Assembly: GCA_947462875.1 (NCBI GenBank)
Contig: CANHQJ010000006.1
Span: 124,001 to 188,000, forward strand
Reading direction: 5' to 3'
Length of the DNA stretch: 64,000 nt
Source of the DNA: Verrucomicrobiia bacterium
GTDB lineage: Bacteria > Verrucomicrobiota > Verrucomicrobiia > Verrucomicrobiales > Akkermansiaceae
Both the position numbers and the translations under genes were made by a program. This document shows positions 1 to 64,000 of the stretch, one piece after another (position 1 is the first letter of the stretch; each line of letters begins with the position of its first letter). The notes under the pieces were generated by a model, which saw only the letters and a list, made by a program, of their open reading frames with translations, was not told the origin of the DNA and did not search any database.

Positions 1-1317
<1,317 letters not shown>

Positions 1318-1337
1318 TCCAGCTCCGCTTCACTCAC

Positions 1338-1373
1338 AAAAAAAGGTCACACGGCAACGTGTGGCCTTTTTTC
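1338..1373. terminator. Bidirectional intrinsic terminator between eno and rimK
   Basis: An A-run (1338-1344) precedes an 8-bp stem (GGTCACAC/GTGTGGCC, one G-T pair) with a 6-base loop, and a T-run follows. With A-run and T-run on opposite sides it can stop transcription from eno and from the convergent rimK gene, which ends at 1403. Confidence 0.85.
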
Positions 1374-1402
1374 TTGGGCAGAAATACCGCTCATCACCCA
1401 TT

Positions 1403-2305
1403 TTATTTCCCATCAATCGACTTGGGTTTTTTCTCCTGGAGGGAATTTTCCAGGAACTGGATGATGGCATCCGCGCAGTTTTTGTTCGTGGCGTTTTCAA
1501 TACCCTCCAGCCCGGGCGAGGAATTGACCTCGATGACCAGCGGTCCACGCGCGGAACGCAGCAGATCCACCCCGGCGAGGTTCAGGCCCATGATTCTCGC
1601 GGCCTTGATCGCCGTCTTGCGCTCATCCGGCGTGATGGCGATTTTTTTCGCCTTGCCGCCGCGGTGCAGGTTCGAGCGGAATTCGCCATCGATGCCCTGT
1701 CTCTCCATGGCGGCGATGACTTTTTTCCCTAACACAATGCAGCGTATGTCCGCGCCTTTGGATTCGGCGATGTATTCCTGCACCAAAATATCCGCGCGCA
1801 CTTCCTTGAAGGCCTCGATCACCGACTCGGCGGCTTTTTTTGTCTCGGCCAGCACGACTCCCATGCCCTGGGTGCCTTGCAGCAGTTTCACCACGAGAGG
1901 CGCGCCGCCGCACATGGAGATCAGCTCGTTGGTGGCATCGATCGAGTGCGCGAAGCCGGTGACGGGCAGGCCCACGCCTTTTTTCGCGAGCAGTTGCAGG
2001 CTGCGCAGTTTGTCGCGCGAGCGGGAAATGGCGACGCTGTCATTGAGGGTGAGCACGCCCATCATCTCAAATTGCCGCACCACGGCATTTCCGTAGGACG
2101 TGTGCTGCACCGCGATGCGGGGAATGATGGCATCGGCCTTGAGCTCTTCGCCTTCCAGGTAAATGCGCGGCTTGCTGGAGGTGATGTTCATGTAGCAGCG
2201 AAGGTAGTCCACCACGCGGACGGAGTGACCGCGGGCGATGGCGGCCTGGACGAGGGCATCGGTGCTGTAGAGGGCGCTGTTGCGCGAGAGGATTAGGAGA
2301 TTCAC
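1403..2305 (-). CDS. rimK: RimK-type ATP-grasp glutamate ligase
   Basis: A 300-residue ATP-grasp ligase very close to E. coli RimK, which adds glutamates to the C-terminus of ribosomal protein S6. The match runs end to end: [14 protein letters not shown] at the start, the [14 protein letters not shown] and QFEMMGV segments, [19 protein letters not shown], the ATP-grasp strand [34 protein letters not shown], and the metal-binding end [15 protein letters not shown]. It starts with GTG at 2303-2305, overlapping by four bases the stop of the upstream protease-like gene, so the two are probably translationally coupled. The C-terminus is lysine-rich ([11 protein letters not shown]), unlike the E. 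coli protein. Substrate is inferred from the family. Confidence 0.93.
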
Positions 2306-2859
2306 GGGAGTGGGAAAGGGGAGGTGTTGAGGAAATCATTGAGGTCGCCGAGCAGGTAGTCCGATTGCGGATCGACGAGGAAATAGCCGGCCATGGCGCG
2401 CCGACCGAGCAGAACCGGGCATTTCATGTGGCTGCGGTCCGCCAATGTGAGCTCTATCGGAAATGACAGGCCCCCGGCGAAAACGGCGGTGGTGCGGATG
2501 ATGACGCGGTGCTGCGCGCTGCCGGTCGAGTTGCGGATGTTTTTGTAACGGGAGAGGGGCGCCTGGCAATCGATCGCGCGGCCTTCGCCGTCGATGGTGC
2601 GGAAGTGCACCGTCGTCCCATCGGCATCGACACGGATCCCGGTAGCATGAAGAGTGGAGGTGCGGGCTCCGGTATCGGTCTTGGCGATCCAGGGCAATCC
2701 GCCGAGCAGGGGCAACCCGATCCATTCATGGCGGCCCACCAGCAGACGCGTGCTGGCCTTGTGCGATGTGGGCAGAGCATGCTTCCGGGCGAGATCCGCC
2801 GCCGTGCTTTCGACAAAAACTCGTTGTGCTTTCCAGGCTCCTTGCAGTCGATGATCCAT
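2302..2859 (-). CDS. RimB-like retropepsin-type aspartic protease (RimK/LysX-associated, COG4067)
   Basis: Start ATG at 2859 gives 185 residues; an open frame extends further upstream but reads into the divergent promoter region with no family-like sequence. After about 50 residues the conserved core begins ([17 protein letters not shown]), followed by the [14 protein letters not shown] segment, whose DTGA is the active-site loop of retropepsin-like aspartic proteases, and by the family's [18 protein letters not shown] end. In other bacteria (the Pseudomonas rim operon) such a protein works with RimK and is proposed to trim glutamates added to ribosomal protein S6. The GTGA overlap with rimK supports joint function. 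The N-terminal 50 residues are less conserved and the exact start is uncertain. Confidence 0.8.
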
Positions 2860-2955
2860 CGGTTTGTCCCAACATGATAACACGGGGACAGGGGGAAGAA
2901 AACGGCTATTTTGGTGACGGCTTGGTTGCGATTTTGCCTTTGCGCGAATGCGGGG

Positions 2956-2984
2956 TTGCCACAGGCGGCATTTCTGTTTATCTA
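2956..2984 (+). promoter_or_regulatory. Candidate sigma70-type promoter for the LptF/LptG-family permease gene
   Basis: TTGCCA (2956-2961) and TATCTA (2979-2984) are separated by 17 bases. The predicted start of transcription falls near 2991, which favours a translation start at GTG 3024 over the far-upstream ATG at 2874. Pattern match only. Confidence 0.4.
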
Positions 2985-3023
2985 GCTGCCACGTTGCATA
3001 AGGGTTTTTCAACAAGTGGACGA

Positions 3024-4343
3024 GTGTTGCTGGTGGTGTTCGCACTGCTGGCCGGAATCGTCCTGTGTTGGTGGCGCGTGCCGCTGGAGCAGGCAGAGGT
3101 GAGGGATCATCTGCGGGGTTTTCCGGACTCGGATCACTACATGCACGGCATTCGTCCCTATGTGATGGCGGTGGTGTTTTTCCTGCCTTTTCTCGGAGCC
3201 TTGTTCTATGCCACCGCAGGCATCATGGCACGCTGGCTGACACGCGAGTTTTTGCAAGCCATGCTGGTCTGCTATGGCGGGATTCTGCTGATCTATTTTC
3301 TGATCGATTTCTCCGGCAACGCCGCGCGCTTGGGAGAGGGTGGTGATTTGGGAACGGGCACCTGGATGTATTATTCGCGGTTGGCACCATCGATCGTGAC
3401 CTTGCTCCTGCCTTTTGGCATTTTGTTTTCGGTGATGTATTGCGTGGTGCGCGTATCGCGCTCGCGGGAAATCGTGGCGGCCTTGCAAAGCGGACGCAGC
3501 ATGTTGCGGGTCATGGGGCCTTTGTATGTCTGCGGATTGCTAGGGTCGTTGTTTTACCTGGGCTGCAATTTCCATTGGGCGCCGATGGCGGAGGGAACCA
3601 AGTCGGCCAACATGGATGAAGCGCGTGGCAAGACCGGAAAGCTGATGAACCACACCGTGTTCTATTATGCGAAAGGGCGGCGCATGTGGATGGTCACGGA
3701 ATTTCCGCGCGGCTATGATCACGGTGTGCCCTTGCGAGGAGTGGAGGTCACCTCGCTGAATGAGGATGGCTCTCTGGCCTCACGTCTTTACGCGAAGGAG
3801 GCCATATGGTCGGAGTCGGAGCGATCCTGGCATTTCATCGATGTGGAGCTCACGGATCATCATAAAAACCAGGCTCCTGTGTTTGTCAGTCCGCCGGGTC
3901 CTTATGTGAAAACAACCTGGAGCGAGACTCCGGCGCAGATCGTGCAGCAGGGGCTGGATGTGAGGCATCTGGGCATGCCTGATCTGAGCGGCATGATGCA
4001 CGCCGAGGTGAAGGCTGAGTGGCTGAAGCAGGATAGCGCTCGCTATGCGACGCAGTGGCACTACCGCATGGCTCTGCCGGCCACGTGTCTGGTCTATGTG
4101 ATGTTTGCGGTGCCGCTCTCGCTGTTTGTGACACGCCGTGCGCATGGGGGCACGATGGCCCTGACGATCGTGATGGCCATTCACCTGGTGTTGTTCACTT
4201 CCGTCGCCCTGGCCCTGGGTGAATCGGGAAATCTCTCACCGGCCCTTGCCGCATGGGTGCCGGTGGCGTTGTTTGCTCTGATCGGCTTGTGGTTGATGAA
4301 GCGCAGAATGGCTGGTCGCGCGCTGTGGCCCCTCTTTGGCTGA
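3024..4343 (+). CDS. LptF/LptG (YjgP/YjgQ) family permease with N-terminal membrane extension
   Basis: Belongs to the family that forms the membrane pair of the lipopolysaccharide export ABC transporter. The typical family start is MARWLTREFLQAMLVCYGG, which begins at 3225, and the rest shows the expected plan: N-terminal membrane segments, a large periplasmic beta-rich region (roughly residues 180-330 of the long form) and three C-terminal membrane segments ending in LIGLWLMKRRM. Upstream of 3225 the frame stays open and encodes two further hydrophobic stretches (VLLVVFALLAGIVLCWW and VMAVVFFLPFLGALFYA) with DSDHYMHGIRPY between them, so the real protein is probably about 439 residues from GTG 3024. 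The start is the weak point. The gene is convergent with the next one, six bases apart. Which of LptF or LptG it is cannot be told. Confidence 0.82.
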   Translation: MLLVVFALLAGIVLCWWRVPLEQAEVRDHLRGFPDSDHYMHGIRPYVMAVVFFLPFLGALFYATAGIMARWLTREFLQAMLVCYGGILLIYFLIDFSGNAARLGEGGDLGTGTWMYYSRLAPSIVTLLLPFGILFSVMYCVVRVSRSREIVAALQSGRSMLRVMGPLYVCGLLGSLFYLGCNFHWAPMAEGTKSANMDEARGKTGKLMNHTVFYYAKGRRMWMVTEFPRGYDHGVPLRGVEVTSLNEDGSLASRLYAKEAIWSESERSWHFIDVELTDHHKNQAPVFVSPPGPYVKTTWSETPAQIVQQGLDVRHLGMPDLSGMMHAEVKAEWLKQDSARYATQWHYRMALPATCLVYVMFAVPLSLFVTRRAHGGTMALTIVMAIHLVLFTSVALALGESGNLSPALAAWVPVALFALIGLWLMKRRMAGRALWPLFG

Positions 4344-4348
4344 TCGAT

Positions 4349-5707
4349 TCATTCCTTCCGTCCGCGCGATCGGTGCAGATCCGCCAGCGCCTTTTCTGCG
4401 GTATGGATGGTGCCATCTTCGACGTTGCAGGTCGCCACCAAGGTAAATCCGCAGGCCATCGCCTGATCGATCATTTCCTCCGCAGGGATGCAGGCGCGTC
4501 CCGACGTCTGGATCAGGTGAAAACTGACGGGTGGGTAGCCGTGGTATGTGCGATAGATGACCTCGGTGCAGGCCAATCGATCTGCGGTGCGGAAGTCGAA
4601 GAGGAAGTCGTAGAGTTTGCCCTCATGGCTCAGCGCGCGTGTCAGGGCCTCTCCCAACGGGCCGTCGGCAAGCGGTGGTCGCAGCACGAGGCAGGCGTCC
4701 AACGCCAGTGTCTCCTCCGCATCACGCAAGCGCACACCGTCTTTTTTTGCCTCGAGAAACCGTGTGGTGTCGCGGTAGCGCACGCGCAGGGACGGCGGCA
4801 TCACGCCGATCACGGCTTCCAGTTGTTCCCTTGTGCCGGTGTAGAGTGCCGCATGAGGCCAGAAACCCGGAAGGAACAGGTTCGACATGGCATCGTCATG
4901 GCGCGTGATGAAAACGTCGCCCGGACGCGCCAACCGCATCAGTTCCTCCCGCTGCCGCGCGGTGATCCGCTTCGGCGCGCCCGCGGGCTTGATGCCGGGT
5001 TGGCGCAGTTCCGCGATGGCGGAACCGGACCAGCGGAACAGATGAAACATCACTCTCCGGTATCCCGCGCGATGACTGCTCAGCAGGGAAAACCACCGAT
5101 ACCACAGACGCCCGCGCCAGATGCTCTGCTCCATCGTGGACAAATGCAATTCCTCTTCGCGCAGAATCGCGATCAGACCGGCGAATCCGTCCCGCTCGGC
5201 GAGAGCCAGAATTTCCTCGCGATGGGCGCGGTAAAATCCAACCGCATCCTGAAACTGCCTGCGCCGCTTGCGGTCGGTGGCGGCCTTGTGCAAGGCGGAA
5301 AAAGTATAACGCGGCAAACCGAAGCGCTGTTCCGGCTCATCGAGCTTTTTCCACACCACAGGTCGGGTACGGGCGAGCTCGATGACAAAGGAGGAGCCGC
5401 GCACCATCAGGCAGGCGGCGGCGAAGGCAGTGGCAAAATACGGAAGATTCTCCGACCACTCGCGTTTCATTCCCTCCAGCATTGTCTCGATTTGCTGAAG
5501 CGTTGTCAGCAATGCCATGCGCGTGGTGAGATACTGGCCGTAGCGCAGTCGCACGCGCTCATCCTCATCAGGCGTGAACCAGCCGCGCTCCTGGGCTCTC
5601 TCCACGATCATGAGTTCCTCGTCCAGGCTGGCCCGCGAGGGGATGCCCAGCGCCGCCGACTCCACGCTGCGCAGCGCGCGCGATAGTGTGATATCCGGAT
5701 GTTGCAT
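4349..5707 (-). CDS. YiiX/YebB-like NlpC/P60-type permuted cysteine hydrolase
   Basis: A 452-residue protein with a helical N-terminal half (residues 1-240) of unknown role and a C-terminal permuted papain-like domain. The latter begins at LARPGDVFITRHDD and has the histidine of FWPHAALYTG and the cysteine of RLACTEVIYRTYHG, the order expected for YiiX-type permuted NlpC/P60 enzymes. Such proteins are thought to cleave peptide or lipid amide/ester bonds, but few substrates are known. There is no clear signal peptide. The gene ends six bases from the convergent permease gene. A long frame on the opposite strand is a codon-usage shadow. Confidence 0.75.
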   Translation of the reverse strand: MQHPDITLSRALRSVESAALGIPSRASLDEELMIVERAQERGWFTPDEDERVRLRYGQYLTTRMALLTTLQQIETMLEGMKREWSENLPYFATAFAAACLMVRGSSFVIELARTRPVVWKKLDEPEQRFGLPRYTFSALHKAATDRKRRRQFQDAVGFYRAHREEILALAERDGFAGLIAILREEELHLSTMEQSIWRGRLWYRWFSLLSSHRAGYRRVMFHLFRWSGSAIAELRQPGIKPAGAPKRITARQREELMRLARPGDVFITRHDDAMSNLFLPGFWPHAALYTGTREQLEAVIGVMPPSLRVRYRDTTRFLEAKKDGVRLRDAEETLALDACLVLRPPLADGPLGEALTRALSHEGKLYDFLFDFRTADRLACTEVIYRTYHGYPPVSFHLIQTSGRACIPAEEMIDQAMACGFTLVATCNVEDGTIHTAEKALADLHRSRGRKE

Positions 5708-5847
5708 ATCGTGTTTTCCATGCTGCTTCGATTTGTCAGGATGGCAAGCATATGTTTTCTGTTAGATGGGTTTTGCCGCGACGAGGCCGCCGCGGGCCGT
5801 TAGTTGCGATCCGGTGATCGCTTCGGAGCGCGGGAATCGTTTGCTGA

Positions 5848-5876
5848 TTGTCAAGAAGATGTTGAGTTGATTATGA
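5848..5876 (+). promoter_or_regulatory. Candidate promoter for the HU gene
   Basis: TTGTCA (5848-5853) and TTATGA (5871-5876) lie 17 bases apart, about 70 bases upstream of the HU start. The stretch 5870-5947 is AT-rich compared with its surroundings. The rest of the 240-base gap 5708-5947 shows nothing else recognisable. Confidence 0.5.
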
Positions 5877-5947
5877 AAAAATATTTTCGGTCTCTGTTGA
5901 TTTTATCTTGCATAAACAGGGTGCTTTTCGTCAAAACGATTCCCGCC

Positions 5948-6223
5948 ATGAATAAAGCCGAACTAATTGAAGCAGTGCAAAAAGCTATGGGCAAAGAAGC
6001 GACCAAACGTGCCGCCGAAGATGCCGTGAACAACGTTCTTGAAGCGATCGCTTCCGGAATCAAGAAGACGAAAAAAGTGCAACTTATCGGATTCGGTACG
6101 TTCACCGTGAAGAAGCGCGCCGCTCGTATGGGCCGCAATCCTAAGACTGGTGAGTCGATGAAAATCGCCGCTTCCAAGTCCGTCGGTTTCAAAGCTTCCA
6201 GCAGCCTCAAAGGCGGTCTGTGA
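5948..6223 (+). CDS. HU-family DNA-binding protein
   Basis: A 91-residue nucleoid protein that binds and bends DNA as a dimer. The start MNKAELIEAVQKA is the canonical HU start, so the ATG at 5948 is preferred over earlier in-frame codons. The sequence then shows the QLIGFGTFTVKKRAAR segment and the GRNPKTGESMKIAASKSVGFKAS arm, with the intercalating proline in RNPKTG. The C-terminus ends KGGL without an extension. It is a single-gene unit with its own promoter candidate and a strong terminator 34 bases after the stop. Confidence 0.96.
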   Translation: MNKAELIEAVQKAMGKEATKRAAEDAVNNVLEAIASGIKKTKKVQLIGFGTFTVKKRAARMGRNPKTGESMKIAASKSVGFKASSSLKGGL

Positions 6224-6256
6224 TCGTTTGATAGCCATCGAAAAAACCCAACCCTT

Positions 6257-6286
6257 CAGCCCTGGTTCGCCAGGGCTGTTTTTTTT
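6257..6286 (+). terminator. Intrinsic terminator of the HU gene
   Basis: A perfect 9-bp stem (CAGCCCTGG/CCAGGGCTG) closed by a stable TTCG tetraloop is followed by eight T residues. An A-run just after the gene stop gives it possible activity for the convergent gene too. Confidence 0.92.
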
Positions 6287-6330
6287 GCTCTTTTATTTGG
6301 AAGAGTCCCGCGTGTTTCCCTCACGGGCAA

Positions 6331-7146
6331 TCAGCAACCGAAAAACCGACGCAGGTTCTCGCGCGATTCGCGGGCGATCGCTTCGGGGCTGGGGGTGTAG
6401 TCGAAAACCTCGACGCTCACCCAGCCGCGATAGTCCGTCTCGCGCAGGGCATCCACAATCGGTTCATACGGCACCTCACCCATGCCCGGCCCACGCAAGT
6501 TCGGATCGTTCGCGTGAAAATGCACGGTGTGGTCCTTGCTGCGGCGTATCACCTCGGCGATCGGGTGCTTTTCATAACTCATCGCCTTGACGTCGAGGTG
6601 CAAGCGGCAGTTCGGATGCCCCACTTGTTCGATGATCCCGATCGTCTCCTCAGCGCTGGTGAGAAAATTGGTTTCCACCGCGCCGAGGGGTTCCAGCGCC
6701 AGCGTCACACCCAGTGGCTCGCAATGTTCGGCCACCGCGCGGAACAGGTCGGCGGCGCGCCGCGCCGCGTCGTTCCGATCCCAGTCCGCCTCGATGTTCC
6801 GTTGTTTCGGCGAACCCCATACCATGATGGTGCCGCCGAGAGCGTGACAGACATCCGCGAGGTGTCTGCTGAAGTCGAGCGTCCTCCGGCGGATCGCATC
6901 ATCCGGAGTGGTCAAATGCAAGCCCGTGGGCTTCACCAGCAGCCAATGCAGGCCGACAATGGCAATTCCCTCACCGCGCACCTCATCCCCCCACTGTGTG
7001 GCCTGTGAGAGAGAAATGCGCTCCGGTTCCTCGGCGAGGGTAAAGGGCGCGATTTCCAAACCCGTGTAACCGCATTCGCGGGCCAAGCGTGCGGCCTCGA
7101 CCAGTGGCACGCTTCCGAACGTCTCATTGCAAATGGCAAACTTCAT
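6331..7146 (-). CDS. Sugar phosphate isomerase/epimerase family TIM-barrel protein
   Basis: 271 residues from ATG 7146 ([11 protein letters not shown]); a longer frame upstream has no family-like sequence. It is an AP-endonuclease-2-like/xylose-isomerase-like TIM barrel: an early [14 protein letters not shown] strand-helix, TLALEPLG with a metal-binding glutamate, [10 protein letters not shown] with the usual HxDxxH-like aspartate, [15 protein letters not shown] with metal-binding histidines, and [11 protein letters not shown] with the last glutamate. Close relatives act as sugar or inositol isomerases, epimerases or dehydratases, so the substrate is unknown. It stands alone between HU and tex. 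No signal peptide. Confidence 0.85.
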
Positions 7147-7246
7147 GCCCGGAGTATGAAAATAGATCGCGCGATAGGCACGACTTTTTTTCAGCAACTC
7201 TGTCACGCAACGATCTGACCGAAGGAGTGCGTGAGAGGCGGATCAT

Positions 7247-9556
7247 CTAACGCTTTTTGCCTTGTTGCAGCGCCTGGCTGAACCAGTCGTTTCCGGGAGC
7301 GGGGGCGGAGGGGCGGTTGTCGCGGCGGGGTGCGGGGCTGTTGCCTCGATCGTTGCCACCACCGGCGCGGCGCTCGGTATCGGGCTTGCTCTTCATGCTG
7401 AGGGCGATGCGCTTGCGCTCGAGATCGACCTCGGTGACGGTGACTTGCACTTTTTGCCCGACCTTGACGACTTCGTTCGGGTCGCGCACGAACTGATCGC
7501 TGAGCTGGCTGACGTGTACGAGGCCGTCCTGGTGGACACCGACATCGACAAAGGCCCCGAAGGCGGTGACGTTGGTGACGATACCGGGGAGTTTCATGCC
7601 GACCTTGAGATCGGCGGGTTTTTCCACGCCCTCGGCAAAGGAAAAGAGCTCGAACTGCTTGCGCGGGTCGCGGCCGGGTTTCGCGAGCTCGGCGATGATG
7701 TCCTTGAGGGTGGGCAGGCCGACATCGGCGGTGACGTAGCTTTCCGCTTTGATCTTCTGGCGCAGCTCGGGCTTCGTGAGCAGGTCTTGCAATGTGCAGC
7801 CGAGATCGGATGCCATTTTTTCGACGAGGGCATAGCGCTCGGGGTGGACGGCGGAGGAATCGAGCGGATGTGGGCTGCCTGCCACACGCAGGAATCCGGC
7901 GGCTTGCTCAAAGGCCTTGTCGCCCAGCCGCGGCACTTGTTTCAATGCCTCGCGTGAGGGGAATGGGCCGTTCGCCGCGCGGTGGGCGACGATGTTTTCC
8001 GCCAGAGAGCGGTTGAGGCCGGAGACGTATTGGAGAAGTTCTTTCGAGGCGGTGTTCAGCTCCACACCCACGGCATTCACGGCGCTGACCACGGTGTCAT
8101 CGAGCGAGGCCTTGAGCGCGCGTTGATCGACGTCGTGCTGGTATTGGCCGACGCCGATGGCCTTGGGATCGATTTTCACCAACTCGGCGAGCGGATCCAT
8201 CAAACGGCGGCCGATGCTGATGGCACCGCGAACCGTCAGATCGAGATCGGGAAATTCCTCGCGTGCCACGTCGGACGCGGAGTAGATCGAAGCACCCGCT
8301 TCATTGACCACCACGACGGGAATGGAGGAGGGGAGATTGAGTTTGCGGCAGAACGCTTCCGTCTCGCGCGAGGCTGTGCCGTTGCCGATGGCGATGGCTT
8401 CGATTTTGTGTTTGGCAATGATGGTGAGCATCTCCTTGGCGGCTTCGTATTGTTGGGTGTTCGAGCCAGCGGTGATGTGCAGGACGGTGTGGTGGAGCAG
8501 GGTGCCGGTGGCATCGAGGGCGACGGTTTTGCAACCGGTGCGGAAGCCGGGGTCGATGGCGAGGATGCGTTTTTGTCCGAGCGGCGAGGCGAGCAGCAGT
8601 TCGCGCAGGTTATCGGCAAAAACCTGGATCGCGGTGGCATCGGCGATTTTTTTCGAGTTGAGGCGCATTTCCGTTTCCATCGATGGCATGAGAAGGCGCT
8701 TGCAGCCATCCTCCACGGCCTCGCGCACTTGTTGGCCAGCGGCGGCCTGGCTGCTGACAAATTGCGGTACGGCAATGCCGGAAACGCGCTCCAGCGGCAC
8801 ATCGATGCGCATCAGCAGGAAGCCGTCTTTTTCTCCGCGTCGGATCGCCAGCAGGCGGTGCGAGGGGATGGAACGCAGGGGCTCGCTCCAGTCGAAGTAA
8901 TCGCGGAATTTGGCGGCATCGGCTTCTTCCTCTTTGCCATACATGACTTTCGAGGAAACGATGGCCTCGGCTTCGTAAAGCTTGCGCACGGATCCGCGGA
9001 GAGTGGCGTCATCGGCGACGATCTCGGCGATGATGTCGCGCGCTCCGGCGAGGGCTTCGGCGGAGGTGGTGACTTCTTTTTCCGCATCGATGTATTTCGC
9101 GACCTCGGTCTCGATGTCGTGAGATGACTGATTTTCCAGAAGAAATGTGGCGAGTGGTTCGAGGCCGCGTTCTTTCGCCTTGGTGGCGCGGGTCTGACGT
9201 TTCGGGCGGTAGGGCGCAAAGGCATCCTCCAGCGTGGTCATGGTCAGGCAGGCGAGGATTTTTTTCTTGAGCTCAGGGGTTAGCAGATTGCGTTCCTCCA
9301 ACGATTTGAGAATGGCGGTGCGGCGGGCATCGAGATCGACGAGGCGCAGCATCGAGTCGCGGATGGTGGTGATTTGCACTTCATCGAGCTCGCCCGTGGC
9401 TTCCTTGCGATAGCGGGCGATGAACGGCACGGTCGCGCCCTCGGCGATGAGCTGTGCGGTGGCACTGACACTGCGGACAGAGATGCCCGTTTCCTGGGCG
9501 ATGAGGGCGATATGCTTGGCGGAATCGGTGGAGGCGGAGAGAGAAGAATCAGACAT
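7247..9556 (-). CDS. tex: Tex-family RNA-binding transcription accessory protein
   Basis: A 769-residue full-length Tex protein. Order of parts: the N-terminal helical region (ISVRSVSATAQLIAEGATVPFIARYRKEATG is diagnostic), a YqgF/RuvX-like nuclease-fold domain (LAIDPGFRTGCKTVALD near residue 335), helix-hairpin-helix repeats (KELLQYVSGLNRSLAENIV and FPSREALKQVPRLG), and a C-terminal S1 RNA-binding domain (GMKLPGIVTNVTAFGAFVDVGVHQDGLVH). The tail after the S1 domain is basic and rich in G, R, N and P. Tex is a widely conserved cytoplasmic factor linked to transcription and stress tolerance. Opposite-strand frames across this gene are shadows. Confidence 0.95.
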   Translation of the reverse strand: MSDSSLSASTDSAKHIALIAQETGISVRSVSATAQLIAEGATVPFIARYRKEATGELDEVQITTIRDSMLRLVDLDARRTAILKSLEERNLLTPELKKKILACLTMTTLEDAFAPYRPKRQTRATKAKERGLEPLATFLLENQSSHDIETEVAKYIDAEKEVTTSAEALAGARDIIAEIVADDATLRGSVRKLYEAEAIVSSKVMYGKEEEADAAKFRDYFDWSEPLRSIPSHRLLAIRRGEKDGFLLMRIDVPLERVSGIAVPQFVSSQAAAGQQVREAVEDGCKRLLMPSMETEMRLNSKKIADATAIQVFADNLRELLLASPLGQKRILAIDPGFRTGCKTVALDATGTLLHHTVLHITAGSNTQQYEAAKEMLTIIAKHKIEAIAIGNGTASRETEAFCRKLNLPSSIPVVVVNEAGASIYSASDVAREEFPDLDLTVRGAISIGRRLMDPLAELVKIDPKAIGVGQYQHDVDQRALKASLDDTVVSAVNAVGVELNTASKELLQYVSGLNRSLAENIVAHRAANGPFPSREALKQVPRLGDKAFEQAAGFLRVAGSPHPLDSSAVHPERYALVEKMASDLGCTLQDLLTKPELRQKIKAESYVTADVGLPTLKDIIAELAKPGRDPRKQFELFSFAEGVEKPADLKVGMKLPGIVTNVTAFGAFVDVGVHQDGLVHVSQLSDQFVRDPNEVVKVGQKVQVTVTEVDLERKRIALSMKSKPDTERRAGGGNDRGNSPAPRRDNRPSAPAPGNDWFSQALQQGKKR

Positions 9557-9700
9557 GCGGGACGCGCATTTTCCTCTTTCCCTGAGTGGGAATCAAGAGG
9601 GAAATCTTTTTGGATGTGGAATCGTGATTTGGCCCCGGGCAGCAGGGGGAGGACTAATCATTCGCTTGCCTTGGGAAAGGTGTCGCCGTAGTCCTCGTTT

Positions 9701-9934
9701 ATGCGGATGCGCGTTGAAGACATCACCGATTTGGCAAGGGAGCATCCCAGCGAAGCGAGAGCGTTGCTTGCGGATCGCCTTGTGGAGAGTCTCGACCCGG
9801 CGGAGGATGGATTGATCCATGAACTTTGGGCAGAAGAGACCAATCGTCGTCTGATGATACTGCGATCAGGGCAAGTGATCGGGATTCCGGGAGAAGAAGC
9901 CCTTGCGAAACTGCGCACGAAATATGTGGGATGA
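9701..9934 (+). CDS. Addiction-module antitoxin-like protein (TIGR02574 type)
   Basis: A 77-residue protein with the usual features of the small 'putative addiction module component' family: an N-terminal helical region (EDITDLAREHPSEARALLADRLVESLD) and a C-terminal segment WAEETNRRLMILRSGQVIGIPGEEALAKLR that wraps the toxin. Family members pair with ParE/RelE-like toxins. Its stop overlaps by four bases (ATGA at 9931-9934) the start of a toxin gene that is cut off after about 29 residues, so the antitoxin now has no full partner here. ATG 9701 and ATG 9707 are both possible starts. Confidence 0.8.
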   Translation: MRMRVEDITDLAREHPSEARALLADRLVESLDPAEDGLIHELWAEETNRRLMILRSGQVIGIPGEEALAKLRTKYVG

Positions 9935-10017
9935 CATTCGTATTCCATCCCGAGGCTCTCTGTGAACTGGAAGCGGCAGCGGATTTTTACTCTGATCGTC
10001 AAAATGGCTTGGAAATC
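9931..10017 (+). pseudogene. Truncated ParE/RelE-type toxin gene
   Basis: The frame starts at ATG 9931, overlapping the antitoxin stop, and encodes MTFVFHPEALCELEAAADFY followed by SDRQNGLE, a typical ParE/RelE-type N-terminus (beta strand plus first helix). After about position 10017 the translation no longer resembles a toxin; the frame runs on to 10137 as antisense of the ADP-ribosylglycohydrolase gene. A complete toxin has about 90-100 residues, so roughly two thirds, including the catalytic C-terminus, is missing. The end point is approximate. Confidence 0.72.
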
Positions 10018-10955
10018 CCACACGCTGCCCCGAGCAGTGCTCCGACCACAGCTCCGCGGTGGCAGTTGTCGCCGCCGACCATGGCGTTGGCGGTGACGGC
10101 GGCGCTGAAGTCTTGGTGGTATTTCCAGGCGAGGTAGAGGGAGGCGGGCATGGACTCGGCGATGTAGCAGGCGGGGCTGAAGCGTTGGCCGATGATGTAG
10201 GTATCGGGCTGGGTGAGCCAGCCGTTTGCTTTGTTACCCGAAATCCAGTCGCCGGCTTCGCGGCGGATGGCATCGTGGAGCGACAGGCCCTCGCGGATAC
10301 GGAAAAGCAGCCGTGCAAGGGTATCCGCGGCGCGCTGGACGTTGGCGTGTTTGTGGGTGAGACCGACGTGTTCTTTTACCGTGGCGCGCAGTTCGGTGAG
10401 GTCGGCATCGCGCATGATGTAGCAGAGGGCGGGCAGCTGGGCGAGACCTCCGATGTGTTCGTCTTCGATGGCGCACTTGCGCGGGGCTTTGCCGGAGGCG
10501 TAGCGGGTGAAAAATCCGCGATGGTATTCCTCGAGGTAGGTATCGCGGTGCTTGCCGGGGGTGAGCATGAAATCGATGTAGTGGGCGAGCCAGGCATCGG
10601 GATCATAGCCGCCGTTTTTTTCGCAAAGCGTGACGAGTTCGGTGGCGAGTTGGAAGTTGAGAGTGTTTTCTCCGGCTTTGAGAAACTGATGGTAATGAAT
10701 GCCGCGCTGGCCCCAATAGACGGCTTGGTCGTGGAGGATTTCGCCTTTTTCATTGAGTGGGGTGTATTCCGAGCGCCAGAGGATGGAACCGGTATGGGGA
10801 TTTTTCGGCGCGAGGTAGCAGGTGATTTCGCCGTATTCGCGGCGCAGTGCCTCGCGGTCGTAGTACCAGTGCACGGGCATGGAAACGGCATCGGCTACGA
10901 GCGAGCCATGGTAGGCATCCGCAAAGACATCACGGAGTGGAGGACTTTCTAACAT
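9999..10955 (-). CDS. ADP-ribosylglycohydrolase family protein, C-terminus apparently shortened
   Basis: 318 residues from ATG 10955 (MLESPPLRDVFADAYHG). Family members remove ADP-ribose from proteins or small molecules using two metal ions. The N-terminal AYHGSLVADAVSMPVHW segment and the C-terminal NAMVGGDNCHRGAVVGALLGA segment correspond to the two metal-binding regions; the latter departs from the usual GGDTD form. The protein stops with ACGISKPF right after this helix, where relatives normally have several more helices, at the same place where the convergent toxin gene breaks off. A deletion joining both 3' ends is the simplest explanation. It overlaps the amine oxidase gene upstream by seven bases, so the pair is probably co-transcribed. 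Confidence 0.8.
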   Translation of the reverse strand: MLESPPLRDVFADAYHGSLVADAVSMPVHWYYDREALRREYGEITCYLAPKNPHTGSILWRSEYTPLNEKGEILHDQAVYWGQRGIHYHQFLKAGENTLNFQLATELVTLCEKNGGYDPDAWLAHYIDFMLTPGKHRDTYLEEYHRGFFTRYASGKAPRKCAIEDEHIGGLAQLPALCYIMRDADLTELRATVKEHVGLTHKHANVQRAADTLARLLFRIREGLSLHDAIRREAGDWISGNKANGWLTQPDTYIIGQRFSPACYIAESMPASLYLAWKYHQDFSAAVTANAMVGGDNCHRGAVVGALLGAACGISKPF

Positions 10956-12190
10956 ATGGGGAAATCTTCGAGGATGGCTCGGGCGGCAGCGGTGCCGCTG
11001 GCGAGTGCGGTATCGATGGAAGCGATGCCACAGTGATCGCCGCATTGGTAGAGTCCCGGTTTCAAGCGGGCGGGTTTTTCCGTTACGGTGCGCTGCGATG
11101 GCACGGCGTGGTGGATGTGATCAATGCGCAGTAGCTCCCAGGCCGTGGTGCTTTCGCCGAACCAATCGAGTAGTTGTGCGCGCACAAGGTTTTCCAGATC
11201 GGGGGCCTGGGCTTGCTCGGGATCGATCACGCTGATCGAGAGGAGATGTTTGCCCAGCGGGGCGTAGGCGGGTGAGACGGCGGTGAGAACCGTGAGATTG
11301 TTGATGGGGCCTTGACCCTCGCCGTTGAGCAGCAGAATGGGTTCCTCGATGGGAGCTGTGGGCACGGAGAAATAGAGGCAGGTTACGGAATTGGACGTGG
11401 GTGGAGGATTGCTCTGATCTAACAATCGCGCGGCGGTGGCGGCTTCGGTGGCGATGACGATGGCATCCGCCGTGAAAACCTCGCCATTTTCCAGATGCAC
11501 GGAATGTTCCGCGATGGTAGCCACGCGGGTGTTGAGTCGCAGGGATGAGTCGGGCAAGGAAGCGGCGAGTTGTCGGGGAATTTCCGCCATGCCGAGGGCG
11601 GGTATGGCGGTGTCGCCATTGGTGAAATGTTTCATCACAAACTCCATCTTACGGACTGTGGTATCGAGTTGGTTTTCCAAAAACACACCGCTGAGAAAAG
11701 GACGGAAAAAACGCTCGATCATCGATGAGGAAAAGCCCTCGGCGTGCAGTGCTTGCAAGCTGGTGAGCGATGCATCGTGGTGGGAAAAGTCGAAACCGCT
11801 CAGGCGCAAGCGACCCACGAGCAGTTTGTCGGCAAAGGATCCTATGGGATGGAAAGCACCGCGCAGTCCATCGATGGGATGCCGGAACGGATCCGCGACA
11901 CGATGCCATTTTCCGCCGAAGCGCACCATCGCACCGGGATAAAAGCGACGCAGATCGAGAGCCTGGTAATCGAGCAGGCGCTGAGCCTCGGGATAGGCGG
12001 TGAGCAACACCTGGAAGCCGCGGTCGAGAAGGTAACCATCCTGCATGTCGGTAGCGACACGGCCGCCGACACGGTCGGCAGCTTCGAGCAACACAAACGT
12101 TTTTCCCGCGTCCTGCAAACGGCGAGCACAGGCAAGTCCGGCGAGTCCGGCGCCGATGATGATGGTTGAGAATTTTTGGGAGTCTGGCAT
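10949..12190 (-). CDS. FAD-dependent amine oxidase/protoporphyrinogen-oxidase-like oxidoreductase
   Basis: 413 residues. The N-terminus has a Rossmann FAD-binding motif (IIIGAGLAGLACARRL) followed by the FAD ribose-binding glutamate (FVLLEAADRVGGRVATD), the GG doublet and the LDRGFQVLLTAYPEA substrate-side segment typical of amine oxidases and phytoene-desaturase-like proteins. The C-terminus has the second FAD segment (LYQCGDHCGIASIDTALASGTAAA). No signal peptide. It overlaps the ADP-ribosylglycohydrolase gene. A role in oxidising a cyclic imino acid from the adjacent hydroxyproline-like cluster is possible, but a 79-base gap with a palindrome separates it from that cluster. Confidence 0.85.
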   Translation of the reverse strand: MPDSQKFSTIIIGAGLAGLACARRLQDAGKTFVLLEAADRVGGRVATDMQDGYLLDRGFQVLLTAYPEAQRLLDYQALDLRRFYPGAMVRFGGKWHRVADPFRHPIDGLRGAFHPIGSFADKLLVGRLRLSGFDFSHHDASLTSLQALHAEGFSSSMIERFFRPFLSGVFLENQLDTTVRKMEFVMKHFTNGDTAIPALGMAEIPRQLAASLPDSSLRLNTRVATIAEHSVHLENGEVFTADAIVIATEAATAARLLDQSNPPPTSNSVTCLYFSVPTAPIEEPILLLNGEGQGPINNLTVLTAVSPAYAPLGKHLLSISVIDPEQAQAPDLENLVRAQLLDWFGESTTAWELLRIDHIHHAVPSQRTVTEKPARLKPGLYQCGDHCGIASIDTALASGTAAARAILEDFPIC

Positions 12191-12247
12191 GATGGGAGCG
12201 AAGACGCGTTACCATAGAAGGGAATGCGTATTGCGCAACTGCAAGAA

Positions 12248-12263
12248 GCGGACTAAAGTCCGC
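12248..12263. repeat. Short perfect palindrome between amine oxidase and DapA-like genes
   Basis: GCGGACT-AA-AGTCCGC (arms of 7 bases) lies in the gap 12191-12269, just downstream of the minus-strand dapA-like gene. It can form a small hairpin in RNA but lacks a clear U-run. I recall similar GCGGACTnnAGTCCGC elements as dispersed intergenic repeats in related genomes; only one copy occurs in this window. Confidence 0.45.
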
Positions 12264-12269
12264 GGTCCG

Positions 12270-13214
12270 TTATTTCCCCTCCCAAGCGGCCCACCAGGCG
12301 CGGAAGAGCGCGTGTTGTTGGTGCAGGTACATGCGCTGGCTGGCGCTGAGTTGGTCGTAGGAATTGATCTGATAGCGATAGGCATCGTGGCCTTCGAGGA
12401 CCATCAGTTCTTTGTAGAAAAGCACCAGATCGGGACCTTCGTCGAAGGTGGAGAGGACGGTGAGTGCCTCCGAAAGCTCGAGCGCATAGCGGCGTGCTTG
12501 CAAGTCGCCTTTGGCAGCCAGCTCGCAGAGCTCCACATAGCGGAGAATTTCCTTGGGCAGGGCATTGCCGACGCCAGTGATGGCACCGGTGGCACCGCAA
12601 TTGACGAAACCGTGATAGACCTGCGTGTCCACGCCCGCCATCAGGATGACCGAAGGGTCCTGGCTGGTGATGTGTTCAGCGGCGTAGCTGAGAGATTTGG
12701 CACCGCCGAATTCCTTGAAGCCGACCAGCGAGGGAAACTCGGCACGCAGGGAGAAGAACAAGTCGGCCTTGGTTTCAAATCCGTAATAAGGCGAGTTGTA
12801 AATAACGGCGGGGAGATCGCCGCCGGCTTTGAGGATTTCGCTGAAATGATGGCGCTGGGCCGTAGGGGAAAGGCCGCGCGACAGGACGCGGGGAATCACC
12901 ATCAACCCTTGGGCACCCACCTCGCGTGCGTGCGCGGCGAGCGCGGCGGCGGCGCGACCATTTTGGGCACCCGTGCCGACCACGGTGGGGATGCCGGCTT
13001 TGACCAAGAGCTCCACGCCGCGCATGCGCTGTTCGTCGGTGAGCAGCGGCCAGTCGCCCATGGAACCGCAATAGACCACACCGCGCATGCCTTGCTCCAT
13101 GAGATGCTGCCCGGTGGCGACGAGGGCATCGTAATTGATTTCCCCGTTTTCGAAACAGGGCGTCATGAGTGCGGGGATGGTGCCTTGGAAAATCGTTGCG
13201 TTAGAAGATGGCAT
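12270..13214 (-). CDS. Dihydrodipicolinate synthase/N-acetylneuraminate lyase family protein
   Basis: 314 residues from ATG 13214. It is a class I aldolase-type TIM barrel: VVYCGSMGDWPLLTDEQR replaces the usual GTTGE loop, AVIYNSPYYG holds the conserved tyrosine (about residue 139) and LVGFKEFGG holds the Schiff-base lysine (about residue 167). The unusual GSMGDW loop indicates a substrate other than pyruvate/aspartate semialdehyde. Because the next gene upstream encodes a 4-hydroxyproline epimerase-like protein, a role as pyrroline-4-hydroxy-2-carboxylate deaminase in hydroxyproline breakdown is a reasonable inference. The two genes run the same way, 90 bases apart. Confidence 0.85.
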   Translation of the reverse strand: MPSSNATIFQGTIPALMTPCFENGEINYDALVATGQHLMEQGMRGVVYCGSMGDWPLLTDEQRMRGVELLVKAGIPTVVGTGAQNGRAAAALAAHAREVGAQGLMVIPRVLSRGLSPTAQRHHFSEILKAGGDLPAVIYNSPYYGFETKADLFFSLRAEFPSLVGFKEFGGAKSLSYAAEHITSQDPSVILMAGVDTQVYHGFVNCGATGAITGVGNALPKEILRYVELCELAAKGDLQARRYALELSEALTVLSTFDEGPDLVLFYKELMVLEGHDAYRYQINSYDQLSASQRMYLHQQHALFRAWWAAWEGK

Positions 13215-13304
13215 GCGCGGACGGTGATACAATTCTGCAAAAAAGGAAACACCAATTTCGAGAAAAACACAGTACGCACTTGTAGCGCAGTTAACTCTCA
13301 GGGC

Positions 13305-14267
13305 TTACATCGATGAGGGGATGCCCAGGCGAAACGGATCGCTTTCATCAAAAAAGTAGGTGGATTCGCCGATGATCCAGGCTCGACCGGACACGGTGGG
13401 GATGACCAGCTTGTCATCGAGCGCCGCGACGGTGCCGGAAAAGACCGAGTCGAGAATGCCGGCTTGTCGCCAGACCTGACCGGACTGGATTTTCCCATCG
13501 GCAAACAGGCAGGCGAGCTTCGCGCTGGTCCCGGTGCCGCAGGGGGAGCGATCATAGGCGTTGCCGGGGCAGAGCACGAAATTTTTCGAGTCGGCCTTGG
13601 TCGGATCGGTGGGTGGGCCGAAGCATTCCACGTGATCGATCTCATCGCCATTCTCCGCCGTGATCTGGTGGGCAGCGAGGGCGTTTTTCACGGCAGTGGC
13701 GAAGGTTTGAAGTGCGGGAATGTTCTCGCGCTTGATCGCAGGACCCTGATCCTGGATGAGGAAAAACCAATTGCCGCCCCAGGCGATGTCGCCCGTGATG
13801 GGACCATAGCCGGGAACTTCTACGGTGACCGCCGCGCGTTCGCGGTAGCAGGGGACGTTCGCGACGCTGACCGTGCGATCGTCATGGACCGTGATCGTGA
13901 CCAGACCGGCAGGAGTTTCGATCGGGTGCGAGCCACCGGAAATTTTCCCCATGTGGACGAGAGTCTCCGCGAGACCGATCGTGCCGTGAATGCACATCGG
14001 AAGAGTGCTGGCGTTGTTGAAAAAAATCACGCCACAGAGATTGGCCGGATCTTGCGGCGGAAGCAGCAAAGCACCGACCATGGCATCGTGACCGCGCGGT
14101 TCGTTCGCGACACTGCTGCGCAGCCAATCGAATTTTTCGCGGAATATCTGCGATTGCTCCGCCATCGAACCGCCGCCGAGATCGGGGATGCCCGCTATGA
14201 CGACGCGGGTCGGTTCACCTCCGGTGTGGGAATCGATGACTTGGATTTTTTCTGAATAAGCTGGCAC
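13305..14267 (-). CDS. Proline racemase family protein, probably 4-hydroxyproline epimerase
   Basis: 320 residues, starting with GTG at 14267. The family fold is clear (IQVIDSHTGGEPTRVV at the start, NEPRGHDAMVGALL). Both catalytic cysteines are present: Cys92 in LPMCIHGTIGLAE and Cys243 in DRSPCGTGTSAKLA. Two cysteines argue for racemase or epimerase activity and against trans-3-hydroxyproline dehydratase, which has threonine at one position. Such enzymes turn trans-4-hydroxy-L-proline into cis-4-hydroxy-D-proline, the first step of hydroxyproline use. The neighbouring dapA-like gene fits this pathway. Exact substrate is inference. Confidence 0.88.
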   Translation of the reverse strand: MPAYSEKIQVIDSHTGGEPTRVVIAGIPDLGGGSMAEQSQIFREKFDWLRSSVANEPRGHDAMVGALLLPPQDPANLCGVIFFNNASTLPMCIHGTIGLAETLVHMGKISGGSHPIETPAGLVTITVHDDRTVSVANVPCYRERAAVTVEVPGYGPITGDIAWGGNWFFLIQDQGPAIKRENIPALQTFATAVKNALAAHQITAENGDEIDHVECFGPPTDPTKADSKNFVLCPGNAYDRSPCGTGTSAKLACLFADGKIQSGQVWRQAGILDSVFSGTVAALDDKLVIPTVSGRAWIIGESTYFFDESDPFRLGIPSSM

Positions 14268-14325
14268 GGGCGCAGTGTAGAATGGCGAGACCGATAGGCA
14301 ATCCGGAATTCCTGTGAGGCGCGAA

Positions 14326-14949
14326 TTAGTGTTTCAGCTTGAGCTTTTTGAGCTTTGGCTCGATCACATACTTGCAGTACGGATTTTTCGATTTGTTCTG
14401 CTCGTAGTAGTTCTGATGGTATTTTTCGGCAGGGTAAAAGGTGGCGGCGGCGGTGATTTCCGTGACGATGGGTTTATCGAAATTCGCCTGAGCGGCTTTT
14501 TTCGAGGCCTCGGCAAGGGTTTTCTGGGCATCGCTGTGATAGAAAATCGCGGAGCGATACTGCGGGCCCTCGTCGTTTCCCTGGCGATTGAGTGTGGTGG
14601 GGTCGTGCAGATCCCAAAACCAGGCGAGGACGCGCTCGGCGGTGACTTTTTTCGGATCGAACACCACCTGCACGACCTCGGCATGGCCGGTGGTCTTGGA
14701 GCAAATTTGTTCGTAGGTGGGATTGGCAACCGTGCCGCCCATGTAGCCCGAGGTGGCCGAGTAGACCCCGTCGAGCTGGCGGTAGGCGGCCTCGATGCAC
14801 CAGAAGCAGCCGGCACCGAGTGTGATGACTTCGGCACCCTCGGGCACCTTGGGTTTTTCGGCAGGAGCGGCATCGTCTTTCATGGCGGCGTCAGGTTCAC
14901 AGCACGCAAGGGCGGGAGCAAGGAAGAAAAGCAGAAGTTTGCGGAACAT
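14326..14949 (-). CDS. msrA: Exported peptide methionine sulfoxide reductase A
   Basis: A 207-residue MsrA with an N-terminal export signal (RKLLLFFLAPALACCEP; a cysteine at 16-17 could be lipidated, though the lipobox is poor). The catalytic motif GAGCFWC (Cys48) is followed by SGYMGGTVANPTYEQICSKTTGHAEVVQVVFDP and the YRSAIFYH and EKYHQNYYEQ segments typical of the family. It reduces methionine-S-sulfoxide in proteins, here presumably outside the cytoplasm. The tail is lysine-rich (KLKKLKLKH). Divergent from the secreted protease gene at 15071. No MsrB is fused or adjacent. Confidence 0.93.
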   Translation of the reverse strand: MFRKLLLFFLAPALACCEPDAAMKDDAAPAEKPKVPEGAEVITLGAGCFWCIEAAYRQLDGVYSATSGYMGGTVANPTYEQICSKTTGHAEVVQVVFDPKKVTAERVLAWFWDLHDPTTLNRQGNDEGPQYRSAIFYHSDAQKTLAEASKKAAQANFDKPIVTEITAAATFYPAEKYHQNYYEQNKSKNPYCKYVIEPKLKKLKLKH

Positions 14950-15024
14950 GCACTCACTTTGCCCGAGATCCCGGCGCTGTCAAATGAAAGATCGGCGCGT
15001 GCGATGGATTTCGAAAAGACATGC

Positions 15025-15053
15025 TTGTCATAGGCAAAAGCGCGTGCTAGGTT
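15025..15053 (+). promoter_or_regulatory. Candidate promoter for the HtrA-like protease pair
   Basis: TTGTCA (15025-15030) and TAGGTT (15048-15053), 17 bases apart, end 18 bases upstream of the protease ATG at 15071. Pattern match only. Confidence 0.45.
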
Positions 15054-15070
15054 CGCTAAAGAAAACGAAT

Positions 15071-16051
15071 ATGAACGTGCGCTTGGTGTTGCTTTTTTTG
15101 GGCTTGGTCACAATGGGCTTTTCGCAAGATCCCAAGCGATTGAGCATCAATGACAAAAAGGCTCCCGCCAACACGGAGGACATGCGCGCGATTGAGTCGG
15201 CGTTGAAAGGCTCGCTTGCCACGGCGCGCAAAGCGACGGTCTGCCTGGAACTGGGGCAGGGATCCGGCAGTGGCGTGATCATTTCCGCCGATGGCCTGAT
15301 TCTTACGGCTGCCCACGTCACAGGCGGTGTGGGCAAGGAAATCACCGCGATCCTTGGCGATGGGCGCAAGGTGAAGTGCGAGTCGCTGGGCCTCAGTTCC
15401 GATACGGACTGCGCGATGGCGAAGATCATCGACAAAGGCACCTATCCCTATGTCGAGGTGGATCGCTCGGATCTTTCGAAGCTGGGCGACTGGGTGTTTT
15501 CCCTCGGTCACTCCGGTGGCTATGACAAAAGCCGCGGCGCGGGTGTGAGAATCGGGCGCCTCGTCAAGGTCGCGGACTCTACCGTGCAGAGTGATTGCAC
15601 TCTCATCGGCGGCGATTCCGGAGGACCATTGTTTGACATGAGCGGTCGCTTGATCGGGATCCATTCGCGCGTGGGGGCGAATCTCCAGCAGAACATGCAT
15701 GTGCCGATTCGCGAGTTCCTGCGTCATTGGGACGATATGCTGCAAGGCCAGTTCCTGGGCGAGGGGCCGTTTGCGAAGAAGCCGAAAAAAGGCACGGGCT
15801 TTCTCGGCATCGGCTCGGAGGATGGTGCGGACGGAAAACTGCGAGTCACCAAGATCGGCCGTGAGTCACCGGCGGAAACCGCCGGGATCAAGGAGGGAGA
15901 TGTCATCCTGAAAATCGATGGCAAGGACATGAACAACAAGGACGACATGCAAAAACTTCTCAAAGAAAAAGCCGCCGATGACAAACTGGTGATCATGCTC
16001 CTGCGCGATGGCAAGGAAATGGAAATCACCGTGCGACTGGCGGAACGCTGA
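15071..16051 (+). CDS. Secreted trypsin-like serine protease with PDZ domain (HtrA/DegP type)
   Basis: 326 residues from ATG 15071 with an N-terminal signal peptide (VRLVLLFLGLVTMGFSQ). The trypsin-like domain has all three catalytic residues: His82 in LILTAAHVTGG, Asp113 in SSDTDCAMAKI and Ser183 in IGGDSGGPLFDM. One PDZ domain follows (about residues 225-320: FLGIGSEDGADGKLRV and SPAETAGIKEGDVILKIDGKDM). HtrA proteins degrade or chaperone damaged proteins in the periplasm; PDZ domains bind substrate C-termini. It has a single PDZ, like DegS. A degenerate relative follows after 16 bases and is likely co-transcribed. Confidence 0.92.
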   Translation: MNVRLVLLFLGLVTMGFSQDPKRLSINDKKAPANTEDMRAIESALKGSLATARKATVCLELGQGSGSGVIISADGLILTAAHVTGGVGKEITAILGDGRKVKCESLGLSSDTDCAMAKIIDKGTYPYVEVDRSDLSKLGDWVFSLGHSGGYDKSRGAGVRIGRLVKVADSTVQSDCTLIGGDSGGPLFDMSGRLIGIHSRVGANLQQNMHVPIREFLRHWDDMLQGQFLGEGPFAKKPKKGTGFLGIGSEDGADGKLRVTKIGRESPAETAGIKEGDVILKIDGKDMNNKDDMQKLLKEKAADDKLVIMLLRDGKEMEITVRLAER

Positions 16052-16067
16052 TCTTTTTACAATAATC

Positions 16068-17069
16068 ATGAAATGGCATTTATCGATCGCTCTCTTGGCT
16101 GCCAGCTGTGTGCTGGTGGCGGGCAACGAGACCCTGGAGTCCGAGTTCCGCACCAACGGAACCCTCATGCATGGTGTGGTCGAGCGGGCCCGGCAGTCCT
16201 TGCAGGAGTTCAGCGCGGTGGTCTATGACGGCCGCAAGGAAATCGCCTATGCCATTGTCATCACCGATGACGGTTACCTCGTTAGCAAATGGAGCGAACT
16301 GAAAAGCGCCAAGGAACTCAAGGTGAGGATCGATGATCAATTGTATGAGGAGGTGAAGCTCGTGAGCGGCGATACCCAGTGGGATGTATGTTTGTTGAAA
16401 ATATCCGCCACGGGCCTGAAACCTGTGGTCTTTGCGGAAAACAGCAAGGCAGATGAAGGCACCTGGGTGATTGCGAATGGCGCGACGAGCCGCTCGGAAC
16501 GCCGTCCGATGATCGGCATCATCAGTGCTCCTTCGCGCGAGATTCCGGCGGAAGGTGGTGCGGTGCTGGGCATTGAAATCATCGAGCAAAAAGGTGCCAT
16601 CATCGCTGGGGAAGTGCCGGAGATCAGCGGCGCCTTCAAAGCGGGCATTCGCAAGGACGATAAAATTCTCAAGCTCAACGACACCGCTCTCAAGAAGCGC
16701 GACGATCTGGTGGAGTTCATGAAGGATCGCAAGATTGGGGAAAAAATCGAAGTCACATACGATCGCAAAGGCAAACAACAGAAAGTGACGGTCGAGCTTC
16801 AGGGGCGGGCCGATACCTTTGGCAAAGAAGCATCGCGCAATGATCAGATGAGTGGCGATGTGTCCAATCGCCGCAGCGGATTTCCCCGCGTGCTGCAACA
16901 CGATGTGCAGGGTAGCAGCAAGACGGTGGGCGGGCCGTTGGTCGATCTCGATGGCAAGTGCGTCGGCATGAACATCGCCCGTGCGAATCGTGCGGAAAGT
17001 TTTGCCATTCCTGTCGAAGAACTCCGCGAAATCAGTCAGCGCCTCGCCGATCAAGCTAGGTCGAAGTAA
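16068..17069 (+). CDS. Degenerate HtrA-like protein with PDZ domain placed inside the protease fold
   Basis: 333 residues from ATG 16068 with a signal peptide (residues 1-20). Residues 40-150 resemble the first barrel of an HtrA protease, but the histidine position reads LVSKWSELK and only the aspartate region (TQWDVCLLKI, Asp106) survives. A PDZ-like domain follows (about 165-245: SGAFKAGIRKDDKILKLNDTAL). After it the C-terminal strands of a protease domain reappear (TVGGPLVDLDGKCVGMNIA and ESFAIPVEELREI), with valine in place of the serine in GNSGGPL. It therefore looks like a non-catalytic protein with the PDZ inserted before the active-site strand. It may regulate or guide substrates to the active protease encoded just upstream; that is inference. 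Confidence 0.78.
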   Translation: MKWHLSIALLAASCVLVAGNETLESEFRTNGTLMHGVVERARQSLQEFSAVVYDGRKEIAYAIVITDDGYLVSKWSELKSAKELKVRIDDQLYEEVKLVSGDTQWDVCLLKISATGLKPVVFAENSKADEGTWVIANGATSRSERRPMIGIISAPSREIPAEGGAVLGIEIIEQKGAIIAGEVPEISGAFKAGIRKDDKILKLNDTALKKRDDLVEFMKDRKIGEKIEVTYDRKGKQQKVTVELQGRADTFGKEASRNDQMSGDVSNRRSGFPRVLQHDVQGSSKTVGGPLVDLDGKCVGMNIARANRAESFAIPVEELREISQRLADQARSK

Positions 17070-17087
17070 AGCAGGAACCTGATGGTC

Positions 17088-19517
17088 TCAGGGTGTTTGC
17101 AGAGCCGTCATCCAGGTGCTCCAGCGTTTTTTGAACGAGGGCGAGCTTTCTCCGAGCTTGGCAGCGGCGGCTTGTGCGGCGTCTTTTTCGCCACTCAGCC
17201 ATTGGAAACAAATGGCATTTTCGTGGCGGAGGTTGATGCGTGGATCGGCGGGGCTGCGTTTGATGGCTTCGCGATAGATGGCGATGATGTCGGTCGCTTT
17301 GAGCTGCACCCATGGCAGCGAGGCTTCGGATTGGCCGTTGAAAAGAGTCACCATGCCCTCGCCCGCACCGATCACCTGGCTGAAGGAGCGGCCATCCTTG
17401 GATTGCAGGCTGACGGTGAGGGGCGTTTTTTTCGCATCATTTTCCAGATCGGAAAGGAACAATCCCGCGCCCTCGCATAGACCGAGAAATGCGATCCGTT
17501 TGCTTTCTTCCGCGGCATTGGCGGCGCTTGATTTTTTGGTGAGTTCCACGGCTTCCAGGTAGCGGTAACTGCCACAGAGCTTGAGGATTTGTGCGAGATT
17601 TTGCGCGAGAGTGGCGCCATTGGCCGCCGCGTTGGGCGCTCCGGTTTTGGCATCTTCGAGCCGCTTGGCTTGGCGCTCGAGTTGCACCTGCCAGACGCGG
17701 ATGTTGAACTTCGCGCGTCCTTTGGTGGCGAGCGCGCTGGCGATGTCATCAAGCGCCTTGGCCTTGTCGCGGCACACGGAGGCGCTCGCGGGTAGGGGAT
17801 TGGGGTAGTTGGCCTTCAGGGTCGCGGCATCCTTGAGGTAGTCTTTGGCTTTGCCCTGATAGAGGCCGATGAGCGAGTTCTCATCTTTGAGAGGGACCTT
17901 GCTGACGGTGTCGAACAAGGGCAGGGAGTCTTCGATTTTCCCTTGCTCCCAGTTTTTGCACGCGCTGGCCATGCAGGCCATGAGATACACCAGATCGGTG
18001 TCTGGTTTATCGGAAACGATCGGTTTGAGGATGGGCGGGAGATCCTGAAGTTGTTGCAGCAGCGGTGCGAGTCTGCGACGCATGTTGTCCGGGGCGGAAC
18101 CGCTGGAGAGATGATTCGCGAGGGCTTTGGCATCATCACGTGCGGCTTGCGAATTGCCATTGAGCCAGGAAGACATCATCGCTTCGAAACCGCACCACGA
18201 GCGTGTCGGCTCCTGCACCTTCGGGTTGTCGCGCAGTTGCACAAAACTCAGGTGCGCGGCATCGTAGTTTCCGTTCTCCTGATCTTTCCGGGCTTTTTGA
18301 TAGAGAGCGCCGATTTCCACGCCGGATTGGTCGGATACGATGGGCGTGTTGTTTGAACCGCTTGGATCATTGTTGGTGACGGGATCGGGGTTCTGGTTTT
18401 TCTTGCCTGCAAAGCTCATCGCAGCCCAGATGCCGACGGCACATATCCCCAGGATCACAAACGCGGTAACGATTTTACGCTGTTTTTCCTGTTTTGCCTT
18501 GCGGCGCCGGTCGGCGGCGGTAATGGCCACGGCCACGGGTGGGCGCGCTGCTGGTTTGACTCCATTGCGGATGTTTTTGTCGCGAGCATTCACGACGACC
18601 AGCGCGGTCTGCAGCGATTCGATCAATTCATCATAGGAGCTGAAACGCGCGGTGGGATCGTAGGCCATGGCGCACTCGATCACGGCCGCCGTTTCCATCG
18701 CCAGTTTTGGCGCGGCCATGCTCAGCGGCACGATGTGTTTTTTTGCTTCGCGCAACTGGGTGGTGACCATGCTCTCTTCCGTGCAGGGAGGCTTGCCCGC
18801 CAGCACATGATAGAAGGTGGCACCGAAGGCATAAACGTCCGCACGATAGTCTTCTTCAAGGCCATCGATGGTTTCGGGTGGCACGTAGAAGGGAGTGGCC
18901 CACAATTCATCCGGAGTGGCCACGCCTCCTTTTGTCATCAGCGCGAGGCCGAAGTCCACGATCTTGGCACTGCCCGCCGAATCTAACAGAATATTCCCCG
19001 GCTTGATATCGCGGTGGATCAGGCCGGCGGAGTGAGCGGCGCGCAGACCTTCCGCCACCTCGATGGCAAGTCGCAGCGCTTCGGCCTCAGGCAGCGCGCC
19101 ACGCTCACGGATCTGGTGTTCCAGGTGTCCGCCGGCGACGAGCTCCATGGCGATGTAAAAGCGTCCGAACGCCTTGCCCGTCTTGAACACGCGCACCACA
19201 TGCGGGTGGGAAATGGCGGCGGTGATACGCGCTTCTTCTTCGAAGGAGGAAATGCGTTTTTCATCGGCGCTGTAGTCTTCGCTGAGAATTTTCAGCGCGA
19301 CCTCGCGGTCGAGCGTGTTGTCGTGACCGACGAACACCATGCTCATCCCGCCGATGGCGTGACGTCGCAGCAAAGTGTAGGGACCGAACTCGCGTTTGAC
19401 GCGTGTGTGTTTCTGGCACTCGGGGCATTCGACATTGCTGAAGGGAGCGACATTGCTGACATCCATCGCCGTCCCACATGCGTGGCAATAGGCTATGGTG
19501 TCATCAGGTGCGCTCAT
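17088..19517 (-). CDS. Membrane Ser/Thr protein kinase with N-terminal zinc ribbon and sensor-like C-terminal region
   Basis: 809 residues from ATG 19517 (a GTG nine bases upstream is the alternative). Residues 10-35 hold a zinc ribbon (CHAC and CPEC). A Hanks-type kinase domain spans about 45-310: lysine 76 in REVALKIL, HRD at 168-170 in LIHRDIKPGN, DFG at 188-190, and the APE region as PPETIDG. The glycine loop is unusual (AIGGMSMVFVG rather than GxGxxG). One membrane segment lies near 345-367 (VTAFVILGICAVGIWAAM); the remaining 440 residues outside look helical and TPR-like (repeated short helices, YQKARKDQENGNYDAAHLSF), with a C-terminal segment mentioning SLQSKDGRSFSQVIG. Typical of PVC bacteria. 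Target proteins unknown. Confidence 0.9.
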   Translation of the reverse strand: MSAPDDTIAYCHACGTAMDVSNVAPFSNVECPECQKHTRVKREFGPYTLLRRHAIGGMSMVFVGHDNTLDREVALKILSEDYSADEKRISSFEEEARITAAISHPHVVRVFKTGKAFGRFYIAMELVAGGHLEHQIRERGALPEAEALRLAIEVAEGLRAAHSAGLIHRDIKPGNILLDSAGSAKIVDFGLALMTKGGVATPDELWATPFYVPPETIDGLEEDYRADVYAFGATFYHVLAGKPPCTEESMVTTQLREAKKHIVPLSMAAPKLAMETAAVIECAMAYDPTARFSSYDELIESLQTALVVVNARDKNIRNGVKPAARPPVAVAITAADRRRKAKQEKQRKIVTAFVILGICAVGIWAAMSFAGKKNQNPDPVTNNDPSGSNNTPIVSDQSGVEIGALYQKARKDQENGNYDAAHLSFVQLRDNPKVQEPTRSWCGFEAMMSSWLNGNSQAARDDAKALANHLSSGSAPDNMRRRLAPLLQQLQDLPPILKPIVSDKPDTDLVYLMACMASACKNWEQGKIEDSLPLFDTVSKVPLKDENSLIGLYQGKAKDYLKDAATLKANYPNPLPASASVCRDKAKALDDIASALATKGRAKFNIRVWQVQLERQAKRLEDAKTGAPNAAANGATLAQNLAQILKLCGSYRYLEAVELTKKSSAANAAEESKRIAFLGLCEGAGLFLSDLENDAKKTPLTVSLQSKDGRSFSQVIGAGEGMVTLFNGQSEASLPWVQLKATDIIAIYREAIKRSPADPRINLRHENAICFQWLSGEKDAAQAAAAKLGESSPSFKKRWSTWMTALQTP

Positions 19518-19644
19518 GGATTTCACTTTAGCGGACTATTACGCTTTGTGAAATGCTTTTTTATCATGTTGATGACTCTCCTTTAACCCCTAGCGAAAAT
19601 TACGTTTGCAATTTTCACAACTTTCTGAAAATAATGAATTCGCC

Positions 19645-20583
19645 ATGAGTGAACCAATGCATCGTGAGAAGCCCGCTGATACGAATCCGCCCGAGGAAAA
19701 ATCGCGTTGGCGCTGGAAGCGGGCCACGGCGGTGGTGGCTTTTTTTGCCATCAGCTCCGTATTGTATCGCCTTTTGGTGTTTACCGAGAAAGAGCAAACG
19801 GCCCTGATGTTCATCGGCTTGCCGACCGTGCTGGCGTTGCTCCTGTGCGCGGCACCGCCGACAAAAACGATCACGGGCTCGATCATGAAAGGCATCACCT
19901 TGTTTTTGCTGATGCTCGCGATTTTGTTGATCGAGGGTTTTATTTGCATCCTGATGGCGGCACCGTTTTTCTATTCCATCGGTTTCATCATTGGCATCTT
20001 TGCGGACAAGGCGCGGGCGAAAAATCACATCTCGCGTTTTCATTGCGCGGTCGTGGGAGTGATTTTGCTATGCAGTCTGGAAGGGATCAACGAGCGGTTT
20101 TCCTTCAATCGCGATGAAGTGATCGAGGTGAGTTATGTTCACACGGGCACGTTGGAGGAAACGACCGCGGCTTTGGCGCGGGGGCCGAGTTTCGATTGGT
20201 GGGAACTGCCGACCTATCTGAAAATGGGCTTTCCCTATCCGCAACGCATCCAGGGCGATGGCTTGCAAGTGGGCGACCGCTGGCAGATCGACTTTGCGGG
20301 CGGAGAGGGGAAACCCGGTTCGCTGCTGGCGCAGGTGACGCAAGCGGAGGCCGGGCACTACGTGGTGCAAAAAATCACTGATGGCAGTCATATCTCGCAT
20401 TGGATGGAGTGGGAGCAAGCGGAATGGTTTCTGGAGGAGCAAAGCGATGGCATGACAAAAGTCCGCTTGCGCATGTCGTATCGGCGTCTGTTGGATCCGG
20501 CATGGTATTTCGGTCCGGTGCAGCGGTATGGAGTGCGTCTGGCGGGGGAGTATTTTCTGGAGCAGACGTTCGGAGACCGATGA
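19645..20583 (+). CDS. Multi-pass membrane protein with C-terminal soluble domain, function unknown
   Basis: 312 residues from ATG 19645. Four to five hydrophobic segments lie at about 27-45, 52-70, 82-120 and 132-146, after a charged N-terminus. The C-terminal 160 residues are soluble, with short strands and many tryptophans (SFDWWELPTYLKMGFPYPQR, HWMEWEQAEWFLEEQ); the pattern of strands and the RMSYRRLLDPAWYFGPVQRYG ending reminds me of SRPBCC/polyketide-cyclase-like domains, but this is a weak impression. The stop overlaps the next start by four bases (ATGA at 20580-20583), so it works in one operon with the methyltransferase-like membrane protein. Confidence 0.65.
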   Translation: MSEPMHREKPADTNPPEEKSRWRWKRATAVVAFFAISSVLYRLLVFTEKEQTALMFIGLPTVLALLLCAAPPTKTITGSIMKGITLFLLMLAILLIEGFICILMAAPFFYSIGFIIGIFADKARAKNHISRFHCAVVGVILLCSLEGINERFSFNRDEVIEVSYVHTGTLEETTAALARGPSFDWWELPTYLKMGFPYPQRIQGDGLQVGDRWQIDFAGGEGKPGSLLAQVTQAEAGHYVVQKITDGSHISHWMEWEQAEWFLEEQSDGMTKVRLRMSYRRLLDPAWYFGPVQRYGVRLAGEYFLEQTFGDR

Positions 20584-21542
20584 TGTCGCACGAATGGATC
20601 CTGCAGTGTGGCGTGCTGTATGTGCCTATCCTTTGTGCGGCGCTGCTGCTGGCGCTGTCGCGCGAGGAAGCGAGGCATCCGGTGGCTTTACTCTTCGCGC
20701 TGACCTGGCAGGCGGCGATGGTGCCTGTGGTGGATTTTTTCTGCCAGAAGCTGGGATTCTGGAGCTATGGCGGTACGCGCTGGTGGGTCTTGGACATGCC
20801 ATTGGCTTTTCATTTGGGATGGGTGGTGTGGTGGGGCGCGGTCATGCCGTTGCTGTATGAGTGCCTCGTTCCGCACACGGGGAAAATCATGGCCGGGATG
20901 CTGGTGGTGGCGATGGCCTTGACGATTGATCTCGTCGGAATGCCGCGATTGGCGCCGGTCTTGCATTTATCGAAACAGTGGTGGCTCGGGGAAGGGTTGA
21001 TGTGCGGTCTCGTGCTGATGCCCGGCATCCTCCTGCATCAACTGACGCGGCACTCGATCCTTCCGCTCTGCCGTGGGCTGATGATCTCGTTCGCCTTTGC
21101 TTTGTTGGTCCTGTGGGTGCTGCCCGCAAGCACTCTGGAATCCCTGCCCGTGCTTTCGGAAAAACGATGGATCGTTTTTGTGGTGGTGTTGCTTTTGGCA
21201 TTATTGCCCGGAGTCTGGGCGGTGGTGTTGTTTGGCACCGTGGGACAGGGGACGCCGATTCCGTTTGATCCTCCGCAACGGCTGGTGACGGTGGGCATTT
21301 ACCGCTGGATGGCCAATCCGATGCAAACCTCGATCTTGCTGGCGATGTTGGTCGTCGCCTGGTTTCTCTCCCATACGGGCCTGTGCATCGCCGCTCTGAG
21401 CACATGGGTGTATTCGATCGGTATCGCCCGTTGGTCGGAGAGCATGGATCTCACGCAGCGTTTCGGCGAATCATGGCTGGCCTATCGTCAGCGCACACCG
21501 AACTGGCTTCCGCTTCGTTGGCGCAAGCGAAACGATCAATAG
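20580..21542 (+). CDS. Integral membrane protein with C-terminal isoprenylcysteine-methyltransferase-like (PEMT/ICMT) domain
   Basis: 320 residues, starting at the ATG that overlaps the previous stop. About eight hydrophobic segments are present. The N-terminal half has LGFWSYGGTRWWVLDMPLAFHLGWVVWW, similar in feel to carotenoid-biosynthesis or lycopene-cyclase-type membrane proteins. The C-terminal third (IPFDPPQRLVTVGIYRWMANPMQ through FGESWLAYRQRTPNWLPL) has the PxRLVTxGxYRxxRNPM-like and YxxRTPxWLP landmarks of PEMT/ICMT methyltransferases that use S-adenosylmethionine on membrane lipids or prenylated substrates. Substrate unknown. Convergent with and overlapping by seven bases the prepilin peptidase gene. 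Confidence 0.75.
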   Translation: MMSHEWILQCGVLYVPILCAALLLALSREEARHPVALLFALTWQAAMVPVVDFFCQKLGFWSYGGTRWWVLDMPLAFHLGWVVWWGAVMPLLYECLVPHTGKIMAGMLVVAMALTIDLVGMPRLAPVLHLSKQWWLGEGLMCGLVLMPGILLHQLTRHSILPLCRGLMISFAFALLVLWVLPASTLESLPVLSEKRWIVFVVVLLLALLPGVWAVVLFGTVGQGTPIPFDPPQRLVTVGIYRWMANPMQTSILLAMLVVAWFLSHTGLCIAALSTWVYSIGIARWSESMDLTQRFGESWLAYRQRTPNWLPLRWRKRNDQ

Positions 21543-22663
21543 CCCTGCGCCCAGGACGTGTAAGCCTGCCACAAACGCCAACCGCCGAACAACCACGTGA
21601 CGGCTCCCAGAGCGAGGAATGGTCCGTAGGGCAGGGGCTTGCCGAAGCCGACACGACCGAGCACTGCGGCGCCGATCGCGTAAACGGCTGAGGCGGAAAC
21701 CGTGAAAATGACCGCCGGACCGCCGAGCAAGGCGCCGATCATGCCGAGCAAATGAGGATCGCCCATGCCCATGGCTTCGCGCGGGATGGTCGCCCGTGTG
21801 GTTTTGCCGGAGAGTGATTTGATTTTCTCCAGGGCCACCGTGTTGCCATCAGGTAGCGTGATTTCCTCGCCGCGGATGAGCAAGGTGCCGGAACCTGCCG
21901 GTTTCTGATCGACGAAAATTTCCGTGCAGTCGAGAATGAGCCTGTCGCTTTTGCGATAGAACAGATCATACCACGGGATGTCGTTGCCATCGCAGCGGAA
22001 CAGCAAGGGGTCCTCGTCCGTCGCGGCATCCACCACTTCCCAGGCGGTGGCCTCGGGAAACGCGATGACTTTTTTGCCGAAAGCGAGTTTGCCTAACAAA
22101 ACTACCGTCCACAGGCCGAAAAATCCCAGCACCCAGCCGAGCGCGGAGTCGCGCAGACCGTGCCACCAGGGCGCTGGGTCCATCGGCAGGTCAGCCAAGT
22201 GCAACAGATCGCTGTGGAAACAGGAAAACAACAGGGCCGCGACCGAGCCCAGGGTGGTCAGCACCAGCGGAATGATCTGGTGCTCGGCATCGATGAAGGT
22301 GATGGCGACCAATAAGGCGATGAAGACAAACAGCATCGGCGCGGCGTTCGCGCTTTGCTGATGCCAGCATGCGGCGAAAAGCAGGGCGGTGAGCATTTCC
22401 ACCAGCCAGTAGCGGAAAGGAATCGGCGCCGCGCACGAGGCACAGCGCCCGCGCAGCAACAGCCACGAGAGCAAGGGAATATTGTGCCACCAGGCGATGT
22501 CCTTGCGACAGAGCGGGCAAAAGGAGCGCTTGGGCTGATTTACCGATAGGCCCAGCGGCAGGCGATAGATGACCACATTGAGAAACGAGCCAACGCAGGC
22601 CCCCAGCGCGATGACAGGCGCATACCACCAGAGTGAGGAGAAATCGAGAACGAGCGAGTCCAT
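21536..22663 (-). CDS. Type IV prepilin peptidase (A24) with long internal insertion
   Basis: 375 residues from ATG 22663. It cleaves and N-methylates type IV pilins and type II secretion pseudopilins at the inner membrane. The N-terminus (ALGACVGSFLNVVIYRLP) and the two CxxC pairs (FCPLCRKDI and GRCASCAAPIPFRY) are canonical. The catalytic aspartates are in TFIDAEHQIIP and MGMGDPHLLGMIGALLGG. Between them lies an insertion of well over 100 residues containing a soluble stretch (residues near 195-285, strands such as LLIRGEEITLPDGNTVALEKIKSL), absent from E. coli-type enzymes. An upstream extension of the frame into the next gene was rejected. Confidence 0.9.
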   Translation of the reverse strand: MDSLVLDFSSLWWYAPVIALGACVGSFLNVVIYRLPLGLSVNQPKRSFCPLCRKDIAWWHNIPLLSWLLLRGRCASCAAPIPFRYWLVEMLTALLFAACWHQQSANAAPMLFVFIALLVAITFIDAEHQIIPLVLTTLGSVAALLFSCFHSDLLHLADLPMDPAPWWHGLRDSALGWVLGFFGLWTVVLLGKLAFGKKVIAFPEATAWEVVDAATDEDPLLFRCDGNDIPWYDLFYRKSDRLILDCTEIFVDQKPAGSGTLLIRGEEITLPDGNTVALEKIKSLSGKTTRATIPREAMGMGDPHLLGMIGALLGGPAVIFTVSASAVYAIGAAVLGRVGFGKPLPYGPFLALGAVTWLFGGWRLWQAYTSWAQGY

Positions 22664-22681
22664 GCGAGAAAGGCTTCCAAG

Positions 22682-22720
22682 AAAAAAGCGATCTCCACCA
22701 GAAGGGAAGATCGCTTGTTT
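22682..22720 (-). terminator. Intrinsic terminator of the lysine/alanine-rich protein gene
   Basis: AGCGATCT (22687-22694) pairs with AGATCGCT (22708-22715); on the minus strand the stem is followed by a T-run (the A-run at 22682-22687). It separates the upstream gene from the prepilin peptidase gene, whose start is at 22663. Confidence 0.8.
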
Positions 22721-22742
22721 GTAAAGGAAAAGTGCTTGTCGA

Positions 22743-23000
22743 TCAAGACTCGGCGCTTTCTTCGGCAGCCGTTTCCGCAGGAGCTTCGGCGACGGCCTTG
22801 GCGGCTTTCTTCGCAGGAGCTTTCTTCGCTGCCTTTTTCGCAGGAGCTTTCTTCGCTGGTTTGTCAGCGGCGTCAGCGGGCGCTTTCTTGACAACACTGG
22901 CTTTTTTCACCGTACCACCGAGTTTCGCTTGCTCATTTTTGCGACGCAGGTAGTCCTTGCGGCGACGACGTTTGATTACTTTTTTAATTTGTTGGCCCAT
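22743..23000 (-). CDS. Small basic lysine/alanine-rich protein, histone H1-like tail
   Basis: 85 residues. The first 30 (MGQQIKKVIKRRRRKDYLRR and KNEQAKLGG) are strongly basic; the middle is a run of KKAPAKKAA-type repeats like the tails of bacterial histone H1-like proteins; the last 20 are alanine- and glutamate-rich and acidic. No enzyme motif. It may bind nucleic acid or ribosomes; function is not known. It has its own terminator and is divergent from the rRNA methyltransferase gene, 74 bases away. The repetitive DNA makes long shadow frames on both strands. Confidence 0.8.
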   Translation of the reverse strand: MGQQIKKVIKRRRRKDYLRRKNEQAKLGGTVKKASVVKKAPADAADKPAKKAPAKKAAKKAPAKKAAKAVAEAPAETAAEESAES

Positions 23001-23074
23001 AGCTGTGCGCTTTGCTACAGTTCCCGCCCCCCCGCATCAAGAACAATCTTTCGCTTTTTTCCAAATCAATCATT

Positions 23075-24235
23075 ATGGCAGGACTCATCATCGCCCCACG
23101 GGCACGCATTTTCCACGGACACGACTGGGTTTACGCCACAGAAGTCAAAAAATCCTTCGGCGATCCCCAGCCCGGGGACGTGATCACACTGAAGGATTTC
23201 CGCGACCGCCCGCTCGGCACGGCGATCTTCAATCCGCATTCGCAAATCATCGCCCGGCGCTTCTCCCGCCGCCGCCAGGATCTGGATCTGGAATTTTTCA
23301 CCCGCCGCATCCAGCAAGCCGTCAGCTACCGCGAAAGCCTGCCGCTGGATGCCCGACTGTGCCGCATGGTGTGGTCTGAGTCCGATGGCATTCCGGGCCT
23401 GATCGTCGATCGCTACGGCGACCATCTGGTGATGCAGACGCTGACCCTGGCGATGGATCAACGCAAGGACATCATCAAGCAGGCGCTCATCGACGTGCTC
23501 GCGCCGCACTCCATCGTGCTGCGCAATGACTCGCCCATCCGCCGCGCCGAGGGACTGGAACTGGAAGTCACGCTCTTTCACGGCGAAAATCCCGGCGTCT
23601 TTGCCGTCAGCGCGAATGGCATCGAATACGAAGTCGACCTGCTCGATGGGCAAAAAACCGGCCTCTATCTCGATCAGTTGCAAGCCCATGGCGAGCTCGC
23701 GCGTTTCGCGAAGGGCAAGCGTGTGCTCGACTGCTTCACCAACCAGGGCGGCTTCGCGCTCGCCTGCGCCAAGGCCGGTGCCGCTGCCGTGACGGCCGTG
23801 GACATTTCCGCCAGCGCCTGTGACTCCACCCGCGCCAATGCGAAGCGCAATGAGGTGGCGATCGAAGTCATCGAGGCTAACGTGTTCGATTTCCTCAAGG
23901 AAGCCGAGCCGAACTACGATCTCATCGTGCTCGATCCTCCGTCTTTCACGCGTAACAAAAAGACCCTCACCGATGCCATGCGCGGCTACAAGGAAATCCA
24001 CCTGCGCGCGCTGAAGTTGTTGGAAAAAGGCGGCATCCTCTCGACCTATTGTTGCTCGCACCACGCCTCGCGCGGGATGTTTTTGGAAAACATCGCGGAA
24101 GCGGCCAACGACGCGAAAAAATCGCTGCGCCTCATCGCCACGCACACCCAGCGCGGCGACCATCCTGTGATGCTGCATCTGCCCGAGACGGAATACCTGA
24201 AGGGTTTCACCTTCGAGGTGGTCGGCACCAGATAA
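23075..24235 (+). CDS. RlmI-type 23S rRNA cytosine-5 methyltransferase
   Basis: 386 residues from ATG 23075 (MAGLIIAPRARIFHGHDWVY). An N-terminal PUA-like domain (PQPGDVITLKDFRDRPLGTAIFNPHSQI) precedes the family-specific GIPGLIVDRYGD segment and a C-terminal Rossmann methyltransferase domain: VLDCFTNQGGFALACAKAGA (SAM binding), AVDISASACD, LIVLDPPSFTRNKK (catalytic DPPSF) and ILSTYCCSHHAS with the catalytic cysteine pair region. Members of this family make 5-methylcytosine in 23S rRNA; whether the position equals E. coli C1962 is inferred. Convergent with the histidinol phosphatase gene, one base apart. Confidence 0.9.
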   Translation: MAGLIIAPRARIFHGHDWVYATEVKKSFGDPQPGDVITLKDFRDRPLGTAIFNPHSQIIARRFSRRRQDLDLEFFTRRIQQAVSYRESLPLDARLCRMVWSESDGIPGLIVDRYGDHLVMQTLTLAMDQRKDIIKQALIDVLAPHSIVLRNDSPIRRAEGLELEVTLFHGENPGVFAVSANGIEYEVDLLDGQKTGLYLDQLQAHGELARFAKGKRVLDCFTNQGGFALACAKAGAAAVTAVDISASACDSTRANAKRNEVAIEVIEANVFDFLKEAEPNYDLIVLDPPSFTRNKKTLTDAMRGYKEIHLRALKLLEKGGILSTYCCSHHASRGMFLENIAEAANDAKKSLRLIATHTQRGDHPVMLHLPETEYLKGFTFEVVGTR

Positions 24236-24236
24236 G

Positions 24237-25034
24237 TCATGGCAGCGGCTCGGCGCGGCGGCGGCCTTGATCAAACAAGGTGGTCTCCGTGTAGCCCGCG
24301 GCTTTGGCGAGAGCGATGGCTTTGTCGAAATCGCGCCCGATTTCCTGCGGCGCATGCGCATCCGAGGAAATGACCAGCGGGATGCCCGCCGCACGGGCGA
24401 GGTCGAGGAAGTCCGCCGCCGGATACGCTTCGGCGCAGGGCTTGTGCCAGCCTGCGGTGTTGAGTTCGATCGCGCAACCGCTTACCGCGATCGCCTCGAT
24501 GGCGGGTTCGTAAAAACGGCGCAGATCTCCGCTCGGCCGATGGCAGAATTTTTTCACCAGATCCGGATGGCCGAGGATGTCGAAGAGCTGCGATTCCGCC
24601 ATGGTGGCGTATTCTTTCCAGTAGAGATGCCAGACCTCCTCCACATCGCTCTCCGCCCAGCGACCCAACCATTTCGGGTTATCGAAATCCCAGGTGCCCA
24701 GGTAATGCACCGAGCCGATGAGATAATCCCACGGCTGCAAGCCGCGCAGATGCTCGATCCATGATTCACAGCCCGGCAGCCAATCGCATTCGAAACCGCT
24801 GCGTATCGTCAGTCGATCCGCCGCGTGAGCACGGGCGCGGGCGATCCAGTCGCAGTATTCCGGCAGCTTGTCATAGAGCATGCGCCAGTCATCGAAGTAT
24901 TCTTCGCCTGCCGGCGCGTGGTCGGAAATGCCATATTCGGAAACGCCCGCCAGCAGGGCGGCCTCCACGAATTCCTCAGGCGTGCCGGTGGCATGAAGAC
25001 AGAGAGGCGTGTGCGTATGATAATCGGCAGGCAT
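24237..25034 (-). CDS. PHP-family histidinol-phosphatase (HisJ/HisK type)
   Basis: 265 residues. The PHP metal site is visible: DYHTHTPLCLHATG at the N-terminus, GISDHAPAGEEYFDDWRM, FECDWLPGCESWIE, GSVHYLGTWDFDNP, LFDILGHPDLVKKF, IELNTAGWHKPCAEAYP and LVISSDAHAPQEIGRDFD. The layout matches the HisJ-type histidinol phosphatases of histidine synthesis and not DNA polymerase PHP domains. No other his gene is nearby. Its 5' end overlaps the predicted promoter of the divergent pta gene. Confidence 0.9.
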   Translation of the reverse strand: MPADYHTHTPLCLHATGTPEEFVEAALLAGVSEYGISDHAPAGEEYFDDWRMLYDKLPEYCDWIARARAHAADRLTIRSGFECDWLPGCESWIEHLRGLQPWDYLIGSVHYLGTWDFDNPKWLGRWAESDVEEVWHLYWKEYATMAESQLFDILGHPDLVKKFCHRPSGDLRRFYEPAIEAIAVSGCAIELNTAGWHKPCAEAYPAADFLDLARAAGIPLVISSDAHAPQEIGRDFDKAIALAKAAGYTETTLFDQGRRRAEPLP

Positions 25035-25043
25035 GGATTGTGG

Positions 25044-25072
25044 TTGTCGGGAGCGATTGGATTTGCTAGCAT
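25044..25072 (+). promoter_or_regulatory. Candidate promoter for pta
   Basis: TTGTCG (25044-25049) and TAGCAT (25067-25072) are 17 bases apart; predicted transcription start near 25079, about 30 bases before the pta ATG. Confidence 0.45.
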
Positions 25073-25109
25073 GGAACTGTTGGTGCGACCAGTGCCAAGA
25101 TCAAAAACG

Positions 25110-26171
25110 ATGAAATTTTCCCACAAGACCAACATTTTCACCACTTCCTTGGCAGAAAAACTTCGCAACCATCCCAAGCGGATCGTGTTCACGGAAGGCG
25201 AAGACTTGCGGGTACTGCGCGTGGCGGAGCACCTCGTGGAGCAGGAAGTGGTGCTGCCCGTTCTGTTGGGCGATCGCGAGCGCATTCGCGCCCTGGCGGC
25301 GGAAAACAACGTGTCGCTCCAGTTTGTCAACGTGCTCGATCCCAGCAAATCCCGTGAGCTGCCACGCTTCGCGGAAATGTTTGAACGCAGCAGCCGCGCG
25401 CGTGGCGTCGAGATTGCCGATGGCACGGAGATCGTCGTGCGCCCGGCCTATTTCGGCGCGATGATGGTGCAGTATGGTCTGGTCGACGGCTTGATCGGCG
25501 GCAACCAATCGCTGCCCGCCAGCTTGTTCCGCGCGCTGTTGCAAACGATCAAACCGCTGCCCGACGTGCCTCGTGTTTTCAGTGCCATGGTGCTGGTGGC
25601 GGAGCATCTCGAGCACTTCGGTCGCGATGGCGTGTTATTTCTGGCGGACTGCGGTTTGATTCCCGAGCCCGACATCAAGGAACTGGCTTCCATGGCGGTG
25701 GAGACCGGGAAACTGGCGCGGCACTACCTCGGCGGCAAGCCGATGGTGGCGATGCTCAGTCACTCGACCAAAGGCTCCTCCATGACGCCCACCGCGCGCA
25801 AGGTGGCGGCTGCCACGGCATTGGCACAAGTGGCGGTGAAAGAGCAGTATCTTGAATTGGAGATCGATGGCGAATTGCAGGCCGACGTGGCTCTCGATCC
25901 GCGTGCCTCCGAAGTCAAGCTGCCCGACCGCAAGGTGCGTCACAGCGCCGACGTGTTGATTTTCCCCAATCTGGATGCCGCGCACATTTCTCTCAACCTG
26001 CTGCAACATTGCGCCGGGGCGCAAAACTACGGCCAGTTGGTCATGGGTCTGGCGCGCCCTGCCGCACAAATTCCGCGCACGGTCACCGAAGAGACCCTCT
26101 ACGGCACGGCGCTCACCGTCGGCTACGAGGCGATCAAATTCCACCAGCTCTACCCTGAAGGGGAGGTTTGA
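25110..26171 (+). CDS. pta: Phosphate acetyltransferase
   Basis: 353 residues from ATG 25110, the short form with only the catalytic domain. It converts acetyl-CoA and phosphate to acetyl phosphate in the cytoplasm. Family landmarks: RIVFTEGEDLRVLRVAEHLVEQ, GLVDGLIGGNQSLPASLFRALLQTI, DVPRVFSAMVLVAE, LFLADCGLIPEPDIKELASMAVET, MVAMLSHSTKGSS, ELEIDGELQADVALDPRAS and DVLIFPNLDAAHISLNLLQ followed by GQLVMGLARPAAQIPR. No acetate kinase gene is adjacent. The N-terminus has about 25 residues before the usual family start. A phosphate butyryltransferase is less likely. Confidence 0.93.
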   Translation: MKFSHKTNIFTTSLAEKLRNHPKRIVFTEGEDLRVLRVAEHLVEQEVVLPVLLGDRERIRALAAENNVSLQFVNVLDPSKSRELPRFAEMFERSSRARGVEIADGTEIVVRPAYFGAMMVQYGLVDGLIGGNQSLPASLFRALLQTIKPLPDVPRVFSAMVLVAEHLEHFGRDGVLFLADCGLIPEPDIKELASMAVETGKLARHYLGGKPMVAMLSHSTKGSSMTPTARKVAAATALAQVAVKEQYLELEIDGELQADVALDPRASEVKLPDRKVRHSADVLIFPNLDAAHISLNLLQHCAGAQNYGQLVMGLARPAAQIPRTVTEETLYGTALTVGYEAIKFHQLYPEGEV

Positions 26172-26265
26172 GGCATCTCGGCATCGAGTCACGAGAAGTC
26201 TTCCCTTGCAGATCGATAAACTCCTGAAACAAACGCATTTCATCGAGCGTAAGAATCGTCATCCC

Positions 26266-27189
26266 ATGAAAACAAAAATCCTCGTTCCGCTGGCCTTGTT
26301 GTCGGTACTCGCCGTTCTTCAATCGAACAGTCCCAAGGCCGAGGCTCCGCCCGCCGGTTCATGGGAAAAAATCACCAACGCGCTTCCCGCGCAGGCCTGG
26401 GCCAAGCCGCAGAAAGCCCGCAAACTGCTGGTGTTTTCGGCGACCGCCGGCTTCCGTCACGCATCGATCGCCACCGGCAAAGTCGCCCTCACCGAGCTGG
26501 GCAAAAAGACCGGTGCGTTCGAAGCGATCGTCTCGGACGACCTCGCCCATTTCGAGCCACAGGCGATTCAGCAATTCGATGCCATTTGTTTCCTCAGCAC
26601 CACCCAGGATGTGCTCTCGCCTCATCCCTCGGTGCTGAAAAACATGAGCGACGACGAGAAAAAAACCGCCACGGAAAAAACCATGCGCCTGCGCAAGAGC
26701 CTCATGGATTTCATCGAATCGGGCAAAGGCTTCGTCGGCATCCACGCCGCCACCGATACCCTCTACAACATGCCGGAATACGGTCGCATGATCGGCGGTT
26801 ACTTTGATGGCCATCCCTGGAACGCGGGCACACAGGTGCAGATCGATGTGGAAAAGGGTCAGGAAAAGCATCCGCTCGCGGTCATGTTTCAGGGCGAAAG
26901 CATGAATTTCAAAGAGGAAATCTATCAGCACAAGGATCCCTACAACTCGAAAAAGCAGCAAATCCTCCTGCGCCTGAACGTCGAGAAGTCGGGCAAGGTC
27001 GGAGGCATGAAGCGCCAGGATGGCGACTACGGCGTCGCCTGGGCGAGACAACATGGCAAAGGCCGCGTGTTCTATTGCTCGCTGGGCCACAATCACGAGA
27101 TCTACTGGAACGATAAAATCCTCAGCCACTATCTCGCCGGCATCCAGTGGGCGATCGGCGATCTCAAAGCCAAGGTCGAGCACGAGTGA
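26266..27189 (+). CDS. Secreted ThuA-like domain protein (trehalose-utilisation fold)
   Basis: 307 residues from ATG 26266 with a signal peptide ([19 protein letters not shown]). The rest is one ThuA/class I glutamine-amidotransferase-like domain: [19 protein letters not shown], an [10 protein letters not shown] strand, [33 protein letters not shown], and the C-terminal [33 protein letters not shown] typical of the family in PVC bacteria. Related proteins are tied to carbohydrate use; the activity is not established. A 94-base gap separates it from pta and may hold its own promoter. Confidence 0.85.
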
Positions 27190-27229
27190 TACGGTGTTCG
27201 GGAAAAATGCATTTTTTTGAAAATCGTGC

Positions 27230-27257
27230 TTGTCAAAGTGGGCGGCTCGACTATTTT
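27230..27257 (+). promoter_or_regulatory. Candidate promoter of tRNA-Gln
   Basis: TTGTCA (27230-27235) and TATTTT (27252-27257) are 16 bases apart, with a predicted start near 27264, about 20 bases before the tRNA. A GGGCGGC/GCCGCCC inverted repeat overlaps the -10 region (27240-27265). Confidence 0.5.
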
Positions 27258-27284
27258 TGCCGCCCCGAACGGGACCAACCACAT

Positions 27285-27355
27285 AGCCTCGTGGTGTAAC
27301 GGTAGCACAACAGATTTTGATTCTGTTTGTTTAGGTTCGAATCCTAGCGAGGCTA
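27285..27355 (+). tRNA. tRNA-Gln (anticodon TTG)
   Basis: Folds as a 71-base cloverleaf: acceptor AGCCTCG/CGAGGCT, D-stem GTGT/GCAC with the GG pair in the loop, anticodon stem ACAGA/TCTGT with loop TTTTGAT (anticodon TTG), T-arm TTAGG-TTCGAAT-CCTAG, discriminator A. CCA is not encoded. A T-run follows (27357-27361). Confidence 0.95.
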
Positions 27356-27483
27356 CTTTTTCTGATGACTCCGATCGGACAAGATTTCATTGGAGCACGC
27401 TGAGTGAAAACTCATTACGACTCAGCAAGGGCATCCTTATCTCGCTTGTAGGCAGCCACGTTGTTTTCCTGGCCCATGTCCGC

Positions 27484-28443
27484 TCAATCCAACGGAAATG
27501 GATTCGCCTGGAGGCGCTGGGTGGCGTCCTCTTGCGTGGGGGCGATGGGCGTGCCGGGATCGCGGGCGGGGCGGAGAATGGAGAGGCAGAAGGCGCAGAG
27601 AAACAATGCCGACAACAGCACTACCAACCACCAGCGGGTGAGGGGAAAGGTGGTGCGTCCGAGATGTCGCACGCGCCACTCGAGACCGCTGGGCGATGCC
27701 ATCGCGACTGCCGAATACGGCGCGTGGCTGGCGAGATCGCAGAGGATGTGGGCGTAGTGGTCCTTGCGGAAACCGCTGTGAATCACACGCGCATCGCAGA
27801 CGATTTCCGATTGCAAGTCGAGGCGTCGCGATAGCCAGTGGACGCAGGGGTTATACCAATGCAGCGACGAACCTAGCAGGGAAATCAAGCGCCACAACGG
27901 ATCGCGGCTGACGTGATGGCCCACCTCGTGCAACAGCACCGCGCGCAAGGTGGGCTCGGGCCACTCGCGCCAATCGGCGGGCAGATAGATCACCGGATGG
28001 AAAAAACCATAGGCCGCCGGTCCGCCGGCGTGGTGGAGTTCGCGCACGCTTACCTTGCGGGAAAATTTCTGTTGTTCGCAGCACTCGCGCAGAAGGGCCA
28101 GCAGCGATGGTTCATCGATCAGCGTGGAGTTCTTTTTCCATCGGTGCAAATGCCACGCGCTCCACAGCAACCGCGCGAGACACACCAGCGCGCCGGAAAT
28201 CCACAGCGCGGCCAGCCATCGGGGTGTCGATTCATTCGCGGCTTCGGTCCAGGCGTAGTAGGAGGCATGACTCGGCAGGACATACCATTTGGGCAATAGC
28301 AGCAGCAGCGGAATCAGCAGGAGCAGCACGAGGGCGAAGCGGGTGATGCGATGCCCGCCCGTGACTTGTTTTTTCTCTAACAGAATCACCGTCGCCACCG
28401 CGCACAGGGAAAACAAGCAGGCGTAGAGAAACAGCGGGTTCAT
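27484..28443 (-). CDS. M56 (BlaR1/MecR1-type) membrane metallopeptidase
   Basis: 319 residues. Membrane segments lie near the N-terminus (two to three within the first 100 residues) and at about 275-298 (WLVVLLSALFLCAFCLSIL). The cytoplasmic zinc-protease motif is RAVLLHEVGHHVSRDPLWRL with the usual following acidic site (LQSEIVCDARVIHSG). The YGFFHPVIYLPADW segment is typical of M56. Such proteins sense a signal and cut a BlaI-type repressor. The BlaI-like gene lies two bases upstream and is transcribed together with it. The extracellular C-terminus is short and carries no penicillin-binding domain, so beta-lactam sensing is not supported. Confidence 0.88.
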   Translation of the reverse strand: MNPLFLYACLFSLCAVATVILLEKKQVTGGHRITRFALVLLLLIPLLLLLPKWYVLPSHASYYAWTEAANESTPRWLAALWISGALVCLARLLWSAWHLHRWKKNSTLIDEPSLLALLRECCEQQKFSRKVSVRELHHAGGPAAYGFFHPVIYLPADWREWPEPTLRAVLLHEVGHHVSRDPLWRLISLLGSSLHWYNPCVHWLSRRLDLQSEIVCDARVIHSGFRKDHYAHILCDLASHAPYSAVAMASPSGLEWRVRHLGRTTFPLTRWWLVVLLSALFLCAFCLSILRPARDPGTPIAPTQEDATQRLQANPFPLD

Positions 28444-28445
28444 AC

Positions 28446-28835
28446 TCAGGAGGGCGGGGTGTTTTCATCGATCAACCGGCGGATGCGGGCGATTTCCTCT
28501 TTCGACAATTTCTGATCGCTGGGATCCAACAAGGAGGCCACCAGTTTTTCCGGGCGTCCCTCGAAGAAGGTATGGAGCAGATTGCTCAGGGCCGAGCGTT
28601 TTGCCTTCGTCTCGGCAAGGGCGGGGCGATAGATGTAGCGGCGGGAATCCTTGCCGTGCAGCACGACATGGTTTTTCTGCTCCAGTGTCGCCAGCAAGGC
28701 GCGGATCGCCGAATAGCTGGGCGGGTCCGGCAGTTCGTCCATGACCTCTTGCGCCGAGGCCTGCCCGAGACGGAAGAGAATGTCCATCACCTGCCGCTCG
28801 CGTCGGGAAAGTTTTTGTTCCAAAGAAGGTTCCAC
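28446..28835 (-). CDS. BlaI/MecI/CopY family transcriptional repressor
   Basis: 129 residues if the GTG at 28835 is the start (VEPSLEQKLSRRERQVMD); an ATG at 28883 in the same frame would add 16 residues that do not look like the family. The winged helix-turn-helix domain is clear: LSRRERQVMDILFRLGQASAQEVMDELPDPPSYSAIRALLATLEQK, followed by KDSRRYIYRPALAE and the dimerisation helices. The partner M56 peptidase is encoded two bases downstream, the usual arrangement. It probably represses its own operon; I could not see a clear palindromic operator. Confidence 0.88.
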   Translation of the reverse strand: MEPSLEQKLSRRERQVMDILFRLGQASAQEVMDELPDPPSYSAIRALLATLEQKNHVVLHGKDSRRYIYRPALAETKAKRSALSNLLHTFFEGRPEKLVASLLDPSDQKLSKEEIARIRRLIDENTPPS

Positions 28836-28841
28836 ACGCAC

Positions 28842-28869
28842 AAGATACGATATGCTGGAAAAACTGCAA
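28842..28869 (-). promoter_or_regulatory. Candidate promoter for the BlaI-M56 operon
   Basis: On the minus strand TTGCAG (28864-28869) and TATCTT (28842-28847) are 16 bases apart. The -10 box ends only six bases before the GTG at 28835, so the transcript could be leaderless. Pattern match only. Confidence 0.35.
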
Positions 28870-28923
28870 TTGAAAAAATGCACTTATCCTTGCGGCGTGC
28901 GGGGAATTTTGCGAGCGTGCGTC

Positions 28924-29730
28924 ATGGATGATGACATGATGATGCACTGCAAGGAGCCTGCGCGGCAAATGGAGCGACTGCGGGCGATCATGCATCGGCT
29001 GCGAGCGCCCGGTGGTTGTCCCTGGGATGCGGAGCAAACACACGAATCGCTCATCAGCAATCTGATCGAGGAGGCCTATGAATGCGTGGATGCCATCCGC
29101 AGCAGTGACGTGGTGCACATGCGCGAGGAGCTGGGCGATTTGTTATTGCAGGTCGTGTTTCATGCGGAATTGGCCGGGGAGCGGGGGGAATTCACGTTCG
29201 ATGACATCGCCGCCGCGATCTCGGACAAGCTTGTGCATCGCCATCCGCATGTCTATGGCAGCTCCGAGGTGAAAGGCACCGATGCCTTATTGGCGCAATG
29301 GGATGCCATCAAGCGCGCGGAAAAAGGCGATCAGCATCAGCCGTATTTGCATGGCGTGGGCAAGGGGCTGCCCGCGTTGCTGCGCGCGGCAAAGTTGCAG
29401 AAAAAAGCGGCGAAAGTCGGCTTCGACTGGCCGGATCAGACGGGAGTCATGGAAAAACTCCACGAGGAAATCGCGGAGCTGCAGGCAGAGATGGAGAGCG
29501 GCACGGAGGAAACGTTTGCCGAAGAGCTGGGCGATGTGTTTTTCAGTCTCGTCAATCTGGCGCGTTTCCGCGGGCTGGATCCGGAAGTCGTGATGGCGCA
29601 GGCGAACCGGAAATTTGAAAATCGTTTTGCCGCGATGGAAGAGGCGCTGCGACAAGAGGGGAAGGCTCTGGACGCCGCCACGCTGGAGCAGATGGAGCAG
29701 GCCTGGCAAGCGGCCAAGCGGCGGGAGTGA
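28924..29730 (+). CDS. mazG: Nucleoside triphosphate pyrophosphohydrolase MazG
   Basis: 268 residues from ATG 28924. It hydrolyses (d)NTPs to monophosphates and pyrophosphate, cleaning the nucleotide pool. Two tandem MazG domains are visible: the first with LRAPGGCPWDAEQTHESL, NLIEEAYECVDAI and REELGDLLLQVVFHAELA; the second with KVGFDWPDQTGVMEKLHEEIAELQAEM and EELGDVFFSLVNLARFRGLDPE. The EExxE and ExxD metal-binding groups are intact in both. Upstream in-frame ATG codons lie inside the divergent BlaI promoter region and were not chosen. The subtilase gene follows after 70 bases. Confidence 0.94.
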   Translation: MDDDMMMHCKEPARQMERLRAIMHRLRAPGGCPWDAEQTHESLISNLIEEAYECVDAIRSSDVVHMREELGDLLLQVVFHAELAGERGEFTFDDIAAAISDKLVHRHPHVYGSSEVKGTDALLAQWDAIKRAEKGDQHQPYLHGVGKGLPALLRAAKLQKKAAKVGFDWPDQTGVMEKLHEEIAELQAEMESGTEETFAEELGDVFFSLVNLARFRGLDPEVVMAQANRKFENRFAAMEEALRQEGKALDAATLEQMEQAWQAAKRRE

Positions 29731-29800
29731 AAAAATCTGATTCGCTTCTTTGCCGAATTGTGCGACAATTCCGCGTCGTGGGAGTTTTACTTTAGTGCAT

Positions 29801-31396
29801 ATGGAAACGGATACGCGAAATCTCTTGTTGGCAGGTGGTCTTGTCACTGCGATTGCCGCGGGCTGGTTGCTCGGACGATCGCCGTGGGATGACGTCGCGC
29901 CACCAGTGAAAGACAAAGCGGTGGTCAGCGAACCATTCGTGGCGCGCGAGTGGGGGAATACCACGTCGTCCAAGCCGCGTAAGGCGGGTTTCCGCCCGGA
30001 CGAAGATGCCATACAGAACGGAGCTCTGCCTGGTCAACGCACCTTGCGTTTTGCGTCCGCAGAGGATCTGGCGAAATTTCTCGCAAGGGCGGGCGACCGG
30101 GTACGCGTCATGGACCGCATGGACGCGCTTCACGCGCTGCGCATCAGCTTTCTCGATCCCTCCGATCTATCGGATTTGCTCGATGGTAGCGAGGAAATGG
30201 GTTTCATTTTCCCTGCCTACACCCCGAACCCCACCGGCGGCATGGTGCAGGATGATGCGGTTCCGCTTGGCAACAAATTGTGGGAATGGCTGGGCCTGAA
30301 CGCCGCGGATCTGACGCTCGGCAAGGGCGTGAAGATCGCCATTCTCGATACGGGCGTGGTCCCGCATCCCGCCTACGGCGATGTGAAAAATGTTTTCATC
30401 GTGCCGGGCATGGAGAATTATCTCGACTGGAATGGTCACGGTACGGCGGCGGCTTCACTGATCCTCGGAAACAGCGCCACGGTTCCGGGCGCGGCACCGG
30501 GGGCGAGCCTTACCTCCTGGCGCGTGGCCGATGACAGCGGCGCGTCCGATAGCTGGAAAATCGCCCAGGCGATCGTCCAGGCGGCCGATGCGGGCAACCA
30601 AATCATTTCCATCTCGATGGGTTCGTATGGCGACAGCGTCATGCTGCGTGATGCCGTGCTCTACGCGCAAAACAAAAACATCGTCGTCATCGCATCGAGC
30701 GGCAATGATGGCTATGCGCAGTCTGCCTATCCCGCAGGCTATCCGAACGTGATCGCGGCCGTGGGGCTGGACGCGCAGAACAATCACCTGCTGTTTTCCA
30801 ATCAGGCGACCAATGCGGCCTTGGCCGCACCGGGGTGGGGCGTGACGGCGGCCTATCCGGGCGATCGAGTTACCTCCTTTTCCGGCACCAGTGCCTCCGC
30901 GCCGATTCTGGCAGGAACGGTCGCCGCTGTGATGTCGGCGAAAAACCTCAGCGCGCAGCAGGCTGTGGCTGCGATTTATCAATACACCAACGAAGCGGGT
31001 GCCGCCGGGCACGATACCTATACCGGAGCGGGCGCGGTCAATCTCGGGCGCATCCTGCAAAGTGAGACCTCGAACATCATGGACGCCGCCGCTGCTTCGA
31101 ATTTCATCACGCCTCCCGTGCCAGGCTCGGTGGCACAGGTGCAGGTGAACATTCAAAACCAAGGCACGGCCACGCTCAGCAATGTGCCTGTCACGGTCAC
31201 GACGCCTTCCGGGGTCACCCAGCTCACAGTCTCCTCGCTCGCCCCCGGCGCCGTGAAAAGCTACACGATCGGCCTCTCAAACTCGCTCTTTGCCAATGGC
31301 AAGTCGGTGAACGTCACCACCCAAATCGGCAGTCAGGATGCGGTTTCTTTTAACAACTACCGCTCCACCACCTACACGCCGCCACCAGCGCCCTGA
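29801..31396 (+). CDS. Membrane-anchored or secreted subtilisin-like serine protease (S8)
   Basis: 531 residues from ATG 29801. An N-terminal hydrophobic segment (residues 7-24) is followed by a pro-like region and a subtilase domain with the complete catalytic set: Asp183 in KIAILDTGVV, His213 in WNGHGTAAAS, Asn302 in ASSGNDG and Ser364 in SFSGTSASAPILAG. The last 100 residues (VAQVQVNIQNQGTATLSNVPVTV and PGAVKSYTIGL) form a CARDB/APHP-like beta-sandwich typical of cell-surface proteins. Probably degrades extracellular proteins. It ends in a 14-base palindrome over the stop (31390-31403). It is followed by the AT-rich cassette region. Confidence 0.9.
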   Translation: METDTRNLLLAGGLVTAIAAGWLLGRSPWDDVAPPVKDKAVVSEPFVAREWGNTTSSKPRKAGFRPDEDAIQNGALPGQRTLRFASAEDLAKFLARAGDRVRVMDRMDALHALRISFLDPSDLSDLLDGSEEMGFIFPAYTPNPTGGMVQDDAVPLGNKLWEWLGLNAADLTLGKGVKIAILDTGVVPHPAYGDVKNVFIVPGMENYLDWNGHGTAAASLILGNSATVPGAAPGASLTSWRVADDSGASDSWKIAQAIVQAADAGNQIISISMGSYGDSVMLRDAVLYAQNKNIVVIASSGNDGYAQSAYPAGYPNVIAAVGLDAQNNHLLFSNQATNAALAAPGWGVTAAYPGDRVTSFSGTSASAPILAGTVAAVMSAKNLSAQQAVAAIYQYTNEAGAAGHDTYTGAGAVNLGRILQSETSNIMDAAAASNFITPPVPGSVAQVQVNIQNQGTATLSNVPVTVTTPSGVTQLTVSSLAPGAVKSYTIGLSNSLFANGKSVNVTTQIGSQDAVSFNNYRSTTYTPPPAP

Positions 31397-31866
31397 TCAG
31401 GGCAGGGTATGGGTCCAGGGAAACGGGTTTTTAACTGGTTCACCTTCAAAACCAACCACTCCGCCTTTTTTCGCGAAATTTCGCGCCTTTCGCGGTTCAC
31501 CATCTTTCTCCCCGCGCCAACGGTGCAAAACACGCTAGCCCAGCGGCAAGGCCCTGGGAAAACGCCCCCCACAAACGCAAGCACTGAAAGTGCGCGACTC
31601 CTTGTGCTCCCTCGGAAATGTTTTACAAAAGAAAACGGAAAAACAACAACGCCCCCTCCATCGCAATCGAGTGCCAAGAAAACCATCAAAATTCCACCAA
31701 ATAACTGTTAGATAAATACATCCTAACTATCAATTAACCCAAAATGCCGAGAAAAATCCATCATTCATGAAAGTCGTTGAAAATCAATTGTTTTGAAAGC
31801 GCATAAAAAGAAGATTGCCATTTTCAGCGGGTATCATATCATGGCTACCTGAACTAATAAATACAA
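31397..31866. other. Intergenic region between the subtilase gene and the cassette pair
   Basis: About 470 bases without a believable gene. The first 300 bases hold a small minus-strand frame (31372-31689) of poor quality; from about 31680 the composition turns clearly AT-rich. Near 31707-31713 there is a GTTAGAT box like the one opening the second cassette, and at 31815-31842 a promoter-like pair directed at the cassettes. No integrase gene or recognisable attI was found. Confidence 0.5.
31815..31842 (+). promoter_or_regulatory. Candidate cassette promoter
   Basis: TTGCCA (31815-31820) and TATCAT (31837-31842) are 16 bases apart and end 36 bases before the first cassette ORF. It could drive both cassette genes, as Pc does in integrons, but no attI or intI accompanies it. 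Confidence 0.4.
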
Positions 31867-32374
31867 TTCGCTAAGAAATGGAAACTCCTTCAGAACTCTC
31901 ACTTGGTCAGCGCACCAAATGTCTGGTGGACGCATGTCAGGTAGTTTGCGTTCCGGACTGCTGCGGCATCGGAGCGTATTACTTTTCGCCGCTTTACACC
32001 GCTGCTTATCTTAGCCGCTACACTGGGACGGTATCGAAGGATGACGTCCAGACGATTTCAGACGAACTTGATGCACTGGTAGCGGAAGCTTCATCTCTCA
32101 GCCCCAATTCTGATGGACTCGTTTGTTCCATTTCAGGGATGAACCAGTATTTCACAGCGGACTCCATTCGCGAATTCGTCGATGACATAAAACGTAGTAT
32201 GAGTCTAGCTCCCAAAGTTGTTGAATTCGCCGACCGCCTAGTGAATGAAGAAAGCGAACAAGCCGCGTCATGACAACCACTACCAGCCGCCCTGTTTCGA
32301 TGCTTTACCGTGACTACAACCCTAACCCCGTGATCGACGTGCGCTCTCGCTGGTAGTGGTGCATGCGCTCATCG
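31867..32374 (+). mobile_element. Integron-type gene cassette 1
   Basis: The unit starts with TTCGCT, eleven bases before the ORF start, and ends with an attC-like site whose R'' box AGCGAAC is the exact complement of GTTCGCT. The expected G before the first TT is replaced by A (31866). The next unit begins at 32375, after the G of G|TTAGAT. The short leader, single ORF and terminal imperfect palindrome are the plan of an integron cassette. Confidence 0.7.
31878..32273 (+). CDS. Cassette-borne hypothetical protein (possibly DUF6331-like)
   Basis: 131 residues. The N-terminal third contains a cysteine cluster (CLVDACQVVCVPDCCGIGAYYFSP) and the rest is acidic and helical (SDELDALVAEASSL, DSIREFVDDIKRSMSL). 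I have a weak impression of similarity to the DUF6331 family, which has a comparable CVxGCCGxxAxxFSP motif; this needs a profile search. No signal peptide. Codon use is AT-richer than the neighbours. The gene lies wholly inside cassette 1, and its last codons overlap the R'' end of the attC-like site. Confidence 0.7.
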   Translation: METPSELSLGQRTKCLVDACQVVCVPDCCGIGAYYFSPLYTAAYLSRYTGTVSKDDVQTISDELDALVAEASSLSPNSDGLVCSISGMNQYFTADSIREFVDDIKRSMSLAPKVVEFADRLVNEESEQAAS

Positions 32375-32380
32375 TTAGAT
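32253..32380 (+). repeat. attC-like recombination site of cassette 1
   Basis: Left side in order: R'' AGCGAAC (32253-32259), spacer AAGCC, GCG, one extrahelical T, CATG, extrahelical ACA, then ACCACTACCAGC (32276-32287). Right side: GCTGGTAGTGGT (32349-32360), G, CATG, CGC, spacer TCATC (32369-32373), R' GTTAGAT (32374-32380). The arms pair except for the two 5-base spacers facing each other and the bases bulging on one side, which is the architecture integron integrase recognises. The 61-base loop is the variable terminal part. Confidence 0.75.
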
Positions 32381-32962
32381 AAAGAAAATGGACTGCCAAA
32401 TCAAGGACCTCACAAATACTATATTTGAAGCAATTCGGGCAACCAAAGCTCAGATTGATTCCAAATATGCGGGAAAGAAGCTCTTGGGTTACGCTCTTTG
32501 CACCGACGATGATGTGGTCGGTGTATATCACGTTGCCTGCACAGAAGACTGGGTTGATGAAAGGAAAGAACACTACAAAGAAATTGGATACATCAGTGTC
32601 GAGTGGGAACAGTCAGGTGATGACACACTGTTTGACTCATCTAATAAAATAATTCGAAACCACTACGATACTGTTAAAGAGAACTTTCCGACACGGCGTG
32701 ATGCTAGGTTTGAATGTTGTGTTTCCGCGTTAGAGAAGGCGAGAGCTGAAGGCGTTTTTGAAAATTACACTCATTTAAGCGTGGGCAGCACCGATCCGTG
32801 CGACCATTTAGAATTTTTAGAAACTAAGGGCATTGATAGAATGAACCCTCCTAAGCTAGCAGATGAACTAATCAAAGCCTTGGGATTCCATGAGTATCGC
32901 AATCAATGAATCATCTAACAAGTCGGCGTAGGTAAGGGCTAACGCCGCACCTGGCCTCATCG
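32375..32962 (+). mobile_element. Integron-type gene cassette 2
   Basis: The unit begins TTAGAT right after the G of the previous site, has a 13-base leader, one ORF, and ends with an attC-like site whose R'' box ATCTAAC is the exact complement of GTTAGAT. Its last base is the G at 32962; chromosomal sequence resumes with TTACGG, whose TTA is the stop codon (minus strand) of the parvulin gene. Confidence 0.75.
32388..32909 (+). CDS. Cassette-borne DUF4303-like protein
   Basis: 173 residues. The segment KKLLGYALCTDDDVVGVYHVACTEDWVDE followed by GYISVEWEQSGDD and FDSSNKIIRNHYD resembles DUF4303 proteins, a family of unknown function often found in mobile or polymorphic-toxin-immunity-like settings. 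No signal peptide, no membrane segment, no enzyme motif. Base composition is AT-richer than the flanking genes, in keeping with arrival on a cassette. ATG 32388 is fixed by the short cassette leader. Confidence 0.72.
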   Translation: MDCQIKDLTNTIFEAIRATKAQIDSKYAGKKLLGYALCTDDDVVGVYHVACTEDWVDERKEHYKEIGYISVEWEQSGDDTLFDSSNKIIRNHYDTVKENFPTRRDARFECCVSALEKARAEGVFENYTHLSVGSTDPCDHLEFLETKGIDRMNPPKLADELIKALGFHEYRNQ

Positions 32963-32968
32963 TTACGG
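32913..32968 (+). repeat. attC-like recombination site of cassette 2
   Basis: R'' ATCTAAC (32913-32919), spacer AAGTC, L'' GGC-GT-AGGT (32925-32933), loop, L' ACCT-G-GCC (32949-32956), spacer TCATC (32957-32961), then G|TTACGG. L'' and L' pair with two bases bulging on one side and one on the other. Total about 56 bases, the lower normal size for attC. Spacers match those of the first site (AAGYC and TCATC), so the two sites share a lineage. Confidence 0.75.
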
Positions 32969-34024
32969 CATGGCTTCCACGACGCTCAGATACGTGTGGA
33001 TGTGTTCTTTGTGGGTCTGACGAATCGCGAGGCGGATGTTTTGCAATGCTTCCGGGCGTTTTTGATCGGCCAAGGCGCGGCGGATTTCTTCTGTGCAGGC
33101 TTCGAGTGTGCGCGGCTGCACGGCCTTGCGATCGAGCACCTCGGCCAAATGCCAGCCGAGCTTGCTGCGGAAAACGGCGACTTGATTTTTCTGCATGGCA
33201 AACAAGGGCTCCGTGAAATCAGCTGGCAAACGGTCCTTGCGAATCCAGCCGAGTTGGCCTCCTTGTAGTTTGCTGCGTTCGTCCTCGCTGCTTTCTTTGG
33301 CGAGTTGTTCGAAGGTTTTTTCTTTTTTCTGCAGGGCTGCCAGCGCCTGTTCCGCGAGTGATTTCACCGCTTCGCTCTCCTTGCCGAGAGTTGCCCAGAA
33401 GACGTGCCGCACCTGAATCATTTCCGGTAGGGCTAGGGCTTCTAGGTATTTCTCATAAAAATCCTTCACCTCATCCTCGCTGACTTCCAGGAGAGGTTGC
33501 AGTTGGCGATCGATGTATTTTTCCATCTCGATCATCGCCGTCATGCGCAATCGCAGCTCCGCCTCACTGGCGATGCCCTGGGCTTGCATCGACTGCTCCA
33601 TATCGGTGCGCGAGACAAATCGTGCGAGCAACTGCTTGATCCGCTCGCTGATTTCCTCTTCGCTGGCCCGTGCGGCATCTTTGTTCGCTGCGATTTTCGA
33701 ACGAATCAACTGGTGATCCACCAGGTCAAAAAGCACCGCCTTACGCACCAGCGTGCGTTGCTCGGGAGTGGTGTCCTTCCAGGATTTTCCTTCCAACCAC
33801 AGGCGCTCGCGCGCGGCCCGCTCGACCTGAGCCGTGGTGACGGGACGCCCCAGCACCATCGCGGCGATGCCGTTTTTTTTCGCTTCCTCGATGAACTCGG
33901 GGCTATCGGATTTGCGGCGGTTGATCGCCTTGCGCAGTGGGCCGGCGAAGCCATACAAATCAAGAGCCACGTAAAGCAGCACGCCACAGTAAATGAGCAG
34001 TCTTGCGGTGAAGGAAATTTTCAT
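32963..34024 (-). CDS. Membrane-anchored parvulin-type peptidyl-prolyl isomerase (SurA/PpiC-like)
   Basis: 353 residues. One N-terminal membrane segment (RLLIYCGVLLYVALDLYGFAGPL), a long SurA-like helical chaperone region, and a C-terminal PpiC rotamase domain (about residues 205-305: IQVRHVFWAT, FEQLAKESSEDERSKLQGGQLGWIRKDRLPADFTEPLFAM and VFRSKLGWHLAEVLDRK). It helps fold exported proteins. The stop codon TAA is the first three bases after the cassette boundary. The downstream partner genes cutC and a phosphoesterase lie upstream in transcription order with 4-base overlaps, so it is the last gene of a three-gene operon. Confidence 0.88.
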   Translation of the reverse strand: MKISFTARLLIYCGVLLYVALDLYGFAGPLRKAINRRKSDSPEFIEEAKKNGIAAMVLGRPVTTAQVERAARERLWLEGKSWKDTTPEQRTLVRKAVLFDLVDHQLIRSKIAANKDAARASEEEISERIKQLLARFVSRTDMEQSMQAQGIASEAELRLRMTAMIEMEKYIDRQLQPLLEVSEDEVKDFYEKYLEALALPEMIQVRHVFWATLGKESEAVKSLAEQALAALQKKEKTFEQLAKESSEDERSKLQGGQLGWIRKDRLPADFTEPLFAMQKNQVAVFRSKLGWHLAEVLDRKAVQPRTLEACTEEIRRALADQKRPEALQNIRLAIRQTHKEHIHTYLSVVEAMP

Positions 34025-34764
34025 GAGTGAGAGGAAAGGGTGAGCAGCGAGAGTTGCGCGGGATCGGCGACCTTGTGAACATACTCGGATGCGACAACGC
34101 TAGCACCCATGGGGATGTCATGGCGAACAAAAACCATCGCGCTGTCGATGGAGTGTCGCGCGGAAAGGTGCGCTTCTCCCGCACCGATGGTGGAGAGCAG
34201 TTCCTCGACCCGACCCGCCACCACGCCGCCACCGGGCAAGATGGTGATGCGGCCCGCAGCTTGCGCGACCAGGTGTTTCAGGGTGCTGAGCCCTTTCCAC
34301 ACATCCGCTTCGCCACCGCTGCTGAGAACGCGGGGGATGCCGAGGGAGATGAGTGTCTCCAGCGAGCGGCTCAGATCCGGTGTGACATCAAAGGCCCGGT
34401 GAAAAGTCACGTCCAGGCCAGCCGCGGCATCCCGCAGTTGTTGCGTGCGCGGTGCATCGATCTCGCCCGAAGCCAGCAAACAGCCGAAGACCACGCCATC
34501 CGCACCGTTTTCGCGGGCGGCGCGGATGTCCGCTTTCATCATGTCGATTTCTTCGTCTGAGTAAAAAAAATCACCGCATCGCGGGCGTATCATCATCATG
34601 ATTTTTCCGGAAAAGACCTTGCGGGCGGCCTGCAAGAATCCGATCGAGGGCGTGATGCCGCCCTCGCTCAATGCTGCGCAAAGTTCGATGCGGTCCACGC
34701 CATGCGCGGCGCAGACCTGCACCGAGTCCAGGCGATCCACGCAGATTTCGATGACGGGTTTCAT
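34021..34764 (-). CDS. cutC: CutC family protein (copper homeostasis/TIM barrel)
   Basis: 247 residues, complete. The CutC signature start EICVDRLDSVQVCAAHGVDRIELCA, then MMIRPRCGDFFYSDEEIDMM, DGVVFGCLLASGEID, LDVTFHRAFDVTPD, IPRVLSSGGEADVWKGL and ITILPGGGVVAGRVEELL are all present. CutC is a TIM-barrel protein once linked to copper tolerance; its enzymatic activity is unsettled. Both ends overlap neighbouring genes by four bases, so translation is probably coupled with the phosphoesterase before it and the parvulin after it. Confidence 0.92.
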   Translation of the reverse strand: MKPVIEICVDRLDSVQVCAAHGVDRIELCAALSEGGITPSIGFLQAARKVFSGKIMMMIRPRCGDFFYSDEEIDMMKADIRAARENGADGVVFGCLLASGEIDAPRTQQLRDAAAGLDVTFHRAFDVTPDLSRSLETLISLGIPRVLSSGGEADVWKGLSTLKHLVAQAAGRITILPGGGVVAGRVEELLSTIGAGEAHLSARHSIDSAMVFVRHDIPMGASVVASEYVHKVADPAQLSLLTLSSHS

Positions 34765-35972
34765 GCGGGATCAATCGTCAGACGGTGAACGACTTTGTCG
34801 TCCAGCGTGGACATGGTGATGGTGAGATTTTTTTCATCCGCCACAAAGTGCGTCAAGGTCGCGCGTTCCGGCTGCGGACCACCGCCGACCAATTGCGCGA
34901 TGGGCCGCTCGGGGGTGACGGGAAGATGTGCGGTTTGGTGGATGTGACCCGAGACCACAAGCTGTACGCCCGCTTTCAGCAGGAGATCCAGCCAGGCATC
35001 ACGACAGGGTTTGTGGCAGTTGTAGTATTCGCGATTCGGATCATCCTGCGTCCACCACAGCGGGATGTGGCAGAAGAGCAGCTTGTAGGGAGCGCTGCGG
35101 AACCAAGGTTCCTCGATGACAGAGGCGAGCCATTTGGTTTGCCGCGCCCGCATCGCCTCGAAGTGGACCATGCCCTGGAACACGGGATGAGAATCGGGTT
35201 TGTCTTCGCCGGTATCCATTGTCAAGCAGGCGACAGGACCGGAGCGGAAGGCGTGGGTGAAATCATTGCCGGGTGAGTGAGTGAATTTCTCCACCAACCG
35301 AGCGGCAGGACCGCGCACATCGTGATTGCCGCGCAGGTAGGCGAGGGGATAGGTTGCCGCGATGGGTAAGCCGTCGGGGCAGATGTACTGGTTCGCCATT
35401 TTTTCGGCGGCATAGACGTCATTGGTCTGATCGCCATTCCACAGCAAAAAATCCGGTTTGATGTTTCGCGTTTTCTCATGCAAGGCAGCGAGCGTTTTGG
35501 CATTCTCATGCGTGTCATTCCACATGACAAATTGCGTGGTTTTTTTCGCGGGATCGAGACAGGTCACGACATACTCGCCCGATGTCACCAACGGGCCTCG
35601 CTGGATTTTGTAGGCGCTTTGATACGTCACGGCAAACACGGTCACCTTGTAGCGTAGCTTGGCACCGGCGGGGAGGGGCGGTAACAGAAACTTCAAGACG
35701 TGGGTCTCAAACGCGACCATTCCCTTGTGCTCGGGCAAAATTTTCTGCCATGCGCCGTCATTCACGGAAATTTCCCCATAACCACTCGCGGGGCGGAGCA
35801 CGGGTTGCAGGATGGCCAGGTTGGCGGGATCGGGGCCGGCGATGAGTGGCTCACCGAAGGCCGTGCCGGGAGAAATACTTGCACTGTCACTTGCGGGAGC
35901 AGCCAGGCCGAGCGACTGAGTGGCGAGTCCACCAGCAAGGAGCGAGCGAGTGAGAAAGTTGCGACGTTTCAT
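34761..35972 (-). CDS. Exported metallophosphoesterase (Tat signal)
   Basis: 403 residues. The N-terminus KRRNFLTRSLLAGGLA is a Tat-type signal. A short beta-rich (fibronectin-like) region follows, then a calcineurin-like phosphoesterase domain: FVMWNDTHENAKTL (first metal site), LLWNGDQTNDVYAAEKM, YLRGNHDVRGPAARLV (GNHD), FCHIPLWWTQD and VVSGHIHQTAHLP (GHxH). The aspartate of the usual DxH motif is in NDTH. Likely acts on a phosphate ester outside the cytoplasm; substrate unknown. First gene of the overlapping trio with cutC and parvulin. Confidence 0.87.
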   Translation of the reverse strand: MKRRNFLTRSLLAGGLATQSLGLAAPASDSASISPGTAFGEPLIAGPDPANLAILQPVLRPASGYGEISVNDGAWQKILPEHKGMVAFETHVLKFLLPPLPAGAKLRYKVTVFAVTYQSAYKIQRGPLVTSGEYVVTCLDPAKKTTQFVMWNDTHENAKTLAALHEKTRNIKPDFLLWNGDQTNDVYAAEKMANQYICPDGLPIAATYPLAYLRGNHDVRGPAARLVEKFTHSPGNDFTHAFRSGPVACLTMDTGEDKPDSHPVFQGMVHFEAMRARQTKWLASVIEEPWFRSAPYKLLFCHIPLWWTQDDPNREYYNCHKPCRDAWLDLLLKAGVQLVVSGHIHQTAHLPVTPERPIAQLVGGGPQPERATLTHFVADEKNLTITMSTLDDKVVHRLTIDPA

Positions 35973-35989
35973 TGGCTTGGAATGTTTTT

Positions 35990-36817
35990 CTAAGAAGGTT
36001 TGCGCACGAGATCGCGCTCTCCCAGCACACTGATGCCCTTCGGTATGATTTTCTGACGCAGCGCAAACTGCCGCACGGCATGCCGCTGGATGTGCAAGGC
36101 GGCCTCCTCGACGTCATCCGTGAAAAAAATGAGATCCGGATCTTCCGGGCTGATCATGCCCTCGTCGACCATGCGGTAGATCATTTCCATCAGCGGTGCC
36201 CAATACTCCTTGCCCATGAGAACGATGGGAAAGTTTCTGACTTTACCCGTCTGGATCAGTGTCATGGTCTCGAACATTTCATCCAGCGTGCCCGCTCCGC
36301 CCGGCATGACCACAAAGGCGTAGGAGTATTTCACCAGCACGGTTTTGCGCGTGAAAAAGTAGCGCATGGTGACCTCGCGATCGACATAGGGATTCCCGTG
36401 TTGTTCAAAGGGCAACTGGATATTCACGCCCACGCTGCGGCCACCGGCCTCGAAGGCGCCGCGATTTCCCGCCTCCATGATGCCCGGACCGCCACCAGTC
36501 ATCACCGTGAATCCCATTTTTGCCATTCGGGCACCCATGGCGCGAGCCATTTCGTAGTAGGTAGTTCCCTCCGGCGTCCTAGCGGAGCCAAAGATGGTCA
36601 CGCAAGGTCCTACGAAATGCAACACACGGAACGCGCGGATGAAGTCGAGCGAGACCTTGAAAAGGGTTCCTAAATCCGAGAGTCGCGAGCGCGGACCGGA
36701 GAGAAAAGAGCGATCGGGTAACTCCAGTTCATAGCGCAGTTGCTCTTCAATGGCTTTTTGGTCCACCGCATGTTCGGGTTTCACTTGGGGGCAGTCAGGA
36801 CATTCGGGTGCAGTCAT
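35990..36817 (-). CDS. LOG family nucleotide-binding protein (TIGR00730/DprA-like Rossmann fold)
   Basis: 275 residues from ATG 36817. The lysine-decarboxylase-like/LOG motifs are clear: CVTIFGSARTPEGTTYYEMAR, VMTGGGPGIMEAGNRGAFEAGG, YFFTRKTVLVKYSYAFVVMPGGAGTLDEMFE (PGGxGTxxE) and FPIVLMGKEYWAPL. LOG proteins release free cytokinin-type bases from nucleoside monophosphates in plants; bacterial members are nucleotide phosphoribohydrolases or of unknown role. The first 60 residues form an extra helical region with two cysteines (CPDCPQ). 17 bases separate it from the phosphoesterase gene, so the four genes may form one unit. Confidence 0.87.
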   Translation of the reverse strand: MTAPECPDCPQVKPEHAVDQKAIEEQLRYELELPDRSFLSGPRSRLSDLGTLFKVSLDFIRAFRVLHFVGPCVTIFGSARTPEGTTYYEMARAMGARMAKMGFTVMTGGGPGIMEAGNRGAFEAGGRSVGVNIQLPFEQHGNPYVDREVTMRYFFTRKTVLVKYSYAFVVMPGGAGTLDEMFETMTLIQTGKVRNFPIVLMGKEYWAPLMEMIYRMVDEGMISPEDPDLIFFTDDVEEAALHIQRHAVRQFALRQKIIPKGISVLGERDLVRKPS

Positions 36818-37004
36818 CGGGAAAAGAGTAGCAGCAATAAGATAAAATACCAAATCGAAATGACGACAAGCGTTTCGAATGGCTTCTCCGATCGACCGAT
36901 CCGCAGAGCGGCGTGACTCTTCGCGTCAGTATAACTCGGAATAATAAAACGGTGATGTGCAAAAACATTGTTCACATCAAGAGCTGACACACGCTATGAC
37001 TCGG

Positions 37005-37073
37005 GAAAGGAAAAAGCCGATGATCCTTGAGGATGAACGGCTTTTATTGGTTGCGGGAGTAGGATTTGAACCT
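37005..37073. repeat. Copy of tRNA-fMet 3' end plus terminator (direct repeat, copy 1)
   Basis: 69 bases matching 37204-37272 with two mismatches (at 37020 and 37035). It contains a copy of the terminator hairpin and the last 26 bases of the minus-strand tRNA-fMet (acceptor strand with CCA, and T-arm) at 37048-37073. Downstream sequence (37074-37108) keeps only scraps of the tRNA, such as the TTATGAG anticodon-loop heptamer. Confidence 0.85.
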
Positions 37074-37112
37074 TTGATCCCGCTCAGCGGGATTATGAGC
37101 CAATAGAGAAAT

Positions 37113-37141
37113 TGGTTGCGGGAGTAGGATTTGAACCTACG
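37113..37141. repeat. Second partial copy of tRNA-fMet 3' end
   Basis: 29 bases identical to the 3' end of tRNA-fMet (37247-37275), without the terminator part. The following 60 bases contain the short direct repeat GTGTTCACACY (37168-37190). With copy 1 it gives three tRNA 3' ends within 275 bases, as left by repeated site-specific integration. Confidence 0.85.
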
Positions 37142-37209
37142 GCGAAATTTTCAAACATGCACGAAAGTGTTCACACTTGGTGTTCACACCTGCTCTCAGC
37201 TTAGAAAGG

Positions 37210-37244
37210 AAAAAGCCGCTGATCCTTGAGGATTAACGGCTTTT
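37210..37244 (-). terminator. Terminator of tRNA-fMet
   Basis: On the minus strand, AAAAGCCGTTAATCC-TCAA-GGATCAGCGGCTTTTT forms a stem with one mismatched and one wobble region, followed by a T-run, directly after the tRNA. A duplicate of it lies at 37011-37045. Confidence 0.8.
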
Positions 37245-37246
37245 AT

Positions 37247-37323
<77 letters not shown>

Positions 37324-37558
37324 ATTGTGTGGTGCGCCTCTCGGCGCGGGCGCGGAATCTATACGAATCCTGTCTGTGTTGGCAAGACTTTTTTGCAATT
37401 TTTATCGAAACTGTTTCTTAGAACATGGGGCAGCGCCTAGGCAATTGGTCATCTTTCGCTTGCCAAACGGTCCTGTTTTCTATGGATCTATTGGCATGCG
37501 AAACGGTGTTGCTGCATTTCTCATGATTGATGATCTTTGCCATCGTTTGCTGAGCCAG

Positions 37559-38911
37559 ATGGGACCGCTCGTTTGCCAGCCTTGGATTCGCCTTTCGATC
37601 AAAAGCGTGCTTTTCTGTTGTTTGTTTGCTGTTTTGCCGGCTTGCTCTTCCATGACGATGCGGTCGGGCGATCGATCGACCGTGCTGTCGCGATTGGAAG
37701 ATCCGCTCGAACTGGTGGGCATCGGTTCGAAGGAATCGGCATCCGTTCAAACCAAAACGGTTTCAGGAGTGGCGGTCAGTGCCCGGGTCTTGACGGACGC
37801 GGAAGCGCGCTCTGTGTATGGAGTGAACCTCGCGGGGAAAGGGATTCAGGCGGTGTGGATGAGAGTTGCCAATAAGACGTCCGCCGAGCAATGGATGCTG
37901 GCGGCCCACCTTGATCCTGATTATTTCACCGCGGACGAGGCAGCTCACGAATTCCGCTATCACCATGGCGGTTTCGGGTTTTCCGCGATGCAGCAGCGCT
38001 TTCGGGATTTGAGCATGAGGGCGCGAATCGGAGCCAGAGAAACTCTGGAGGGGCATGTTCTGGTGCCGCGAAAAGAGGGTGGACGATTCGTGGAAATCAC
38101 GGTGAATGGCAGTGGCATCGTACGCCGTTTCGGCTTCCCGCTGCGCACGCCGGATGGACACTTCGATTTTGAGCGGATGGATGTCGCGGCTCATTCACAG
38201 ACTGCCAATCTCACTCGGGCCCAGTTGCGGGATCGATTGAAAAAAATTCCCGCCACCACGAAAAACGCCGCGGCATCGGCTGATGGCGATCCTCTGAATC
38301 TCGTGATCGTAGGGGAGACTCCGCTCATGATGTCTTCGATGTCCGAGTGCGGTTGGTCTTTCACGCATCGCATCGATGGCACGACGGTGCGACGTATGAT
38401 CAGCGCGGCCTTGCGGGGGAATCCGTATCTCACCGCTCCCGTCAGCTCGCTTTATGTGTTTGGTCGCAAGCAGGATGTCGCATTCCAGCGGGCGCGCTCG
38501 AATCTTTCGCAGCGCAATCATCTGCGCCTTTGGCGCGCGCCCTTTACCGTGGAATCGCGACCCGTGTGGATCGGGCAGGTGAGTCGTGATATCGGCATCA
38601 GGCTCACGAGCAAATCCCCGACACTGACGACTCATGTCATCGATCCCATGGTGGATGAATCGCGTCAGTTCGTGTTGGAAAGCCTTCTCTACCGCTTCCG
38701 CATTTCCCACTTCGGCTTCAGCCGTGCCACGGCACCGGTTTATCCGTCCCAACCGGAGCAAAATCTAACGGGAGATAACTACTTCACGGACGGTTTGCGC
38801 CTCGTTGTGTTTTTGTCACAGTCGCCAGTGAGCTCAGAAAAAGTCAAAAACCTCGGCTGGGATCATACGAAACAAGGTCCGATCGAGTTCGGACAATCCC
38901 GACCGAATTGA
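37559..38911 (+). CDS. Lipoprotein with LssY C-terminal domain
   Basis: 450 residues from ATG 37559; ATG codons at 37523 and 37496 are also possible. The N-terminus IRLSIKSVLFCCLFAVLPACSS is a lipoprotein signal with lipobox LPAC. The second half (about residues 225-420) matches LssY_C: NLVIVGETPLMMSSMSECGWS, YVFGRKQDVAFQRARSNLSQRNHLRLWRA, WIGQVSRDIGIRL and HVIDPMVDESRQFVLESLL. LssY_C domains occur in secreted and membrane proteins of unknown activity. The gene lies just behind the tRNA-fMet repeats and is convergent with lspA, nine bases apart. Confidence 0.82.
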   Translation: MGPLVCQPWIRLSIKSVLFCCLFAVLPACSSMTMRSGDRSTVLSRLEDPLELVGIGSKESASVQTKTVSGVAVSARVLTDAEARSVYGVNLAGKGIQAVWMRVANKTSAEQWMLAAHLDPDYFTADEAAHEFRYHHGGFGFSAMQQRFRDLSMRARIGARETLEGHVLVPRKEGGRFVEITVNGSGIVRRFGFPLRTPDGHFDFERMDVAAHSQTANLTRAQLRDRLKKIPATTKNAAASADGDPLNLVIVGETPLMMSSMSECGWSFTHRIDGTTVRRMISAALRGNPYLTAPVSSLYVFGRKQDVAFQRARSNLSQRNHLRLWRAPFTVESRPVWIGQVSRDIGIRLTSKSPTLTTHVIDPMVDESRQFVLESLLYRFRISHFGFSRATAPVYPSQPEQNLTGDNYFTDGLRLVVFLSQSPVSSEKVKNLGWDHTKQGPIEFGQSRPN

Positions 38912-38920
38912 AAGCGGAAG

Positions 38921-39490
38921 TCACTTCTTCTTTTCCTCAAAAAATCCGGAGATGAAAAGCAGTGAGGCGGCGATGCAGATGCAGGAATCGGCGACATTGA
39001 AAGTGGGCCACCATCCGCCGCTGGCAGGCATGATTTTATCGAAGCCGGGGAGCCAGATGCTGATGAAGTCCACCACGTAGCCTTCGGAGAGGCGTTTCCA
39101 GAAACTTTCTCCGGCATACTCCTGCAACTGGAAACCTTGGAAAAGCCGGTCGGTGAAATTGCCGAAGATGCCTGCCAACAACAAGCTCACGGCGATGCGC
39201 GAGGGCTTGTTCGAGAAGATGCCTTTTTTCCAGAAATGGCGGATGCCGAAAAGGGCGAGCATCGGCACGAAGAAAAACACGATGGGTGCCCAGGAGGTGC
39301 CGTTGCCCATGCCGAAGGCGACGCCTTGGTTGTGGACGCGGATGATGTGAAACCACGAGCTCAGTTCGATCACGCGCACGCCGTAGCCAGGCTCGGGGAA
39401 AGTCAGCACGATCCACCACTTGCTGATTTGATCAAGCACGTAGAGCGGAATCGTGATCCAGCAGACGAGTTGGCGGAAGGTGAGGTTCAT
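38921..39490 (-). CDS. lspA: Lipoprotein signal peptidase (signal peptidase II)
   Basis: 189 residues with four membrane segments. It removes signal peptides from prolipoproteins after lipidation. The catalytic aspartates are in AGIFGNFTDRLFQGF and TFNVADSCICIA, and the family segments YVLDQISKWW and FHIIRVHNQGVAFGMG are present. It follows ileS by 14 bases, the common bacterial ileS-lspA order. The C-terminus is lysine-rich. The lipoproteins in this window (LssY_C protein) would be its substrates. Confidence 0.95.
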   Translation of the reverse strand: MNLTFRQLVCWITIPLYVLDQISKWWIVLTFPEPGYGVRVIELSSWFHIIRVHNQGVAFGMGNGTSWAPIVFFFVPMLALFGIRHFWKKGIFSNKPSRIAVSLLLAGIFGNFTDRLFQGFQLQEYAGESFWKRLSEGYVVDFISIWLPGFDKIMPASGGWWPTFNVADSCICIAASLLFISGFFEEKKK

Positions 39491-39504
39491 GATCTACTAA
39501 GCAG

Positions 39505-42219
39505 TTAGGAAACGACGTCGTCGCAGCGCTGGCACAGGCCGCTTTCGAGGAGGGGCTCGTGGCGGCGGCAGCGGGGGCAGAGCGGCAGCTCGGTCTTGCG
39601 GGCGGTGGCGGATGCCGTTTCTCCGGTGCGCACTTCGAGTTCGGCGATGATGAAGATTTCCTTCATGGCCTCGATGTCTTGCAAGGCACTGAGGGCAGGG
39701 TCGTTCTCCGGCACAGTCAGCACGATGGCGGCTTCGTTGTTGCGCGAAAACTCCTTGGCCTGGATGCAGGGCTCGATCGCGGTCTGGATCAGATAGCGCA
39801 GCTCGAACAAGCGATCCATCACGGGCGTGGCGGTGCTGCCGGCATAGCGGGCATCGGGCTCGGGGAAATCCTGCTCGTGGATGCTGCCGGTGGTGAAGGT
39901 GGCGTGTTCCCATGCCTCATCGGCGGTGTAGGCGAGGATGGGTGCGAGCAGGCGACTGATCGCGCTGAAGAGCTCATACATCGCGGTTTGGCTGGCGCGA
40001 CGACGCAACGAATCGGGCGCATCGCAGTACATCCTGTCCTTGGTGACATCGATGTAAACGGCGCTGAGGTCGGCGGTGCAGAATTGGTTGAGCGCGTTGA
40101 AGACCTTGCGGAACTCGAAGTTTTCGTAGGCCTTGCGGCACTCGCCGACAACAGCGTGCAGGCGCTCCATGATCCATCGGTCGAAAAGCGGCATCTCCTC
40201 GGCGGAAACGGCATCTTTTTCGGGGTTAAAGCCTTCGAGGTTGCCTAACAGAATCCGCAGCGTATTGCGCAGGCGGCGATACGGCTCGGCGACTTGTTTG
40301 AACAATTCTTCGCCGAATGGCACCTCGCTCTGCCAGTCCACCGAGCTCACCCACAGGCGCACGATGTCGGCACCGTACTTGTTGTAGTAGTGTGCGGCAT
40401 CGATGGGCTTGCCGGCTTTTTCGGCTTCGGATTTCGAGAGTTTTTTCTTGTCCTTATCGACCACGAATCCGTGGGTGAGCACGGCCTTGTACGGCGCGGC
40501 GTTGCGATAGGCGACGCTGAGCATGAGCGAGCTCTGGAACCAGCCGCGGTGCTGGTCGGTGGCTTCGAGATAAAGGTCGGCGGGGCCATGCAGCGCTGGA
40601 TTGCGATCGAGAACGGCGGCGTGCGAGCAGCCGCTGTCGATCCACACGTCGAGCGTGTCGCGGCATTTTTTCACGCCAGCGGGCAGGCCTAACAACGCAG
40701 CGAGTTCGGCATCGGATTTTTCGAACCAGACATTCGTGCCTTCGGTTTCCACGAGGTCAGCGACCTTGCGGGCGAGTGCGGCATCGAGGATGACCGTGCC
40801 GTCTTCCTGATAGAACACCGGCAAGGGCACGCCCCAGGTGCGCTGGCGGGAAATGCACCAGTCGGGTCGGGATTCGACAGTGCCATAGATGCGATTGCGG
40901 CCCCAAGCGGGCAGCCATTGCACTTCATCGATGGCCTGCAGCGCGCGCTCGCGGATGCCATCGAGCGAGATGAAAAATTGCTCCACCGCGCGGAAGATGA
41001 TCGGAGTTTTCGAGCGCCAGCAATGCGGGTAGCTGTGGCGATATACCTCGCGACCCAACAGCACGCCATTGGTAGCAAGCATCTCGATGATGGGTTCGTT
41101 GCTGGCGAAAACGTGTTTTCCTAACAACTCGGGCATTTCCGCTTCCTCGGTGAAATGGCCGTTGTCATCGACGGGAGAGAGCAGGCCGAGTTTGTTCTGC
41201 ATGCCGGCAACGTAGTCGTCGGCTCCGTGACCGGGGGCGATGTGGACCGCGCCGGTGCCGGTATCGGTGGTGACAAACGTCGCCAGGATCACACGCGAAG
41301 TGCGATCGATGAGCGGGTGTTTCGCCTCCAGACCTTCCAGCTCGCGGCCTTTGCATTCGCGCAGGATTTCTTGCAGAACATAGCCGGTTTTTTGTTGGAA
41401 GGTTTCCACCAATTCGCGCACGATCACCAAGGTTTCGTTTGAGTCATCCTTGGCATAACGCGCGACCACATACGTGAAATCCGGATGCACGGCGATGCCG
41501 AGGTTGGCGGGGAGGGTCCAGGGAGTGGTGGTCCAGATCACCATCGATTCGCCCGAGCCATTGGTGAGCGGGAATTTCACAAAGATCGCGGGGCTTTCCT
41601 TGTCCATGTATTCCACTTCCGCTTCGGCGAGAGCGGTGTGGGCGCCGTAGGACCACTGCACGGGCTTGCGGCTTTGGTAAATTCGGCCGTCCTCCACCAT
41701 TTTCGCGAAGACGCGCAGGATGTCGGCTTCGTAGCTCGGTGCCATCGTCAGGTAGGGATTCTGCCAATCGCCGAACACGCCCAAGCGGCGGAACGAAGCG
41801 CGCTGGATATCGATGAATTTCAGGGCGAATTCCGTGCAGCGGCGGCGGATTTCTCCGGCCTCGAGTCCGGCGGCTTGTTTGACGACCTTGAACTCGATGG
41901 GCAGACCGTGGCAGTCCCACCCTGGCACAAAAGGTACCGCGAAGCCCGCCATGGTTTTGGATTTCACCACCAGATCCTTGAGTACTTTGTTGAGCGCCGT
42001 GCCCATGTGGACATCGCCATTGGCGAACGGTGGACCGTCGTGGAGGATGAACGTCGGGGCTTTCTGCGCGATGCGGCGGTCGAGAATGGTGCGATACAAA
42101 TCACGGGCCTCCCAGGCGGCGAGGCGCTTGGGCTCATTCTCCACCAGATCCGCCCGCATGGGGAACTGCGTCTGTGGCAATGTGATGGTGTCCTTGTAAT
42201 TCTTCGATTCCGCGCTCAT
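39505..42219 (-). CDS. ileS: Isoleucyl-tRNA synthetase
   Basis: 904 residues, a class Ia synthetase charging tRNA-Ile. The nucleotide-binding HIGH region reads PPFANGDVHMGTALNK and the KMSKS loop reads KDKKKLSKSEAE. The connective peptide editing region (TTTPWTLPANLGIAVHPDF, GTGAVHIAPGHGADDY) and the zinc-binding C-terminus (CPRCRRHEPLLESGLCQRC) are intact. The overall form is the bacterial type 1 enzyme. lspA follows after 14 bases. Unusually many arginine- and lysine-rich shadow frames lie opposite. Confidence 0.96.
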   Translation of the reverse strand: MSAESKNYKDTITLPQTQFPMRADLVENEPKRLAAWEARDLYRTILDRRIAQKAPTFILHDGPPFANGDVHMGTALNKVLKDLVVKSKTMAGFAVPFVPGWDCHGLPIEFKVVKQAAGLEAGEIRRRCTEFALKFIDIQRASFRRLGVFGDWQNPYLTMAPSYEADILRVFAKMVEDGRIYQSRKPVQWSYGAHTALAEAEVEYMDKESPAIFVKFPLTNGSGESMVIWTTTPWTLPANLGIAVHPDFTYVVARYAKDDSNETLVIVRELVETFQQKTGYVLQEILRECKGRELEGLEAKHPLIDRTSRVILATFVTTDTGTGAVHIAPGHGADDYVAGMQNKLGLLSPVDDNGHFTEEAEMPELLGKHVFASNEPIIEMLATNGVLLGREVYRHSYPHCWRSKTPIIFRAVEQFFISLDGIRERALQAIDEVQWLPAWGRNRIYGTVESRPDWCISRQRTWGVPLPVFYQEDGTVILDAALARKVADLVETEGTNVWFEKSDAELAALLGLPAGVKKCRDTLDVWIDSGCSHAAVLDRNPALHGPADLYLEATDQHRGWFQSSLMLSVAYRNAAPYKAVLTHGFVVDKDKKKLSKSEAEKAGKPIDAAHYYNKYGADIVRLWVSSVDWQSEVPFGEELFKQVAEPYRRLRNTLRILLGNLEGFNPEKDAVSAEEMPLFDRWIMERLHAVVGECRKAYENFEFRKVFNALNQFCTADLSAVYIDVTKDRMYCDAPDSLRRRASQTAMYELFSAISRLLAPILAYTADEAWEHATFTTGSIHEQDFPEPDARYAGSTATPVMDRLFELRYLIQTAIEPCIQAKEFSRNNEAAIVLTVPENDPALSALQDIEAMKEIFIIAELEVRTGETASATARKTELPLCPRCRRHEPLLESGLCQRCDDVVS

Positions 42220-42303
42220 GATGGGACGGCGAGACTACACAGAACGGGCGACAGGTCAAGAATGGCTGGGGATTTTTCGACGATTGGCGCCGGTGAGGGC
42301 AGA

Positions 42304-44781
42304 CTATTTTTTCAATGTCAGCAAGTAGGCGATCAAATGCTCCAGATCCTGGGCGGGAATGACGCCCTGAAAGGAGGGCATCGAGGGCGGGTAGCCCGGA
42401 GCGATTGTTGCGGCGGGTTCGAGGATGGATTGACGCAGCGTGGTGGCATTGTGACGCGTGGCGACGTCCTGCAGCGGTGGCCCGGTGAGTTTTTCGCCCG
42501 CAAGAGAGTGGCAGCCGTTGCAGGCGTAGCGGGTGAAAATCGTCTTTCCCGTGGTGGCATCGCCGGGCGCTAGCGCGGCGGCGGATATTTCTAACACAAG
42601 TTGCAAATCCCGGGCATCTGCGGCTGGCAGGTGATGCGGGCGGCTGTAGAGATGGAGGGGAAACGTGTGCGACGGTGAGGTGAAGTTCAGTTGCAAATCC
42701 ATGACATCCGACCGACGCAGCAAGGGATACTCGATGCGCAAGGTGCGGCGGTCCGCTGACAGCGCGAATGATTTTGGCGGGAACTGGTGCTCGCCGGGTT
42801 TCTTATTCCACAAAAAATGCCCGGATCCATAGCTGCGCGTGCGCTGGATATCGAACAAACGCAGGCTGGCGGGGGTGAGGCTTTCATCCGCGTGCAGCGC
42901 GCGATGAAACTGCACGACGATGGCATGTTGACTCACCTCCAACGACACGGGCGCGGGAAAGGTCGCGGCGGTCTCGATCGATGCCAGGCCCATGGTTTGT
43001 GGCGTGGTGGGAACGTAGCCGGAAATGCCGATGCCGGTGACGTAGAGCCTGCCGGATTGCGGATGCGTGGCGGCCTTGAGCGAGGGGAAATCCAATTGCA
43101 AGGGGAGCATCCACGAGAATGCCTGGCCACTCTTTGGTGTGAGAATGGGGAAGAGTCTGCCGTTCCACGAGACTTGCACGAAGAGCTCGCCCAGCTCGGG
43201 AAACGCCTTCGCTGAAGTGGTCGCAAAGCCTGCTGCGGAGCGATTGCTTTGATACGGGTAATACAGCAGCGGCTCGGTGATGCGCGGGATTTTGTCGAAA
43301 TTCGTGGGTGAAAATCCAAGGTGCGGTTTCCCCGTGAGAATCCGGTGGATCGGTGTGCTGGGAATTTCATTTCCCTGTTGATCCGAGGCGAAAACGGCAC
43401 CGTCCTGACGCAGCCCCACGAAGGGCATGCGCAGACCCTGCGCGATGGATGCGATGCTGCGGCCATCCGGCGAAATGCGCAGAATCGCCCCGCGATGCGT
43501 GGACTGCTCGATGAAACCCTTGCCGCCTTCTTTGTCGATGCCGCCCTTGGCGATGAGGAAAGAGCCATCGCGCTCGATCGCCAGCGAGGTGGAAAAATCC
43601 CGCGTGTGCAAGGTTTGAAAAAACGCATCGGAAGCGCAGCGGAAGAGATCGATGTGATGATCGCCATTGCTGTCGATCAGCTCGGTGATTTGATCGCGGC
43701 CTAACACAAACAAACGCTGCTTGGCATCGATGGCCACGGCCATGGGTTCATACAAACCGGTGGCGATTCGTCGCCAGGTCGACTCCGCGGCATCGAGCCC
43801 GGAAATTTTCCAAATGTCGCCATCGAGCGTGCTCAGAATGGCATCGCCATTGGCGAAAAACGCGATGTCCACAGGGCGGATCGCTCGTTTCGTCGCGGGG
43901 AAGCCGAAATCACGCAGGGCAAACGGTGCCACAACTTTCGCCGTCGGATTCTTCAACGTCAGTGCCTTGGGAAATACCGGCGTGGCGGGAGCGGACGCGG
44001 GGATAGCCAGCGCGGGCTTCGGCTCTTGCGCGGCGGTGAAAAGCAGATACTCACGCGGTTGGGGGGCGGCCGCGATATCCACCACGTTGCCGCGAATGAC
44101 CGCGCCGCTGCTGCGTGTCTGGAAACGATCGCTCCCCAGGGCAAAACGCAGCGACTGGTGGTGCGCGCCGATACGAAGCGCGCGCTGGATGTTTCCCTGC
44201 GCATCGGCACGGAGAGATTCCTCGATGGTGGTGTCACCGATCTGATAGATGACCACCACCTGGCTGCCGCGCAGCGCGATGCCGTGAAAACGTCCCATCG
44301 CGGGCGGCAGGGGGCCGACGCGCGTTTTGCCATCGGTGAGCACCTGCGGGCGCGGGTCGGATGCCGGATCTTTCCCTAACGCAAGGCCCATGATTTCCGC
44401 TGTCTCGTGCCCTACCGTTCCGCGCAGCATCGGTGGTTTTTCCGCCTTGGCTTTGGCATCGGGATAGGAAATGGCGGCCATCGTGTCATAGCTCAGCGGC
44501 GCCTGCCCGGCCTCCGCGCGCCAGATCGCCGCCCAGCGCAGCAGATCAGGATCGAAGCAGGCCCAGTGGTCGTGACCGAGAGGAATGATCACACCCCGTC
44601 GTACACGATTTGGTTGTTTCGCCTCACCGATCACCAACGCGCTGCGCAAAAACGGTGTTTCCTTTTCGAGAAAAGCCGTGTCCGAAAGCGGCATGCTCTT
44701 GGGGTCCGCTGCCACACAAGGCCCGAGCGCGAGCACGGCACAAATGGCGGAAAAGGAGGCTATTGAAATCGATCGCTTCAT
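42304..44781 (-). CDS. Large secreted protein with beta-propeller-like region and C-terminal c-type cytochrome domain
   Basis: 825 residues from ATG 44781 with a signal peptide (SISIASFSAICAVLALGPCVAA). The N-terminal 250 residues form a domain seen in PVC membrane-bound dehydrogenase-like proteins (APLSYDTMAAISYPDAKAKA, GRFHGIALRGSQVVVIYQIGD); I believe it is DUF6797-like. Residues about 300-640 look like a beta-propeller (FANGDAILSTLDGDIWKISGLD, GLYEPMAVAIDAKQRLFVLGRDQITEL). The haem site CNGCH lies near residue 752, followed by SLAGEKLTGPPLQDVATRH and a methionine ligand candidate in PPSMPSFQG. Likely an electron-accepting dehydrogenase of the cell envelope; substrate unknown. Confidence 0.85.
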   Translation of the reverse strand: MKRSISIASFSAICAVLALGPCVAADPKSMPLSDTAFLEKETPFLRSALVIGEAKQPNRVRRGVIIPLGHDHWACFDPDLLRWAAIWRAEAGQAPLSYDTMAAISYPDAKAKAEKPPMLRGTVGHETAEIMGLALGKDPASDPRPQVLTDGKTRVGPLPPAMGRFHGIALRGSQVVVIYQIGDTTIEESLRADAQGNIQRALRIGAHHQSLRFALGSDRFQTRSSGAVIRGNVVDIAAAPQPREYLLFTAAQEPKPALAIPASAPATPVFPKALTLKNPTAKVVAPFALRDFGFPATKRAIRPVDIAFFANGDAILSTLDGDIWKISGLDAAESTWRRIATGLYEPMAVAIDAKQRLFVLGRDQITELIDSNGDHHIDLFRCASDAFFQTLHTRDFSTSLAIERDGSFLIAKGGIDKEGGKGFIEQSTHRGAILRISPDGRSIASIAQGLRMPFVGLRQDGAVFASDQQGNEIPSTPIHRILTGKPHLGFSPTNFDKIPRITEPLLYYPYQSNRSAAGFATTSAKAFPELGELFVQVSWNGRLFPILTPKSGQAFSWMLPLQLDFPSLKAATHPQSGRLYVTGIGISGYVPTTPQTMGLASIETAATFPAPVSLEVSQHAIVVQFHRALHADESLTPASLRLFDIQRTRSYGSGHFLWNKKPGEHQFPPKSFALSADRRTLRIEYPLLRRSDVMDLQLNFTSPSHTFPLHLYSRPHHLPAADARDLQLVLEISAAALAPGDATTGKTIFTRYACNGCHSLAGEKLTGPPLQDVATRHNATTLRQSILEPAATIAPGYPPSMPSFQGVIPAQDLEHLIAYLLTLKK

Positions 44782-44913
44782 GCGGTGAATGTCCAAACCC
44801 TGCCCCAGACTCCGCCAAAATGCCAGCGGGAAAGATTGGCGATCCACCATGAGATTCTATAACACGATGTTCTGACTTTCGCGCGATCCGGGAAGCTGAC
44901 AAGTCAAGCCTTC

Positions 44914-45777
44914 TCAGAACTCCAGTGCGTGCTGGAGTTTTTCCAGTGTTTTGGGGCCGATGCCGGGGACATTGAGCAGATCGGCGGGGGTTTTGTAGGG
45001 GCGGTTTTCGATGATGTCGTTCGCGCTTTTTTCGCCGATGCCGGGGAGGCTCATGAGTTCGCCGCGGGTGGCGGTGTTCGGGTTGATTTTTTTGCCGCCG
45101 AGGTGCTTGGGGTCATCGATGCCGATGCGGTCTTTGGCTTCCTCGTCGCGTTCATTTTTGCGTTCTTCGGGGAGTTGTTTCCAATTTGTGAGCGACCAGA
45201 TGCCGAGTTTGTTCATGGCGGCCTGCAGCTCCAGATCGCTGAGATTGGCGGCGTATTCTTTGCCCGCAAGTGGGGGGGCGTGGTAGGTTTCACGGGTGAC
45301 ACCAAAGGCGCGGGCGAGACCGTTTTTCACCAACTCCTGGGCCAGATCCTTGCCCTCCGCGGTGACGATGAAGGCATACACGCGCGGGAAATTCGCATCG
45401 CCGCGGGCATCCGCTCCTGCGGTGTGGACGGTGAAAGGTTTTTGCAGGGCTTGCTCGACGAATCGGGCGGCTTTTTCGCCAAACGATTTGGCGATGGCGG
45501 CGGCTTTTTGCGGATCCGGATCGACGTGGGTGATGCCAAAGTAGCTCCGCTGGGCGCGCAGGCGGCGGCTATCGGTGGTGTCGGTCACGTGCCATTCGAT
45601 GCAATCGGCCCCATAAAGCCGGACACTGATGGCCTCGCTGTTGGGTGGTTTGATCAGAAAGCTATCGCCATCAGCCCATGCGGTTTTTTCCAAGGTGCAG
45701 CGCTCGTAGGTTTCTAACGGCTTTTGCGCCGGCAGTGGCGCGGTGAGAGCGATGAGGAAAATGATCAGACGTTTCAT
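44914..45777 (-). CDS. Exported thermonuclease-like (SNase) protein with C-terminal helix-hairpin-helix domain
   Basis: 287 residues from ATG 45777. A signal peptide (RLIIFLIALTAPLPAQ) is followed by an SNase-like domain (AWADGDSFLIKP, SVRLYGADCIEW with the metal aspartate, RDLAQELVKNGLARAF region as GKDLAQELVKNGLARAFG). After a charged linker (LPEERKNERDEEAKDRIG) the last 60 residues are a ComEA-like double helix-hairpin-helix (INPNTATRGELMSLPGIGEKSANDIIENRP and LLNVPGIGPKTLEKL). Together this suggests an exported DNA-binding nuclease, perhaps for DNA use or uptake. One arginine of the SNase active site cannot be placed with certainty. Confidence 0.85.
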   Translation of the reverse strand: MKRLIIFLIALTAPLPAQKPLETYERCTLEKTAWADGDSFLIKPPNSEAISVRLYGADCIEWHVTDTTDSRRLRAQRSYFGITHVDPDPQKAAAIAKSFGEKAARFVEQALQKPFTVHTAGADARGDANFPRVYAFIVTAEGKDLAQELVKNGLARAFGVTRETYHAPPLAGKEYAANLSDLELQAAMNKLGIWSLTNWKQLPEERKNERDEEAKDRIGIDDPKHLGGKKINPNTATRGELMSLPGIGEKSANDIIENRPYKTPADLLNVPGIGPKTLEKLQHALEF

Positions 45778-45787
45778 GGCGTAGATG

Positions 45788-46252
45788 TTATCCTTGGCCC
45801 AGAGGATGAATGACACGCAGGTGATCGACACCGTGTTTTTCGAGTTCGATCCAGTAGCGTTTTTCCTGCTCGATGGTTTGCGCGCGGCGTTGTTCCTCGG
45901 TGAGGGCGTTCCAGGCATCGAAGCCGATGCGCTGGGCGAGGTCGCGGTCGGCGAGACGGATGACAAGTTCCTCCCAGAAACTTTCCTGGCGGAACTCATC
46001 GTAGCATTGCATGAAAAACGAGTTTTTCTCAAACTCATCGGTGACCTGGTGGCGCTGTTCGATTTCGTTGAATTCCACCACCTTCGTGTAACCGGCGTGC
46101 AGCAGGTGCTCGAAAATTTTATCTTCGAGGCTGTTGATGGCAGCCATTTTGTGCTGGAAGGCAGGGTTTTGATTCCACTCGGCGACCAGGGTGGCAAGCG
46201 AGAGCAGCTCGACGAGCGTCAGGATTTCGGAATCGGTGAAGCGGAAGTTCAT
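45788..46252 (-). CDS. Helical protein of unknown function in the gmk-coaC operon
   Basis: 154 residues from ATG 46252. No known domain recognised. The sequence is rich in Glu, Gln and hydrophobic helices (TDSEILTLVELLSLATLVAEWNQNP, EEQRRAQTIEQEKRYWIELEKHGVDHL), without cysteines forming a site except one, and without signal peptide or membrane segment. Its start overlaps the coaC stop by four bases, and the nuclease gene follows after ten bases, so it belongs to a four-gene operon. A structural or regulatory role is all that can be said. Confidence 0.8.
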   Translation of the reverse strand: MNFRFTDSEILTLVELLSLATLVAEWNQNPAFQHKMAAINSLEDKIFEHLLHAGYTKVVEFNEIEQRHQVTDEFEKNSFFMQCYDEFRQESFWEELVIRLADRDLAQRIGFDAWNALTEEQRRAQTIEQEKRYWIELEKHGVDHLRVIHPLGQG

Positions 46253-46782
46253 GGGATGTTGTGTACGGCGGCTAGGATGGTGTCGAGGGCGGCGAGGCGG
46301 CCGATGCCTTGGTAGCCGCAGGCGAGGTCGCCGGATTCCGGATCGATGAACGTCACGCCATCGGCGCGAAGGGTGGCGACGTTGCGCTGGGTGGCGGGAT
46401 GGAGCCACATTTTTCCGTTCATGGCGGGAGCGATCAGGACGGGCGTGGTGCGGGGGAGGGCGAGGTAGGTGGAGGTGAGGGGATCCGGGGCGAGGCCCTG
46501 GGCGAACTCGGCGATCAGTGAGGCGGTGGCGGGCGCTACGAGAAAAAGGTCCGCGTTGTCGGCGAGCTCGATGTGGCCCGGTTTCCACGATTGTTTTTCA
46601 TCTTCGAGACTGACGAGCACCGGTTGGCGCGTGATGGTTTGCAGGGTCAGCGGCGTGATGAATTCACAGGCGCTGCGCGTCATGAGGCAATGCACCTCGT
46701 GACCGGCCTTGACCAGTTGGGAGGCGAGATCGGCGGCTTTGTATGCGGCGATGGAGCCGGAGATTCCGAGGACGATGTTCAT
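46249..46782 (-). CDS. coaC: Phosphopantothenoylcysteine decarboxylase-type flavoprotein (CoaC domain only)
   Basis: 177 residues, the FMN-binding decarboxylase half of CoaBC. Start NIVLGISGSIAAYKAADLASQLVKAGHEVHCLMT, the catalytic histidine region WKPGHIELADNADLFLVAPATASLIAEFAQGLAPD, and the substrate-clamp motif LIAPAMNGKMWLHPATQRNV with the invariant Asn-Met are present, plus GDLACGYQGIGRL. It decarboxylates phosphopantothenoylcysteine in coenzyme A synthesis. The synthase half (CoaB) is not fused and is not in the window. It overlaps gmk by four bases upstream and the unknown gene downstream. Confidence 0.9.
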   Translation of the reverse strand: MNIVLGISGSIAAYKAADLASQLVKAGHEVHCLMTRSACEFITPLTLQTITRQPVLVSLEDEKQSWKPGHIELADNADLFLVAPATASLIAEFAQGLAPDPLTSTYLALPRTTPVLIAPAMNGKMWLHPATQRNVATLRADGVTFIDPESGDLACGYQGIGRLAALDTILAAVHNIP

Positions 46783-47402
46783 GGCTGGGCAGGGTTTGTG
46801 GACGATTGGATGATGCGGGCGACACGGAGGCGCTCGGCAATGAGCAGTGACCTGAAGCGGGTATAGTCTTCCTCACGCGTGGCGGAGATGAGGCGGTATT
46901 GGTATTTGTGCCAGTGTGCCATTTCCTCGATGGCGTTCTTGAGACGCAGGGCGATGATTTCCGGGCTATCGGTCTTGCGGCCGGTGAGGCGGGCGGCGAG
47001 TTCTTCATCGGTGGCGGGCATGACGAAGAGATCGACGAGCGCATTGCGGATCTGCGGGTCCGTGCAAGCGCGCACTTGAGCGGCGCCTTGCACATCGATG
47101 TCCATGACCACATCGATGCCCCGATCGATGTATTGCAGCACCTCGGATTTCAGCGTGCCGTAGGAATTGCCGTGAACGGTGGCGTGTTCGAGAAAATCAC
47201 CTGCGGCGATTTTGGCATCGAAGGCCTCGCGGCTGAGGAAAAAGTAATCGTGTCCATCGACTTCGCCCGGGCGGGCGGGGCGGGTGGTGCAAGAGGTGGA
47301 ATAGTGCGCTTCCTGGTCATCGGCGAGGCGACGGCAGAGCGTGGTTTTTCCTGATCCTGAGGGACCGGAGACGAGAAGCAGGATGCCAGTGCGTGAGGGC
47401 AT
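46779..47402 (-). CDS. gmk: Guanylate kinase
   Basis: 207 residues. It phosphorylates GMP to GDP. The P-loop is SGPSGSGKTT, the GMP-binding region YSTSCTTRPARPGEVDGHDYFFLSREAF, and the VVMDIDVQGAAQV and RLKNAIEEMAHWHKYQY segments are typical. First gene of an operon with coaC (4-base overlap). gmk-coaBC adjacency is common in bacteria, here with coaC alone. Start ATG 47402. Confidence 0.96.
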   Translation of the reverse strand: MPSRTGILLLVSGPSGSGKTTLCRRLADDQEAHYSTSCTTRPARPGEVDGHDYFFLSREAFDAKIAAGDFLEHATVHGNSYGTLKSEVLQYIDRGIDVVMDIDVQGAAQVRACTDPQIRNALVDLFVMPATDEELAARLTGRKTDSPEIIALRLKNAIEEMAHWHKYQYRLISATREEDYTRFRSLLIAERLRVARIIQSSTNPAQP

Positions 47403-47480
47403 GCGGCGATTGTGTACGAAGTCATCATCCGATGGCAGAAAAAAATGGGCAAAGCGCGGAGAATCTGGTAATCCTCATGC

Positions 47481-48164
47481 ATGACACAACAGATTCCACA
47501 AGAAAATGCGCCGAAAAAAGGATTATCTGGCTGGGCATGGGCGGGCATTGGCTGCGGTTCCGTGCTTTTGATCGGGGTCGTGATCTTCGTTTTACTGATT
47601 GGTATGTGCAAAAGAGCAGTCACGGAATTCTCGAATGACATGAATGCCAATCCGGAGCGTAAATCGGCGGAAATGATCATTGGTTTTCATCCGGATTACT
47701 CCGTGGTGAGCTCGAATGATGAGACCAAGCAAATGACCATCAAGGAGGACAAGACGGGCAAAGAGATGACCTTTTCCTATCAGGACATCGCCGATGGGAA
47801 ATTCGCGGTGACAACCAGCGACGGGTCAGCGGTGTCCTTCGGCGCGGTGGATCTCAGCAAAGTCCCGGCCTGGGTGGTATTGCCGCCGGATGCGAAATCC
47901 ACGGGCGGTTTTCTCAACGTGGTGAATGGCAAGAATGCCGGGGTCGTGGTGTTTACCACGGGGCTGACGGCGGAAGAAGTGAAGGAGTTTTTCAACAAAT
48001 CCTGGGAATCGTGGTCCACTTCCTCTGGCAGCAGCAGCTCGATGACGCTCAATGGAGTGGAAACCGTCACGCTGGAGAAAAAATCCGCCACGCAGGAAAT
48101 TTCGGTGATGGTGCAAGCGAGCGGTGGCAAGACCACTGCGACGGTGACCTACAGCGAGAAGTGA
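47481..48164 (+). CDS. Single-pass membrane protein with extracytoplasmic beta-rich domain
   Basis: 227 residues. One membrane segment (about 18-42: WAWAGIGCGSVLLIGVVIFVLLIGMC) follows a short charged N-terminus. The remainder is beta-rich and serine/threonine-rich (KEMTFSYQDIADGKFAVTTSDGS and AWVVLPPDAKSTGGFL; SSGSSSSMTLNGVETVTLEKK). No known domain recognised. The gene is divergent from gmk and followed by the ABC exporter gene 44 bases later, so it may be in one unit with it. Confidence 0.75.
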   Translation: MTQQIPQENAPKKGLSGWAWAGIGCGSVLLIGVVIFVLLIGMCKRAVTEFSNDMNANPERKSAEMIIGFHPDYSVVSSNDETKQMTIKEDKTGKEMTFSYQDIADGKFAVTTSDGSAVSFGAVDLSKVPAWVVLPPDAKSTGGFLNVVNGKNAGVVVFTTGLTAEEVKEFFNKSWESWSTSSGSSSSMTLNGVETVTLEKKSATQEISVMVQASGGKTTATVTYSEK

Positions 48165-48208
48165 TCATGTGTGCTTGACCATTCGGCAACGGGCGTTTTC
48201 ACTGCGGC

Positions 48209-49963
<1,755 letters not shown>

Positions 49964-50033
49964 CCGAAAAATAGGCGGTCAGAGGAGAAAAAATTTCTTT
50001 CACCTTGATGGTCATCCTGCCTATCCTTCGCGC

Positions 50034-51053
50034 GTGACGGATCACACCAGTATCACCAGCCAACGAACCGGCGCCGATTACGTTCGCGCCATGTATTGTG
50101 CGATGATTCAGGCACGGATGTTGGAAAACAAGTTATCGAGCCTTTACAAGGCGGGCAAAATCGTGGGTGGCGTCTATCTGGGCAAGGGACAGGAAGCCGT
50201 AAGCGCGGCACTGGGGTCGGCTTTGATTCCCGGCCGTGATATTTTTGCGCCATTGATCCGCGATCAGGCGGGACGCACGGCCTTTGGCGAGCCATTCATC
50301 GACTGCGCGCGCGCCTACCTGGGATCCGTGCTCGGGCCGATGCGTGGTCGCGATGGCAACATCCACCGCGGTCGTCCGCGCGAGGGCATGCTGGCGATGA
50401 TCAGCCATCTCGGCTCGGCGGTATCGGTGGTCGCGGGGAGCTTGTTGGCCAAACGCTTGCAGGGGCATTTGCCAGGAACCGTGGGTGCCACCTGTGTGGG
50501 CGATGGCGCGACATCGACCGGTGCGTTTCACGAGGGTCTCAACCTCGCGGCCGTGGAAAAACTGCCATTGGTGGTGATCGTCGCGAACAATCAGTTCGCC
50601 TACTCCACGCCTACTTCGCGGCAGTATGCTTGCGAGGATTTGGTCGACCGCGCGAAGGGCTACGGCGTGACCGGGCACAGTGTCGATGGCACTGATTTTC
50701 TGGCCTGCGCGGGTGTGATCGGCAATGCCGTATCGCTGGCTCGCGCGGGCGGAGGTCCGCAGTTGGTGGTGGCGCGATTGCTGCGCTTGAGCGGACACGG
50801 CGAGCATGATGACGGCTCCTATGTGCCGGATTCCGTCAAAGCGGGCATCTACGGTCGTGATTGCATCGATGTGGCAGAGCAGCAATTGTTGGAATTTCAA
50901 ATCATGAGCGCGGAGGAAATCGCGGCGATCCGCGAAACGGCTGCCGTGGAGGTGCAGGCGGCCGTCGCCCAGGCGCAACAAGAACCCGTGCCCGATCCTT
51001 ATCTGGAGGACTGGCGCGCCTTCAGTTCTGAACTTTCCCAGCCCCAATCGTAA
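50034..51053 (+). CDS. 2-oxoacid dehydrogenase E1 component, alpha subunit (pyruvate dehydrogenase type)
   Basis: 339 residues from GTG 50034; ATG 50091 would give a shorter form but loses sequence that aligns with E1 alpha N-termini. TPP-binding motif GDGATSTGAFHEGLNLAAVEKLPLVVIVANNQFAYSTP is complete, and the GRDGNIHRGRPREGMLAMISHLGS region and RLLRLSGHGEHDDGSYV phosphorylation-loop-like region are typical. It decarboxylates a 2-oxoacid with the beta subunit. The beta and E2 genes follow immediately. Pyruvate is the likely substrate, branched-chain oxoacids are not excluded. Confidence 0.92.
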   Translation: MTDHTSITSQRTGADYVRAMYCAMIQARMLENKLSSLYKAGKIVGGVYLGKGQEAVSAALGSALIPGRDIFAPLIRDQAGRTAFGEPFIDCARAYLGSVLGPMRGRDGNIHRGRPREGMLAMISHLGSAVSVVAGSLLAKRLQGHLPGTVGATCVGDGATSTGAFHEGLNLAAVEKLPLVVIVANNQFAYSTPTSRQYACEDLVDRAKGYGVTGHSVDGTDFLACAGVIGNAVSLARAGGGPQLVVARLLRLSGHGEHDDGSYVPDSVKAGIYGRDCIDVAEQQLLEFQIMSAEEIAAIRETAAVEVQAAVAQAQQEPVPDPYLEDWRAFSSELSQPQS

Positions 51054-51058
51054 ATCGC

Positions 51059-52027
51059 ATGAGCGTTACCTACATCGATGCCATTCGTGAAGCGCAGGAA
51101 ACCCTGCTGCGGGAAGATCCGCGCGTGTTTTTGTATGGTCAGGACATCGCGGCCTTCGGCGGTGCGTTCAAGGCGACCAAAGGACTCGCCGAGATGTTTC
51201 CCGATCGCGTGCTGGATGCGCCGATCAGCGAGGATGCGATGGCCGGTCTGGCGATCGGTGCGGCCCTTCAGGGGATGCGGCCTATCATTGAAATGCAGTT
51301 CGCGGATTTCTCTTCGATCGCGTTCAATCAAATCGTCAATCACGCGGCGACTCATTTTTACCGCACGGGGATGCCGGTGCCGATTACGGTCCGTCTGCCT
51401 TCTGGCGGCACGGCCGGCTCTGGGCCGTTTCACAGCCAAAGCATGGAGGCAATCTACGCCCACTACCCCGGCGTGGTGGTGGTGACTCCTGCCACCGTGG
51501 CGGATGCGTATTCCATGCTCATCGAGTCGGTGAATCTCGATGATCCCGTGATTTTTTGTGAGCATAAATTTCTCTATCGCTGGCTGAAGGCGAAGTCCTT
51601 CCAAGGCGATGGCCTGCCGATTGGCAAGGCTCGCATCACGCGGATGGGGCGTCATGCCACCGTGGTCACGTATAGCGCGATGGTGCATGAAGCCGTGCGC
51701 GCGGCGGAGCGTTTGCAAAAAGAATCCGGTTGGGAAATCGAGGTCGTTGATCTGCGCAGCGTGAAGCCGCTCGATATCGATACCGTTCTCGCCAGTGTGG
51801 CGCGCACCGGACGTCTGTTGGCTCTCGGTGAAGCGTTTCCCTGGGGCGGGGTGACGGCGGAGGTGGTCTCCCGTGTGGTGGCGGATGGTTTCCACTTGTT
51901 GGAAGCGCCGCCGATGCGCCTGAACTCGCGCGACACGCCCGTGCCGTATCACCCGAAACTGTGGGCCGCACATCGCCCGACCCCCGAATCGATTTGTGAT
52001 TCCCTGCGTAAACTTTTATCCTACTAA
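51059..52027 (+). CDS. 2-oxoacid dehydrogenase E1 component, beta subunit
   Basis: 322 residues beginning six bases after the alpha gene. Landmarks: VTYIDAIREAQETLLREDPRVFLYGQD at the start, the FGGAFKATKGLAEMFPDRVLDAPISEDAMAGLAIGAAL region, and the C-terminal EVVDLRSVKPLDIDTVLASVARTGRLLALGEA. Forms the heterotetrameric E1 with the previous product and transfers the acyl group to the lipoyl arm of E2. Start ATG 51059 sits close to the alpha stop, suggesting coupled translation. Confidence 0.94.
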   Translation: MSVTYIDAIREAQETLLREDPRVFLYGQDIAAFGGAFKATKGLAEMFPDRVLDAPISEDAMAGLAIGAALQGMRPIIEMQFADFSSIAFNQIVNHAATHFYRTGMPVPITVRLPSGGTAGSGPFHSQSMEAIYAHYPGVVVVTPATVADAYSMLIESVNLDDPVIFCEHKFLYRWLKAKSFQGDGLPIGKARITRMGRHATVVTYSAMVHEAVRAAERLQKESGWEIEVVDLRSVKPLDIDTVLASVARTGRLLALGEAFPWGGVTAEVVSRVVADGFHLLEAPPMRLNSRDTPVPYHPKLWAAHRPTPESICDSLRKLLSY

Positions 52028-52033
52028 CACATT

Positions 52034-53275
52034 ATGCCCAGAGTTGCGATTGTCATGCCCCAGTTGGGGGAGTCCATAGCGGAAGCCACGGTGGTGCGCT
52101 TGTTGGTCGGCGTCGGCAGTGCCGTGACCACCGATCAGGAAGTGATGGAAGTGGAGACGAACAAGGCCACCATGGGGGTGACCGCCTTGTGCTCTGGTGT
52201 GGTGGAAGAGTTACGCGCGGAAGAAGGCGTGAGCTATGCGGTGGGCACCATTCTTGGCGTGCTGGATGTGACCGAGGAAGAAGTCGCCCGCACGGGAGTG
52301 GATACGCTGGAATCGTTAGAGAAAAAACGCCTCGAACAAGTCTCCGAGCAGCAAGTCAAAGGCGAGCAGAACTTGCATTTCGCCGTGGAAGGTGAGGGCT
52401 ATGAGGAAGCCGCGCCGCCGGAAATCGTGCCCAGCATCCGCGGGCTTTCGGTGCCTACGGGAACCATGGGCGCTCATTACATTTCGCCACGGATGCGAGC
52501 GCGCATGGATGAAATGGGACTGCGCGAGGCGGACCTTTCGGCCATCGTTGGCAGCGGGGCAGGGGGACGCGTGACGGTGGATGATCTGGAAAAATTCCTC
52601 GATTACATCCAAACCTGGCCCAGCAGCCAGGCATCGCCCATGCGACTCGCGGTGGCCGATGCCATGCGGCGGAGTTGGACGCGGCCTTTGGCGACGGTGG
52701 GCACTTCGCTCGGTCTCGATAAAGTCCTTTCGCATCGCCGCGATCAAACCAAAAAAGCGGGCCCCACGCTCTATCTCTTGCGCGCCTTTGCCTTGGCATT
52801 GAAAGAACAACCGGAAGTGGCGGGCTTCCTGATCGGCTCGAAAGTCGTGCATCCCCGGTCGTTCGATATCGGTGTCGCCGTGGCTGTCGAGGACGGCGTG
52901 CTCGTGCCCGTCATCCGTCAGGTGGACCAGAAATCCCTTGTCGATCTGGTGCAGGAATACGATGACCTCGTCGATCGCGCGCGGCGCAGACGCTTGACCG
53001 AAGCCGATACGAAGGGCGGCATCGCGACCGTCACCAACTTCGGCACATTCGGCCTGACCTGGGGGACGCCGATCCCTTTGCCTAACGAAACCTTGATTCT
53101 TGGCATCGGTGCCGGGGTGAAAAAGCCCGTGTGGAGCGAGCATTTGAGTGCCTTCGTTCCCGCGACCGAAGCGGATCTGGAAATGACCTTTGACCATCGC
53201 GTGGTCGATGGCGGCGGTGCCGGCTTGCTGCTCCGCCGTATCGTCGGACTGTTACAGGAACCACACTTGCTCTGA
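52034..53275 (+). CDS. Dihydrolipoamide acyltransferase (E2) of a 2-oxoacid dehydrogenase complex
   Basis: 413 residues. A single lipoyl domain at the N-terminus carries the lipoyl-lysine (Lys44 in EVETNKATMG). An E1/E3-binding domain lies near residues 155-190 (ISPRMRARMDEMGLREADLSAIVGSGAGGRV). The C-terminal acyltransferase domain ends with the catalytic FDHRVVDGGGAGLLLRRIV. No E3 (lipoamide dehydrogenase) gene follows; the next gene is an unrelated cytochrome protein. The three genes form a compact operon that probably makes acetyl-CoA from pyruvate. Confidence 0.94.
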   Translation: MPRVAIVMPQLGESIAEATVVRLLVGVGSAVTTDQEVMEVETNKATMGVTALCSGVVEELRAEEGVSYAVGTILGVLDVTEEEVARTGVDTLESLEKKRLEQVSEQQVKGEQNLHFAVEGEGYEEAAPPEIVPSIRGLSVPTGTMGAHYISPRMRARMDEMGLREADLSAIVGSGAGGRVTVDDLEKFLDYIQTWPSSQASPMRLAVADAMRRSWTRPLATVGTSLGLDKVLSHRRDQTKKAGPTLYLLRAFALALKEQPEVAGFLIGSKVVHPRSFDIGVAVAVEDGVLVPVIRQVDQKSLVDLVQEYDDLVDRARRRRLTEADTKGGIATVTNFGTFGLTWGTPIPLPNETLILGIGAGVKKPVWSEHLSAFVPATEADLEMTFDHRVVDGGGAGLLLRRIVGLLQEPHLL

Positions 53276-53363
53276 GGTCTGAACGCAGGCACGTGATAGC
53301 CTTCAGGGATGCTGCAAGATCGCTGTCTTTTTCGCGTATCTATGCTAGCATTTCCCCAGATCC

Positions 53364-56216
53364 ATGACGCGCCCGTTTTCAGTCTTTTGTTTGCTTTGCC
53401 TGCCTGCCATCGCGGGAGAAATTCGTTTCAATCGCGACATACGTCCGATTTTCACGAAGCACTGCACCGCATGTCACGGCGGCGTCAAGGAAGCGGGGGA
53501 GATTTCCCTGATTTATCGTGATCGCGCGCTGGGCGAGGGGAAGTCGGGAGAAAAGGCGATTGTGCCGGGGAAGCCCGATGAGTCGGAGTTGATGCGGCGC
53601 ATTGTTTCGAAAGACCCGGATGAAGTCATGCCGAAACCGAAGCATGGTCCGCCACTGCCGGAAAAGGAAATCGCCATCATCCGCCAGTGGATTCAGGAGG
53701 GTGCGGAGTGGGAAGAGCTTTGGTCCTTTATCCCGCCGCGCGAAGAATCTCCTCCCGCTCTGAAACAGAAAGATTGGCAGAGATCGCCCATGGATGCGTG
53801 GGTGCTTTCCAACTTGGAAAACAAAGGCCTGGCACCCTCACCGGAAGCGGGTAAGGCCGAGTGGCTGCGGCGTGTCTCTCTGGATCTGATCGGCCTGCCT
53901 CCCACGCCGGAAGAGTGGGCCGCTTTCCGCGACGACAACTCGGCGAACGCTCATGAAAAAGTCGTCGATCGGTTGCTGGCATCGCCGCATTTCGGCGAGC
54001 GCTGGGCGGTGATGTGGATGGACCTGGCTCGCTACTCCGATACCATGGGTTTCGAAAAAGACCCCGCACGCACCGTGTGGCCGTATCGCGATTGGCTCAT
54101 CCGCGCATTCAATAGCGACATGCCCTTCGACCAGTTCACCACCAAACAACTGGCGGGTGACCTGATGCCGTCGCCCGCGCCCGATGACTTCATCGCCACG
54201 GCGTTTCATCGAAACACCATGAACAACACGGAGGGCGGCACCGATGACGAGGAATACCGCATCGCCGCCGTGATGGATCGTATCAACACCACGTGGACGA
54301 CGTGGCAGGCGACCACCTTTTCCTGCGTGCAGTGCCACTCGCATCCCTACGATCCCTACCCGCACGATGTTTACTATCGATTCATGGCCTTTTTCGATAA
54401 CACCGAGGACTGCGATTTGAACAATGACTATCCCAGCACCAAGGTCGCCAACGATCCCGCGCGTCAGGCGGATGTCACGCGTTTGGAAAAAGAAATCGAT
54501 GTCCTGCGCGATCAGATCAATCAGGAAGGACTGGCGGTGGCGAAAACCATCACCGATTATCAGGTGTGGAAATCCACCGCCGCGAAGGCCTCCGCCGCCA
54601 CGGGAGGCATCGCACAACAGCCCGACGGCTTGTTCCTTTCCTCCGGCACGAATCCCACCAATTCCTCCTACACGCTGACTTTTCCCGCGCATTCATTTGC
54701 GGCGATTCGATTGGATATACTGCCTTTGTCCGATGACCCGAAAACCTGGTCCGGTCTCGCAGCGGTATGCGGCGACTTTCACGTGTGGTTGGTGTTACCC
54801 GACGGAACACGCCAGCGCATCAATCTGAAGGAAGTCATCGCTGATGCCATCGTCGGCCCTTTTGATCCGAATGAGGCGATACGCGGTGGCGGCCCCGGAT
54901 TTGGCGACTATCCGGCGCAGCGGGGACCCCGCTGGTGCGTGTTCGTGCCCGAGCAACCCGTGGTCGCGCCCGAGGGATCGCAATTGGAAATTTCCCTATT
55001 TCATGCCATTTCCTGCAACGCGGACAATCAGCCATCCATTCTGAAAAAATTCAAATTGTCGTTCTCGAACAACCCCGCACTGCAGGCCTTTGTGGCATCT
55101 CCCGGGCGTGCCCAGCGCTGGGCGCAGCATGGCGCTCTGAAGGGGCAGTATAACGGCATACCTGGTGCCATGATTCCGGTGATGAAAGAACGCAGTGCAG
55201 CCGGTACGCGCGATACCCGCGTTTACATCCGCGGCAATCGCTCGACCTGGGATCAGTCGGTGCAGCCGGGCATTCCGGAAATCGTGCGACCACCGAAAAA
55301 AGAAGGCCGCCTCTCCCGCATCGACATGGCGCAATGGTTGATGAGTGAGACCAATCCGCTCACCGCCCGCGTGTTGGCGAACCGCCTGTGGGCGGAGCTG
55401 TTCGGCATCGGCATCGTCGAGACCTTGGAAGACTTCGGTACCTCCGGCACTCCTCCGTCGAATCAGCCTTTGCTCGATCACCTGGCCTTGCGTTTGCAGA
55501 AACAGCACAAGTGGCACATCAAGCCCTTCCTGCGCGAGTTGGTGCTCTCCGCCACCTACCGCCAGCAATCCAAAGCAACGCCTGCCTTGATCGAAAAAGA
55601 TCCGCGCAACCAAAATCTCACGCGCGGCCCGCGCCAGCGCCTCACGGCCGAAATGGTGCGCGATCAGACACTGCTGATTTCCGGTCTGCTCTCCCGCAAG
55701 CAGTTCGGTCCGGCGGTCTTTCCTCCACAGCCGGAAGGCATTTGGAAATCCGTTTACAGCGGGGCGAAATGGACCACCTCCCAGGGAGAGGATCGCTATC
55801 GTCGTGGAGTGTACACCTACAGCAAACGCACCAGCGGCTATCCGGCGTTTTTAACGTTTGATGCGCCCAGCCGCGATGTGTGTTCGCCACGTCGACTCGG
55901 TTCCAACACCCCGCTGCAAGCCTTGGTTACCCTGAATGATCCCGCCTTCATCGAAATGGCGCAGGCCTTTGCCAAACGCATGACTACCGCAGGCACGGAG
56001 CTGCCCTCGCAGATCATGCAGGGCTACCAATGGCTGACCCTGCAGGAGGCGCCGCCTGCCGTCATCGATGCCTTGTTGCGCCTACACGCCGATGCCACCG
56101 CGGAATACGCCAAACAACCGGCGGAGATGAAAAAACTGGGTGCCACTCCCGAAGAAGCCGCGCTGGTGCTGGTGGCCAATACCATGTTCAATCTTGATAG
56201 CGCCCTCAACCGATAA
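53364..56216 (+). CDS. Planctomycete-type cytochrome C domain protein with DUF1549 and DUF1553 (PSCyt1/PSCyt2/PSD1)
   Basis: 950 residues. A signal peptide (TRPFSVFCLLCLPAIAG) is followed by a haem site CTACH (about 34-38) and the PSCyt1 region (VMPKPKHGPPLPEKEIAIIRQWIQEGAEW). DUF1549 follows (RVSLDLIGLPPTPEEWAAF, DLARYSDTMGFEKD), including a second CxxCH (SCVQCHSHPYDPYPHDVYYRF). The C-terminal third is DUF1553 (LTARVLANRLWAELFGIGIVETLEDFGTSG, RPRQRLTAEMVRDQTLLISGLL, NTPLQALVTLNDPAF). It is always found with a DUF1501 protein, and its gene here follows directly. A role in breaking down sulfated or complex polysaccharides is suggested for the family, not shown. Confidence 0.93.
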   Translation: MTRPFSVFCLLCLPAIAGEIRFNRDIRPIFTKHCTACHGGVKEAGEISLIYRDRALGEGKSGEKAIVPGKPDESELMRRIVSKDPDEVMPKPKHGPPLPEKEIAIIRQWIQEGAEWEELWSFIPPREESPPALKQKDWQRSPMDAWVLSNLENKGLAPSPEAGKAEWLRRVSLDLIGLPPTPEEWAAFRDDNSANAHEKVVDRLLASPHFGERWAVMWMDLARYSDTMGFEKDPARTVWPYRDWLIRAFNSDMPFDQFTTKQLAGDLMPSPAPDDFIATAFHRNTMNNTEGGTDDEEYRIAAVMDRINTTWTTWQATTFSCVQCHSHPYDPYPHDVYYRFMAFFDNTEDCDLNNDYPSTKVANDPARQADVTRLEKEIDVLRDQINQEGLAVAKTITDYQVWKSTAAKASAATGGIAQQPDGLFLSSGTNPTNSSYTLTFPAHSFAAIRLDILPLSDDPKTWSGLAAVCGDFHVWLVLPDGTRQRINLKEVIADAIVGPFDPNEAIRGGGPGFGDYPAQRGPRWCVFVPEQPVVAPEGSQLEISLFHAISCNADNQPSILKKFKLSFSNNPALQAFVASPGRAQRWAQHGALKGQYNGIPGAMIPVMKERSAAGTRDTRVYIRGNRSTWDQSVQPGIPEIVRPPKKEGRLSRIDMAQWLMSETNPLTARVLANRLWAELFGIGIVETLEDFGTSGTPPSNQPLLDHLALRLQKQHKWHIKPFLRELVLSATYRQQSKATPALIEKDPRNQNLTRGPRQRLTAEMVRDQTLLISGLLSRKQFGPAVFPPQPEGIWKSVYSGAKWTTSQGEDRYRRGVYTYSKRTSGYPAFLTFDAPSRDVCSPRRLGSNTPLQALVTLNDPAFIEMAQAFAKRMTTAGTELPSQIMQGYQWLTLQEAPPAVIDALLRLHADATAEYAKQPAEMKKLGATPEEAALVLVANTMFNLDSALNR

Positions 56217-56228
56217 TCCGATCCACCT

Positions 56229-57695
56229 ATGTTCCCGCATCTACAACTCGAGCATCTCACCCGCCGGCATTTCCTCAGCAACTGTTCGATGGGACTGGGC
56301 AGCATGTGGCTCGCATCACAAGGGCTGAGCTGGGGGGCTTCCTCTGCCATCAAAAAAGATCCGACTCAGCCGCTGCTCCCGGATCTGCCGCACTTCGCGC
56401 CCAAGGCGAAACGCGTGATTTACATGCACATGGCGGGCTCGCCCAGCCAGTTGGAATTGTTCGATCACAAGCCGGAATTGCTGAAGCTCGATGGCAAGGA
56501 GTGCCCGCAGGAGTTTTTAGCTGGCAAGCAATTCGCTTTCATCCAGGGCGTGCCGCGCATGCTGAGCTCGCGCTTTCCGTTTCACCAAGCCGGAGAAAGC
56601 GGGCACTGGATCTCGGATCGCTTGCCGCACATCGAGTCGGTCATCGATGAGCTGTGCATCGTGAAGTCGATGTACACCGATCAGTTCAACCACGCGCCCG
56701 CGCAGTTGCTCGTTCACACCGGCTCACCGCAACTCGGCTGGCCCTCGGCGGGATCGTGGGCCACGTATGGGCTCGGTTCGGAAAACCAGAATCTGCCCGG
56801 ATTCATCGTGATGACCTCGGGTGGGGTGAATCCCGATGCCGGAAAATCGGTCTGGGGCTCGGGTTTCCTGCCGTCTGTCTATCAGGGCGTGCAATGCCGT
56901 TCCCAAGGCGAACCCGTGTTGTTTTTGCAAAATCCCGAGGGCGTTTCGCAGTCGCTGCGCCGTCGCACACTTGATGCCCTCTCCGACATCAATGCGAAAA
57001 TCGCCCAGGAAGTCGGGGATCCCGAGACGGTCACGCGCATCGCGCAGTATGAGATGGCCTATCGCATGCAAATCCACGCATCAGACGCCTTCGATATCAT
57101 GCAGGAGCCGGAGTCCGTGCACAAAGCCTACAACACCCAGCCGGACAAGGAATCTTTCGCCAACAACTGCCTGCTCGCGCGACGTCTCGCCGAGCGCGGC
57201 GTGCGCTACATCCAGTTGTTCGATTGGGGCTGGGACTCACACGGCACCGGCCCGCAGACGGACTTGCGACAAGGATTCGTGGATAAATGCAAGGAGATCG
57301 ATCAGCCGATCGCGGCGTTGCTCAAGGACCTGCGCCAGCGCGGCTTGCTCGATGAGACGCTGGTCATTTGGTCCGGCGAATTCGGTCGCACCCCCATGCG
57401 CGAGAACCGCGGCGGCGTGGAAATGCGACACGTGGGCCGCGATCACAATCCGGGAGCCTACACGCTCTGGATGGCGGGCGGTGGCGTGAAAGCCGGGTAT
57501 TCGCACGGCGAAACCGATCCGATCGGCTACGAGGCGATGATCGATAAAGTCTCCGCCCACGATCTCCACGCGACCATGCTGCACTTGCTCGGCTTCGATC
57601 ATGAAAAATTCACTTATCCCCATCAGGGGGCGATGCATCGCCTCAGCAACATCACCAAAGGTGGCACCAAGGTGGTGAAATCACTGATCTCCTAG
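56229..57695 (+). CDS. DUF1501 family exported protein (sulfatase-like fold)
   Basis: 488 residues. A Tat-type signal (RRHFLSNCSMGLGSMWLA) opens it. The DUF1501 core shows AKRVIYMHMAGSPSQLELFDHKPEL, DELCIVKSMYTDQFNHAPAQLLVHTG, RYIQLFDWGWDSHGTGPQTDLRQGF, LVIWSGEFGRTPM and RDHNPGAYTLWMAGGGVKAG, with HALHQGAMHRL-like ending. The fold is related to alkaline phosphatase/sulfatases, but no enzymatic activity has been established for most. The gene starts 12 bases after the PSD1 partner, so the pair is an operon, as in Planctomycetes and Verrucomicrobia generally. Confidence 0.92.
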   Translation: MFPHLQLEHLTRRHFLSNCSMGLGSMWLASQGLSWGASSAIKKDPTQPLLPDLPHFAPKAKRVIYMHMAGSPSQLELFDHKPELLKLDGKECPQEFLAGKQFAFIQGVPRMLSSRFPFHQAGESGHWISDRLPHIESVIDELCIVKSMYTDQFNHAPAQLLVHTGSPQLGWPSAGSWATYGLGSENQNLPGFIVMTSGGVNPDAGKSVWGSGFLPSVYQGVQCRSQGEPVLFLQNPEGVSQSLRRRTLDALSDINAKIAQEVGDPETVTRIAQYEMAYRMQIHASDAFDIMQEPESVHKAYNTQPDKESFANNCLLARRLAERGVRYIQLFDWGWDSHGTGPQTDLRQGFVDKCKEIDQPIAALLKDLRQRGLLDETLVIWSGEFGRTPMRENRGGVEMRHVGRDHNPGAYTLWMAGGGVKAGYSHGETDPIGYEAMIDKVSAHDLHATMLHLLGFDHEKFTYPHQGAMHRLSNITKGGTKVVKSLIS

Positions 57696-57725
57696 GCAAG
57701 GGACGGCGTGCGTGGGAGGAGAGTT

Positions 57726-57754
57726 TTGCACGTACGAAGAGAAAATTCTTATTT
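57726..57754 (+). promoter_or_regulatory. Candidate promoter of the ECF sigma factor operon
   Basis: TTGCAC (57726-57731) and TTATTT (57749-57754), 17 bases apart, end eight bases before the ATG at 57763. If real, that start would be leaderless or the ATG at 57808 used. Confidence 0.35.
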
Positions 57755-57762
57755 TTGGTCGA

Positions 57763-58359
57763 ATGTCCCAAGAAAATTCCGACTCATACGTTTCCCCAGA
57801 GACGAACATGACATCCGGTTCGCCTCCCGACATGGTGCAGACACAGGAACAATTCATCGAATGGGCGCTCAAGGAATATGAGCGGCCTTTGATCGGATAC
57901 GCCCAGGGCTTTGTGCACGATTGGGAACGCGCCCGCGATGTGGTGCAGGATACTTTCATTCGTCTCTGCCAGCAGGATGTGGCGAAAGTGCGCGATGGGG
58001 TCAAAACGTGGCTCTTCACCGTATGCCGCAATCGCGCGCTCGATGTCCTGCGCAAGGACTCGCGCCTGGTGGAAATGGATGAGAAGAAACTCCTGAAAAT
58101 CCCCGGGAATACGGTTTCCGCCGCGACCTTGATGGAGAAAGAGGAGGTGCACAATCGTCTCGATGCCTACCTGCAACGGCTCACTCCGAATCAGCGCGAG
58201 GTCATCGTTTTGAAATTTCAACAAGGATTGAGTTATGAAGAAATCAGCCGGGTTACCGGGCTGACACCGGGCAATGTGGGGTTTCTCCTGCATCACGCCC
58301 TCAAGCGCCTGCGCGAGTGGATTCCACGCGAATGGGCGAACCAAGAAGATGAATCATGA
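57763..58359 (+). CDS. ECF-type RNA polymerase sigma factor
   Basis: 198 residues from ATG 57763; ATG 57808 and 57832 remain open. Sigma region 2 is clear (LIGYAQGFVHDWERARDVVQDTFIRLCQQ and VKTWLFTVCRNRALDVLRKD) and region 4 follows (LDAYLQRLTPNQREVIVLKFQQGLSYEEISRVTGLTPGNVGFLLHHALKRLRE, a helix-turn-helix). No region 3, as in all ECF sigmas. The downstream membrane protein starts four bases before this gene ends, so it is probably its partner. The regulon is unknown. Confidence 0.9.
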   Translation: MSQENSDSYVSPETNMTSGSPPDMVQTQEQFIEWALKEYERPLIGYAQGFVHDWERARDVVQDTFIRLCQQDVAKVRDGVKTWLFTVCRNRALDVLRKDSRLVEMDEKKLLKIPGNTVSAATLMEKEEVHNRLDAYLQRLTPNQREVIVLKFQQGLSYEEISRVTGLTPGNVGFLLHHALKRLREWIPREWANQEDES

Positions 58360-59645
58360 AAACAACAGTCGATAGTCCTGAATTCACCGCATGGCTGCTG
58401 GGCGAACTGCCCCGCGAGCAAGCCGCCGCTTTCGAGCGCGCGGTGGCGGCCGATCCCGCCATGCAGTTGGCGGCGCGGGAACAACAACAATTTTTGCAGC
58501 AGATCGGCGGATTGCTCGGCGGCGCGCCGGCATCGCTCGATGGACGCCAGCGGGAAAAGATCCTCAGCGCCGCGCGCAGTCGCGATGCGGTGGAAAATGT
58601 CGTGGTGCCGATTTCACGTGGCACGCGCAGCTGGGGATGGATTTCCCTGGCCACCGCTGCGGTGGCGGTGATGGGCGTGTGGCTGGGCTGGCAAAACCCG
58701 CTCAAGGCAGGCAAGGGATCCTTGTCGCTGCAAGAGGTCACGCGTGAAATCGCCTTGCTTCCCGCGGATGCGGCTGGTTTTCCGCAAGACTCGTCGGGAG
58801 CATCCGGCGGCACGACCACCGCCGTGGGCGGTGGAAATACGGCGGCGCAACGGGATGCGTTGTGGAACCGCCAGCCTGATGAATACTTGCGCGTCATGGC
58901 GAAGCGCATCGCGGCCGATCCTTTGCCCACCGCTACCGAATTGCCCGCCTTACGCGACCGCGGTTTTGTGGAGGCATCGCAGCATCCCGTGGCGCCCTTG
59001 CCCCTGCGCATCGGAACGTCGTCCTGGTCCTGGATCAAACGCAGCGTGCTGGAACAGCAAACCCTGCCGCATCCCTCGATGGTGCGTGTGGAGGAAGTGA
59101 TCAATGCCTTTGCCCTGCCGTCTGGTAATGAAGCATCCGTTGCCGGTTGCACCGCGCGGACCATGCTGATCGATGCCTCATCTTCCACCGCCACCAAGCG
59201 GGTTTTGCTGAATTTACACAATGGCAACAAGGGCGCGCAAGCGATCGAATGGTCCTTCGTCGCTCCGGCGGGCTCGCGCTACCGTCTCGTGGGATTCGGT
59301 GCCGGGAACTCGCAAGCCGCCACCACTGTGTCTCTTCCCCAGGGAGCCAGCGTGCTGGTGATGCTGGAAGTGCAACAGCCCGCGGATGCCACGACATGGG
59401 GGGATCTGCGCTTCCGTATCAACGGACAAGAGGGATTCCTGCCCGTTCAGTCCGGCTGGGGCGATGCGGTGGATGGTGCATTTTTCTCCTTGTTGGCCGA
59501 TTACTGCGCATGGCTGCGCCAGCCTTCCGGGCCTCAGGCTCCTCTGTTGGAGACGGTGGCGCGTCTGGAGAAACTGTCTCTGACATCAGAGCAATTGACG
59601 GCTGTGAGCTTGATGAAAAAATCACTCGCTCTCAAAAATCAGTAA
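58356..59645 (+). CDS. Membrane anti-sigma-like protein carrying remnants of a VWA-associated domain architecture
   Basis: 429 residues, overlapping the sigma factor stop by four bases. Residues 1-60 resemble anti-sigma N-termini (DSPEFTAWLLGELPREQAAAFERAVAADPAMQ). One membrane segment is near 93-112 (WGWISLATAAVAVMGVWLGW). The extracytoplasmic part contains VRVEEVINAF, which in relatives precedes a von Willebrand factor A domain, and a RYRLVGFGAGNSQAATTVSLPQGASVLVMLEVQ stretch like the DUF3520 tail, but a full VWA domain with its MIDAS site is not visible between them. So it is a shortened version. Probably holds the sigma factor at the membrane and senses a signal; inference. Confidence 0.75.
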   Translation: MKTTVDSPEFTAWLLGELPREQAAAFERAVAADPAMQLAAREQQQFLQQIGGLLGGAPASLDGRQREKILSAARSRDAVENVVVPISRGTRSWGWISLATAAVAVMGVWLGWQNPLKAGKGSLSLQEVTREIALLPADAAGFPQDSSGASGGTTTAVGGGNTAAQRDALWNRQPDEYLRVMAKRIAADPLPTATELPALRDRGFVEASQHPVAPLPLRIGTSSWSWIKRSVLEQQTLPHPSMVRVEEVINAFALPSGNEASVAGCTARTMLIDASSSTATKRVLLNLHNGNKGAQAIEWSFVAPAGSRYRLVGFGAGNSQAATTVSLPQGASVLVMLEVQQPADATTWGDLRFRINGQEGFLPVQSGWGDAVDGAFFSLLADYCAWLRQPSGPQAPLLETVARLEKLSLTSEQLTAVSLMKKSLALKNQ

Positions 59646-59656
59646 CATCATTCATG

Positions 59657-59693
59657 CACGAGGACGTGGTTACTGCCCGTTCCTCGTGTTTTT
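59657..59693 (+). terminator. Terminator of the sigma/anti-sigma operon
   Basis: CACGAGGA (59657-59664) pairs with TCCTCGTG (59681-59688), followed by TTTTT. The rest of the 215-base gap to 59861 is AT-rich and shows nothing else. Confidence 0.8.
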
Positions 59694-59860
59694 CCTCTCA
59701 TTTTTTTCAATTTGTGGTTGCGGGAAAGGTGGAAAATGTTAGAGTTTCCGCGGCAAGTTCATTCTAACGCATTTTTGTTGTCAGTTGTGCTTGTCAATTA
59801 CCTAGCCGTAATTGGCCAACGGAGTCGTCTTGATCAAAAAAGACCTCCAAACTCCCCAAC

Positions 59861-60256
59861 ATGCATCAATTTCGTAGCAATAGACCGGTTTTCTGGATTC
59901 GAATCAGCGCGCTCAGTTTTTTTCTCTGGTTGGCGTCGGCTCTCGGACTGGCCGGATTGAGCTGTTATGCCGTGTGGTATTCCAGCCATGAAATGATGCT
60001 GATGGTGCTCTGCGGCATCGGCGTCTTTGTGTTGACTTGGTTGCTCTACATGCTGGCATCATCGCTGTGCAAGTGCCCCCTGTGCCGAAGCGGCCCCATG
60101 TCATCGAAACGCTGTGTCCGCCACCGCAACGCGCGCCGTTTGCTTGGCAGCTACCGCATGCGCGTGGCGGCCGGCGTGCTATTCACCAATCATTTCCGCT
60201 GCCCCTACTGCGGCGAACCCACCCGCTGCCAGGCGAAGAAGCGCGACTGGGAGTGA
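59861..60256 (+). CDS. Two-pass membrane protein with zinc-ribbon-like cysteine pairs
   Basis: 131 residues. Two membrane segments (about 13-36 and 46-68) are followed by a basic cytoplasmic tail with four cysteine sites: CKCPLC (70-75), C85, CPYC (114-117) and C123, resembling a zinc ribbon. The tail is arginine-rich (RHRNARRLLGSYRMR). No family recognised. The gene lies alone between the sigma/anti-sigma operon and ligA (convergent, 38 bases apart). Confidence 0.7.
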   Translation: MHQFRSNRPVFWIRISALSFFLWLASALGLAGLSCYAVWYSSHEMMLMVLCGIGVFVLTWLLYMLASSLCKCPLCRSGPMSSKRCVRHRNARRLLGSYRMRVAAGVLFTNHFRCPYCGEPTRCQAKKRDWE

Positions 60257-60294
60257 TTCGCGTTTTTTTGCAGAGGATGGGAGCGTGATACAAG

Positions 60295-64000
<3,706 letters not shown>

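Follow-up and report, generated by a model that had tools for sequence, protein, structure and literature searches.

A candidate integrase-less integron platform with an attI-type leader and two gene cassettes in an Akkermansiaceae genome

In a 64-kb stretch of DNA (hereafter the window) from a lake bacterium of the family Akkermansiaceae, we identified a locus that is very probably an integron platform without an integrase gene (intI). Judged from its sequence and that of its relatives, it opens with a diverged attI leader that carries a putative cassette promoter; two gene cassettes come next, each closed by an attC site, and the whole lies between two convergent genes. A broader reading, to which we give about even weight, is that of a distributed integron, in which a single trans-acting integrase (IntI) would serve about a dozen scattered attI platforms of two classes. 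These platforms would have their own promoters and be inherited in place, with cassettes turning over, in this genus and at least one other Akkermansiaceae genus.

Genomes are designated by G numbers (G000 is that of the window) and contigs by C numbers. Leaders of the window type are referred to as class C, and the attI kind that is linked to intI as class A. Three models were used: R1, built from aligned intI-linked attI sites; R2, built from three class C leaders (the window, G004:C28 and G004:C6); and R3, a covariance model of eight long attCs from other loci of the genus, with the window attC left out.

A two-cassette island between convergent genes

The features of the locus, in window coordinates, are:

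29750-31396, plus strand: S8 peptidase gene, left neighbour of the island
31397-32962, plus strand: island of 1,566 bases, from the S8 peptidase stop codon to the PPIase stop codon
31468-31643, plus strand: dispersed repeat, internal to the island and outside attI (79-84% copies at G000:C5, C11, C1, C25, C14 and others)
31673-31866, plus strand: attI leader, class C, diverged and intI-less (82% to G004:C28, 72% to G004:C6; model R2)
31815-31842, plus strand: cassette-promoter-like pair TTGCCA-16-TATCAT, 24 bp before the crossover (consensus scan and conservation)
31853-31866, plus strand: attI core ACTAATAAATACAA, best R1 match in the island; crossover A|TT at 31866/31867
31867-32374, plus strand: gene cassette 1, which starts TTCGCT (complementary R'' AGCGAAC)
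31878-32273, plus strand: ORF1, 131 aa, DUF6331 (PF19856; Pfam E 8.6e-10)
32253-32380, plus strand: attC1, 128 bp, genus-specific long attC type (R3 145 bits; 86% to a G004 attC)
32375-32962, plus strand: gene cassette 2, which starts TTAGAT (complementary R'' ATCTAAC)
32388-32909, plus strand: ORF2, 173 aa, DUF4303 (PF14136; Pfam E 7.5e-24)
32913-32968, plus strand: attC2, short attC (R3 15.7 bits, E 7e-4; spacer pattern)
32963-34024, minus strand: PpiC-type isomerase (PPIase) gene, right neighbour of the island

The S8 peptidase and PPIase genes that flank the island are convergent housekeeping genes. In the congener G006 they abut stop to stop, with zero intervening bases (...CCG TGA|TTA CGG...). 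A sequence-only reading of this DNA had named, as an outcome that would speak against cassettes, relatives carrying both ORFs and their flanks in a fixed chromosomal position; in G006 the flanking genes are present without the island. Compared with this empty site, the window has the TGA, then the island, then G|TTACGG, so that the right border falls on the attC2 crossover for IntI. For the left border the position is less certain: past the TGA, TCAGGGCAGG resembles the 3' end of the isomerase gene in G001. The PPIase stop codon overlaps the R' box of attC2 (32963-32968), its TAA being complementary to the TTA in G|TTACGG.

The two units within the island had been placed correctly, to within a few bases, by the sequence-only reading. 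Unit 1 begins A|TTCGCT at 31867, with R'' AGCGAAC at 32253-32259 and R' G|TTAGAT at 32374-32380; unit 2 begins TTAGAT at 32375, with R'' ATCTAAC at 32913-32919 and R' G|TTACGG at 32962-32968. An integrated cassette that was once closed as a circle has an R'' box complementary to its own first bases. Both units follow this rule exactly, at 6 of 6 bases (AGCGAA/TTCGCT and ATCTAA/TTAGAT), as had been noted earlier. The boxes AGCGAAC/TTCGCT deviate from RYYYAAC/GTTRRRY, a deviation common in this genus, and unit 1 is preceded by A|TT instead of G|TT. Cassette 2 lies between two G|TT crossovers and, from these borders, could still be excised. The stop codon of ORF1 is located inside attC1. No NCBIfam or PADLOC match was found for either ORF, and no plasmid match for ORF2.

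Both cassettes end in attC sites

The secondary structure captured by R3 comprises 20 pairs, 8 of them with compensatory changes. This model matched attC1 at 32253-32380 with 145 bits (E 1.4e-38). Over 123 bp, the same site shares 86% identity with the attC at the end of cassette 1 in a complete intI-attI integron of the congener G004 (C51). When 2.3 kb were searched with filters off, R3 also detected attC2, with a weaker score of 15.7 bits (E 7e-4). An independent attC model of the genus thus matches both sites, which bears out the earlier proposal that these are integron-type cassettes closed by attC.

Sequence support for attC2 is weaker than for attC1 and comes from the low R3 score, the exact R'' complement, the genus spacer AACAAGYCG and a single pattern match. 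The pattern in question, YAACAAGYC-N20-50-TCATCGTT, has attC2 as its single match in the 3.95-Mb genome, and the reversed pattern does not occur. This narrow pattern had suggested an isolated attC pair; the idea was rejected, as the pattern missed the long attCs of the genus. At E<=0.01, R3 has 19 matches in G000 and 3-95 across nine congeners, and chains of cassettes in which R'' complements the unit's own start were observed behind many attI sites of the genus. Many copies sharing the features of the window sites are thus present elsewhere.

A search of the window against Rfam at gathering thresholds returned two tRNAs only and no attC-like family. When sites were folded singly under DNA parameters, the z-scores were weak (-0.9 to -1.8) and uninformative either way. 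An unusually large cassette load was seen in G009 (9.4 Mb, 82% complete), with 95 attC model matches and 12 attI matches at E<0.01; its size suggests that it may be a mixed bin.

An intact integrase on another contig

A genome-wide search for intI, which had been recommended from the sequence alone, revealed an intact integrase gene on another contig of G000, an assembly of 39 contigs that is 97.7% complete. It was the one match above the TIGR02249 cut-off (340 bits, C1:351769-352716) and lies 0.7 kb from the contig end. The ORF is intact (436 aa) and has kept the C-terminal motifs of tyrosine recombinases (HALRHSFATHLL and LGHEDITTTEIY). Beyond the 5' end of this gene is the junction TACGAATAAATACTG|TTGTGC. 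C1 carries a complete integron, and its attI appears related to that of the window. Alignment of nine intI-linked sites gave the attI consensus GATAT-N19-AATAAATACTG|TT.

The attI leader of the window

The sequence-only reading had seen neither intI nor attI in the 64 kb. The former statement stands, with no credible IntI gene or remnant found in the 64-kb window; the latter does not, as an attI-type site, ACTAATAAATACAA|TTCGCT, immediately precedes unit 1. Over both strands of the 64 kb, AATAAATAC has a single occurrence. The best R1 match in the island falls on this junction and is weak (5.1 bits, E 0.07 in 1.6 kb), so assignment of the site to attI rests on the class C leader family.

The window leader is 82% identical to that of G004:C28, which occupies the same chromosomal place behind the S8 peptidase gene and ends AATACTG|TTGGCC, followed by cassettes other than those of the window. 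It is 72% identical to a second G004 site, C6. The top R1 match falls exactly at the junction in both (8.7 bits, E 0.005 in G004:C28; 9.8 bits, E 0.002 in G004:C6). With scores of 61 to 23 bits, R2 detected six more sites (G001:C10, G000:C22, G007:C18, G008:C25, G006:C36 and G006:C32); at five of them, R3 places an attC 0.4-0.7 kb downstream on the same strand. Outside the window, the class C leader therefore occurs at eight sites, seven in five congeners and one in G000. All nine leaders align end to end, with a ATAACTGTTAGA-like block on the left and ACTAATA..ACTG|TT on the right, and a second core, AACTG|TTAGA, is present at the left end of class C leaders. No IntI remnant was found at the nine aligned sites, the window included, and no intI-linked member of this leader family was found. 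The first cassette of G004:C6 (L058 4340-4945) looks, by eye, like a HigB/HigA-type toxin-antitoxin pair.

Each of the nine class C sites has the promoter-like pair TTGCCA-16-TATCAT or a variant, directed into the array and 22-24 bases before the crossover; these positions were read by script at eight sites, the junction of the ninth having been mis-picked by the script. This is the expected position of a cassette promoter. The consensus scan alone was not significant (2 found, 2.0 expected), and the weight of the pair comes from its conservation. The crossover reads ACAA|TT in the window and ACTG|TT at other sites, with CTG|T kept at the eight other class C sites. With the crossover G replaced by A, the window attI may be frozen.

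It could be argued that the locus is a plain CALIN, that is, a degraded or displaced attC cluster without attI, and that the upstream sequence is ordinary intergenic DNA. No intI lies nearby, the attI core scores weakly (5.1 bits) and is without the crossover G, and CALINs are common (PMC9024848). However, the upstream 190 bp belong to a family of nine leaders, most of which are directly followed by cassettes and attCs, and the promoter-like pair and the ACTG|TT end are conserved within this family. We therefore consider a plain CALIN unlikely. The term, proposed by the sequence-only reading, is apt insofar as two attCs occur without a nearby intI, but it under-describes a locus that has an attI leader and is one of about 12 platforms.

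Dispersed intI-less platforms

R1 detected seven strong attI sites in G000 (E<2e-5), one of which adjoins intI. The weaker sites C11, C14 and C9 also have attC model matches downstream. In total, G000 contains about 12 attI-plus-cassette platforms, and intI is absent from about 11 of the 12. The C1 and C7 leaders share 97% identity over 116 bp. Across ten genomes of the genus, R1 found 1-12 attI sites per genome at E<0.01. For at least 30 of 64 R1 sites, R3 places an attC on the same strand no more than 3 kb downstream; in the corresponding direction controls for the 64 sites, among the R3 matches listed, one lay upstream on the same strand and none on the opposite strand in either direction. 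Fragments of the intI 5' end were detected upstream of orphan attI at C13 (82 aa at 87%), C5, C28, G007:C4, G001:C23 and G001:C2; others had no such remnant.

The genomes used are almost all MAGs, and platforms are frequently found at the ends of contigs. Among public records, several MAGs of these Akkermansiaceae are labelled 'Akkermansia muciniphila', which is probably a naming artefact. Such data might reflect an assembly artefact, in which complete integrons were broken at repeats and intI was left on unassembled or unbinned pieces; the many attI sites near contig ends would fit this view. In contrast, the sites in the window, C7, C6b, C9, C11, C14 and C22 are contig-internal with resolved flanks, and the 5' side of attI, where intI is expected, is assembled and carries other genes. 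In addition, a complete single-contig genome of another genus (G067, 5.68 Mb) has two orphan attI sites (1281147 and 1951978), each over 300 kb away from the intI genes of this genome; another attI, at 3457223, adjoins intI. The orphan site at 1281147 heads an array of several attCs. With two orphan sites in a complete genome, assembly breakage is removed as a general explanation, and as an account of the platforms it is extremely unlikely: the artefact is refuted for the contig-internal sites. It is possible for six of the ten genus genomes, in which no IntI match was found at 1e-25, since in MAGs a lack of intI can mean a missing contig.

Cassette turnover at orthologous sites

Two pairs of orthologous orphan platforms, the window with G004:C28 and G000:C7 with G001:C14, contain different cassettes. 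One whole cassette of G000:C7 is 94% identical in DNA sequence to a cassette of G003:C301, and the match stops at the unit borders; two flank-marker proteins of G003 and G000 are only 53-66% identical. In sequence terms, this turnover and the 94% identical cassette look like marks of site-specific gain, loss and transfer of cassettes, and they lend indirect support to movement of whole cassettes by IntI. A G000:C7 cassette (L079 5226-5519) looks, by eye, like a RelE/ParE-type toxin.

Alternatively, IntI might have inserted the cassettes directly into a non-classical chromosomal target of the attG type, with no attI involved. Such insertion is known from Loot et al. 2024, as related in PMC12444791; the right border of the island falls on a G|TT crossover, and in G006 nothing separates the flanking genes. 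However, attG targets are short, degenerate sequences that would not account for a conserved leader of 190 bp, and at the orthologous place G004 carries this leader ahead of other cassettes. This explanation is very unlikely for the window cassettes. Insertion of this type may nevertheless have brought the first leader or array to this site.

Origin and use of the platforms

The reading that we prefer for the window, an attI platform lacking its own intI, implies the following events. Complete integrons most likely spread or were duplicated in the lineage. Orphan platforms would be complete integrons that lost intI and kept attI, promoter and array, and IntI from one locus, or an IntI acquired later, would work the remaining platforms in trans. 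The window cassettes would have been captured at the window attI by the present C1 IntI or an earlier one, through recombination between the attC bottom strand and double-stranded attI. Transcription of the cassettes would start from the TTGCCA-16-TATCAT pair. The presence in this lake bacterium of one IntI and about a dozen docking sites suggests that one enzyme serves many platforms. Published assays routinely place IntI and attI on separate plasmids (PMC9668308), so action in trans needs nothing enzymatically new.

The attI leader itself may have been mobile, as an ORF-less cassette with attI in the role of attC, inserted widely by IntI and loaded with cassettes later. Class A leaders start GGCG|TTCGTATATCAG and have the exact complement CTGATATACGAAC about 55 bp further on (e.g., L079 1900-2074), so that the 171-bp class A leader itself obeys the cassette rule. 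Three copies (C7, C8 and C6b) lose homology to the intI-bearing copies exactly at the left G|TT. The second AACTG|TTAGA core of class C leaders would fit as well, and fragments of attI1 act as cassette ends elsewhere (delta-attI cassettes, PMC12901181). However, the inverted repeat is inexact at C13 and missing from the G067 leaders, and several orphan sites retain intI remnants, which fits decay in place. On balance, we regard a mobile leader as doubtful. Within the distributed-integron reading, attI modules bounded on the left by G|TT cores may even have spread as ORF-less cassettes.

Relation to known integron systems

Descriptions of integrons assign one platform to each intI, and arrays without intI are filed as CALINs, i.e., degraded or moved attC clusters. 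The window platform resembles a chromosomal integron, such as the complete one at C1 of G000, in having an attI-type site, a promoter-like pair, cassettes and attCs that complement the unit's own start; unlike it, the window platform has no adjacent intI. As in CALINs, there are two attC sites and intI is found only elsewhere in the genome. However, the window has a 5' attI leader and a promoter-like pair, whereas CALINs are defined and searched without attI. IntegronFinder does not seek attI beyond class 1 (PMC9024848), so an attI ahead of a CALIN goes unseen.

Insertions at attG, in the account of Loot et al. 2024 given in PMC12444791, likewise scatter cassettes over the genome away from intI; the targets in that account are short and non-classical, whereas those observed here are long conserved attI modules of two classes. 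In delta-attI cassettes (PMC12901181), attI is also found outside its usual place next to intI and can be used by IntI. There, however, attI fragments replace attC at the cassette 3' end within a normal array, whereas the attI modules described here are complete and head arrays of their own elsewhere in the genome. Dissociation of intI and cassettes is also seen in In0 (intI without cassettes); the present case is the reverse, cassettes and attI without intI.

Integrons and CALINs, the latter also at several fixed positions, are known already, as are attG insertion and delta-attI cassettes. For dispersed intI-less attI platforms, no report was found in the literature searched, which covers few subscription journals, and their novelty is provisional. 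With attI recognisable by homology, many would-be CALINs of this genus appear as platforms headed by attI, conserved in position, furnished with promoter-like sequences and subject to cassette turnover. One can now test whether fixed-position CALINs elsewhere, such as those at seven Xanthomonas loci (PMC12444791), represent attI platforms on which an IntI acts in trans. If the distributed-integron reading is true, more first-position, expressed cassettes would be available per genome.

Sequences flanking the platforms

The repeat at 31468-31643 has at least 10 copies in G000 and further copies in congeners. At three platforms (the window, G000:C5 and G000:C11) a copy is found 0.2-0.5 kb upstream of attI, and another is near the attI of G003:C301. 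As a candidate for shared integron sequence it was ruled out, being a dispersed repeat with many unrelated copies.

No empty site could be derived for C6b, whose flanks are rearranged in all four relatives searched; its flanking genes are 26-46 kb apart in G001 and G006. In a sister species, the gene pairs that flank the window, C7 and C6b platforms of G000 are on different contigs (G004:C28, C10, C4, C22, C3 and C32). At these three loci (window, C7 and C6b), integron platforms coincide with synteny breaks.
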